From Dehalococcoidia bacterium (lineage in GTDB: Bacteria; Chloroflexota; Dehalococcoidia; Dehalococcoidales; RBG-16-60-22): a stretch of 33,535 nt of DNA. A model generated the notes under the pieces. It was not told where the DNA came from. It did no database searches and was given only the letters and a program-made list of their open reading frames with translations. A program made the position numbers and the translations under genes. This document shows, piece after piece, positions 1 to 33,535 of the stretch (positions within the stretch are counted from its first letter, which is position 1; each line of letters opens with the position of its first letter). The stretch spans positions 1-33,535 of the forward strand of contig DUFB01000088.1 in assembly GCA_011192005.1 (NCBI GenBank), read 5' to 3'.

Positions 1-39
1 CACAAAGCACAAAATTGTTTCAGGTGGAGTTCGACTCTC
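1..39 (+). repeat. Left copy of ssrA-3'-end-derived direct repeat (outer att-like site)
   Basis: This segment aligns without gaps to 10812-10850 with 36 of 39 bases identical, and the last 26 bases (14-39) match exactly. The shared part contains the tmRNA T-arm core GGAGTTCGACTC. Right after base 39 the copies diverge: the right copy continues into a proper acceptor end CCACCA, while this one does not. It therefore looks like an att-type duplicate bounding an inserted segment. The repeat may extend to the left of the window. Confidence 0.7.
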
Positions 40-339
40 AGGGAAGACTTAAGTGGAGGCTTTGTGTAACATTTTCTCCAACGCGAAGCGGGGAATAATT
101 TTATTCACTTTTTCTCCAGGCTCGTCCATTAGATTGATTATTTATAGTAAAAACAATAAAATCAGGGAGTCGATTAAACAATACACGCAATCACGAAATT
201 CAATTCTTGGTACATATAAATTAAGTAGACGTTGAAAAACCCTACTTTTGCTTTTCTTATTTTCAAAGAATATCCAAATGATGATGGGTAATCAATATTA
301 AGTAGTAATGATAAGTGTAACGAGATAATTAGAGAAGAA
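40..339. other. AT-rich region without a recognisable gene
   Basis: About 300 bases between the left att-like repeat and the first ABC gene. Only short reading frames of about 60 codons are present, and none gives a recognisable protein. The base composition is strongly AT-rich, as in the following ABC operon. Its promoter presumably lies near the end of this stretch, but I cannot point to convincing -35/-10 boxes. Confidence 0.4.
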
Positions 340-1272
340 ATGGCTAAACTTGCTATTCGCACAGATCAACTAACACGAGAATTTGGATCATTAAGGGCAG
401 TGGATGATCTCACGATAGAAGTGCCAGAGGGAATCATCTTTGGATTCTTGGGTCCCAATGGCGCTGGAAAAACAACAACCATCAATATTCTACTCGGATT
501 AATTGAACCCACCAAAGGAGGTGCTGAACTTCTAGGTTTCGACGTTAGGGAGCATAGCCAAGATATTCGTGCCCTTTCAGGAGCGCTTTTGGAATATCCA
601 GGACTATACGAACAGTTGAGTGCTGCAGATAACTTGGAGTTCTACGGGCGTATATGGCGGTTGACAAGATCGGAAATTCAAGTGCGAATTAAGGATCTAT
701 TAACTCAAATAGGATTGTGGGAACGACGAGGTGAACGTCTAGCGAAATGGAGTAGGGGCATGAAGCAGAAGCTGGCTTTAGCTAGAACACTGATTCATCA
801 CCCAAGGCTAATATTTCTCGATGAACCTACTGCTGGTCTGGACGTCATGGCAGCTGCGACAATACGTGATGATATAACAAATATGGCGCGTGAAGAAGGA
901 GTGACATTCTTCATAACCACTCACAATATGACAGAGGTAGAGAAACTTTGCCATGAAGTTGCAGTTATCCGACAAGGAAGGCTTGTAGCTGTGGGACAGC
1001 CAGAAGAACTGCGCAGACATGCCGGTTCTCCCCGGTTGGAGATAATTGGAAAAGGTTTTAATGGAGATGTTATTAATCTCCTAGAGGGCTTACCGGATGT
1101 TTCCTCAGTAGAACTGAAGGAAGATCAATTGACTATTAACTTTGCAAGAGATATTGACACAGCTCCACTGGTTAACCGGATGGTTGCTTCTGGAGTACAA
1201 ATAGATGAGGTTCGAAAAGGTAAAGCTAGCCTTGAGGAGGTATTTATTACACTGATGGAAGAGGAAAAGTGA
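340..1272 (+). CDS. ABC transporter ATP-binding protein
   Basis: ATPase subunit (310 aa) of an ABC-2/DrrA-type exporter, expected on the cytoplasmic face of the membrane. Walker A GPNGAGKT lies at about residues 38-45. The signature SRGMKQKLALA, Walker B LIFLDEPTAGLD and H-loop ITTHN follow in normal order, so it should be active. The C-terminal 80 residues are the extension usual in DrrA/NodI/CcmA-like members. It overlaps the next gene by 4 bp (GTGA), so the two are translationally coupled and probably form one exporter. The substrate cannot be told. It is markedly more AT-rich than the genes after 11 kb, which fits acquired DNA. Confidence 0.92.
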   Translation: MAKLAIRTDQLTREFGSLRAVDDLTIEVPEGIIFGFLGPNGAGKTTTINILLGLIEPTKGGAELLGFDVREHSQDIRALSGALLEYPGLYEQLSAADNLEFYGRIWRLTRSEIQVRIKDLLTQIGLWERRGERLAKWSRGMKQKLALARTLIHHPRLIFLDEPTAGLDVMAAATIRDDITNMAREEGVTFFITTHNMTEVEKLCHEVAVIRQGRLVAVGQPEELRRHAGSPRLEIIGKGFNGDVINLLEGLPDVSSVELKEDQLTINFARDIDTAPLVNRMVASGVQIDEVRKGKASLEEVFITLMEEEK

Positions 1273-2015
1273 TTGCAGACATTCTAACCGTGATTTGGAA
1301 GGAAAGAAGAAGTCTTTTCAGACACCATGGCAGCAGACTAAGAGCTATCTTCTCTCTAGTAGTACCTATTGCTGTATTTGGTATTCTGCTTCCATGGCAA
1401 GAGGGGTCAGGTTGGATAGAAGGATTCTGGTCGATTATTACGTGTGTCTTTATACCTCTTTTACTAGTAGGGACTATAATTCCAGAATCGTTTGCAGGGG
1501 AAAGAGAACGACATACATTAGAGACTCTGCTATCAAGTCGTCTACCAGATCAGGCAATACTATTTGGCAAGATAATTGTAGCTATAATCTATGGTTGGGG
1601 GATGACACTTATCGTATTGTTATTAGGTTTGATAATTGCCAATGCTACTGGCTGGGAGGGTCAGATAATACTTTTTCCTCCGATAATAGCACTAGCTGAT
1701 GTTGTGGTGAGTCTTCTTCTTGCTGCAATTATGGCAAGTCTAGGTGTGTTTATCTCGCTAAAATCCGCAACAGTGCAAGGAGCTACACAAATGCTTATGG
1801 CGACTACGTTGTTTCCGATATTGATTCTGGGTATCTCATTCACTTTCATTTTTAGCATGAAGGGAGATTTATCTCAACGTATAAAAAATGCATTAGAATC
1901 ACTCGATCAGACTCAAGCTGTATTAATCACAATCGCCGTATTATTCGTAATATGTTCATGTTTATTCTGGGCGGCAGCGGTTCGTTTCAAGAGACAAAAA
2001 TTGATTGGTAGTTAA
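1269..2015 (+). CDS. ABC-2 type transporter permease
   Basis: Membrane subunit (248 aa) with about six hydrophobic segments, the usual size for an ABC-2 permease partner. The stretch PESFAGERERHTLETLL after the second membrane segment is the characteristic ABC-2 cytoplasmic loop (compare E-R-E-x-x-T-L-E). The start is GTG, overlapping the upstream ATPase stop codon by 4 bp. With that ATPase it makes a complete exporter. Its substrate is unknown, and no substrate-binding protein or regulator lies next to it. Confidence 0.88.
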   Translation: MIADILTVIWKERRSLFRHHGSRLRAIFSLVVPIAVFGILLPWQEGSGWIEGFWSIITCVFIPLLLVGTIIPESFAGERERHTLETLLSSRLPDQAILFGKIIVAIIYGWGMTLIVLLLGLIIANATGWEGQIILFPPIIALADVVVSLLLAAIMASLGVFISLKSATVQGATQMLMATTLFPILILGISFTFIFSMKGDLSQRIKNALESLDQTQAVLITIAVLFVICSCLFWAAAVRFKRQKLIGS

Positions 2016-2453
2016 TCCTAATATAAACCAGCGACCAAGGGCTTATGAGCCTATCAAAAGTGCAGGATAATATTCAAAACTTCTTAAGGTAATTTATCTT
2101 TGTCTAATCTCGTTTTAAACCCATATATTCATCCCCGAAAATATTCATCGGACTCGTGATAATAGCATGATTAGCAGCAGAAATCACCCCCTTTCTATTT
2201 ATCATCCTCCTTTTTCTAATACATCAAATTAGGATTTTTCGAAAATAACACATGCGAAGCTCTTTTCACCTAACGATAATAGACCATCCTGTTGTATATC
2301 AAAAACTCGCACGTTTATTACCCACTACCGGGTTAGGGGAAGAGAAGGAGATATGGGAAAATTTCCTAGAATATAAGGTTCAAGAAATAGAAGGATGCGT
2401 AACGAAACGCAACTGATAATAAATTTAATTAATAGATCGTGTTATTACTTCTC
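2016..2453. other. Intergenic region containing the inner att-like repeat
   Basis: About 440 bases between two convergent ABC operons. The one clear structure is the 24-bp tRNA-derived repeat at 2026-2049, only 10 bases after the end of the first permease gene. The rest is AT-rich, has no recognisable coding sequence, and shows no convincing terminator hairpin. Confidence 0.5.
2026..2049 (-). repeat. Left copy of tRNA(CAT)-derived direct repeat (inner att-like site)
   Basis: These 24 bases are identical to 10737-10760. Read on the minus strand they correspond to a tRNA from the start of the anticodon loop (CTCATAA) through the 3' anticodon stem, variable loop and T-stem into the T-loop. Homology stops there, so no acceptor end is present. 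The pattern fits a tyrosine-recombinase core site carried by an element that integrated at a tRNA gene. Confidence 0.7.
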
Positions 2454-3191
2454 TCATACAATCCACTTTCGTTTAATATTACGCAGGCTTAACAGGAACA
2501 AAACGATGCAGAATGCTGCGAGGATGACGAAATCAAGTGTGAAGGATATGATATGCTCACCATTTATTGCCCCATGCAGAATGTCAACACCATAGGTTAC
2601 AGGTAGTATGTAAGAAAGCCAACGGATAAATATGGGGAGCGATATAATGGGAAAGAAGAGTCCACATAAGAATATCATTGGGAAGCGAAAGAAATTGGAA
2701 AATGTCTGGGCTTCAAAGACTTCACTTACCGATACCGCGATGAAAAGACCGAGAAAGGTAGATACAATACCGATAAGTATAATGGCCGGTACAACAAGCG
2801 GCCAGGCTATCCCTGAAAGGTCAACCAAGAACGCGGCGATAATAATTGGGATGAAGGCATTAGCAATCCCGAAGAAGATAGCACCAGAAGTCTTGGCCAG
2901 CATCAGTTGCTCCAAAGAGATGGGTGCGAGAAGAAGCCTTTCAAACGACCGGCTTCGTCTTTCGAAAGTAATCGTTACCGACAGCATAGACGTCGTCCCG
3001 AAAAGTATTGATATGGTCATTACTCCTGGCAAGAGTTCCAGTACGCTTTCCAGTCCACTGCCGGATCTGATAAAGAACATACCTGTCCATGCCAATGGAA
3101 AGATAATCCCCCAGCTGATGTTGGGGGGCTTGAGGTAATAGGCATGCATATCCTTGACGAGGATATTCCAAAAAGCAATCCAGCGTTTCAT
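2454..3191 (-). CDS. ABC-2 type transporter permease (DrrB-like)
   Basis: Membrane subunit (245 aa) with about six hydrophobic segments. After the second segment it reads ERRSRSFERLLLAPIS, the cytoplasmic motif typical of DrrB/ABC-2 permeases. Its start overlaps the upstream ATPase gene by 4 bp (ATGA). It is the last gene of a three-gene minus-strand operon: ArsR regulator, ATPase, permease. The role is probably regulated export of a toxic compound. The substrate cannot be deduced. Confidence 0.88.
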   Translation of the reverse strand: MKRWIAFWNILVKDMHAYYLKPPNISWGIIFPLAWTGMFFIRSGSGLESVLELLPGVMTISILFGTTSMLSVTITFERRSRSFERLLLAPISLEQLMLAKTSGAIFFGIANAFIPIIIAAFLVDLSGIAWPLVVPAIILIGIVSTFLGLFIAVSVSEVFEAQTFSNFFRFPMIFLCGLFFPIISLPIFIRWLSYILPVTYGVDILHGAINGEHIISFTLDFVILAAFCIVLFLLSLRNIKRKWIV

Positions 3192-4180
3192 TGATTTCCG
3201 CCACCCCCGGCTTTTTCCTTCTCTTTCATCATAAGTCCTGCTTCAATACCTGTAACCTGAACAAAAACATCCTCCAGTGACGGGAGATGCTGTCGGGCTT
3301 CAGTTACTTGAATACCTCTTTCTTCGAGAAACCGTATCAGTGGGCCAATGCTGACCGGTTCTGCCGATTCGATTCGTACCTGTCCTGAAGTTGTAGATTG
3401 AAACTGATACCCGGGAAAAGCCGAGTTCATTTCTCCCATTAATTCAGTTGCGGAATTAGAAATAGAGAGAACCAATACATTTTTACCCTTTATAGGTTTT
3501 AGTAAATCTACTGTGCGGTTGGTTCGGACAATCCGTCCGTTCACGATGAAGGCAATCCGTTCACAGAGCCGCTCGGCCTCCTCAATATAGTGAGTAGTGA
3601 GAAAAACGGTCGTCCTCTGGCGGTGGAGTTCAGCGATTATCTGCCTTACCTGACGGGCGCTGGCAACATCTATCCCGGTTGTCGGTTCATCAAGAAACAA
3701 TATGGGTGGCTGATGGATGATGCCGGCGGCGAAGGTGAGTTTACGCTTCATCCCTTTGGAATAGCCGGCAAATTTCCGGTTGGCAGCATCGGCAAGGCCG
3801 AATGTATCCAGAAGTTCCCGCGCCCGTTTCTGGCGCTCATTCTTTCGCATCCCGTAGAGTGCCGCACAGAAACAGAGATTCTCGAAGCCAGTCAGCTCAG
3901 GATAAAGGTTGCTCTCATCAGGAACAGTTCCTACCAAATGTTGGGCTGCCTTGGGATTTTTGGTACAATCGATACCGCAAATATTTATCGTGCCTGCATC
4001 CAGTTGGGCCAGACCTGTAAGTAAGTTAATGGTGGTGGTCTTACCGGCACCATTCGGGCCAAGAAATCCAAACAGTTCACCGTCATTAACCTGGAAACTG
4101 ATATCATTTACAGCAACGACTTCGCTATAGCGCTTTATAAGGTTATTTACTTCAATGGCCGGTGTACCGCTTAATTTCAC
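3188..4180 (-). CDS. ABC transporter ATP-binding protein (DrrA-like)
   Basis: ATPase subunit (330 aa) of the second exporter. Walker A GPNGAGKT is at residues 41-48. The signature YSKGMKRKLTFA, Walker B ILFLDEPTTGID and H-loop TTHYIEEAE are all intact. The C-terminal extension is of the DrrA type and ends in a basic, glycine-rich tail. The gene lies 28 bp downstream of an ArsR-type regulator and overlaps the permease gene by 4 bp, so the three are probably one transcript controlled by that regulator. Confidence 0.92.
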   Translation of the reverse strand: MKLSGTPAIEVNNLIKRYSEVVAVNDISFQVNDGELFGFLGPNGAGKTTTINLLTGLAQLDAGTINICGIDCTKNPKAAQHLVGTVPDESNLYPELTGFENLCFCAALYGMRKNERQKRARELLDTFGLADAANRKFAGYSKGMKRKLTFAAGIIHQPPILFLDEPTTGIDVASARQVRQIIAELHRQRTTVFLTTHYIEEAERLCERIAFIVNGRIVRTNRTVDLLKPIKGKNVLVLSISNSATELMGEMNSAFPGYQFQSTTSGQVRIESAEPVSIGPLIRFLEERGIQVTEARQHLPSLEDVFVQVTGIEAGLMMKEKEKAGGGGNQ

Positions 4181-4208
4181 TGTCTGATGTATCTCCGTTT
4201 ATATTAAG

Positions 4209-4520
4209 TTACCCTTCACCTAGTCGGAGGGCTGCGGATATCACTTCTTGAGCCGTATCCAAGGCTTCCCGTTCAACAAAGTAGTGGACGCGGTAACCTC
4301 GTTTCTTTCCTCTTACCAGACCAACTTTTTTCAATAACTTGAGGTGCTGAGAGACGGCTGGCTGCGTTACTCCCAGACGATGAGCCAGCGCATTCACACA
4401 TAGAGCATTTGGCTCTCTCTGTTGTGAGAGAAGTCTAAGCAACTTCAGCCTTGTTGGGTCAGCCAGTATGCTGAACAGTGCGGCTTGCTCTTCAATATCT
4501 GCCTTTTTCTTCTCTTTCAT
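4209..4520 (-). CDS. ArsR/SmtB-family regulator, degenerate metal-site motif
   Basis: Winged-helix repressor (103 aa). The family core ILADPTRLKLLRLL and the recognition helix VTQPAVSQHLKLLKKVGLV are clear. At the position of the arsenite motif ELCVCDL it reads ALCVNAL, keeping Cys41 but having Asn for the second cysteine. Classic two-cysteine metalloid binding at that site is therefore unlikely, and it may sense a different ligand. A 28-bp imperfect palindrome sits directly upstream of the start codon, so it is probably autoregulated together with the ABC genes behind it. It is divergent from a second ArsR gene that has the intact motif. Confidence 0.9.
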   Translation of the reverse strand: MKEKKKADIEEQAALFSILADPTRLKLLRLLSQQREPNALCVNALAHRLGVTQPAVSQHLKLLKKVGLVRGKKRGYRVHYFVEREALDTAQEVISAALRLGEG

Positions 4521-4522
4521 TT

Positions 4523-4550
4523 AACTCTATAAGTAATCACTAATAGAGTT
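4523..4550. promoter_or_regulatory. Palindromic operator for the minus-strand ArsR operon
   Basis: An imperfect palindrome with outer arms AACTCTAT (4523-4530) and ATAGAGTT (4543-4550); 24 of 28 positions are symmetric. It ends 2 bp before the ATG of the ArsR gene (4518-4520), where a bound repressor would block transcription start or elongation. Size and AT-rich character fit an ArsR/SmtB operator. Binding is inferred. Confidence 0.6.
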
Positions 4551-4630
4551 ATATTAGCATTTTCATTACCAGCTGGTCAATGATAGCCAGTTTACTAAGT
4601 TGGATTAGCTTCTGCTGCGCTGTATTAGGT

Positions 4631-4659
4631 TTGACAGGTGATATTTTCGGTGATAATAT
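4631..4659 (+). promoter_or_regulatory. Candidate promoter of the plus-strand arsR operon
   Basis: A consensus -35 TTGACA (4631-4636) is followed after 17 bp by TAATAT (4654-4659); GATAAT at 4652-4657 is an alternative -10 with a shorter spacer. The operator palindrome begins five bases downstream, so a repressor would cover the transcription start. Confidence 0.5.
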
Positions 4660-4663
4660 ACGC

Positions 4664-4687
4664 ATATATGCAAGTTTATGCATATAT
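4664..4687. promoter_or_regulatory. Operator-like inverted repeat before the cysteine-motif ArsR
   Basis: Perfect 9-bp arms ATATATGCA (4664-4672) and TGCATATAT (4679-4687) are separated by 6 bp, just downstream of the candidate promoter and 12 bp before the start codon at 4700. AT-rich palindromes at this position are typical ArsR targets. The sequence differs from the 4523-4550 palindrome, so the two divergent ArsR proteins probably recognise different sites. Confidence 0.6.
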
Positions 4688-4699
4688 TTGGAGGACGAG

Positions 4700-5092
4700 A
4701 TGAGAGAGTTGGTAAAGGTCTATAAGGTACTATCTGATGAGTCGAGGCTCAGAGTCCTTAATCTTCTCCTGGAGAGAGAGTGCTGCGTTTGTGAGGTTAT
4801 GCAGGCGCTAGATATATCACAATCTAAAGCTTCACGTATATTGAGTGCGCTGTACGACGCCGGTATTCTTACACTGCGTAGAGATGGCTTATGGGCACTT
4901 TATTCCATTGACCGGGACGGAATGGATGCATATTTAAAGGATATAGTAGAAGCAACTACCCGGGCATTCAAGGGTAACAAGGTCATGATTGCTGACCGTG
5001 AACGGTTGATGAGAGCTGAACGAGTTGGTCCAAGTTGCGTGAAGAAAATGCGTAATGCGGATACCATTCGGCAACCGCAAACACAGTCATAG
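4700..5092 (+). CDS. arsR: ArsR-family metalloid-responsive repressor
   Basis: Winged-helix repressor of 130 aa. A longer reading frame opens at 4580, but the ATG at 4700 has a good ribosome site (GGAGGA, 4690-4695) and begins where the family begins; the extra 40 residues would also overlap the promoter and operator. VYKVLSDESRLRVLNLL is the family core. ECCVCEV (Cys28, Cys29, Cys31) matches the arsenite motif ELCVCDL, so it should sense As(III) or a similar thiol-binding metalloid. The helix ISQSKASRILSALYDAGIL is the DNA reader. It heads the operon with the permease, thioredoxins and HdrD-like protein. Confidence 0.9.
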   Translation: MRELVKVYKVLSDESRLRVLNLLLERECCVCEVMQALDISQSKASRILSALYDAGILTLRRDGLWALYSIDRDGMDAYLKDIVEATTRAFKGNKVMIADRERLMRAERVGPSCVKKMRNADTIRQPQTQS

Positions 5093-5113
5093 TCACGAAG
5101 GGAAAATATCGGC

Positions 5114-6151
5114 ATGTCTGTTTTCATGGATCTTTTAGAGGGTGGATGGAATGCGTTACTCGAATATCTATCCGCACACGTGCTAACCTGTTTGGTACCG
5201 GCTTTTTTCATTGCGGGTGCTATTGCTGTTTTCATATCGCAGGCTGCGGTTTTGAAGTATTTCGGCCCTAAAGCAAATAAGCTACTATCATACAGTGTCG
5301 CCTCAGTGTCCGGTACCATCCTCGCAGTCTGTTCCTGTACAGTTTTACCATTGTTTGGAGGTATCTACAAGAGAGGTGCGGGTATCGGTCCCGCCGTGGC
5401 TTTCCTCTATTCAGGCCCGGCGATTAATGTTCTCGCCATTGTCTATACGGCTCGTATACTCGGGTATGACCTGGGTCTGGCCAGAGCTATCGGCGCTATC
5501 GCCTTTGCTGCTGGTATAGGTCTGATAATGGCGCTTATTTACCGCAAAGAAGAATTAGCTAAAAGTTCAGCAGCCTTCGACGCCCTAACAGCAGACCCCG
5601 ATGCCAAAAAGTGGTGGCAGCAAATTGTATTCTTCGCTATCCTGGTGGGAATACTGGTTTCTGCAGCCTCTAAGAACTGGATTGCGACCGGTGTCCTGCT
5701 GGCAGTGCTGTTGATAATCTTATGGCGATGGTTCAGGAAAGACGAACTTGTTATATGGATGAAGGAAACGCTGCGCTTTGTCCGCCTTATTGTACCATGG
5801 CTACTCGGTGGAGTCTTTCTTGCCGGTATTATCACTACTTTTGTTCCTCAGGATATCGTGACAAATTGGGTTGGCGAAAACAGCCTGTTTGCTAACTTCA
5901 TCGCTTCTTTTCTTGGCGCTTTGATGTACTTCGCCACCCTGACAGAAGTACCCATCATCAATGCTTTCATGGATCTGGGGATGAATAGTGGTCCGACACT
6001 CGCCCTGTTGCTGGCCGGCCCGGCATTATCACTACCTAATATGCTCGTTATCCGTAGTATTATGGGCATAAAGAAGACTTTAACCTATGTCGGACTTGTG
6101 GTGGTTTTTGCGACTTTTACAGGCTATATCTTCGGTTTGATAGTTCAGTAA
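5114..6151 (+). CDS. DUF318/ArsP-family permease (organoarsenical or metal efflux)
   Basis: Integral membrane protein (345 aa) with about eight to nine membrane segments in two halves joined by a charged loop (near residues 135-165). The motif VCSCTVLPLFGGIYKRG followed by SGPAINVLA is diagnostic of the DUF318/UPF0718 permease family, which includes ArsP, a methylarsenite efflux permease. The cysteine pair in CSC is where a soft metalloid could bind. The gene lies 21 bp after the ArsR gene. ArsR, DUF318 permease and small thioredoxin are a known combination in bacteria and archaea. The true substrate (organoarsenical, arsenite or another soft metal) is not determined by the sequence. Confidence 0.85.
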   Translation: MSVFMDLLEGGWNALLEYLSAHVLTCLVPAFFIAGAIAVFISQAAVLKYFGPKANKLLSYSVASVSGTILAVCSCTVLPLFGGIYKRGAGIGPAVAFLYSGPAINVLAIVYTARILGYDLGLARAIGAIAFAAGIGLIMALIYRKEELAKSSAAFDALTADPDAKKWWQQIVFFAILVGILVSAASKNWIATGVLLAVLLIILWRWFRKDELVIWMKETLRFVRLIVPWLLGGVFLAGIITTFVPQDIVTNWVGENSLFANFIASFLGALMYFATLTEVPIINAFMDLGMNSGPTLALLLAGPALSLPNMLVIRSIMGIKKTLTYVGLVVVFATFTGYIFGLIVQ

Positions 6152-6258
6152 TATTCAGGGGAGGGTAAAATGAAAATCAAAGGTGGAAGTTATGATCTTC
6201 CTTAATGATATTGTTAAAAATACTGATGCAATAACGGAGAAAGTGAGGACCTATTGAA

Positions 6259-6651
6259 ATGGCTGAAGAATGCTCCTGTACACCTGAGGAAGTCACAATT
6301 TTTCCCTGTTCTGGAGGATTAAATTGCGGCCAGATAGCCAATCATGCCGCGGTAAGTCTGTATACGCTTGGTGTAGGAAAGATTTACTGCCTGGCAGGTA
6401 TCGGCGCTCATATCGACGGTATGATTGAATCAGCCAGACGCGCTAAGAGATTGGTAGCCATAGATGGATGCCAGGTGGCTTGTGCCAAAAAGACCATCGA
6501 GCATGCTGGTCTTGCAGTGACCGACTGGATTTGTGTCACCGAAGAAGGTATCACCAAGAGCCATAATCTTCTCTTGGAAGAGGGGGAAATCGAGTATATA
6601 ACCCGGAGAATAAAGAGGTTATTATCCAAGCCTTTGAATACTACAAAATAA
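6259..6651 (+). CDS. DGC-domain putative zinc-binding protein
   Basis: Small soluble protein (130 aa) of the DGC-domain family (putative zinc-binding). Visible family marks are PCSGGLNCGQIANHAA near the N-terminus and AIDGCQVACAKKTIEHAG in the middle, carrying the conserved D-G-C. Four cysteines could bind a metal ion or take part in thiol chemistry. The biochemical role of the family is not established; members often sit next to DUF318 permeases and thioredoxin-like proteins, as here. Between the permease and this gene are about 100 bp holding only two very small reading frames. Confidence 0.75.
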   Translation: MAEECSCTPEEVTIFPCSGGLNCGQIANHAAVSLYTLGVGKIYCLAGIGAHIDGMIESARRAKRLVAIDGCQVACAKKTIEHAGLAVTDWICVTEEGITKSHNLLLEEGEIEYITRRIKRLLSKPLNTTK

Positions 6652-6775
6652 ATGATGCGACGTCACCGGCTGGAAACTCAAAATGGTAGCTGTCAAAGTG
6701 ATAGAGAAAGCCGAGTATGTTAATTTTAACTAGCAAATTAGGTAGTCGTATTATGAATATTTACAGGAGGTGAAA

Positions 6776-7222
6776 ATGGAAATCGTCGTAATCGGAACCG
6801 AGCCGCCATGCATCCGCTGTCACACCACTTTCAAGCGAGCGAAAGAAGTAGCTCAGCAATTCTCTGAGGATATCGAGGTCAAGAAAGCCGCCATACATAC
6901 CAAAGAAGCTGATAAATATGGAAAGGTTGAAGCGGGTCATGGTATCGGTGAGGCTGGCAAGATAAAACCGGATGTTGAAAAGATGGGTAAATTGATACGT
7001 GAACTCGAAGAGTTAAAAGCCGAAGAAGAAAAGAACGAGAGATTAATCGATGCCAAGTTGAAAGAGCTAGAAGTAGTCCTTCAGCCTGTCAAGAAAAAGG
7101 CCAAAGAATTAGGGTATCTGATGACACCCGTTCTTATCGTTAACAACCAAGTAAAATCCGCAGATTATGTGCCCTCGAAAGAAGAGATCCGGGCCTGGAT
7201 TGAAATAGAATCAAAAAAATAG
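6776..7222 (+). CDS. Thioredoxin-fold protein with coiled-coil insertion (Trx 1)
   Basis: First of four tandem thioredoxin-fold genes (148 aa). The ATG at 6776 is chosen over the GTG at 6770 because AGGAGG lies 5 bp before it. The active-site motif PPCIRC occurs after the first beta strand and the cis-proline segment TPVLIVNNQV near the C-terminus, as in small redox-active disulfide proteins. Between them is an insertion of about 65 residues rich in Lys and Glu (roughly residues 60-120) that should form a helical hairpin or coiled coil. The other three copies lack it. The role is probably dithiol-disulfide exchange, perhaps with the permease, DGC or HdrD-like proteins. Confidence 0.8.
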   Translation: MEIVVIGTEPPCIRCHTTFKRAKEVAQQFSEDIEVKKAAIHTKEADKYGKVEAGHGIGEAGKIKPDVEKMGKLIRELEELKAEEEKNERLIDAKLKELEVVLQPVKKKAKELGYLMTPVLIVNNQVKSADYVPSKEEIRAWIEIESKK

Positions 7223-7250
7223 AATACCGATTACATTTAGGGAGGCAAAT

Positions 7251-7505
7251 ATGATTGAGGTAAAAGTCTTCGGTACCACCCCACCATGTGCCAAGTGCAA
7301 GGAAGTAACCAAGCGGGCGACCAAAATCGCCGAGAAGTATCCGGGTAAAATAGACGTGACTCATCTCGATGCTTTATCCGATGAAGGAGATAAGTATGGC
7401 ATTATGTTGACACCGACTATCGTCGTTAACGATAAGGTTGTTTCCATCGGTAAAGTGCCTTCGGAGAACGATATCGAGGAGATGATTAAGAAAGAAATGG
7501 AGTGA
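7251..7505 (+). CDS. Small thioredoxin-fold protein (Trx 2)
   Basis: Compact thioredoxin-fold protein (84 aa) with PPCAKC as redox motif and TPTIVVNDKVV as the cis-proline strand. It is the canonical, shortest form in this array and matches the size of the TIGR00412-like small disulfide proteins. A ribosome site GGGAGG lies just before the ATG. Its stop codon overlaps the alternative GTG start of the next gene, so the two are tightly coupled. Confidence 0.85.
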   Translation: MIEVKVFGTTPPCAKCKEVTKRATKIAEKYPGKIDVTHLDALSDEGDKYGIMLTPTIVVNDKVVSIGKVPSENDIEEMIKKEME

Positions 7506-7510
7506 CTACC

Positions 7511-7774
7511 ATGCCAGTTATAATGGAAGTGTTCAGTGGCGACCCTCCCTGCATAGCTTGTCAGGATGTCCTTACGCTGGCTGATGAGTATGCGATTAAA
7601 CACAAAGGCAAGCTGGAAGTGGTTAAGTTAATCGGCCAAAAGGCTATGACCAAATTCGAGGAGTATCGATTGGGCTGTACCCCGGCTATCGTTATCAATG
7701 AAAAAATCAGAATAGAGGGGATATGCCCCAGCCGCGCGACTCTGGACAACGCCCTCAAGGAGGGCGGATTATGA
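7511..7774 (+). CDS. Small thioredoxin-fold protein (Trx 3)
   Basis: Third thioredoxin-fold paralogue (87 aa) with motif PPCIAC and cis-proline strand TPAIVINEKI. A GTG at 7502 overlaps the previous stop, but the ATG at 7511 has GGAG at 7499-7502 in good spacing and is preferred. Unlike copies 1 and 2 it has an extra cysteine after the cis-proline strand (GICPS in place of KVPS or YVPS). Its stop overlaps the ATG of the fourth copy (ATGA). Confidence 0.8.
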   Translation: MPVIMEVFSGDPPCIACQDVLTLADEYAIKHKGKLEVVKLIGQKAMTKFEEYRLGCTPAIVINEKIRIEGICPSRATLDNALKEGGL

Positions 7775-8034
7775 GCACAGTTAAGCTAGAGGCATTCTAC
7801 TCGACATCAAGTAACTCTAATGATATTTGCCTCTCCAGGCTGATTGAGGATGTCATGCGGGAGTTCGGTGATAAGGTTGAGATAGTAACTTACCAAGGAC
7901 AAAATGAACTATTTAACGAATACTGCCTGACAGTAACTCCGGCCTTGGTCATCGAAGAAATGATTAAGATTATGGGATTCTGCCCCAGCAAAGAGACTAT
8001 AGTTACTGCTTTGAGGGAATCTGGGCTTGAATAA
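7771..8034 (+). CDS. Thioredoxin-fold paralogue lacking the CxxC motif (Trx 4)
   Basis: Fourth paralogue (87 aa). The start is the ATG at 7771, overlapping the previous stop (ATGA) and preceded by GGAGGG; a longer frame from 7723 is unlikely. The fold is recognisable from the cis-proline strand TPALVIEEMI and the trailing FCPSKE, which match copy 3. At the redox site it reads SSNSNDIC, so the vicinal cysteine pair is gone and one displaced cysteine remains. It may be a structural or metal-binding partner rather than a disulfide reductase. Confidence 0.7.
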   Translation: MSTVKLEAFYSTSSNSNDICLSRLIEDVMREFGDKVEIVTYQGQNELFNEYCLTVTPALVIEEMIKIMGFCPSKETIVTALRESGLE

Positions 8035-8052
8035 ATCAAAAGGAGGGTTAAT

Positions 8053-8811
8053 ATGAGACCCCTTCAGACCGATTTATCCGTCTATAAAAAATTCAATTTC
8101 GAGAGGCCTCCTTTAGCTATCAAGTACATGCTCCAGAAGCCGGAAGACATGGAGCCCGTGGGAAAAAGCTTGCCCTTCTGCGAGATGTTTAAAGAAGCAC
8201 ATCAGACAGGTAGAGCTTTCTACTTCACCAAAGAGGATGAGGATTGCTTCGGGAAAGGGGCTCTGGGCATGGCAAGCGACCCTACACCATTCGGTGAAAG
8301 CGGTCTTATCGGCTATAAAATGGGTATCTTCCAGGAGCCGCGTGTTAACAGCAAGCTTAACCGTAATAATTATCAACTGCCCGAGGGCACCGTCAACTAT
8401 GTAGTTATATCCCCGCTGGACAAGTTGACACTAGAGCCAGACCTTATCCTAATTACCGCTGATCCAATCCGAGCAGAAGTTTTAATGAGGGCTATGACCT
8501 ACTCATCCGGGGAGATTTACGAGAGCAAGACAACGCCGGTACTAGCCTGTTCCTGGATTTGCGTCTACCCGTTTATGACTGGCAAGATAAATTACGTCGT
8601 AAGTCACATGATCTACTGCTTAAGGGTGAGGCATGTATTCCCTGAGTCCCAGGTCCTAATATCCATTCCCTATAACTGGATACAGTCCGTTACGCAGAAC
8701 CTGAATGAGCTGACGTGGGAGCCTCCGGAATTTACCATGGACAGAGACAAGTTTATACAGAGGCGGAAGAAGGTGATGGGTGAAGTAGCCAAAGAACTTC
8801 AGAATCCCTGA
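8053..8811 (+). CDS. DUF169 family protein
   Basis: Soluble protein (252 aa) resembling the DUF169 family: an N-terminal RPPLAIKYM-type segment, cysteines in LPFCEMF and DEDCFGKGALGM, and a central NYVVISPLDK motif. The family is common in anaerobes and archaea and has no established biochemical function. The conserved cysteines suggest metal or thiol binding. A good ribosome site (AGGAGG) precedes the ATG. It lies between the thioredoxin array and the HdrD-like gene, 17 bp before the latter, so it is probably cotranscribed and part of the same redox process. Confidence 0.75.
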   Translation: MRPLQTDLSVYKKFNFERPPLAIKYMLQKPEDMEPVGKSLPFCEMFKEAHQTGRAFYFTKEDEDCFGKGALGMASDPTPFGESGLIGYKMGIFQEPRVNSKLNRNNYQLPEGTVNYVVISPLDKLTLEPDLILITADPIRAEVLMRAMTYSSGEIYESKTTPVLACSWICVYPFMTGKINYVVSHMIYCLRVRHVFPESQVLISIPYNWIQSVTQNLNELTWEPPEFTMDRDKFIQRRKKVMGEVAKELQNP

Positions 8812-8828
8812 ATTTGGGGAGGTGAAAG

Positions 8829-10109
8829 ATGTCCGTACCAAAATATCCTTCGCTGGAAGAATATTACAACGACATGGCCTGCCAGGCCGTTGAAGAGTGC
8901 ACCCTTTGTGGGGAATGTGTCAGGAATTGCCCGGTACTCCCTCTGACTCCTATAAAGGACCAAGCCCCTGAGAAGATAATGGAGAAAGTGATAAATTTCT
9001 TAAAAGATGGCGTGTTCTCGGAGGAAGTTTTTTATAAGGCTTATAGCTGTGCAAGCTGTAGAACTTGTACTGATTCCTGCCCACAGGGAATCGATATATT
9101 GCTGGCATTTGAGTCGGCAAGAATCCGGCTGGCTAATCAGGGAAAATTACCGGAAGCCGTCCATTCTATGGGGGAAATCGCCAGTTTCGGGATGACTCTT
9201 TCATCCCTTCAGATGAAACCTTCCGAAGCAAGATGGTTAAAAAGAGCGCCTTCACAACCGGAGAGAACTGAAAACGTGGTATTTATAGGATGTAATTTGC
9301 CACAGTTCCCCCATACAGTGTTTGCCTTTCTGGATATCCTTGAGAGAATGGGAATAGATTATGTTGCCTTATCCGGAGGGGAACTCTGCTGCGGTTTCCC
9401 TCTTTTTCCTGCTTACGGCAAGGTTAGAGAATCGGAAGATAAAGCTCGTGAGTTGGTCGCCAACCTGAAAGCCTTTTCTCCAGAAAGGGTCATCATTCTC
9501 TGTGCCGGGTGTTATCATCAGATAAATGAGTTATATCCAAAATTTATTGATCTGGATTTTAAGGTTCAATTCTATTCTCAATTCCTGATTGAGCACTTGG
9601 ATAGAATTAAGCTATCCAGACCTTTAGAAAAGACAGTCGTCTTTCATGATTCTTGCATGAGCCGACGTGCTGGCGTTAATGAATCGGTAAGATCACTCTT
9701 GGAGAGTATTCCCAGTTTAAAGGTTGTTAAAAGTCCGACAATTTGCTGCGGAGGAACACCCCAATTGACAGCTCCTGAAATAACCCGAAAGCTGGCGCCT
9801 CCGTTCGTAGAGAACCTCGCTGAGCAGACTTTTAAAAACAAAGCTGATTATCTAGTAAATTTATGCCAGGTCTGCCGGATGACCTTCTATCCATACATCA
9901 AGAAATATCCGTTTGGTTTGAAAGATGTTCCTAGCTTAGTTAATGAATCCATTGGAGGAATTGAACACGAAGATAGATGGGAGAAATATGGGAGATGCGA
10001 AAGCGTCGATGAGATAATAGAAAAATCAAGAAATAACTTTGAGGCAAATGGTCTTATAGAGGGAGAGGTAAGAAAGGCTGTTAGTCATTTTTATATGATG
10101 TCTCACTGA
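8829..10109 (+). CDS. HdrD/GlpC-like iron-sulfur oxidoreductase with two CCG domains
   Basis: Soluble iron-sulfur protein (426 aa). The N-terminus carries two [4Fe-4S] motifs, CTLCGECVRNCP (Cys24, 27, 30, 34) and CASCRTCTDSCP (Cys74, 77, 80, 84). Two CCG domains follow: the first with GCN, ELCCGFP and CAGC, the second with DSC, TICCGG and CQVC, both with full cysteine sets. In HdrB/HdrD this domain holds the noncubane cluster that reduces disulfides. A thiol-disulfide or sulfur substrate is thus plausible, with the adjacent thioredoxin-fold proteins as obvious candidate partners. It ends the plus-strand operon. A GlpC or lactate-utilisation-type role is the alternative. Confidence 0.85.
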   Translation: MSVPKYPSLEEYYNDMACQAVEECTLCGECVRNCPVLPLTPIKDQAPEKIMEKVINFLKDGVFSEEVFYKAYSCASCRTCTDSCPQGIDILLAFESARIRLANQGKLPEAVHSMGEIASFGMTLSSLQMKPSEARWLKRAPSQPERTENVVFIGCNLPQFPHTVFAFLDILERMGIDYVALSGGELCCGFPLFPAYGKVRESEDKARELVANLKAFSPERVIILCAGCYHQINELYPKFIDLDFKVQFYSQFLIEHLDRIKLSRPLEKTVVFHDSCMSRRAGVNESVRSLLESIPSLKVVKSPTICCGGTPQLTAPEITRKLAPPFVENLAEQTFKNKADYLVNLCQVCRMTFYPYIKKYPFGLKDVPSLVNESIGGIEHEDRWEKYGRCESVDEIIEKSRNNFEANGLIEGEVRKAVSHFYMMSH

Positions 10110-10499
10110 TGAAGATCCAAATAATCTAAATAGCCCTAAAATAAACCTCTGACTATTTGCTAAACCCGGTAAAGTAGAAAAGAGTAAAGGTTCATATTGC
10201 ACAAAACTAAACAATACAAAACTCAAGTATCGTTTCAAAGAGAGATAAGATCTCGCCTGCCTCACCATCCTACTGATTGACCATTAATTTCAATATTAAA
10301 ACCAGGGTACCGGTTGACATATTGTTTTAACACCTTGATTCATTACAAAACTCATAAACCTGATGGTTCAATTAGCTTAATAAGCCAGGTATATCTTGAC
10401 TCTTTAACAGAATTAACCAATGACCATAGGCTTCTCAATATTTTAGCAGCATATGAAAATCCTAGCATTGCAATACTATCGCAAAATTATAGCAAAAAT

Positions 10500-10671
10500 G
10501 TTAAGCAATTATGCGTGGAGGTTCTCACTAATTAACACCTTAAAAGTCGAAAATAGGCATAAATCAGCCTCAAAAATCCTATGACTAACGGGATAGACCA
10601 AGGGACTTGAAAGTGTAGCAAAACTATGGCAAAATTCCACGAGTAAAAGTTAAGCAAATTTGTTAAGCAAA
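10500..10671 (+). repeat. Three direct repeats GTTAAGCAA near the att site
   Basis: GTTAAGCAA occurs at 10500-10508, and GTTAAGCAAA at 10649-10658 and 10662-10671, the last two only 13 bp apart in the same orientation. Related strings (TAGCAAAA, GGCAAAAT) lie between. Short direct repeats next to an att core are typical arm-type binding sites of tyrosine recombinases or their excision factors. That role is an inference. Confidence 0.45.
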
Positions 10672-10718
10672 TGTTAGGAGGGCCTAATAAAATGAGGGGA
10701 TTTGAGCCTAAAAAGAAG

Positions 10719-10760
10719 TGGCAGCGGCTGGGATTGAACCAGCGACCAAGGGCTTATGAG
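10719..10760 (-). tRNA. 3' half of a tRNA with anticodon CAT (fragment)
   Basis: On the minus strand this is a perfect tRNA 3' half: anticodon loop CTCATAA, 3' anticodon stem GCCCT, variable loop TGGTC, T-stem GCTGG and CCAGC around TTCAATC, acceptor strand CGCTGCC and discriminator A (7+5+5+5+7+5+7+1 = 42 bases). The sequence then breaks exactly before the anticodon loop, with no 5' half. CAT fits elongator tRNA-Met or tRNA-Ile2. A 3' half of this shape is the usual leftover of integration into a tRNA gene. It is not a functional tRNA. Confidence 0.8.
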
Positions 10761-10809
10761 TTCATTGCTCCATTTTTAATGAACTAATTTACACATCTGC
10801 TAGTTCATT
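10759..10809. repeat. AGTTCATT direct and inverted repeats between the two att sites
   Basis: AGTTCATT occurs at 10759-10766 and 10802-10809, and its complement at 10778-10785. The last two form a 9-bp perfect inverted repeat (AATGAACTA, TAGTTCATT). ATTTACACA is also repeated directly at 10787 and 10807. This dense symmetry lies exactly between the tRNA fragment and the ssrA end and is probably a recombinase or excision-factor binding region. Confidence 0.45.
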
Positions 10810-10811
10810 TA

Positions 10812-10864
10812 CACAAAGCAAAGCATTGTTTCAGGTGGAGTTCGACTCTCCCCCGTCTCCACCA
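10812..10864 (+). ncRNA. ssrA: 3' terminus of ssrA (tmRNA), right copy of the outer repeat
   Basis: The segment ends with a tmRNA-like T-arm (GTGGAG, TTCGACT, CTCCCC) and acceptor strand CGTCTCC followed by ACCA, and is followed by an intrinsic terminator. Only the 3' end is present; the tmRNA body and tag-peptide frame are not in the window. Bases 10812-10850 repeat 1-39. The simplest reading is that an element integrated at the 3' end of ssrA and this is the displaced or right-hand end. A tRNA end would look similar, but the preceding sequence forms no anticodon arm. Confidence 0.65.
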
Positions 10865-10878
10865 AGATTCAAATTGCC

Positions 10879-10906
10879 CCTGGTTTTTATCCCAGGAGCT
10901 TTTTTT
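10879..10906 (+). terminator. Intrinsic terminator after the ssrA end
   Basis: A short stem CCTGG (10879-10883) and CCAGG (10892-10896) with an 8-base loop is followed by AGC and seven T residues. It lies 14 bp after the CCA end and is in the right place to be the native ssrA terminator, which supports this side being the resident chromosome. Confidence 0.55.
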
Positions 10907-10920
10907 ATAGCCAAATACTC

Positions 10921-10964
10921 GGACGGGGAGATGAGGGTATTTAGAGAAAGCGAACTCCCCGTCC
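10921..10964. repeat. Perfect 10-bp inverted repeat
   Basis: GGACGGGGAG (10921-10930) and CTCCCCGTCC (10955-10964) are perfectly complementary across a 24-base loop. There is no T-tract after either arm, so it is not an ordinary intrinsic terminator. It lies between the ssrA terminator and the end of the minus-strand operon at 11019. It could be an RNA hairpin or a mobile-element remnant. Confidence 0.6.
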
Positions 10965-11018
10965 ACACAAGGACAGGAAAACGCGAGTGAATATAAAGTT
11001 GCTCATGTACTTTGAAAG

Positions 11019-11813
11019 CTATATACTCTCGTTTTTTAGCCAGGACTCCAGATAACCATAGGCCGACCAGCCACCATCGACGACTATAGTTTGCCCGATG
11101 ATGTACTTCGATTCTTCAGATGCTAGGAAAACAACAGCGTCGGCAACATCGTCGCATTCCCCCAGCCTGCCAGCGGGTGTCCTCCTCGCGAGTTCCTTTT
11201 CGTTGTAGACTCCTTTTGCCAGTAAATCCGTGACCAGTTGCGTCTTTATATAGCCCGGGGCAACGGCATTAACGTTAATGTTATGCTTCGCCCACTCACA
11301 GCCCAGTGTTCTGGTAAGCTGCATCACTCCGGCTTTGGCGCTACCGTACGATGCCCTCTCCGGGAAAGCCTCAATGCCGTTAATGGAGGCGATGTTGATA
11401 ATCTTGCCGCTCCTCTGTTTTATCATTACTTTGCCAGCGGCTTGACTACAGAAAAATACTCCGGTCAGCATAACATCAATACCCCGCCTCCAGAGGCTTT
11501 CCTCCAGCTTTTCCGAAGGGCTGACGATAGCCATGCCGGCATTATTTACCAGGATATCGAGGCTGCCAAAATGGTTGATCACCTCTTTAACCATTTTTTC
11601 AACTGCTGCTTTATCAGCAACATCAGACTTAATGGAAAAAGAACGCCGTCCCAGCTTTTTGATTTCCCGTGTGACTTTATTGGCCTCCGGAACGGAAGAT
11701 GAACAGTTCACCACTACATCAGCGCCTTCTTTGGCAAGAGCCAGGGCTACAGCCCGGCCAATGCCGCGACTGGCACCGGTGACAAGTGCAGCTTTTCCCT
11801 TAAGTCTCATCAC
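11019..11813 (-). CDS. Short-chain dehydrogenase/reductase (FabG-like)
   Basis: NAD(P)-dependent oxidoreductase (264 aa). The nucleotide-binding motif TGASRGIG is at residues 12-19, NNAG at 90-93, and catalytic Ser143, Tyr156 and Lys160 lie in YGSAK; VDGGWSAYG near the end is typical. It should reduce a keto group or oxidise a hydroxyl group. The start is GTG at 11813, with an ATG directly after it that overlaps the preceding TGA (TGATG), so it is coupled to the CoA-transferase gene. It is the last gene of the minus-strand catabolic operon. The substrate cannot be told from sequence. Confidence 0.9.
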   Translation of the reverse strand: MMRLKGKAALVTGASRGIGRAVALALAKEGADVVVNCSSSVPEANKVTREIKKLGRRSFSIKSDVADKAAVEKMVKEVINHFGSLDILVNNAGMAIVSPSEKLEESLWRRGIDVMLTGVFFCSQAAGKVMIKQRSGKIINIASINGIEAFPERASYGSAKAGVMQLTRTLGCEWAKHNINVNAVAPGYIKTQLVTDLLAKGVYNEKELARRTPAGRLGECDDVADAVVFLASEESKYIIGQTIVVDGGWSAYGYLESWLKNESI

Positions 11814-13027
11814 GGTACAATACCCTCTTCCTTCAAATTAACCAGATTATCCCAGTTATAACCGGCCTCCAGCAGCACCTCTTCCGTATGAGCACCTAGT
11901 TGTGGAGCGACACTGGTAATTTTTGCCGGAGTATCACTGAACTGTACCGGGCTGTTAAGTAGTCGTGCCTGGCCCGCTACGGGATGCTCGATATCCGTAT
12001 AGAAGTTGTTCACAAAGGCCTGTTCGTCCTTTATAATTTCAGCAATGGTCTGATTGCCGCTGACGATTAGGTCATTCGCCCGGAATTCTTTCTCCCACTC
12101 CGCCCATGTCTTGGAAGCAAGAATTTCATCCAGTAGTACCACTAGTTCTTCGGCGTGTTGTTCCCGGCTTTCCATCGTGGCGTAGCGTGGATCATTTATC
12201 CAATCCGTTTTGCCAATTGCACTGCAAAACGGAGCCCAATATTCCTGAGTGGGATGGCACATCATGCACCACCTGTCTTTACACCGGTATGATGTGTACA
12301 TCGGGTTCGGTGCGCGCTTTCTGTCCCATTTGGGCTGAGGATAACCATAAAGAGCGGTCTGAACATCAAGCCCTAGTGTCCAAGCTGCGGTATGGTATAA
12401 CGAAAGCTCCAGCCCTTGCCCTTTGCCTGTCTTTTGCTTGTAGTAGAGTGCGGCGAGAATCCCGCTCGTTATATGGGCGGACGCGACAATATCCATCATA
12501 CCCGGGCGCGAGATTGGAGGGGGGTTATCCGGGCTGGAATTTACCAGGTCCATCATTCCACCATATGACCAGGCGGCGACATAATCATAACCACGGTCGT
12601 TTGCTTTTGGGCCTTTTGAACCATATCCGGTAAGTACGAAGTGGACCAGACCCGGATATTTGTCTTTCAGACTGGCATAGTCCAAGTTGTATTTCTTCAG
12701 CACATCTATAGAATAATTGGATGCAAATATATCCGTATCCTCAAGGAGCTTATACAGTACCTCCCGACCTTTTTTAGTTCGCAGGTTCAAAGCGACACTC
12801 CGCTTGTTCCGGTTCAGAAATTCAAAGTGGAGCTCGATGTCTCCCTTATCTAAATGGAGCAGCAGCGGTCCCCTATTAAAGCTGACGAGGCTCCTCTGCC
12901 AATCGCCCCATATCGGCTCTATTTTAATGACGTCGGCACCCCAATCAGCTAACACGGCTGTGGATGCCGGCACGCCCACAACCTGCTCAAAACCTATAAC
13001 TTTCACGCCTTCCAACAATTTTTCCAC
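11810..13027 (-). CDS. CaiB/BaiF family CoA-transferase
   Basis: Class III CoA-transferase (405 aa), expected to move CoA between carboxylic acids or to activate a pathway acid. Family marks are VLADWGADVIKIEP near the N-terminus, NRNKRSVALNL, VLTGYGSKGP, and RPGMMDIVAS with the likely catalytic Asp179. The full family length is present. In this operon it is the natural step for turning a ring-opened acid into a CoA thioester for beta-oxidation-like degradation, matching the neighbouring dehydrogenases and cyclase-family hydrolase. Its own donor and acceptor are unknown. Confidence 0.9.
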   Translation of the reverse strand: MEKLLEGVKVIGFEQVVGVPASTAVLADWGADVIKIEPIWGDWQRSLVSFNRGPLLLHLDKGDIELHFEFLNRNKRSVALNLRTKKGREVLYKLLEDTDIFASNYSIDVLKKYNLDYASLKDKYPGLVHFVLTGYGSKGPKANDRGYDYVAAWSYGGMMDLVNSSPDNPPPISRPGMMDIVASAHITSGILAALYYKQKTGKGQGLELSLYHTAAWTLGLDVQTALYGYPQPKWDRKRAPNPMYTSYRCKDRWCMMCHPTQEYWAPFCSAIGKTDWINDPRYATMESREQHAEELVVLLDEILASKTWAEWEKEFRANDLIVSGNQTIAEIIKDEQAFVNNFYTDIEHPVAGQARLLNSPVQFSDTPAKITSVAPQLGAHTEEVLLEAGYNWDNLVNLKEEGIVP

Positions 13028-13071
13028 ACCAACCTCCTAATTTCCCCGGTATTCCGTTTCATGAATTATTA

Positions 13072-13410
13072 TCAATAATTAATTACTACCATCATGGTCA
13101 CGGGCTTATTGGTTTTATTTAGTATTTCCCGGCCTTCGTTCGGGGCGAGGTACAGAGAATCCATCGGTCCCAGTGTAACTTCTTTTGTTTTGCTTTTAAC
13201 GGTGATTTCTCCGTCTAGGACTATATAAACCTTCTCATTGGGATTATCTTCGTAAGCCCACTCAGCGCCGCCTCCGGGCAGGAAATAAGACAAGCCTACC
13301 CAGAATTTCTGTATACCTGTCTCCTCTTTACCCTGGAGGCGCATCGCTGTCATGTTGAAATGCCCTGCGGCAGCATATGGTTTGACTTCGGATAGGCTGA
13401 TCTTCTTCAT
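13072..13410 (-). CDS. Small cupin-domain protein
   Basis: Single-domain cupin (112 aa). The beta-barrel signature is visible as LPGGGAEWAYEDNPNEKVYIVLDGEI followed by the second motif DSLYLAPNEGREI, but typical histidine ligands are largely replaced (AEWAYEDNPNEK), so metal binding is uncertain. Such proteins may be dioxygenase-like, isomerases or sensors. It lies between the cyclase-family and CoA-transferase genes in the same orientation, so it probably acts in the same pathway or binds a pathway compound. Confidence 0.75.
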   Translation of the reverse strand: MKKISLSEVKPYAAAGHFNMTAMRLQGKEETGIQKFWVGLSYFLPGGGAEWAYEDNPNEKVYIVLDGEITVKSKTKEVTLGPMDSLYLAPNEGREILNKTNKPVTMMVVINY

Positions 13411-13437
13411 ACTACCTTCTTTGAACGATTTTCTGGA

Positions 13438-14247
13438 TTATTGCGTCCCGTATTTATAAACGCGGTCGGGCACGTTATTCAGGTCGGCTTCGTCGATATA
13501 AGCGACCATGCGGACAATCGAGCCATCGCCCATGTACCATCGAATCGGAAAGCCTGATATTTTACACCGCTTGCCAACTACTTTGGCGATATCACCACCC
13601 ACATTTTCCCAACCGAGGATGCCAGCGCGCATAATAATATTGTGGCAGGGTTCCCACTCTTGGAAATCGTCGATTACTTCATGACCACCGGACCATTCCT
13701 TGTATTCCTTGAAAAGGTCGGGTCTCAATGGGCCGGGACCATGGGGGCCGATAGCTGTATGCAGCGGGTGGTCTAAAGCTTGCTGGTCTACACCGATTGC
13801 TTTTGCTTTATGAGCGACGAACCACTCGCCGGCTTCTCTACCGAGTCCGGGTGAATAGCAGAAATACTGCGTGCTATCGCCCCAGTATTTATTCCAGCCG
13901 GTATGGACAATGATAATATCGCCCTCTTTCATCGGTAATTCCTCATTGGCGGCATCTAGGTCTTTAGCCGTAACCAGCTCCCATTTCTTCTTGGGAATGT
14001 CCCAGACCACAGCATCACCATAGTAACATTCCAGCGGAATTTCATGAGTAAAACGGCCGCCTTCGAAGACATGGGCCGGGGAATCGGCATGAGTAGTACA
14101 GTGCATGACCGTAGTTACCGTCTGCGATAGAACCCCGGACTTGGCCATGTAATGCATTCTTTCAATTTTCACGTCGGTAAAATAGGGCCACAAGGGACAT
14201 TTATCGCCGAAAGGATGGCTTAAATCTACCAGCACTTCTTTCCCCAT
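13438..14247 (-). CDS. Cyclase-family metal-dependent hydrolase (kynurenine formamidase fold)
   Basis: Member (269 aa) of the cyclase family (PF04199), which includes bacterial kynurenine formamidase and other Mn/Zn hydrolases. The metal motif reads HCTTHADSPAH (His49, His53, Asp55, His59), matching H-x-x-T-H-x-D-x-x-x-H; IIVHTGW and VDQQALDHP follow in the usual order. The reaction is hydrolysis of an amide, lactone or cyclic diketone. Beside two short-chain dehydrogenases and a CoA-transferase, hydrolytic opening of a carbocyclic ring is an attractive role, as in dihydrophloroglucinol cyclohydrolase, but this is inference. Confidence 0.85.
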   Translation of the reverse strand: MGKEVLVDLSHPFGDKCPLWPYFTDVKIERMHYMAKSGVLSQTVTTVMHCTTHADSPAHVFEGGRFTHEIPLECYYGDAVVWDIPKKKWELVTAKDLDAANEELPMKEGDIIIVHTGWNKYWGDSTQYFCYSPGLGREAGEWFVAHKAKAIGVDQQALDHPLHTAIGPHGPGPLRPDLFKEYKEWSGGHEVIDDFQEWEPCHNIIMRAGILGWENVGGDIAKVVGKRCKISGFPIRWYMGDGSIVRMVAYIDEADLNNVPDRVYKYGTQ

Positions 14248-14286
14248 GATTATTTCTCCTTACTACTTATATTTTGGTTTCCCTGA

Positions 14287-15051
14287 CTACCAAGTGGTAA
14301 CGCCACCATCAATATAGAGAATCTGACCGGTCACAAAACTTGACGCTTCGGATGCAAAAAAAACTACAGGCCCGATAATATCTTCCGGCATCGCCCACTT
14401 ACCCATGGGGATACGTTCTTTCATCTGCTTGGCATAGGCAGGGTCTGCCAGGGCGCTTTTCGTAAGGTCAGTCTCTACAATCGTTGGTGCGACGGCATTA
14501 ACCAGGACATTAGATTTAGCCCATTCGCAGGCAAGCGTACGGGTAAGGGTATCTACAGCTCCCTTGCTGGCGCAATACGCGGCATAATTAGCCGGCAGTC
14601 CGTACCGGCCTCTAACGGAGGATATGTTAATAATACGCCCGCTTTTTTGTTTCAACATCACCCTGCCCACTGCCTGGCAGCAGAGGAAAGTTCCGCGGGT
14701 ATTAACGTCTATTACCTGCTGCCATTCGTCTATGGGGAAAGTATCCGCAGGTTTGCGGATGGCCAGACCAGCGGCGTTTATCAAAATATCGATACGGCCG
14801 AAAGCCTCCATAATCTTGTTTACCATATCTTTGACTAGTTTTTCATTGACGATATCCACTGCCACCGCCATCGACTTCTTCCCCTTGGCTTTTATCTCTT
14901 CAACGACACCTTTAAGTGCCTCGATATTTCGGCTGGTGACGATGACATCTGCACCAGCATCAGCTAGTCCTAAAGCTATCGCTTTTCCTATGCCGCCATG
15001 GCCTCCTACTACCAGAGCTATTTTACCGCTTAGGTTAAATAAGTCACTCAT
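14287..15051 (-). CDS. Short-chain dehydrogenase/reductase
   Basis: NAD(P)-dependent oxidoreductase (254 aa), first gene of the minus-strand operon. The cofactor motif reads GGHGGIG (residues 16-22) and NAAG (92-95); catalytic Ser144, Tyr159 and Lys163 are intact, and YIDGGVTTW ends the protein. It resembles gluconate 5-dehydrogenase and FabG-type enzymes. By position it is the first step or a key reduction in the catabolic operon. The 430-bp divergent region separates it from the PhlG-like gene. Confidence 0.9.
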   Translation of the reverse strand: MSDLFNLSGKIALVVGGHGGIGKAIALGLADAGADVIVTSRNIEALKGVVEEIKAKGKKSMAVAVDIVNEKLVKDMVNKIMEAFGRIDILINAAGLAIRKPADTFPIDEWQQVIDVNTRGTFLCCQAVGRVMLKQKSGRIINISSVRGRYGLPANYAAYCASKGAVDTLTRTLACEWAKSNVLVNAVAPTIVETDLTKSALADPAYAKQMKERIPMGKWAMPEDIIGPVVFFASEASSFVTGQILYIDGGVTTW

Positions 15052-15162
15052 TTCAAACCTCTTACCTTTTATGATTTTTTTAGATATTGGGTTTGGGATT
15101 ATTTTTCCGATAATTTTACTAAATCGAGAAAGCCAGAGACTAATTAAATAAATACTACTTCA

Positions 15163-15176
15163 TATTACATGTGATA
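15163..15176. promoter_or_regulatory. Near-palindrome in divergent promoter region
   Basis: TATTACATGTGATA is symmetric at 12 of 14 positions and lies in the AT-rich region between the two catabolic operons. Length and symmetry fit a MarR-type operator, and a MarR gene lies 3 kb downstream at 18177. The link is a guess from position. Confidence 0.35.
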
Positions 15177-15260
15177 CTTGATTTCTTATAAAATATAGAT
15201 TATGATTAATGCTAATGATATTATTTTTATTAAATTTTGTCAAGATAAAGGAATATCAAT

Positions 15261-15437
15261 ATGTCAGATATATGTGTCGGTACCCCGAAGCAAGTGACGG
15301 ATAATGTCAGGTCATTGATTGATACACTAGCCGATAACAGCTGGCTGATTATAGATGCCAGCCTGGGGATTCCTGATGAAGTTAAAAACGGGAATGTACC
15401 GGTGCTAACTAATCCTGCTCGAAAGTACGGAAAATAA
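15261..15437 (+). pseudogene. C-terminal remnant of a URO-D/corrinoid methyltransferase-like protein
   Basis: A 58-codon frame (ATG 15261, TAA 15435-15437). It begins CVGTPKQVTDNVRSLID and ends with a stretch containing SLGIPDEV and ARKYGK. This is the pattern of the last 55 residues of uroporphyrinogen decarboxylase-like methyltransferases (GTPEEV, then a glycine-rich G-I-P segment and AARKYG). No start for the remaining 280 residues exists upstream; an in-frame stop lies at 15246-15248. It is most simply a decayed gene end, although translation of the short frame cannot be excluded. Confidence 0.5.
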
Positions 15438-15480
15438 TTTATCAATGTGAAATAAATATAAAAAGGAGGGGTACGTAATA

Positions 15481-16128
15481 ATGCCAGAAGAAAAATATCC
15501 TGAAGGATGGATGGTTGTCGACCATATAATACCGGGCGTTACCGCGGAAATGCTCGACTGGTGGTGGGTCAATATGGAGAAAGGCTACGAATTATGGTGC
15601 CCTGATGAGCATAAGGGTTTCAAATGGGAAGTAATGCCACCCTTGGGTGGACATATCGGAGCTGTGCAGATTGCTACTGAGAGTATAGATTACAGTCCGG
15701 TGATGGACATTCGCATAGAATGGGTAGACCCAAACCTGGGAACTAAAGAACAGAAAGATTTCTGGACGTATGAACACCTCTTGGCTGCAGCGGGACCGAT
15801 GGATCCCCAGTCCGGTACCCGGCCCTCTGTTGTGCTTTCTCACCAGTGGGAGACAATTCCCGGTGGCTGTAAAATGCGTTCCTGCATGCACGCTTTGCCG
15901 GGGGGGCCTCCCGATGGTCCTCCGCCCGGCCCAATACCGCCACATCCCAGCGGGAAGAAACCCACCGGAGGCGGTTGGCCCGTTCACAATATCGCCGAGG
16001 TCAGTACATTCAAAGCTTTCCTGCCGGCGCTTTGGGGGATCTGGCAGGCCGTCTCAGACCCGTCAATTAATCGCCAGTGTTCCCTGAAAATAAAAAAAGA
16101 AGGCTCCAAAATAATTTACGTTAAATAA
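15481..16128 (+). CDS. DAPG hydrolase (PhlG)-family protein
   Basis: Protein of 215 aa with the marks of the PhlG family: PGVTAEMLDWWW near the N-terminus, then His58 (GGHIGA), Glu80 (RIEWVD) and HNIAE (His169, Glu173). PhlG uses two His and two Glu, with an H-x-x-x-E pair, to bind zinc and hydrolyse the acyl carbon-carbon bond of 2,4-diacetylphloroglucinol (retro-Claisen). The spacing here suggests the same site. Residues 140-167 form an unusual Pro/Gly-rich loop. A strong ribosome site precedes the ATG. The substrate is probably an acylated cyclic polyketone, but only the family is supported. Confidence 0.65.
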   Translation: MPEEKYPEGWMVVDHIIPGVTAEMLDWWWVNMEKGYELWCPDEHKGFKWEVMPPLGGHIGAVQIATESIDYSPVMDIRIEWVDPNLGTKEQKDFWTYEHLLAAAGPMDPQSGTRPSVVLSHQWETIPGGCKMRSCMHALPGGPPDGPPPGPIPPHPSGKKPTGGGWPVHNIAEVSTFKAFLPALWGIWQAVSDPSINRQCSLKIKKEGSKIIYVK

Positions 16129-16138
16129 GAGGTAGGTT

Positions 16139-16378
16139 ATGAACGAACCTAGAAACTGGGTAAACAAAATTGAGATTGACATGGATGCATGCAAAGGCTG
16201 TAAAACGTGCATGAATGCTTGTTTTGCAGATGTGATCCGTTGGAACGATGCCGATAATAAACCGGTTGTCGCCTATCCTGAAGACTGTGTCTGGTGCCTC
16301 GCCTGCGAAGTTGCCTGCCCGACTCAGTGTATCGAAGTTATTCCCAACATACCGGCTCCTTTGCGTTCATCATATTGA
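16139..16378 (+). CDS. 2[4Fe-4S] ferredoxin-like protein
   Basis: Small electron carrier (79 aa) with two full cluster motifs, CKGCKTCMNAC and CVWCLACEVACP. It starts 10 bp after the PhlG-like gene and is followed by an FAD flavoprotein. The pair resembles the beta and alpha subunits of AprBA or ferredoxin-linked fumarate-reductase-like enzymes, so this protein probably passes electrons to or from that flavoprotein. Confidence 0.88.
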   Translation: MNEPRNWVNKIEIDMDACKGCKTCMNACFADVIRWNDADNKPVVAYPEDCVWCLACEVACPTQCIEVIPNIPAPLRSSY

Positions 16379-16428
16379 TTACTAGACATGAAGGATTCCG
16401 GGGCAAACCAGTAATAAGGAGGCTTGCA

Positions 16429-18126
16429 GTGGCTGACACAAAAGATTTAGGCGAAGTCGTCGCTACAGACATATTAATTATCGGCGGTGGTATCGGCGGC
16501 CTGGTAACGGCTATTAAGGCAAAAGAGGAAAACCCGAATGCGGATGTTCTGATAGTTGAGAAACAAACAACCGGATGGGCCGGTAAAGCTACCAAAATTG
16601 GAGGGATTTTAGCATTTCTTGGGCCAGATAACAACGCAGATAAATTTATGGATTTTCAGGTCCGCAATTCCGGGTTCTATTTGAATGACCAGGACCTATT
16701 ATCAAAGTATGTACAGAGTTCTTACAGGGCAATAGAGAATTTTAATGAATGGGGTGCCAAACTCGCGAGAACCCCGGATGAGAATCTTGTTATCATCCCC
16801 GCTTTCTGGGCTCCTGAATGGTCGCTCACATTTATCGATATCGACTTAATGTTACCCATACGGACCAGAGCCCGGAAAATGGGGGTAAAATTCATGGATA
16901 AAATCCATGTAGTCGATCTGGTGAAACAAGCGAATAAAATTACAGGGGCAGTGGGCTTTGATATTATTAATGGCAATTTCCATATATTCAAGGCTAAAGC
17001 CACTGTACTGGCTAACGGAAGCTGCGGCTATAAAGTGAGGAGATTCTGGATAGCGGGTACCGGTGACGGAATTGCAGCGGCCTACCGGGCAGGGGCAGAG
17101 ATGAGGAACGCTGAATACGGCAATCTCTATGGCCATACGGTATGGCAGGACACAGATAGCGGTATGGTAGGCCATCAATTCTTAGTTAATTCACTGGGTG
17201 AGAACTTAACCCAAAAATATTTACCAAATACGGGGCCTACAGGGGTTTTCCTGCCTGTACAGTTGGCAATAGGTCTGGAAAAAGAAGTTGCAGAGGGAAG
17301 AGGTCCAATATACTTCGAGCCACCACCTTCGACAGGTCCAGGTTTTCCGCCCATGGATCTTCCAAAGCTGAATGATTGGCAGCGGTGTACTGCGGAAAAG
17401 GAAAGCAAATACGGGTTACCACCAACGGTCAAGCGGGAGATAGGGGTACCTTTACATGGCGAAACCTCATGTATCAAAGTTGACCATGAAATGAGAACTA
17501 GCCTTGAAGGCCTCTGGGCTATCGGCGATACCAGCTACGCCGGTTCGGCAGTAGCGGGAGCCGTGGCTTCACCCCCTGGTGTTACACCGGGTTCGGGTAT
17601 TATGTATGCGGTAATCAGTGCTGGTTGGGCCGGGCCTTCGGCTGCCCGTTACGCGAAGGAAGCTTCTACAAGTGATATAGATTATGCTGAAACCAAGAAT
17701 CTTGAAGAAGAAATTTTTTCCCCGATGCAGAGCGGTAACAACTTTTTACCAGGAGATGCCATTAATACGTTGCAAGAAGTAACTGCACCGATAAAATATA
17801 ATCTCCGACGCAGCAGGGAACGTTTAAATGAAGCTTTAATCCGGCTAGAAGAGTTAAAGGTAAAAATTCCTCATCTAAAGGCCAAGGACTACCATTATTT
17901 AAGTAAGTGCCATGAAGTAAAGAGCATGGTATTATGCGCTGAACTAACGTTCAGGGCAGCTTTAATGAGAGAGGAAAGCCGCGGGTCACACTTCCGGGAA
18001 GATTATCCCAAACGTATTGACGAGAACTGGTTGAAGTGGATAATCCTCAAACAGGATGGTGGCAGGATGAAGCTTGCAACACAGTCGGTGCCAATAGATA
18101 AGTATGAAATTAAACCAAATGACTGA
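16429..18126 (+). CDS. FAD-dependent oxidoreductase (fumarate reductase/AprA-like flavoprotein)
   Basis: Flavoprotein of 565 aa. The GTG at 16429 is chosen because AAGGAGG lies 6 bp before it and the Rossmann motif then falls at residues 15-25 (ILIIGGGIGGL); a frame opening at 16294 would overlap the ferredoxin gene. GLWAIGDTSYAG marks the second FAD contact. The C-terminal helical part with REESRGSHFREDYP and NWLKW is typical of succinate dehydrogenase/AprA-type proteins. It should oxidise or reduce a C-C bond or keto compound using the preceding ferredoxin. The substrate is unknown. Confidence 0.85.
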   Translation: MADTKDLGEVVATDILIIGGGIGGLVTAIKAKEENPNADVLIVEKQTTGWAGKATKIGGILAFLGPDNNADKFMDFQVRNSGFYLNDQDLLSKYVQSSYRAIENFNEWGAKLARTPDENLVIIPAFWAPEWSLTFIDIDLMLPIRTRARKMGVKFMDKIHVVDLVKQANKITGAVGFDIINGNFHIFKAKATVLANGSCGYKVRRFWIAGTGDGIAAAYRAGAEMRNAEYGNLYGHTVWQDTDSGMVGHQFLVNSLGENLTQKYLPNTGPTGVFLPVQLAIGLEKEVAEGRGPIYFEPPPSTGPGFPPMDLPKLNDWQRCTAEKESKYGLPPTVKREIGVPLHGETSCIKVDHEMRTSLEGLWAIGDTSYAGSAVAGAVASPPGVTPGSGIMYAVISAGWAGPSAARYAKEASTSDIDYAETKNLEEEIFSPMQSGNNFLPGDAINTLQEVTAPIKYNLRRSRERLNEALIRLEELKVKIPHLKAKDYHYLSKCHEVKSMVLCAELTFRAALMREESRGSHFREDYPKRIDENWLKWIILKQDGGRMKLATQSVPIDKYEIKPND

Positions 18127-18176
18127 CTCGATCCATTCTTTGACCCAAGAAAAAATCAAGAAGTAGCAGGTTAAAT

Positions 18177-18677
18177 ATGAAGAAACGTCGGATCGAAATA
18201 CAAAAAATAAGAACGATAAAAAGAGATGATCCAGAAATTAACCTCTATATACTGCTTGACCAGACCAGAGATCTTGTTACAAATGCGGTTGAACTTGAGT
18301 TGAAACATCTTAGGATGACTCAACCGCAAGTTAAAGTGTTGACCATGCTTTCAAGAGAAGATAGGCCAGTAACACTGGACGAACTAGCGAATTGGACATT
18401 GAAGGAATTTAACTCTGTATCAACCTTAATTAACCGAATGGAGAAGAAGGGTCTTGTTAGGAAAATTAAAAAAGACGGTGATCTGAAGACATATATCGCT
18501 CTGACCGAAAAAGGCAGTGATTTGTATCATAGTCAGGTCACCGAACGTTCAATTCATCTGATATTCAATGAGCTTTCAAAAGAAGAGAAGAAACAACTTA
18601 AGGATCTACTCATGAAAGTTCGCAATACTACCCGTGAACTCATGGGATTGGATTTCAAACCGCCATTTCTACCTTAA
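18177..18677 (+). CDS. MarR-family transcriptional regulator
   Basis: Winged-helix regulator (166 aa). TQPQVKVLTMLSRE, LDELANWTLKEFNSVSTLINRMEKKGLV (recognition helix) and the wing KKDGDLKTYIALTEKG are typical of MarR. MarR proteins usually sense small aromatic or phenolic ligands. Its position 50 bp after the flavoprotein gene makes it the likely regulator of this catabolic region. Candidate operators are the near-palindrome at 15163-15176 and the 22-bp palindrome at 25764-25785. The N-terminal 20 residues are highly basic. Confidence 0.88.
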   Translation: MKKRRIEIQKIRTIKRDDPEINLYILLDQTRDLVTNAVELELKHLRMTQPQVKVLTMLSREDRPVTLDELANWTLKEFNSVSTLINRMEKKGLVRKIKKDGDLKTYIALTEKGSDLYHSQVTERSIHLIFNELSKEEKKQLKDLLMKVRNTTRELMGLDFKPPFLP

Positions 18678-18799
18678 GCAATATGTTCTGGTAAGTTGAG
18701 TTTTTCGATTCAGGGATGAAAGTCCACATTATTATATCGTCGATTGTTGGTAAGCAACTAATTTCCTCCCTCGTTTCATAGCAGAGAGATGTTGAGGAA

Positions 18800-19003
18800 T
18801 TAGCTGGGATAAAAAATCTGGGGATGAAATGCCAGATACACCAGAGAGCCGAAGCAGGGGAGAAAGATAATAACGATTGCCCACGGCGCCTTATGACCGC
18901 CGAAAGCTCTTTCTTTTGACGCCAAATCGTGCAGCATGATACCGGCCAGTATCCAGTGGACTATTCCAAAAAGGACAATCCTGATAATCCATTCCGGCTC
19001 CAT
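18800..19003 (-). CDS. Small membrane protein, PLDc_N-like
   Basis: Membrane protein of 67 aa with two hydrophobic helices. The second helix region WAIVIIFLPCFGSLVYLAF fits the phospholipase D N-terminal (PLDc_N) motif, in which a W-x-I-x-I-x-x-x-P-x-x-G-x-x-x-Y pattern is common. Such small proteins often occur alone; their function is not known. It is the last gene on the minus strand after the PAS protein (61 bp gap) and may share its transcript. Confidence 0.6.
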   Translation of the reverse strand: MEPEWIIRIVLFGIVHWILAGIMLHDLASKERAFGGHKAPWAIVIIFLPCFGSLVYLAFHPQIFYPS

Positions 19004-19063
19004 ATATCACTCACATATGATTAAGTCCATTGGATTATATATCATTAGGAGACCTTTGGAAAA

Positions 19064-19813
19064 TCATTTTGATGCTGGTATTCCCTCAGGAGAAGTTGTC
19101 CTCTTTAAGATGTCCCTGAACACGGAAATCTGGCACATGGTACCATCGGTATCCACGTAGGGGGCGGCCACTACTTCATAGCTTGTTCCGTCCGGAAAGC
19201 CGCAATGCCACTTCTCAATTGCTCCCTTCGTGATAACGTCAGTTATCCGGCATTGCGGTAGACAAGGGGCTTCGCGCTTGCCTAAATGGTGGTAGCAGGT
19301 GAGTCCGGTGCCATTGCCAAAGGTATCCGCCATTTTGGAGTTCATGTATCGAATCGTATAGTCCGGTCCGGTAATAATTACGCCGTCTGCCATTCCGTCC
19401 AGGATTCGCAGGAGTTTGTCCTTTTCGCCGGTTATAAAGGCTTCCAGCTTTTGTGCCCTTTCGGATTGGTTCCTTATGACGCCGACGAGTGAGCCGACTA
19501 TCCCCGCGAAGATGATGAACAGGACCATTCGCAGTATCGGGTCTGGATAGGGAGAGATGAAAAAAGCCCGCGGTAACAGGATAATGAAGCTTATCAGAGT
19601 CACGATTACGGCGCCTCTCACCCGGGCCGTATATCCGGCGTAGACTATCGGCGCCAGGAAGAACAATCGGTGTACGTCATGAACGCCGTAAAAAAAGTCA
19701 TTACGCAGGGCATTCCAGGCTGCCCAGTCTATCAGCTCGCCGAAGTAATAAAACAGGCTGCATAAACCCAGGAGGAAAAATATAATCAGTGGTCTAAGGT
19801 ATACCTTATCCAT
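19064..19813 (-). CDS. Membrane-bound PAS-domain sensor without output domain
   Basis: Protein of 249 aa. About four hydrophobic segments (residues 8-115) are followed by a short linker and a PAS domain (about 128-240). The PAS part has the cysteine pattern CYHHLGKREAPCLPQC seen in many PAS sensors of anaerobes. No kinase, GGDEF or HTH domain follows, so it must act through a partner. The membrane part (FFLAPIVYAGYTARVRGA, LPRAFFISPYPDPIL) clearly resembles that of the histidine kinase at 23523. It overlaps the 62-aa gene before it by 8 bp, so it belongs to the NrfD operon. Confidence 0.8.
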   Translation of the reverse strand: MDKVYLRPLIIFFLLGLCSLFYYFGELIDWAAWNALRNDFFYGVHDVHRLFFLAPIVYAGYTARVRGAVIVTLISFIILLPRAFFISPYPDPILRMVLFIIFAGIVGSLVGVIRNQSERAQKLEAFITGEKDKLLRILDGMADGVIITGPDYTIRYMNSKMADTFGNGTGLTCYHHLGKREAPCLPQCRITDVITKGAIEKWHCGFPDGTSYEVVAAPYVDTDGTMCQISVFRDILKRTTSPEGIPASK

Positions 19814-19994
19814 GTTGTAATACCTTCTTTTGTCCCATTGCTTCGCCGTTAAAAGTACTCGGGTTCCACCTTATCTCTTTCGTATCGAGTTTAAAAAAGA
19901 TATCGGGATGATTGGGGATTACAAGCTTGCGTTGATTGCCGGAAGCATATACAATCCCGTTTGCGAAGTCGCATACTTTTTTCCACTCCTTCAT
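19806..19994 (-). CDS. Small protein of unknown function in NrfD operon
   Basis: A 62-aa soluble protein, not recognised. Its ATG overlaps the stop of the NrfD gene (TAATG) and its end overlaps the PAS sensor gene by 8 bp, so translational coupling argues that it is real. It has one cysteine (Cys8) and a mix of charged and aromatic residues with no membrane segment. It could be a chaperone or an accessory subunit of the redox complex. Confidence 0.6.
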   Translation of the reverse strand: MKEWKKVCDFANGIVYASGNQRKLVIPNHPDIFFKLDTKEIRWNPSTFNGEAMGQKKVLQHG

Positions 19995-21157
19995 TATGCT
20001 TTCACCTCTGCCATTTCTTCATGCTGGATAATCGGCAGAAAACGGTACGCCAGCCAGACTACCAGCAGAGCATCCGCGACCAGCCCTATCGATATCGCGA
20101 ACTCCATCCAGTGCGGGAAATAAACGTAGCCCGGCCGCATGCCCAGGGCCAGCATACTCACGTTGAAGCGGTTGAATATCAGCCCCATGATTACCAGGAC
20201 CGATGTCCAGAAGACGCCTTTTCGACTCTGCCTGATATCCGGTATAGAAAACAGGATGATGGGTAAAACAGACCCTATGATGATTTCCCCCCACCATAAC
20301 AGGTTATACGGGTACGCCGTGAAAATCAGCCCTATCTCTCCTACCGCCATCAGTTCGAAAAATTTCAACAGGAGGAAAAGCCCCAGGATATATGGGACGA
20401 TTTTAGCCAGGCCGCTCAATATATCGGTTTCCAGCCTGTGCCCGAATACGCGGTTACTCAAAGTCGACTCGAATATCACCATCGCCGGACCTACGGCAAT
20501 AGCCGATACGAGGAAGAGGATGGGTAATATCGGGGAGTACCACAGTGCATGTAATGTGGTGGGCATCATCAACAGCATCGAACCCAGCGACGACTGGTGT
20601 AAGGTGGAAAGCACCACGCCGGCGATTACCAGCGGAATCTGGATGGCCCGGATTACACCCCAGGGAACACGCCAGTTGATGTCTCTTACCACCGGTAAAT
20701 TGCTCCGGTTCAGGCCTTCGAAAACCGCGGGACTGAACTCCAGGGCCAGCACGACGGTATAAGTCATGACGCACATTCCCACCTCGAATAACGGGGAGTG
20801 AACGTTCCAGTTGATGATGATGTGCCAGATGTACCAGGGCTGCCCCAGGTCTACTAGCAGAGCAAGTATCACCAGCGTATAACCGAGAAAAGCGGTGAGG
20901 ATGGCCGGCCTTACCACGGGATGGTATTTCTCGAGGCGGAAAATGTAAACCGCTCCGGCCAGCGTAAAACCACCCGCCGCCAGAGCGACGCCGCAGTACA
21001 GGTCGAAGCTTATCCAGAGCCCCCAGGGACGGCCGTCGCTTAAATTGCTTATGGCTCCCAGACCGTTGACAAAACGGTAAATCATTACCGCCAGCCCGAG
21101 AATCACCAGAATGCTTAGGATAGAGGTACCGATGGAAAACGGATGCCTTCTTTGCAT
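19994..21157 (-). CDS. NrfD/HybB-family quinone-interacting membrane subunit
   Basis: Integral membrane protein (387 aa) with about ten hydrophobic segments, of the NrfD/PsrC/HybB family. GRPWGLWISFDLYCGVALAAGG in the first third and the LVDLGQPW segment are family motifs. These proteins link a peripheral iron-sulfur subunit to the menaquinone pool. It overlaps the ferredoxin-like gene by one base (TAATG-type junction), which is the standard partner arrangement. The catalytic subunit that usually comes with them is absent here. Confidence 0.88.
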   Translation of the reverse strand: MQRRHPFSIGTSILSILVILGLAVMIYRFVNGLGAISNLSDGRPWGLWISFDLYCGVALAAGGFTLAGAVYIFRLEKYHPVVRPAILTAFLGYTLVILALLVDLGQPWYIWHIIINWNVHSPLFEVGMCVMTYTVVLALEFSPAVFEGLNRSNLPVVRDINWRVPWGVIRAIQIPLVIAGVVLSTLHQSSLGSMLLMMPTTLHALWYSPILPILFLVSAIAVGPAMVIFESTLSNRVFGHRLETDILSGLAKIVPYILGLFLLLKFFELMAVGEIGLIFTAYPYNLLWWGEIIIGSVLPIILFSIPDIRQSRKGVFWTSVLVIMGLIFNRFNVSMLALGMRPGYVYFPHWMEFAISIGLVADALLVVWLAYRFLPIIQHEEMAEVKA

Positions 21158-21975
21158 TATTTTAGCGTCTCTTTCTTCGTGGATTTATCCTGGCTTATTT
21201 TTTCACGGCGTTTGCAGAGCCAGTAAATCCCCGCCATGGTTGCCGCCACTCCCAGCAGCACCGGTGCCACAGCTCCCATGGCGCGCTCGGCATCTACGGT
21301 TACCGGTTCTGAATCGAGTTCCGGGAATCCCAGCTCCTTGAAAGGCACCGGAGATAGATAAAGCCAGGATGTTCCCCCCACCTCTTTCTCTCCGTAAATA
21401 TGGTCTACATATTTATCTGGCGCTTTGGCTATACGCTCTCTGGCTTTCTGTATAAGCTCTTCTCGCTCACCCAGCTCCAGGGCGTTTGTCGGGCAGGTTT
21501 TTACACAGGAGGGTTCCAGCCCTTCATTCAGGCGCTCCATACAGAACGTGCATTTTCGTATCCAGGGCAGAGGGTCTTCCCACTCGAAACTGGGTATGCC
21601 GAACGGACAGGCTACCATGCAATAACGGCAGCCGAAGCACTTATTATCATCGTAGATAACCGGTCCCTCGGCTGTTTTTGTTAATGCACCTACCGGGCAG
21701 GCCGCCACACAGGCGGGGTGTTCGCAGTGCATACACTGTACTTTGGTAAATACCCAATGGAATTTACCGTTATATTCCAGTTCGGTAAAGCGTATCCTTG
21801 TCCAGGTATGTGCCGATAACCGGGGCGGGTTCTCGTTACTGCCCAGGTTCTTGGAATCCACCCCGTTTTCCTCGGTGGGTATAGCCTCGTCATTTTCGTT
21901 CCACTGCTTGCAGGCTACCTGGCATCCCCGGCATCCGATACACCTGTTAGCGTCGAAAAGTACGGCTACGGTCAC
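21157..21975 (-). CDS. Four-cluster ferredoxin subunit with C-terminal membrane anchor (HybA-like)
   Basis: Iron-sulfur protein (272 aa) of the HybA/FdnH/DmsB type. Motifs for four [4Fe-4S] clusters are CIGCRGCQVAC, CMHCEHPACVAACP, CFGCRYCMVACP and CTFCMERLNEGLEPSCVKTCP read together in crossed pairs. The C-terminus has one membrane helix (GAVAPVLLGVAATMAGIYWL) and a basic tail, as in HybA. No Tat signal is seen. The start is GTG at 21975 with GGGAG before it. It should wire electrons between an unidentified catalytic protein and the adjacent NrfD-type subunit. Confidence 0.88.
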   Translation of the reverse strand: MTVAVLFDANRCIGCRGCQVACKQWNENDEAIPTEENGVDSKNLGSNENPPRLSAHTWTRIRFTELEYNGKFHWVFTKVQCMHCEHPACVAACPVGALTKTAEGPVIYDDNKCFGCRYCMVACPFGIPSFEWEDPLPWIRKCTFCMERLNEGLEPSCVKTCPTNALELGEREELIQKARERIAKAPDKYVDHIYGEKEVGGTSWLYLSPVPFKELGFPELDSEPVTVDAERAMGAVAPVLLGVAATMAGIYWLCKRREKISQDKSTKKETLK

Positions 21976-22007
21976 GCTACAATCTCCCTCTTTGCTGTGT
22001 ATATCGC

Positions 22008-22148
22008 CTATTTGATGATACTGGTATCCTGGCTTCCTTCAATTGTTGCTCCCTCTTTCTTTTTACGATTCCTTCTCCCGCATATTTCTATCACTGTAGT
22101 CACGATACCTATCACCAGTATCACTCCTATCACAATTTCCCACACCAT
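22008..22148 (-). CDS. Very small single-span membrane protein (46 aa)
   Basis: ATG at 22146-22148, TAG at 22008-22010. It begins MVWEIVIGVILVIGIVTTVI and goes on with a basic stretch CGRRNRKKKEG, giving one membrane helix with a positive C-terminal side. It lies 16 bp after the 58-aa gene and 32 bp before the iron-sulfur gene, all in one direction. It is not similar in detail to the two paralogous small proteins before it. It may be a small subunit of the complex. Its ribosome site (AAGG) is weak. Confidence 0.55.
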   Translation of the reverse strand: MVWEIVIGVILVIGIVTTVIEICGRRNRKKKEGATIEGSQDTSIIK

Positions 22149-22164
22149 AGAACCTTAACACCAC

Positions 22165-22341
22165 CTATCCATTGGTTACTTTTACCGGCTTTTCGACTTC
22201 CTTCTTGCGCGTGGCTCGTCTGGCTCTGGCTTCCTTGATCGCCATGTAGATTCCACCGAAGTTGATAAACCAGATAAAGGCTACGGGAAAAAGGATTACC
22301 GGTATTGCTATCACTAGGGCGAGAATAATCTGCCATTCCAT
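22165..22341 (-). CDS. Small membrane protein, paralogue A (58 aa)
   Basis: ATG at 22339-22341 preceded by AAAGGAGG, TAG at 22165-22167. One membrane helix (ALVIAIPVILFPVAFIWFIN) is followed by GG and a basic segment KEARARRATRKK. It is clearly homologous to the 74-aa protein at 22394-22618: both share the LVIAIPVILFP core, a W-x-I-N-x-G-G turn and a KEAR-x-x-RA-x-R motif. The good ribosome site and the paralogy show that it is a real gene. Its function is unknown; it is probably a small subunit of the NrfD/ferredoxin complex. Confidence 0.75.
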   Translation of the reverse strand: MEWQIILALVIAIPVILFPVAFIWFINFGGIYMAIKEARARRATRKKEVEKPVKVTNG

Positions 22342-22393
22342 TTTATTGTCCTCCTTTTTTTAGATTCCTCCGGCTTATTTTTATCTCTCAAAT

Positions 22394-22618
22394 TTACCAG
22401 GGATATTTCTTTAGAGTTTCGGTAAGGGCTTTCTCGTATTCCAGCTCTTGCTTGACCGTATTATTTATATCCGTTTTCCCTGCACGGGCGGCTCGTTTCT
22501 CTCTCGCTTCTTTAAATATATTGGTTAACCCCCCGATGTTGATGTACCAGACGTATGCTGCAGGGAAAAGAATCACGGGTATGGCTATTACTAAAATCAC
22601 TATTAGTTCCCATTGCAT
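22394..22618 (-). CDS. Small membrane protein, paralogue B (74 aa)
   Basis: First gene of the minus-strand redox operon. One membrane helix (ILVIAIPVILFPAAYVWYIN) is followed by GG, a basic stretch KEAREKRAARAG and an acidic helical tail ending KKYPW. It shares its first 45 residues in pattern with the 58-aa protein downstream, so the pair arose by duplication. A ribosome site GGAGA is present. No known family is recognised. Genomic position suggests a structural or assembly subunit for the NrfD-type membrane complex. Confidence 0.75.
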   Translation of the reverse strand: MQWELIVILVIAIPVILFPAAYVWYINIGGLTNIFKEAREKRAARAGKTDINNTVKQELEYEKALTETLKKYPW

Positions 22619-22719
22619 TTTGGTTATCTCCTTTCTTTAGCTCCATATCTACTCTCAGGTTATCACCCTGAAGATGAAACTGGCTTCCGCTATATTATCT
22701 ATTTCTGTTCTTTGATATA

Positions 22720-22735
22720 TAGGTATTAACACCTA
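22720..22735. promoter_or_regulatory. 16-bp near-palindrome between redox operon and LuxR regulator
   Basis: TAGGTATTAACACCTA is symmetric at 14 of 16 positions and lies in the 198-bp gap between the divergent small-membrane-protein operon and the response regulator gene. The location and the 16-bp dyad are suitable for a LuxR/NarL-family dimer, so it may be the binding site of the regulator at 22817 controlling both directions. Confidence 0.45.
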
Positions 22736-22816
22736 CGTATTGTGTCATCGTATTAAGTAGTTTCAACGATTGAGGATGTTTCGATAAGGGTGTATGATTA
22801 GTTATGGAAAACTGAA

Positions 22817-23488
22817 GTGCAGGATATGGATAAAATAAAGATATTGATTGCTGATGACCATGCCGTCGTCAGAGAAGGCACCCGTCAGATTCTGGAGGAG
22901 GAACCGGACCTGCAGGTTGTTGCCCAGGCTGCCGACGGAGAAGAGGCGGTTAACCTGGCTGATAGATTTAAACCGGACCTTGCTATTATTGATATCTCCA
23001 TGCCGAAGGTTGACGGTATTGAAGCCACCCGGAGGATTAAAGCAGCTTACCCTGCCATGGCTGTGCTTATACTGACCGCCTATGATGATGACCAGTTTGT
23101 TTTCAGTCTGCTGGAAGCGGGCGCGGCTGGCTATCTTTTAAAAAGTGTCCGCGGCAAAGAGCTTGTTGACGCCGTGCGGCAGGTACATGCTGGCGAATCT
23201 GTACTCCACCCGGCTATTGCCCGCAAAGTACTCAACCGTTTTGTAGCCAAACCGGACCAGCCGGGCATCCGGAAGGAAAAGGTCTTAAGCGATAGAGAGA
23301 CTGAAGTATTGCGGCTGGCGACCCGAGGACTGAGTAACCAGGATATTGCCGATAAGCTCTGCCTCAGCCTCCGTACTGTCCAGGCCCACCTGGGACACAT
23401 TTTCAACAAACTCCAGGTCAGTTCGAGGACCGAAGCGGTGGTGATGGCTTTGAAGGAAGGCTGGATATCTCTTGAAGATGTTCCCTGA
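22817..23488 (+). CDS. NarL/LuxR-family response regulator
   Basis: Two-component response regulator (223 aa). The receiver domain (residues 8-125) has the acidic pair in ADDH, phospho-acceptor Asp59 in IIDISMP, and the lysine in YLLKSVRG. The C-terminal LuxR-type helix-turn-helix LSDRETEVLRLATRGLSNQDIA is complete. The start may be GTG at 22817 or ATG at 22826; neither has a strong ribosome site. It is followed after 34 bp by its histidine kinase. It is divergent from the NrfD operon, which it probably regulates. Confidence 0.92.
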   Translation: MQDMDKIKILIADDHAVVREGTRQILEEEPDLQVVAQAADGEEAVNLADRFKPDLAIIDISMPKVDGIEATRRIKAAYPAMAVLILTAYDDDQFVFSLLEAGAAGYLLKSVRGKELVDAVRQVHAGESVLHPAIARKVLNRFVAKPDQPGIRKEKVLSDRETEVLRLATRGLSNQDIADKLCLSLRTVQAHLGHIFNKLQVSSRTEAVVMALKEGWISLEDVP

Positions 23489-23522
23489 GGAAATATAACC
23501 GGCAAAATACTCGAGGTATAGC

Positions 23523-24638
23523 TTGGAGTATAATATATTCGCACAGCATCTAAAGGATTACTTACGCAGGCCCGGTTTCTGGTTTATATTACTCATCCTC
23601 ATACTCCTGACGCTGCTGCATTACAGTGAAGTCTTCGAGTATCCGCCTTCTTTTGTCTCCTGGATTTCCGGTCTTGGCCTGGACCGTCATGCTTTCGAGA
23701 GGATACTTTACCTGGCACCGATTGTCTGGGCCGGATTCATGTTCGGATGGCAGGGTGCCCTGGTTGTTTCGGTGGTAGCCCTGGGTTGTATGTTGCCCCG
23801 GGGTATCTTTATTTCAGAACACCCGGCGGATGCCATTTTGGAAACTTCTATCGTGTTTCTCATCGGTAATGTGCTCGCGATAAGCTTCGCTTCGTTGAGA
23901 AAGGAGAGAGAATACCGCAAACAACTGGAGATATCTCAGCAAGAACAGCAGAAAATAGCTGAAGAATTGAAGGTAATGCAGCAGAACCTCCGTTACTACC
24001 TGCAGCAGGCTACGAAAGCCCAGGAAGAGGAGAGAAAACGAATTTCACATGAACTACACGATGACACGATTCAGGCACTGGTGGTGTTGTCCCGGCAGCT
24101 GGACTCCCTGGCTTCAAAGAAAGAGGGGATGTCCGAGGAGAACCGGGTACGTCTCGAAGACCTGTGGCATCAGACTGACAATATCCTGAAAGGGGTACGC
24201 CGCCTGAGTCAGGACCTGAGACCGGCGGCTCTCGACCGCCTGGGATTGATGCCGGCACTGGAGTGGCTGGCTTCCAACGTTTCCGAGCATTCGGGTATAG
24301 CCACTGAAGTAAATGTTACCGGGGAAGAGAGGCGCCTGCCCGAAGAGGTAGCCATCGCGCTGTTCCGCATCACTCAGGAGGCTTTGAGGAACGTCTGGCG
24401 GCACTCCGGCGCAACCCGGGCGCAAATAGATGTTGAATTTGTCGATGCCGTCACCAGAATTACCGTAAGTGATAACGGCAAGGGATTTAATATCCCCCGT
24501 AAACTCGGGGATATGGCTAAAGACGGTAAACTTGGCCTTACCGGAATGCAGGAGCGTGCCCAGCTGGTCAGCGGGACTCTAACCGTACGTTCGACCGCTG
24601 GCGAAGGAACCGTGGTCACTGTGGAAATACCGGGCTAG
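23523..24638 (+). CDS. NarX/DegS-type membrane sensor histidine kinase
   Basis: Sensor kinase (371 aa). The start is TTG with GAGG 6 bp before it. Four hydrophobic segments (about residues 18-124) are followed by a coiled coil (125-168), a HisKA_3 domain with RKRISHELHDD (phospho-His179), and an HATPase domain with ITQEALRNVWRHSGA, DNGKGF and GLTGMQERA. It should phosphorylate the response regulator directly upstream. The membrane part (LYLAPIVWAGFMFGWQGA, LPRGIFISEHPADAIL) resembles that of the PAS protein at 19064, so both may sense the same cue or interact. Confidence 0.92.
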   Translation: MEYNIFAQHLKDYLRRPGFWFILLILILLTLLHYSEVFEYPPSFVSWISGLGLDRHAFERILYLAPIVWAGFMFGWQGALVVSVVALGCMLPRGIFISEHPADAILETSIVFLIGNVLAISFASLRKEREYRKQLEISQQEQQKIAEELKVMQQNLRYYLQQATKAQEEERKRISHELHDDTIQALVVLSRQLDSLASKKEGMSEENRVRLEDLWHQTDNILKGVRRLSQDLRPAALDRLGLMPALEWLASNVSEHSGIATEVNVTGEERRLPEEVAIALFRITQEALRNVWRHSGATRAQIDVEFVDAVTRITVSDNGKGFNIPRKLGDMAKDGKLGLTGMQERAQLVSGTLTVRSTAGEGTVVTVEIPG

Positions 24639-24728
24639 CTATCTATGTATAATCCGGCAGGTTTCGTTAACTGATATATTCCCTCGTAAAAAAACCGCCT
24701 TCTCACGTGGTATAGCCGCGTTCTCTAT

Positions 24729-25697
24729 TTATTTCTCGGTAGGTGTGGGAGGACGCTGGCCAAATCTCCTGCGGATGCCATCTTCTCCGAAGAAGCTATC
24801 ACCCCAGCCTTCCATGAGAGTGCCACCACCGAGCATTATGGCCATTTCTATATGAGGTTTTCTTACCTCGTGCCAGTTGAGCGGGCCGTGAATTATGCCG
24901 CGGGGTATCCACATGCCGTAGCTCTTGTTGAATTGAAGCAGGTCATCGCCCATGCCGAATTCCATGTCGGCACCGAGGTCCTCGGGGTCGTCGGGGTCTC
25001 CGCCGATATGAAGTACGATTTCATCAAGTTTCTCGTGCACCATCTTGGGAATCGGGGGTTCAACCTTACCCCAGATCCAGCCGAATTCAATGTAGTAATT
25101 AGCCAAGTTTATCTGTGTCCGGCTCATATAGGTCATCGTCGGACTCTGACGACCGGCGGTGAAATTGCCTCCCGCTTCCCGCATGGGACTGCGGATAACG
25201 TACTGCTCGTAGTCGAAGTCCTTATCTTTCTTCGGAGGGGAAGACTTTTTCTCCCCGATACCGCTGTGTCCCCACCCCTTTTTCATGTCGCCGGTACCCA
25301 GCATCATCGCCATCTCGATATGCGGGAATTCGAACTTCTTCCAGGTTAACGGGCCGTGGGGAACGCCCGCAGGGATGAAAATGCCGGTAGTGGTGTTAAA
25401 AGTAATCGGTTGCCCGCCGATGTAAAACTCTATTTCACCGCCAAGCACCTGAGGCCTCTTGTAGTCACCACCCCAGTGAAGCACGATTTCATCGTAATCG
25501 TGGACGTGTTCCTGGATATGTGGGTTAGGCTCGGGCATATCGTATATCCAGCCGAGTTCGATGTAATAGGGAGCACCCGTCTGCTTCTCGCTCATAAAAG
25601 TCATCGTGGGAGACTGACGGCCCTTAACACCGGGCCCCGCTTCATAAAAGGGTGTCCTTACAGCGTATTTTTCATATTCTGACTCTGCCATTTTCAT
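24729..25697 (-). CDS. Tandem-duplicated cupin-like protein
   Basis: Protein of 322 aa made of two similar halves (about residues 5-145 and 160-310); both contain GRQSPTMT, a YYIE-x-GWI segment, DEIVLH-x-GG and HGPL, then PHIEMA. The first half has a full ligand set (His60/64/66, Glu70, His114), while the second keeps His221, Glu226 and His270 but lacks the first histidine of the pair. Only one half may therefore bind metal well. Its function is unknown. It is divergent from the alcohol dehydrogenase across a 22-bp palindrome. Confidence 0.75.
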   Translation of the reverse strand: MKMAESEYEKYAVRTPFYEAGPGVKGRQSPTMTFMSEKQTGAPYYIELGWIYDMPEPNPHIQEHVHDYDEIVLHWGGDYKRPQVLGGEIEFYIGGQPITFNTTTGIFIPAGVPHGPLTWKKFEFPHIEMAMMLGTGDMKKGWGHSGIGEKKSSPPKKDKDFDYEQYVIRSPMREAGGNFTAGRQSPTMTYMSRTQINLANYYIEFGWIWGKVEPPIPKMVHEKLDEIVLHIGGDPDDPEDLGADMEFGMGDDLLQFNKSYGMWIPRGIIHGPLNWHEVRKPHIEMAIMLGGGTLMEGWGDSFFGEDGIRRRFGQRPPTPTEK

Positions 25698-25763
25698 CGG
25701 TTCCTTTCCATTTGTCTCTTACAATTATAGACTAAACCTGGTAACTATAAAATTGGTGACAGT

Positions 25764-25785
25764 ATTATATCATGTATGATATAAT
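25764..25785. promoter_or_regulatory. 22-bp palindrome overlapping divergent -10 boxes
   Basis: Perfect 10-bp arms ATTATATCAT (25764-25773) and ATGATATAAT (25776-25785) flank GT. Each arm ends in TATAAT reading outward, on the plus strand at 25780-25785 and on the minus strand at 25764-25769. A minus-strand -35-like TTGGCG lies 18 bp away at 25788-25793; the plus-strand -35 is weak. A dimer bound here would silence both the double-cupin gene and the alcohol dehydrogenase. Confidence 0.65.
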
Positions 25786-25927
25786 TCCGCCAAATTGAAA
25801 AGGGTCAGAAGTCTTCAACTACTTCCTGGGAAAGAATACCAATCGAACGTACTATCCGAGTAGATATATTCTATCCACAAAGATAAACTAAACAATTTTT
25901 CGAATAATATTGAAAGCTGAGGATAAT

Positions 25928-27028
25928 ATGAAAGCGGCAATTTGTTATGAATTCGGTAAACCTTTAGTAATTGAAGAAGTGGAACTGGATCCTCTGGATG
26001 AGCGGGATGTGAAGATACGCATGGCGGCGACGGCAATCTGCCACAGCGATATCCACGCGATAAAGGGTGAACACGGTAACCTGCCCTTACCGGCTATACC
26101 GGGGCATGAAATAGCCGGATATGTGGTGGAAGTGGGTAAAGGGGTTACCTACGTAAAACCGGGAGACCCGGTGGTTGCCAGCATTATCCCGGAGGGCTGC
26201 GGAGATTGCTACTATTGCCGTATCGGCTCTCCGAGTCTCTGCCAGACAAACAGGCTGTACTTGTTCGGCAAGGGTAGATACACCAGTAAGACAGGCCAGC
26301 GTATTGCCCAGTATGCTGGAGCCGTGGCTGGCTTTGCCGAGTATGCCATTATTCCGGAATCGAATCTGGTAAAGGTTCCCGAGGACTTACCGGTAGACCG
26401 GGCCTGCCTACTGACCTGCGGGGTTATTTCGGGATTCGGGGCGGTTCTCTACCGTGCCAGGGTAACGCCCAATAGCAGTGTGGCTGTCATCGGTTGCGGG
26501 GGCGTTGGCCTAAATGCCATTCAGGGTGCGGTATTCTCCGGGGCTTACCCGATTGTTGCCGTGGACGTTCGTGATAGCAAACTGGAAAGGGCTAAAATTT
26601 TCGGTGCGACCCATACCGTAAACTCCAAAGAAGAGAGCGATCCTGTGAAAAAAGTGCAGGAGATTACCTACGGTCGCGGTGCTGATTCCGTCATCGTGGC
26701 GGTAGCCGGCATCGAGATACTTCGCCAGGGATTTTTAATGTCGGCGCCGGACGGCACCACGGTGGTTATCGGTCACGGACATGGAGAACAGTTATCGGCT
26801 TTCACTCCCACTGACTTTATGCGGGGGAGGAAACTTACGGGCAGCGCCATGGGAGCGGTGCGACTCAGGATGGATATCGCTCGTTTGATTGAACTATACA
26901 GGGTGGGGCGACTCAAGCTGGACGAGCTGATTTCCGGTCACTATCGCTTCGACCAGATTAACGAAGCTCTGGAGTCCTCCGAAAAGGGCGAGGTAATCCG
27001 CAACGTGCTGATGTTCCAGAAGAGTTGA
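25928..27028 (+). CDS. Zinc-dependent alcohol dehydrogenase (MDR family)
   Basis: Medium-chain dehydrogenase (366 aa) using NAD(P) to oxidise an alcohol or reduce an aldehyde. The ATG at 25928 is chosen (GAGG 6 bp before it). Catalytic zinc ligands Cys38 and His60-Glu61 (GHE), structural zinc cysteines 91, 94, 97 and 105, and the cofactor motif GCGGVGLNAIQGA are all present. It is closest in pattern to class III/benzyl-alcohol-type enzymes. It probably forms an operon with the next dehydrogenase (66 bp gap). The substrate is unknown. Confidence 0.9.
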   Translation: MKAAICYEFGKPLVIEEVELDPLDERDVKIRMAATAICHSDIHAIKGEHGNLPLPAIPGHEIAGYVVEVGKGVTYVKPGDPVVASIIPEGCGDCYYCRIGSPSLCQTNRLYLFGKGRYTSKTGQRIAQYAGAVAGFAEYAIIPESNLVKVPEDLPVDRACLLTCGVISGFGAVLYRARVTPNSSVAVIGCGGVGLNAIQGAVFSGAYPIVAVDVRDSKLERAKIFGATHTVNSKEESDPVKKVQEITYGRGADSVIVAVAGIEILRQGFLMSAPDGTTVVIGHGHGEQLSAFTPTDFMRGRKLTGSAMGAVRLRMDIARLIELYRVGRLKLDELISGHYRFDQINEALESSEKGEVIRNVLMFQKS

Positions 27029-27094
27029 ATGTTATTCTTTCCTTGAATCACTCTATTACTATTTATCCAACCGTAATCAGGAAAGGAGATACCG

Positions 27095-27988
27095 ATGGGA
27101 GATATGCTGAAGGGAAGAGTGGCCGTTATTACCGGCGCCGGTAACGGACTGGGAAGGGCTTACGCCCTGAGTTTTGCCGCGCAGGGTGCCGGCGTGGTTG
27201 TCAATGATATCGGCACTTCCCATGATGGTTACGGAGTTTCACACGACGCTGCTGATGCCGTGGTTGAAAAAATCAAAAAAGACAGTGGGACCGCCGTTGC
27301 TAATTACGGTAGCGTGGCTGTGGAAGACGAAGCAGACAGCATCATCCAGTGTGCTATCGATAATTATGGTCGGATTGATGTACTGGTTAATAATGCCGGC
27401 ATTATCCGCGTGCAGGATATAGGTGAAATCAACACCACTGACTGGGATGCCGTCATCAGGGCCCATTTATACGGTACTTTCTACTGCACGCGTAAAGCCT
27501 GCGGCTATATGAGAAAGCAGGGCTACGGCAGGATTATCAATACGTCTTCTCACGTCGGGCTGGGACTGAAGGGGCAATCGACATATTCTGCCGCCAAGGA
27601 AGGGATAACCGGCTTTTCGCGCTCCATAGCCCGGGATATGGCGGAATACGGCGTTACCTGTAATATCATTCGTCCCGTTGCTGCCTGGCGTGGCGTTGTA
27701 CAAAAAATCGACGCGGTTGAAGCACTCCGTCCGGAGGACGTGGCGGCTCTGGTTACCTATCTCGCCAGCGAATCGGCCGACCACATCAACGGATGTGTCT
27801 TTGAAGTCTGGAGGGGCCATGTCGGTATCTTCGTCGAACCGCCACCCGTAGCACAGGTACTCTGGAAAGACGGCCACTGGACCCCGGAGGAATTGCAGCA
27901 GACCATACCGGGAACTCTGACTAAGGGCAGGTCTCGCGAGGATTTGCCCTATACGCTTCCCTGGTTTTTCAAACCACCGGAGGAATAA
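27095..27988 (+). CDS. Short-chain dehydrogenase, MFE-2/3-hydroxyacyl-CoA dehydrogenase-like
   Basis: Protein of 297 aa. TGAGNGLGRAYA (residues 13-24), NNAG (99-102), and catalytic Tyr164 and Lys168 in YSAAK are intact. The sequence GAGNGLGRAYALSFA and the long C-terminal extension are typical of the dehydrogenase unit of peroxisomal-type multifunctional enzyme 2, which acts on 3-hydroxyacyl-CoA. The C-terminal 75 residues have no second domain of known type. The gene follows the alcohol dehydrogenase and is convergent with dnaE2 (19 bp gap). Confidence 0.88.
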   Translation: MGDMLKGRVAVITGAGNGLGRAYALSFAAQGAGVVVNDIGTSHDGYGVSHDAADAVVEKIKKDSGTAVANYGSVAVEDEADSIIQCAIDNYGRIDVLVNNAGIIRVQDIGEINTTDWDAVIRAHLYGTFYCTRKACGYMRKQGYGRIINTSSHVGLGLKGQSTYSAAKEGITGFSRSIARDMAEYGVTCNIIRPVAAWRGVVQKIDAVEALRPEDVAALVTYLASESADHINGCVFEVWRGHVGIFVEPPPVAQVLWKDGHWTPEELQQTIPGTLTKGRSREDLPYTLPWFFKPPEE

Positions 27989-28007
27989 AGAAACAACGTA
28001 CTTTAAG

Positions 28008-31000
28008 CTATCGCCAGTCTTTCGACTGCGGTACCCTGTCCATGGCGGCAGTAAACGGCTTCACCTGCTGTATAACCACGTTATGAGTCCCCTCGCGCCG
28101 GGTGAGCCTGCCTTTGATTATCAGGAAGGGCGACCTGAATTTGTGTTCGTAACGTTCGTAGACCTTGCCGAAGACCATGCACGGTATGTGCCCGAACTCG
28201 TCTTCCAGGGTAACGAACACCACCTTGCCGTGGGGTCGCTGCCGCCGGATGACCAGTCCGGCAGTTGTCACCGCGGCGCCGTCTTGCAGCCTGTCTATAT
28301 CACGGCTGGTCTGGAAACCGCCGTTAAAACGAGGGCGCAGCCGCGACATGATATGCCCGTCGGGGAAAAGGCTGAGGATGCTGTATTCCTCCTTCATGCG
28401 CTCCCAGTCGCCGGGTGATTCCAGTTCCACCAGGTTCTGTTCCACGGGCAGCGGCAGCACCAGCTGCCTGTTTACCGGACGGTACCTCAGGCCGATTTCC
28501 CATTTTGTCTTTCTCCGGTTGGTTTCGAAACTATCGAAAGCCCCGGCGCTGGCCAGGTTCAGGGCCACCTCCTCCAGTACCCCGGTGCGTTCCAGAAAGT
28601 CCCCGATGTTCCCGAAGGGCCCCTGCTTTTCCCTGCCTTCTTCGATGGCCGTGGCGGAGGCTTCTCCCAGTCCCAGGACGTTCAGGAACCCCAGGCGAAT
28701 AGCGTCGTTTTTATTATTGTCAACCTCCCCCCCTTTATCCCCCTCTCCAGTCTTGGAGAGGGGGAGGTGATAGTCGAAGGGACTGACGCCCCTTCGAGCT
28801 TCCCTGCTGTTGTCATCGGGGAGAGCACCATTTTGAGCTTCCCCATGTTCTATGATGCATTTGGCCTGGCTCTTGTTTATATCGGGGTTCAGCACCCGTA
28901 TGCCGTGGCGTCTGGCGTCTTCCTTCAGCGTTTCCAGGTTATAGAAACCCATGGGCTGCTGGTTAAAGATAGCCGCGAAGAACTCCAGGGGATAGTGGTA
29001 CTTCAGCCAGGAGGCCTGGTAGGCCGTTACCCCGAAGGCAAAGGCGTGCGATTCCGGGAACATGTATTGTCCGTTAAATTTCTTAAAGACCTTTTCTGCC
29101 GCCTCTTTGCCGATGCCCTTTCGGGCAGCTCCTTCCAGGAATTTTTGCCGGTATTGCTCGATGAGTTCGTCGTTGTGCTTCCGCCCGAAGGCGCGGCGCA
29201 GGCGGTCGGCTTCGCTGGGAGCGAAACCCGCCACGTCTATCGCCAGCTGGTTTACCTGGTCCTGGAACAGGATGATGCCCAGCGTGCGCTCCAGTGCTCT
29301 TTCCTCCAGGGGGCAGTCGTAGGTTACCGGCTTCCTCTTGCTGCGCCGGGCAAGGTATTCCTGGACGCCGTGGTTGACCCCCACCCCCGGCCGCACCGCT
29401 CCCACCTCGTGGGCCATGTCCAGCAGGTTGCGGGGGAGGAGGCGGGTAATGGTCTGCATCTGGGCGGCCGATTCCACCTGGAAGATACCGATGGTATCGC
29501 CTCTGCAGAGCATGTCGTAGACATCTTTGTCCTCGAAATCGATACGCGACATGTCTATGCGCTCCCCGGTGCGGTCTCGGATAAGCTCGACGGCCTCCTG
29601 CATCTGCGAAAGTGCTCCCAGCGCCAGGAAGTCTATCTTGACGAAGCCGGCGTCGTCGATGCTGTCCTTGTCCCACTGGCATACGAAACGCCCGTCGATG
29701 GCGCCTCTCTGCACTGGCACGATGTCTATCAGGGGATTTGACGAAAGAATCATACCGCCGGGGTGCTGTCCCATGTACTTGGGAAAGCCGTCCAGCTCGG
29801 CGGACAGGTTGATGAGGTCGCGCCATACCGGGGCGTCTACCTTGTCCTTGAAGTTGGGCATACGCTCCATCTTGGCTTTGAGCTTGCGGGCGCTGCCCCA
29901 GTCGGACTGCCTGGCGAGCTGGGCTATTTCCGCCTCGGGCAGGCCCAGCGCCTTGCCCAAATCCCTTACCGCTCCTCTTATCAGGTAGGTGGCTACGGTG
30001 CCGGTGAGGGCGGCGTGTTCCCAGCCCCATTTCTCGTGGGTGCGCAGGATAAGCTCCTCACGGATACTGCGGGGAAAATCGAGGTCGATATCCGGCACGT
30101 TGGTCATGATGTCGTCCGGCAGGAAGCGCTCCAGCGACAGGTCGTACTGGAGGGGGTCGATGTGGGAGAGCCCGATGAGATAGCCCACCAGCAGGGCCAC
30201 CGAGGAACCGCGGCCCCTCCCCGGGGGGTTCTCTTCCACCGTGAGGGAGGGGTCACTCAGTCCCAGGTCTATCATTACCTCCCGTCCCAGCCTGATGACC
30301 TCGTGGTACATCAGTAGGAAGCCGGCCAGTTTATACTTATTGATTAACCGGAACTCCTCGTCCAGCCGTTTTTGCACTCCGGGGGTGACCGCCCCGTAAC
30401 GGCGTACGGCGGCGTCGCGGCAGAGCTTTTCCAGATAGCTCTCCGGGGTATGCCCTTCCGGCGCCGGGTAGTCCGGGAAGGCGTAGCCGAGGTCGCGGGT
30501 TAAATCGAAAGTACAGAGTTCGGCGATTTCCAGAGTGCTTTCTAAAGCCTCCGGGCAATCTTCAAAAAGGCGTTCCAGTTCCGAAGTCTCCCGCAGGTAA
30601 AACTCGGAGTTGGGCCTCCTCTCGCGGTGGGTTTCCTCCAGGCTGCGGCAGTTCCTGATGGCTACCAGGCAGTCCTGGAGGCGGTGCCTTTCGCGGACGT
30701 GGTAGTGGATGTTGCCCGTGGCTACCACCCGGGCGCCCGTTTCCCGCGCCAGTTCCAGCAGGTTCTTGTTGCGCTCGGTGTCGCCGAAGACCAGGTTGTG
30801 CTGGAGCTCAATGTAGTAGTTCTCGGTGCCGAACCAGTCGAGGTACTGCCGGACGAGTTTTCTCGCTTCATCCGGCCGTGATTTATCCACCAGCTGCGCC
30901 AGTTCTCCCCGCCGGCAGCCGGACAGGACGATGAGTCCCGCGGCGTGCTCCGGCAGGAGTTCCGGGGGCAGCTCGGGCTCGTTACGCTCGCCGGCAGCGT

Positions 31001-31286
31001 GGGCGGCGGTGATGAGGCGGCAGAGATTGCCGTAGCCCGGACGGTCTATGGCCAGCAGGGTAAGGTGAGAACCTCCCTTAAGCGTAACCTCGGCTCCGAT
31101 GATACCTTGCATCTCCAGGGACTTTGCCAGCTGCGCGAAACGCATCGCCCCGCAGAGGTTATCGTGGTCGGTGATAGCCAGGGCGCGGTAGCCCAGTTCC
31201 CTGGCGCGCAGCATCAGCTCTTCCAGTGAGGAAGCACCATCGTGAAAAGAATAGTAGCTGTGACAGTGAAGTTCGGCGTACTTCAT
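28008..31286 (-). CDS. dnaE2: Error-prone DNA polymerase III alpha subunit (DnaE2/ImuC)
   Basis: C-family polymerase (1092 aa), last gene of an SOS-type operon. The PHP domain (ELHCHSYYSFHDG, residues 6-18), the palm with acidic pair PDIDLDF (near 400) and the third aspartate in VKIDFLALG (near 549), and a C-terminal OB-type domain are present. It lacks the long C-terminal clamp and tau-binding regions of replicative DnaE, and together with the upstream imuB this identifies it as the translesion form. Residues about 812-862 are a charged, low-complexity insertion encoded by a DNA segment with a strong hairpin, absent from typical DnaE2. Confidence 0.92.
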   Translation of the reverse strand: MKYAELHCHSYYSFHDGASSLEELMLRARELGYRALAITDHDNLCGAMRFAQLAKSLEMQGIIGAEVTLKGGSHLTLLAIDRPGYGNLCRLITAAHAAGERNEPELPPELLPEHAAGLIVLSGCRRGELAQLVDKSRPDEARKLVRQYLDWFGTENYYIELQHNLVFGDTERNKNLLELARETGARVVATGNIHYHVRERHRLQDCLVAIRNCRSLEETHRERRPNSEFYLRETSELERLFEDCPEALESTLEIAELCTFDLTRDLGYAFPDYPAPEGHTPESYLEKLCRDAAVRRYGAVTPGVQKRLDEEFRLINKYKLAGFLLMYHEVIRLGREVMIDLGLSDPSLTVEENPPGRGRGSSVALLVGYLIGLSHIDPLQYDLSLERFLPDDIMTNVPDIDLDFPRSIREELILRTHEKWGWEHAALTGTVATYLIRGAVRDLGKALGLPEAEIAQLARQSDWGSARKLKAKMERMPNFKDKVDAPVWRDLINLSAELDGFPKYMGQHPGGMILSSNPLIDIVPVQRGAIDGRFVCQWDKDSIDDAGFVKIDFLALGALSQMQEAVELIRDRTGERIDMSRIDFEDKDVYDMLCRGDTIGIFQVESAAQMQTITRLLPRNLLDMAHEVGAVRPGVGVNHGVQEYLARRSKRKPVTYDCPLEERALERTLGIILFQDQVNQLAIDVAGFAPSEADRLRRAFGRKHNDELIEQYRQKFLEGAARKGIGKEAAEKVFKKFNGQYMFPESHAFAFGVTAYQASWLKYHYPLEFFAAIFNQQPMGFYNLETLKEDARRHGIRVLNPDINKSQAKCIIEHGEAQNGALPDDNSREARRGVSPFDYHLPLSKTGEGDKGGEVDNNKNDAIRLGFLNVLGLGEASATAIEEGREKQGPFGNIGDFLERTGVLEEVALNLASAGAFDSFETNRRKTKWEIGLRYRPVNRQLVLPLPVEQNLVELESPGDWERMKEEYSILSLFPDGHIMSRLRPRFNGGFQTSRDIDRLQDGAAVTTAGLVIRRQRPHGKVVFVTLEDEFGHIPCMVFGKVYERYEHKFRSPFLIIKGRLTRREGTHNVVIQQVKPFTAAMDRVPQSKDWR
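28739..28764. repeat. 11-bp hairpin inside dnaE2 coding sequence
   Basis: CCCCCTCTCCA (28739-28749) and TGGAGAGGGGG (28754-28764) form a perfect stem with a 4-base loop (GTCT), with further partial pairing outside (AACCTCC and GAGGTGA). The element has the look of the GC-rich repeats found between genes in many genomes, but here it lies in frame within dnaE2. It encodes part of an insertion of about 45 residues. Confidence 0.75.
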
Positions 31287-31315
31287 AGTAAACCCCGGTA
31301 TAATTCAAGATATTT

Positions 31316-32011
31316 TCAATTGAGGCTGGCCATTACCCGCTGGCTTTTGATGTTTTGAAAGGCTTTCCTCATAACGCTTATAACCAGGGGTGTCACCCGG
31401 TCCTCTACATCGGCCCAGTCGTAAAGCTGTACCGGGAATATTTCATCTTCATCCTGACGCACCTCTTTGACAGGGAACGCTATACCGGTGGGCCATTCCT
31501 CGTTAAGGCCCACCACGTCCATCATGGCGGTCTGGAGGGCGTTGGCGATGGTGTCCAGCACCATGGCTTTGTAGGAGCGTAAAGCCGCCTCGTCACTGCC
31601 TCCGCCGTGGGCGATAATCCCGACGGGTATCCCGTAAACTATCGGTCGGTAGTTGATGTTGTAGAACCGATTCAGGAAAGATATCTGCTCCATTTTCTCC
31701 AGCAGCATGCACAGCTTGGCGGGAATCGGGGCGTAATGCGGAGAGACGATAAATAATGCGTCCGACCGGGCTATTCTGGAGTATATGTTGTTAAAACAGT
31801 CATCGGTGTCGCATTTATTCATCATAAAACACTTCCCGCATCCAGTACACGGGCTTAAGCTGGCATCAACCAGCCTGATATTTTCCATCTGCATATCGTT
31901 TCCTGTCAGCCTTGTTTTTATTATCCTTTCGATTATCTGGCACACCTCGAGCGAAGTACTCTCTTTTCTGGCATGTACCATGTTTGAAGCGGATATACTC
32001 AGCACTTTCAT
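31316..32011 (-). CDS. Iron-sulfur flavoprotein-like NADPH-dependent FMN reductase
   Basis: Flavodoxin-fold protein (231 aa). The N-terminus (MKVLSISASNM) is typical of the FMN reductase family. Cys55, Cys58, Cys61 and Cys67 (PCTGCGKCFMMNKC) form the compact C-x2-C-x2-C-x5-C pattern of Isf iron-sulfur flavoproteins, so an FMN plus [4Fe-4S] redox protein is likely. SPHYAPIPAKLCMLLEKME is the flavin-binding loop region. It lies between the DUF6504-like gene (20 bp) and dnaE2 (29 bp), unusual company for a redox protein in an SOS operon. The ribosome site GGAGGG is good. Confidence 0.8.
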   Translation of the reverse strand: MKVLSISASNMVHARKESTSLEVCQIIERIIKTRLTGNDMQMENIRLVDASLSPCTGCGKCFMMNKCDTDDCFNNIYSRIARSDALFIVSPHYAPIPAKLCMLLEKMEQISFLNRFYNINYRPIVYGIPVGIIAHGGGSDEAALRSYKAMVLDTIANALQTAMMDVVGLNEEWPTGIAFPVKEVRQDEDEIFPVQLYDWADVEDRVTPLVISVMRKAFQNIKSQRVMASLN

Positions 32012-32031
32012 TGCCTTAACCCTCCGTTAAC

Positions 32032-32316
32032 CTAATAGCCCTGCCGATACCAGTTGCCGCTGTTGAGGTCTTTATAGAGCGCCAGCCTCTGCCCGGAAGC
32101 GAGGCGCACCGCGTAATATAGCCGCGATACCGCCTCGGCGCGCCACCACTCGTCGTCGATACGCCACCTGTCCTCGATAGCCGCGATAGCCTGGCGGCGT
32201 TTTATCTTGAGAGCGACCGGCAGCCTGGAGGCATCTTCCTCCACGTGTACCGGCTCCGGCGTGTTTACCGGCCGGTAGGTGCCAGCGCGTAACGTCTTTC
32301 CGGTATCCTCGACCAT
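32032..32316 (-). CDS. DUF6504-like small protein of the mutasome operon
   Basis: Protein of 94 aa that resembles the small DUF6504 proteins found next to imuB and dnaE2 in Actinobacteria. The key segment is IEDRWRIDDEWWR followed by SRLYYAVRLASGQRLALYKD and NWYRQGY, rich in Trp, Tyr and Arg. The function is not known; a role in polymerase assembly or DNA binding would be a guess. Its start overlaps the end of imuB by 52 bp, with a ribosome site (AGGAAG) inside the upstream gene. Confidence 0.7.
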   Translation of the reverse strand: MVEDTGKTLRAGTYRPVNTPEPVHVEEDASRLPVALKIKRRQAIAAIEDRWRIDDEWWRAEAVSRLYYAVRLASGQRLALYKDLNSGNWYRQGY

Positions 32317-33443
32317 GGCTCTACTTCCTTTACCGTGAATACCTGGGGATTGCCCAGTCTGAATTCCAGCTGCCTGATATCATTCATCAAATGGTCCCTG
32401 GCCCTGACCCTGGAGAAAAGGCTTTTCTGCCTGCCCTGCGGGTAGCCGAGACGGGTAATGCTCATGCCTGCATGCTCCACCGGTCCGGGCTGGGGGTAGT
32501 CCTCCAGGATGCGCTTGATGCGTGACAGGGTATTTTTAATGTCCATGGATGGCTCTTTAAACTGGATGCTCCTTTCCCAGTTCTCGGCATTCCAGGTACG
32601 CGTACGCAGGATAAGACTTCTTACGCCCATTCCCCTGGGTCCGATTCTGGCAAATACCCGGGAGAGCATCAGCTCTGCGGCCACCAGTATGGCTTCCAGG
32701 GAAACGGTCACTGAAGCCAGCGTGGCGCTCTCTTCGATAGCTTCCTCCATCATGCGGGGGTGGAGGGGGGTATCGTCATAGCCCCGCGCCAGGTCCCGGA
32801 TTCTTCTGCCCTCGGGTCCGAACTGTGACTGAACAGGACCCGGGGGTAAAGCCGCCACCTGGCCGAGGGTATGTATACCAAAGTCTTGCAGTCTGTTTTT
32901 GCTCTTCATCGATACCGGCAGGACATCGCAGGGGAGCTTCCTGAGGAAAGAGGCAACATCGCCGGTCAATACCCGGTGCCCGCCGGGAGGGCTGCGGCGG
33001 GCGGCCAGATACGCCAGAAACTTATTCCCGGCTATTCCAATCTGAAACATGAAAGTCTCAGGGATGGCTTCTCCTGTTGCTTTCAGCAGGGCGTCGTCGT
33101 CCGGGTAAATCAGCTGCAGCCCGTCTCCTCCCACGTAAGCGCAGCCGAGCTCCGAGCCTTCCACCAGCGGGCTTACCTGCTCCAGCGATGCCAGTATTTC
33201 ATTAAAGACAGTCCGGTAGTAAGGGATATCGGCGTGGAGCAACTCTACCTCGCCCTGATAGGCCAGTGCCTGCTGCAGCGGCATGTCGGGCTGCAGGTTA
33301 TCCAGCCCGGGGGAAAAGTCCAGCACCTGCCGGTGCGAACCCGCGGTGTACGTCACCACGGCGGGGTGGCCCTCGATGGCCGGGTCTTTCAGCACCTCGC
33401 ACCTCCAGGGGAAGTGCGGTAGCAGCACACAGAGTATTTTCAT
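32265..33443 (-). CDS. imuB: ImuB-like Y-family polymerase homologue, catalytically degenerate
   Basis: Y-family (DinB/UmuC) protein of 392 aa. The first catalytic motif (normally I-D-x-D-x-F-A) reads VLLPHFPWRCEV, and the second (S-x-D-E) reads CAYVGGDGLQL, so the acidic residues needed for catalysis appear to be missing. The little-finger region is present (residues about 240-350). This is the pattern of ImuB, which has no polymerase activity but links DnaE2 to the sliding clamp. It is first in the operon, directly behind a LexA-controlled promoter; the ribosome site is GAGGTG. The C-terminus is short, without an obvious ImuA-binding tail. Confidence 0.88.
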   Translation of the reverse strand: MKILCVLLPHFPWRCEVLKDPAIEGHPAVVTYTAGSHRQVLDFSPGLDNLQPDMPLQQALAYQGEVELLHADIPYYRTVFNEILASLEQVSPLVEGSELGCAYVGGDGLQLIYPDDDALLKATGEAIPETFMFQIGIAGNKFLAYLAARRSPPGGHRVLTGDVASFLRKLPCDVLPVSMKSKNRLQDFGIHTLGQVAALPPGPVQSQFGPEGRRIRDLARGYDDTPLHPRMMEEAIEESATLASVTVSLEAILVAAELMLSRVFARIGPRGMGVRSLILRTRTWNAENWERSIQFKEPSMDIKNTLSRIKRILEDYPQPGPVEHAGMSITRLGYPQGRQKSLFSRVRARDHLMNDIRQLEFRLGNPQVFTVKEVEPWSRIPERRYALAPTGR

Positions 33444-33464
33444 GATTCACCTCGGTAAGTAATA

Positions 33465-33493
33465 ATTATATAGAACAAATGTTCTTTTGTCAA
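33465..33493 (-). promoter_or_regulatory. Consensus sigma-70 promoter of the mutasome operon
   Basis: On the minus strand, -35 TTGACA (33488-33493) and -10 TATAAT (33465-33470) are both perfect and separated by exactly 17 bp. Transcription should begin near 33458, shortly before the imuB start codon at 33443. The LexA box fills the spacer, so repression by occlusion is expected. Confidence 0.85.
33473..33484. promoter_or_regulatory. LexA (SOS) box within promoter spacer
   Basis: GAACAAATGTTC matches the Gram-positive LexA (Cheo) box core GAAC-N4-GTTC exactly, flanked by A and T (AGAAC, GTTCT). It sits between the -35 and -10 elements of the imuB promoter. It explains how imuB, the DUF6504-like gene, the flavoprotein gene and dnaE2 would be induced after DNA damage. 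The lexA gene itself is not in the window. Confidence 0.85.
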
Positions 33494-33535
33494 TACCAAT
33501 CGGCTATTATTTTTTTACCTCCGGGGAAGGATAAG

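Follow-up and report, generated by a model that had tools for sequence, protein, structure and literature searches.

The window (the whole stretch of 33,535 nucleotides analysed here) belongs to an uncultured, apparently anaerobic Dehalococcoidales bacterium and holds two gene sets that face each other. On the plus strand lie a PhlG-family gene, an AprAB-like ferredoxin/flavoprotein pair and a MarR-family regulator; on the minus strand, an operon running from 15051 to 11019 encodes a short-chain dehydrogenase (SDR1), a cyclase-family hydrolase, a cupin, a CaiB-type CoA-transferase and a second short-chain dehydrogenase (SDR2). The features are as follows.

11019 to 11813, minus strand: SDR2, second short-chain dehydrogenase (adh_short_C2, 224 bits), with a 4-base overlap with the CaiB gene
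11810 to 13027, minus strand: CaiB-type (class III) CoA-transferase (PF02515, 342 bits)
13072 to 13410, minus strand: small cupin protein (Cupin_2), of a kind that adjoins most DPGC homologs
13438 to 14247, minus strand: DPGC-type cyclase-family hydrolase (PF04199; DPGC clade), putative dihydrophloroglucinol cyclohydrolase (DPGC)
14287 to 15051, minus strand: SDR1, phloroglucinol-reductase-like short-chain dehydrogenase and first gene of the operon (adh_short_C2, 222 bits; in a clade with 5g4k)
15052 to 15480, no strand: promoter region from which SDR1 and PhlG diverge; alignment with the intergenic regions of loci L011 and L012 shows short blocks of conservation
15481 to 16128, plus strand: putative zinc hydrolase of the PhlG/phloretin hydrolase family, a retro-Claisen deacylase candidate (PF18089; profile matches to 5xe5 and 3hwp)
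16139 to 16378, plus strand: 79-residue ferredoxin with two cysteine cluster motifs in its translation, a conserved neighbour of the flavoprotein
16429 to 18126, plus strand: FAD flavoprotein of the AprA/FrdA superfamily (FAD_binding_2 and Succ_DH_flav_C)
18177 to 18677, plus strand: MarR-family regulator (MarR/HTH_27)

The sequence-only reading had described a PhlG-family gene opposite an operon with two short-chain dehydrogenases, a cyclase and a CaiB enzyme, and domain scores place every gene it named where it put them; its inventory lacked the cupin (13072-13410) and the MarR gene (18177-18677). The ferredoxin, at 79 residues, fell below the 90-residue limit of its open reading frame list. 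Two related loci carry nearly the whole set, one (L075, genome G022) with every gene but MarR within the stretch fetched and the other (L076, genome G018) with every gene but SDR2, whose place falls at the contig end; identities to the window's proteins are 91-93% for the cyclase and 78-81% for PhlG. Given that gene order is kept in independent MAGs, the locus is neither a chance arrangement nor a binning chimera. MarR, which in L012 and L013 too has PhlG or the flavoprotein as a neighbour, possibly regulates both divergent units, and inverted repeats sought in three intergenic regions as its operator differed among the regions, so that none could be pinned down.

The cyclase gives the strongest inference at the locus. 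It matches PF04199 at 119.7 bits and falls within a clade (SH-aLRT 97) that includes the cyclases of clusters encoding phloroglucinol reductase (PGR), DPGC, TfD and TAL, with the kynurenine formamidase 4cog and 26 other Chloroflexi cyclases lying outside. The metal-binding residues H49, H53, D55 and H59 are present in the window cyclase and in 86/86 clade members, as are W20, P21 and Y22. Tyr22 is found in only 2 of the 28 others, both of them near relatives falling inside the clade; among the 26 cyclases outside, Q, G or F predominates at this position. In CsDPGC, W20 and Y22 replace the substrate residues Ile and Leu of isatin hydrolase (PMC10470551), and the comparison made here is based on residues quoted in that paper and on named cluster carriers, in place of the CsDPGC sequence itself. 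Identity is 69% to the cyclase of Rubrivivax gelatinosus, which is named as a phloroglucinol degrader with the cluster (PMC10470551), and 47-59% to plasmid cyclases within SDR-cupin-3HCDH-BKACE clusters. A small cupin gene is the near-constant partner of DPGC homologs. Grouping with kynurenine formamidases, which the sequence-only reading had named as the result that would count against it, was looked for, and the cyclase sits in the DPGC clade instead; a kynurenine formamidase is ruled out by the tree and Tyr22, and the protein scores 43 with the arylformamidase model, whose cut-off is 223. The protein is thus best regarded as a putative dihydrophloroglucinol cyclohydrolase.

SDR1 shares a clade of 77 sequences with the phloroglucinol reductase 5g4k (SH-aLRT 98, in a tree with few outgroups), the reference sequence having been taken from a printed alignment in place of CsPGR. 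The two proteins are 32% identical and have R147, Y156 and T190 in common, Arg147 being present in 77/77. The PGR core clade (support 99) leaves SDR1 out, and the equivalents of the core residues Asn97, Arg193 and Trp199 are A97, E193 and S199. The proposed kinship of the first dehydrogenase with phloroglucinol reductase thus stands at the level of the clade but not of the core. Further, SDR1-type genes hold the PGR slot of canonical clusters, for example in Rubrivivax and Acetoanaerobium. SDR1 is therefore taken, on sequence grounds, as a PGR-like enzyme of a sister type.

The PhlG-like protein scores 52 bits against PF18089 (DAPG_hydrolase; cut-off 22.7). A single-sequence search against solved structures found no relative, and a profile search matched 5xe5 and 3hwp. 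The structures nearest its model are PhlG of Pseudomonas fluorescens (3hwp, Z 14.0) and phloretin hydrolase of Mycobacterium abscessus (5xey, Z 13.4), the VIA matches ranking below these being generic Bet v1 folds. His44, Glu67, His121, His169 and Glu173 form the conserved set, with Glu67 kept in 15/20 homologs and replaced by Gln in the rest; H44, E67, H169 and E173 align with corresponding residues of 5xe5, at positions that we take to be the zinc ligands of PhlG (two His, two Glu). Of the ligands proposed earlier, H169xxxE173 was right, while His58 (kept in 10/20) and Glu80 (4/20) are unconserved and not ligands. The protein has the Bet v1-like fold of both characterised enzymes and equivalents of their His/Glu set including His121, but it is a diverged short form at about 20% identity, without the N-terminal part of PhlG, with WCP for the WHP motif, and with ferredoxin and flavoprotein genes following its own. 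Placement away from PhlG with loss of the zinc ligands had also been named as an adverse outcome; the nearest structures are nonetheless PhlG and phloretin hydrolase, and the ligand set is kept. Family, fold and conserved residues together point to a putative retro-Claisen deacylase, the class of enzyme that acts on DAPG, MAPG or phloretin.

The flavoprotein reading frame is open from 16294, and a GTG at 16429 behind AGGAGG is its most likely start. Among solved structures it comes closest to PAPS reductase alpha (8a8o, 103 bits), with 2fja aligning in parts only; a fumarate reductase or succinate dehydrogenase is rejected by that relationship and by NCBIfam scores far under the cut-offs. Like the APS/PAPS reductase AB pair, the window encodes an FrdA-superfamily FAD flavoprotein beside a small two-cluster ferredoxin, but the similarity is weak (103 bits at best) and the genomic context is one of aromatic degradation. 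In L011, L012 and L013 the ferredoxin gene separates PhlG from the flavoprotein, and it adjoins the flavoprotein in L099-L101, the Actinomycetota MAGs in which PhlG, ferredoxin and flavoprotein again lie beside DPGC. Whether this module faces the DPGC operon merely by chance has to be weighed, since one genome (G153) has PhlG-ferredoxin-flavoprotein-MarR on an 8.4-kb contig without DPGC and a genome search found no DPGC relative there. Such an accident seems improbable, as 19 of the 87 DPGC loci carry a PhlG homolog, among them 6/6 of those bearing the flavoprotein (Dehalococcoidales and Actinomycetota), although these rows are related and amount to about two lineages. PhlG-family genes are likewise known beside PGR-DPGC-TfD-TAL-type clusters (PMC10470551). 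Speculatively, the pair might be a redox module tied to PhlG, its likeliest role being the reduction of a side-chain or ring group such as an enone.

A distinctive feature of the operon is what follows the cyclase. CoA_transf_3 covers positions 1-366 of 366 in CaiB (PF02515, 341.9 bits). Six orthologs all keep the Asp of its PGMMD motif, which presumably corresponds to the catalytic residue of formyl-CoA transferase, and CaiB orthologs from other genomes of Dehalococcoidales share 68-88% identity with the window protein. SDR2 is monophyletic with its counterparts in other CaiB loci (support 99). CaiB and SDR2 fill the TfD/TAL position in six Dehalococcoidales loci: TfD or TAL occurs in 67/87 DPGC loci versus 0/6 CaiB loci, and TfD (3HCDH family) and TAL (BKACE) are absent at the window locus, whereas a sister locus, L080 (cyclase 86%), retains both. 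The earlier expectation that a second dehydrogenase and CoA chemistry would follow the known pathway does not hold, because that pathway uses a 3HCDH-type enzyme and then a BKACE lyase, both missing here. Compared with the PGR-DPGC-TfD-TAL cluster of Clostridium scatologenes (PMC10470551), the window likewise combines a PGR-like SDR and a DPGC-type cyclase in one operon, but has CaiB and SDR2 for TfD and TAL, and its SDR belongs to a sister type of PGR. Since one lineage shows the swap, a single event may account for it.

One further locus, L078, is especially informative. Its order is TH-beta-SDR1-RidA-DPGC-cupin-dicupin-CaiB-SDR2-TH-alpha, where TH is pyrogallol-phloroglucinol transhydroxylase (TH-alpha scores 1115 bits against 4v4c), and PhlG was not found on its contig. 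CaiB and SDR2 are tied to phloroglucinol itself because this operon has both transhydroxylase subunits and no PhlG. The window's genome also has TH-alpha and TH-beta (76-77%), outside the window. L078 bears on two other readings. TfD and TAL might lie elsewhere in the genome, with CaiB and SDR2 activating and oxidising some other molecule, for instance the acid that PhlG would release: the window's MAG is 80% complete (55-88% across the MAGs compared) and has one BKACE and several 3HCDHs, and acid activation is common among CaiB enzymes. This is unlikely. That BKACE is distant and long-branched outside the TAL clades (G018 and G022 have none), the 3HCDHs of these three genomes that were placed in the tree lie beyond the TfD clade, most of them with an Asn that TfDs lack, no TAL relative was found in the six CaiB genomes, and CaiB and SDR2 occur with transhydroxylase in L078 and also in L079, where 8 kb of upstream DNA is free of PhlG. 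Less probable still is a different substrate, either another cyclic 1,3-diketone or a polyhydroxyaromatic; a resorcinol-type ring, for instance, might become reducible through the ferredoxin/flavoprotein and, once reduced, be the substrate of SDR1 and the cyclase. SDR1's position outside the PGR core, the divergence of the PhlG-like protein and the mention of a ferredoxin-dependent resorcinol reductase (PMC10470551) would fit; the transhydroxylase subunits framing the same SDR1-DPGC-cupin-CaiB-SDR2 set, and the SDR1-type genes in canonical PGR slots, point to phloroglucinol. Cyclic polyketones other than phloroglucinol types are possible substrates.

On balance, then, the locus probably serves to break down acyl- or alkanoyl-phloroglucinols independently of oxygen, with a CoA-ester lower route, and the overall proposal of acylphloroglucinol ring breakdown without oxygen gains support from the DPGC and SDR1 clades and the PhlG model. 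The PhlG-like hydrolase would remove the acyl side chain by retro-Claisen cleavage, giving phloroglucinol and an acid; reduction of the side chain or ring by the ferredoxin/flavoprotein might, more speculatively, let it act. SDR1 with NADPH would yield dihydrophloroglucinol, as its clade and operon slot suggest, and the cyclase would hydrolyse the ring to 3-hydroxy-5-oxohexanoate, in the Mn-dependent reaction of DPGC. Gene replacement further suggests that CaiB would form a CoA thioester and that SDR2, acting either ahead of this activation or following it, would oxidise the 3-hydroxy group, in place of the known route in which TfD oxidises the free acid and TAL cleaves, and that a thiolase, of which the window's genome has many, would cleave 3,5-dioxohexanoyl-CoA to acetyl-CoA and acetoacetyl-CoA. 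Many SDRs prefer (R)-configured substrates. DPGC gives an (S)-3-hydroxy acid (PMC10470551), a mismatch counted against this model. A CoA-ester intermediate has been raised as a possibility for Eubacterium oxidoreducens (PMC10470551), and a literature search for such a route returned only a computational pathway design (PMC4632160). More tentatively, and with slightly less than even confidence, we propose a complete CoA-thioester branch in which 3-hydroxy-5-oxohexanoate or triacetate is activated by CaiB and oxidised by SDR2 before thiolases finish. In this genus two sources would feed it in anoxic sediment: pyrogallol transhydroxylase, and deacylation of flavonoid-type or acylphloroglucinol compounds by a PhlG-ferredoxin-flavoprotein module.

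Phloroglucinol, a plant-type phenol, is an intermediate common to anaerobic flavonoid and tannin breakdown, and its degradation bears on the survival of polyphenol carbon in oxygen-free peats and sediments. Organohalide respiration is the trait for which Dehalococcoidales are chiefly known. The claim of a new capacity for a sediment bacterium holds in part: pyrogallol-phloroglucinol transhydroxylases were already reported for sediment Chloroflexi (PMC3971608, PMC4959651), and their alpha and beta genes have homologs in L078, the sister operon, and in the window's genome rather than in the window, but the relevant passages of those reports describe neither ring opening nor deacylation, neither the ring-opening operon nor the deacylase. 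A putative operon for both in sediment relatives of Dehalococcoidales widens the known degraders. Pathway searches that require TfD and TAL homologs beside DPGC would miss genomes with CaiB and SDR2. The module swap points to genes that could serve a second lower route of phloroglucinol degradation and, if the CoA-thioester branch is true, would assign genes to the CoA-ester intermediate raised as a possibility for Eubacterium oxidoreducens.

The genome carrying the window (G000, contig C96) is a 2.13 Mb, 80% complete MAG whose closest named relatives are Dehalococcoidales MAGs. Five close-packed minus-strand genes lie opposite a plus-strand arm:

11019-11813, minus strand: SDR2 (4-base overlap with CaiB)
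11810-13027, minus strand: CaiB CoA-transferase
13072-13410, minus strand: cupin
13438-14247, minus strand: cyclase-family hydrolase
14287-15051, minus strand: SDR1, short-chain dehydrogenase
15481-16128, plus strand: PhlG-family gene
16139-16378, plus strand: two-cluster ferredoxin, 79 aa
16429 (probable start)-18126, plus strand: FAD flavoprotein
18177-18677, plus strand: MarR gene

Given that the arrangement recurs in two more MAGs, G022 (locus L075) and G018 (L076), at 71-93% protein identity, the layout is real and conserved; no MarR gene showed up in the part of L075 covered, and the L076 contig stops inside CaiB, placing the SDR2 slot outside the sequence. Between the two divergent arms, at about 15260-15440 (plus strand), there is a small ORF (MSDICVGTPKQVTDNV...) with no counterpart in the equivalent region of loci L011 and L012; it is probably a gene remnant. 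Elsewhere in the window, 24729-25697 (minus strand) encodes a 322-aa protein with two halves about 48% alike, cupin-like by eye and with no Pfam match. The data directly show which genes are present, in what order and how well conserved, together with clades, residues and similarity of fold; every reaction of the pathway is inferred.

The cyclase is a putative dihydrophloroglucinol cyclohydrolase (DPGC). In tblastn it matches a discrete group of plasmid proteins at 47-59% identity, the next cyclases reaching at most 40%, and the members inspected sit in clusters of cyclase, cupin, SDR, 3-hydroxyacyl-CoA dehydrogenase and BKACE. The same set in Clostridium scatologenes is characterised as DPGC, phloroglucinol reductase (PGR), the dehydrogenase TfD and the lyase TAL (PMC10470551); Acetoanaerobium noterae has the row cupin-SDR-TfD-cyclase-TAL-PhlG. 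Scanning named genomes turned up 80 loci, and TfD and/or TAL lie near the cyclase in 67 of 87 cyclase-bearing loci. A kynurenine formamidase placement, which would have counted against the sequence-only reading, is contradicted by the tree: 86 sequences group with two close relatives from Chloroflexi in a single clade (SH-aLRT 97) that excludes kynurenine formamidase 4cog as well as 26 further Chloroflexi cyclases. Further, the window cyclase carries both Trp20 and Tyr22, the residues contrasted with isatin hydrolase (PMC10470551); Tyr22 is present in 86/86 of the set and beyond it in only 2/28, as expected, those two being the near relatives inside the clade. Another genome, G071, has an SDR1-cupin-CaiB-SDR2 operon without a cyclase (L187, contig C467, 4958-8262), its sole cyclase relative (44%) lying on a different contig.

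SDR1 may work like PGR. For the Novosphingobium SDR in the same slot, the best match among solved structures is 5g4k/5g4l, which we take to be phloroglucinol reductase. A PGR crystal structure from Clostridium sp. ATCC BAA-442 is mentioned in the literature (PMC10470551). SDR1 is a sister type occupying this slot in Moorella, Acetoanaerobium and Rubrivivax, and likewise in Acidobacteriota, Actinomycetota and Dehalococcoidia loci. The slot SDRs (n=77, including 5g4k) fall into a single clade (support 98); Arg147 and Tyr156 are common to all of them and Thr190 to most, a pattern missing from SDR2 and from the small sample of other SDRs. Yet three residues that hardly vary in the PGR core are missing from SDR1, and it does not count as a core PGR.

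The lower module departs from the known one. TfD and TAL are absent from the window operon, and CaiB and SDR2 stand in their place there and in L075, L077, L078 and L079; neither TfD nor TAL occurs in any of the six CaiB loci (hypergeometric p 8e-5, the rows being related and perhaps reflecting one event). A sister Dehalococcoidia locus, L080 (cyclase 86%), reads SDR1-cyclase-cupin-TfD-TAL, then transhydroxylase, so that close relatives differ by the swap. A search of the six CaiB-locus genomes (55-88% complete) found no TAL relative; the single BKACE of G000 falls outside the TAL clades, and those 3HCDHs from G000, G018 and G022 that were placed in a tree fall outside the TfD clade. The swap, the missing TfD and TAL and about a dozen thiolase-domain matches in G000 suggest that a CoA-ester intermediate would be oxidised and then thiolysed; for Eubacterium oxidoreducens a 3-hydroxyacyl-CoA intermediate has been mentioned as a possibility (PMC10470551). 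Across the predicted pathway as a whole, the weakest links are the sequence in which CaiB and SDR2 act and what they act on, SDR2 stereochemistry, the PhlG substrate and the flavoprotein role.

For the facing arm, a profile built from 20 homologs picks up phloretin hydrolase at E 1e-24 and PhlG at E 4e-23. The AlphaFold2 model (pLDDT 82; low-confidence loop 142-163) is closest to 3hwp (Z 14.0, 170 residues, 3.2 A) and phloretin hydrolases, by only about one Z unit over generic Bet v1 folds, so residue evidence matters: His44, His121, His169 and Glu173 are invariant among the 20 homologs, and 15 of them keep Glu67. Of the 87 DPGC loci, 19 have a PhlG homolog. The flavoprotein, related most closely among solved structures to alpha subunits of PAPS/APS reductase, occurs in six, each with ferredoxin and PhlG, in Dehalococcoidales and Actinomycetota; the module also occurs without DPGC (L013, G153). 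Three Actinomycetota loci (L099, L100, L101) have a ~180-aa ORF, SCP2-like by eye, between TfD and the ferredoxin gene.

The upper phloroglucinol pathway and adjoining DAPG_hydrolase genes are already known (PMC10470551), as are transhydroxylases of sediment Chloroflexi (PMC3971608, PMC4959651). A literature search, with most subscription journals outside its scope, turned up neither DPGC operons described from Dehalococcoidales nor any account of CaiB-SDR2 as a replacement. Elsewhere in the window, 19994-21975 (minus strand) encodes a membrane subunit of NrfD/HmcC type together with a multi-cluster ferredoxin subunit (32% like transhydroxylase beta); the window has no catalytic molybdenum subunit next to them. 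G000 contigs C26, C68, C45 and C12 hold at least four pyrogallol transhydroxylase alpha paralogs, 43-76% like the L078 enzyme, whose substrates may differ. A family of 361-381 aa adjoins transhydroxylase alpha in L188 (8147-9232) and L078 (9686-10831), the two members 75% identical and the latter without a Pfam match. The L078 operon reads TH-beta-SDR1-RidA-cyclase-cupin-dicupin-CaiB-SDR2-TH-alpha, its alpha subunit scoring 1115 bits against Pelobacter pyrogallol hydroxytransferase (4v4c); in 14 loci the cyclase has transhydroxylase genes no more than 10 kb away, and G000 contig C26 has an alpha/beta pair (76-77%). This context links phloroglucinol with SDR1, cyclase, CaiB and SDR2. Given that PhlG was found neither on the L078 stretch read nor in the 8 kb upstream in L079, the role of CaiB and SDR2 is not confined to a PhlG-released acid.
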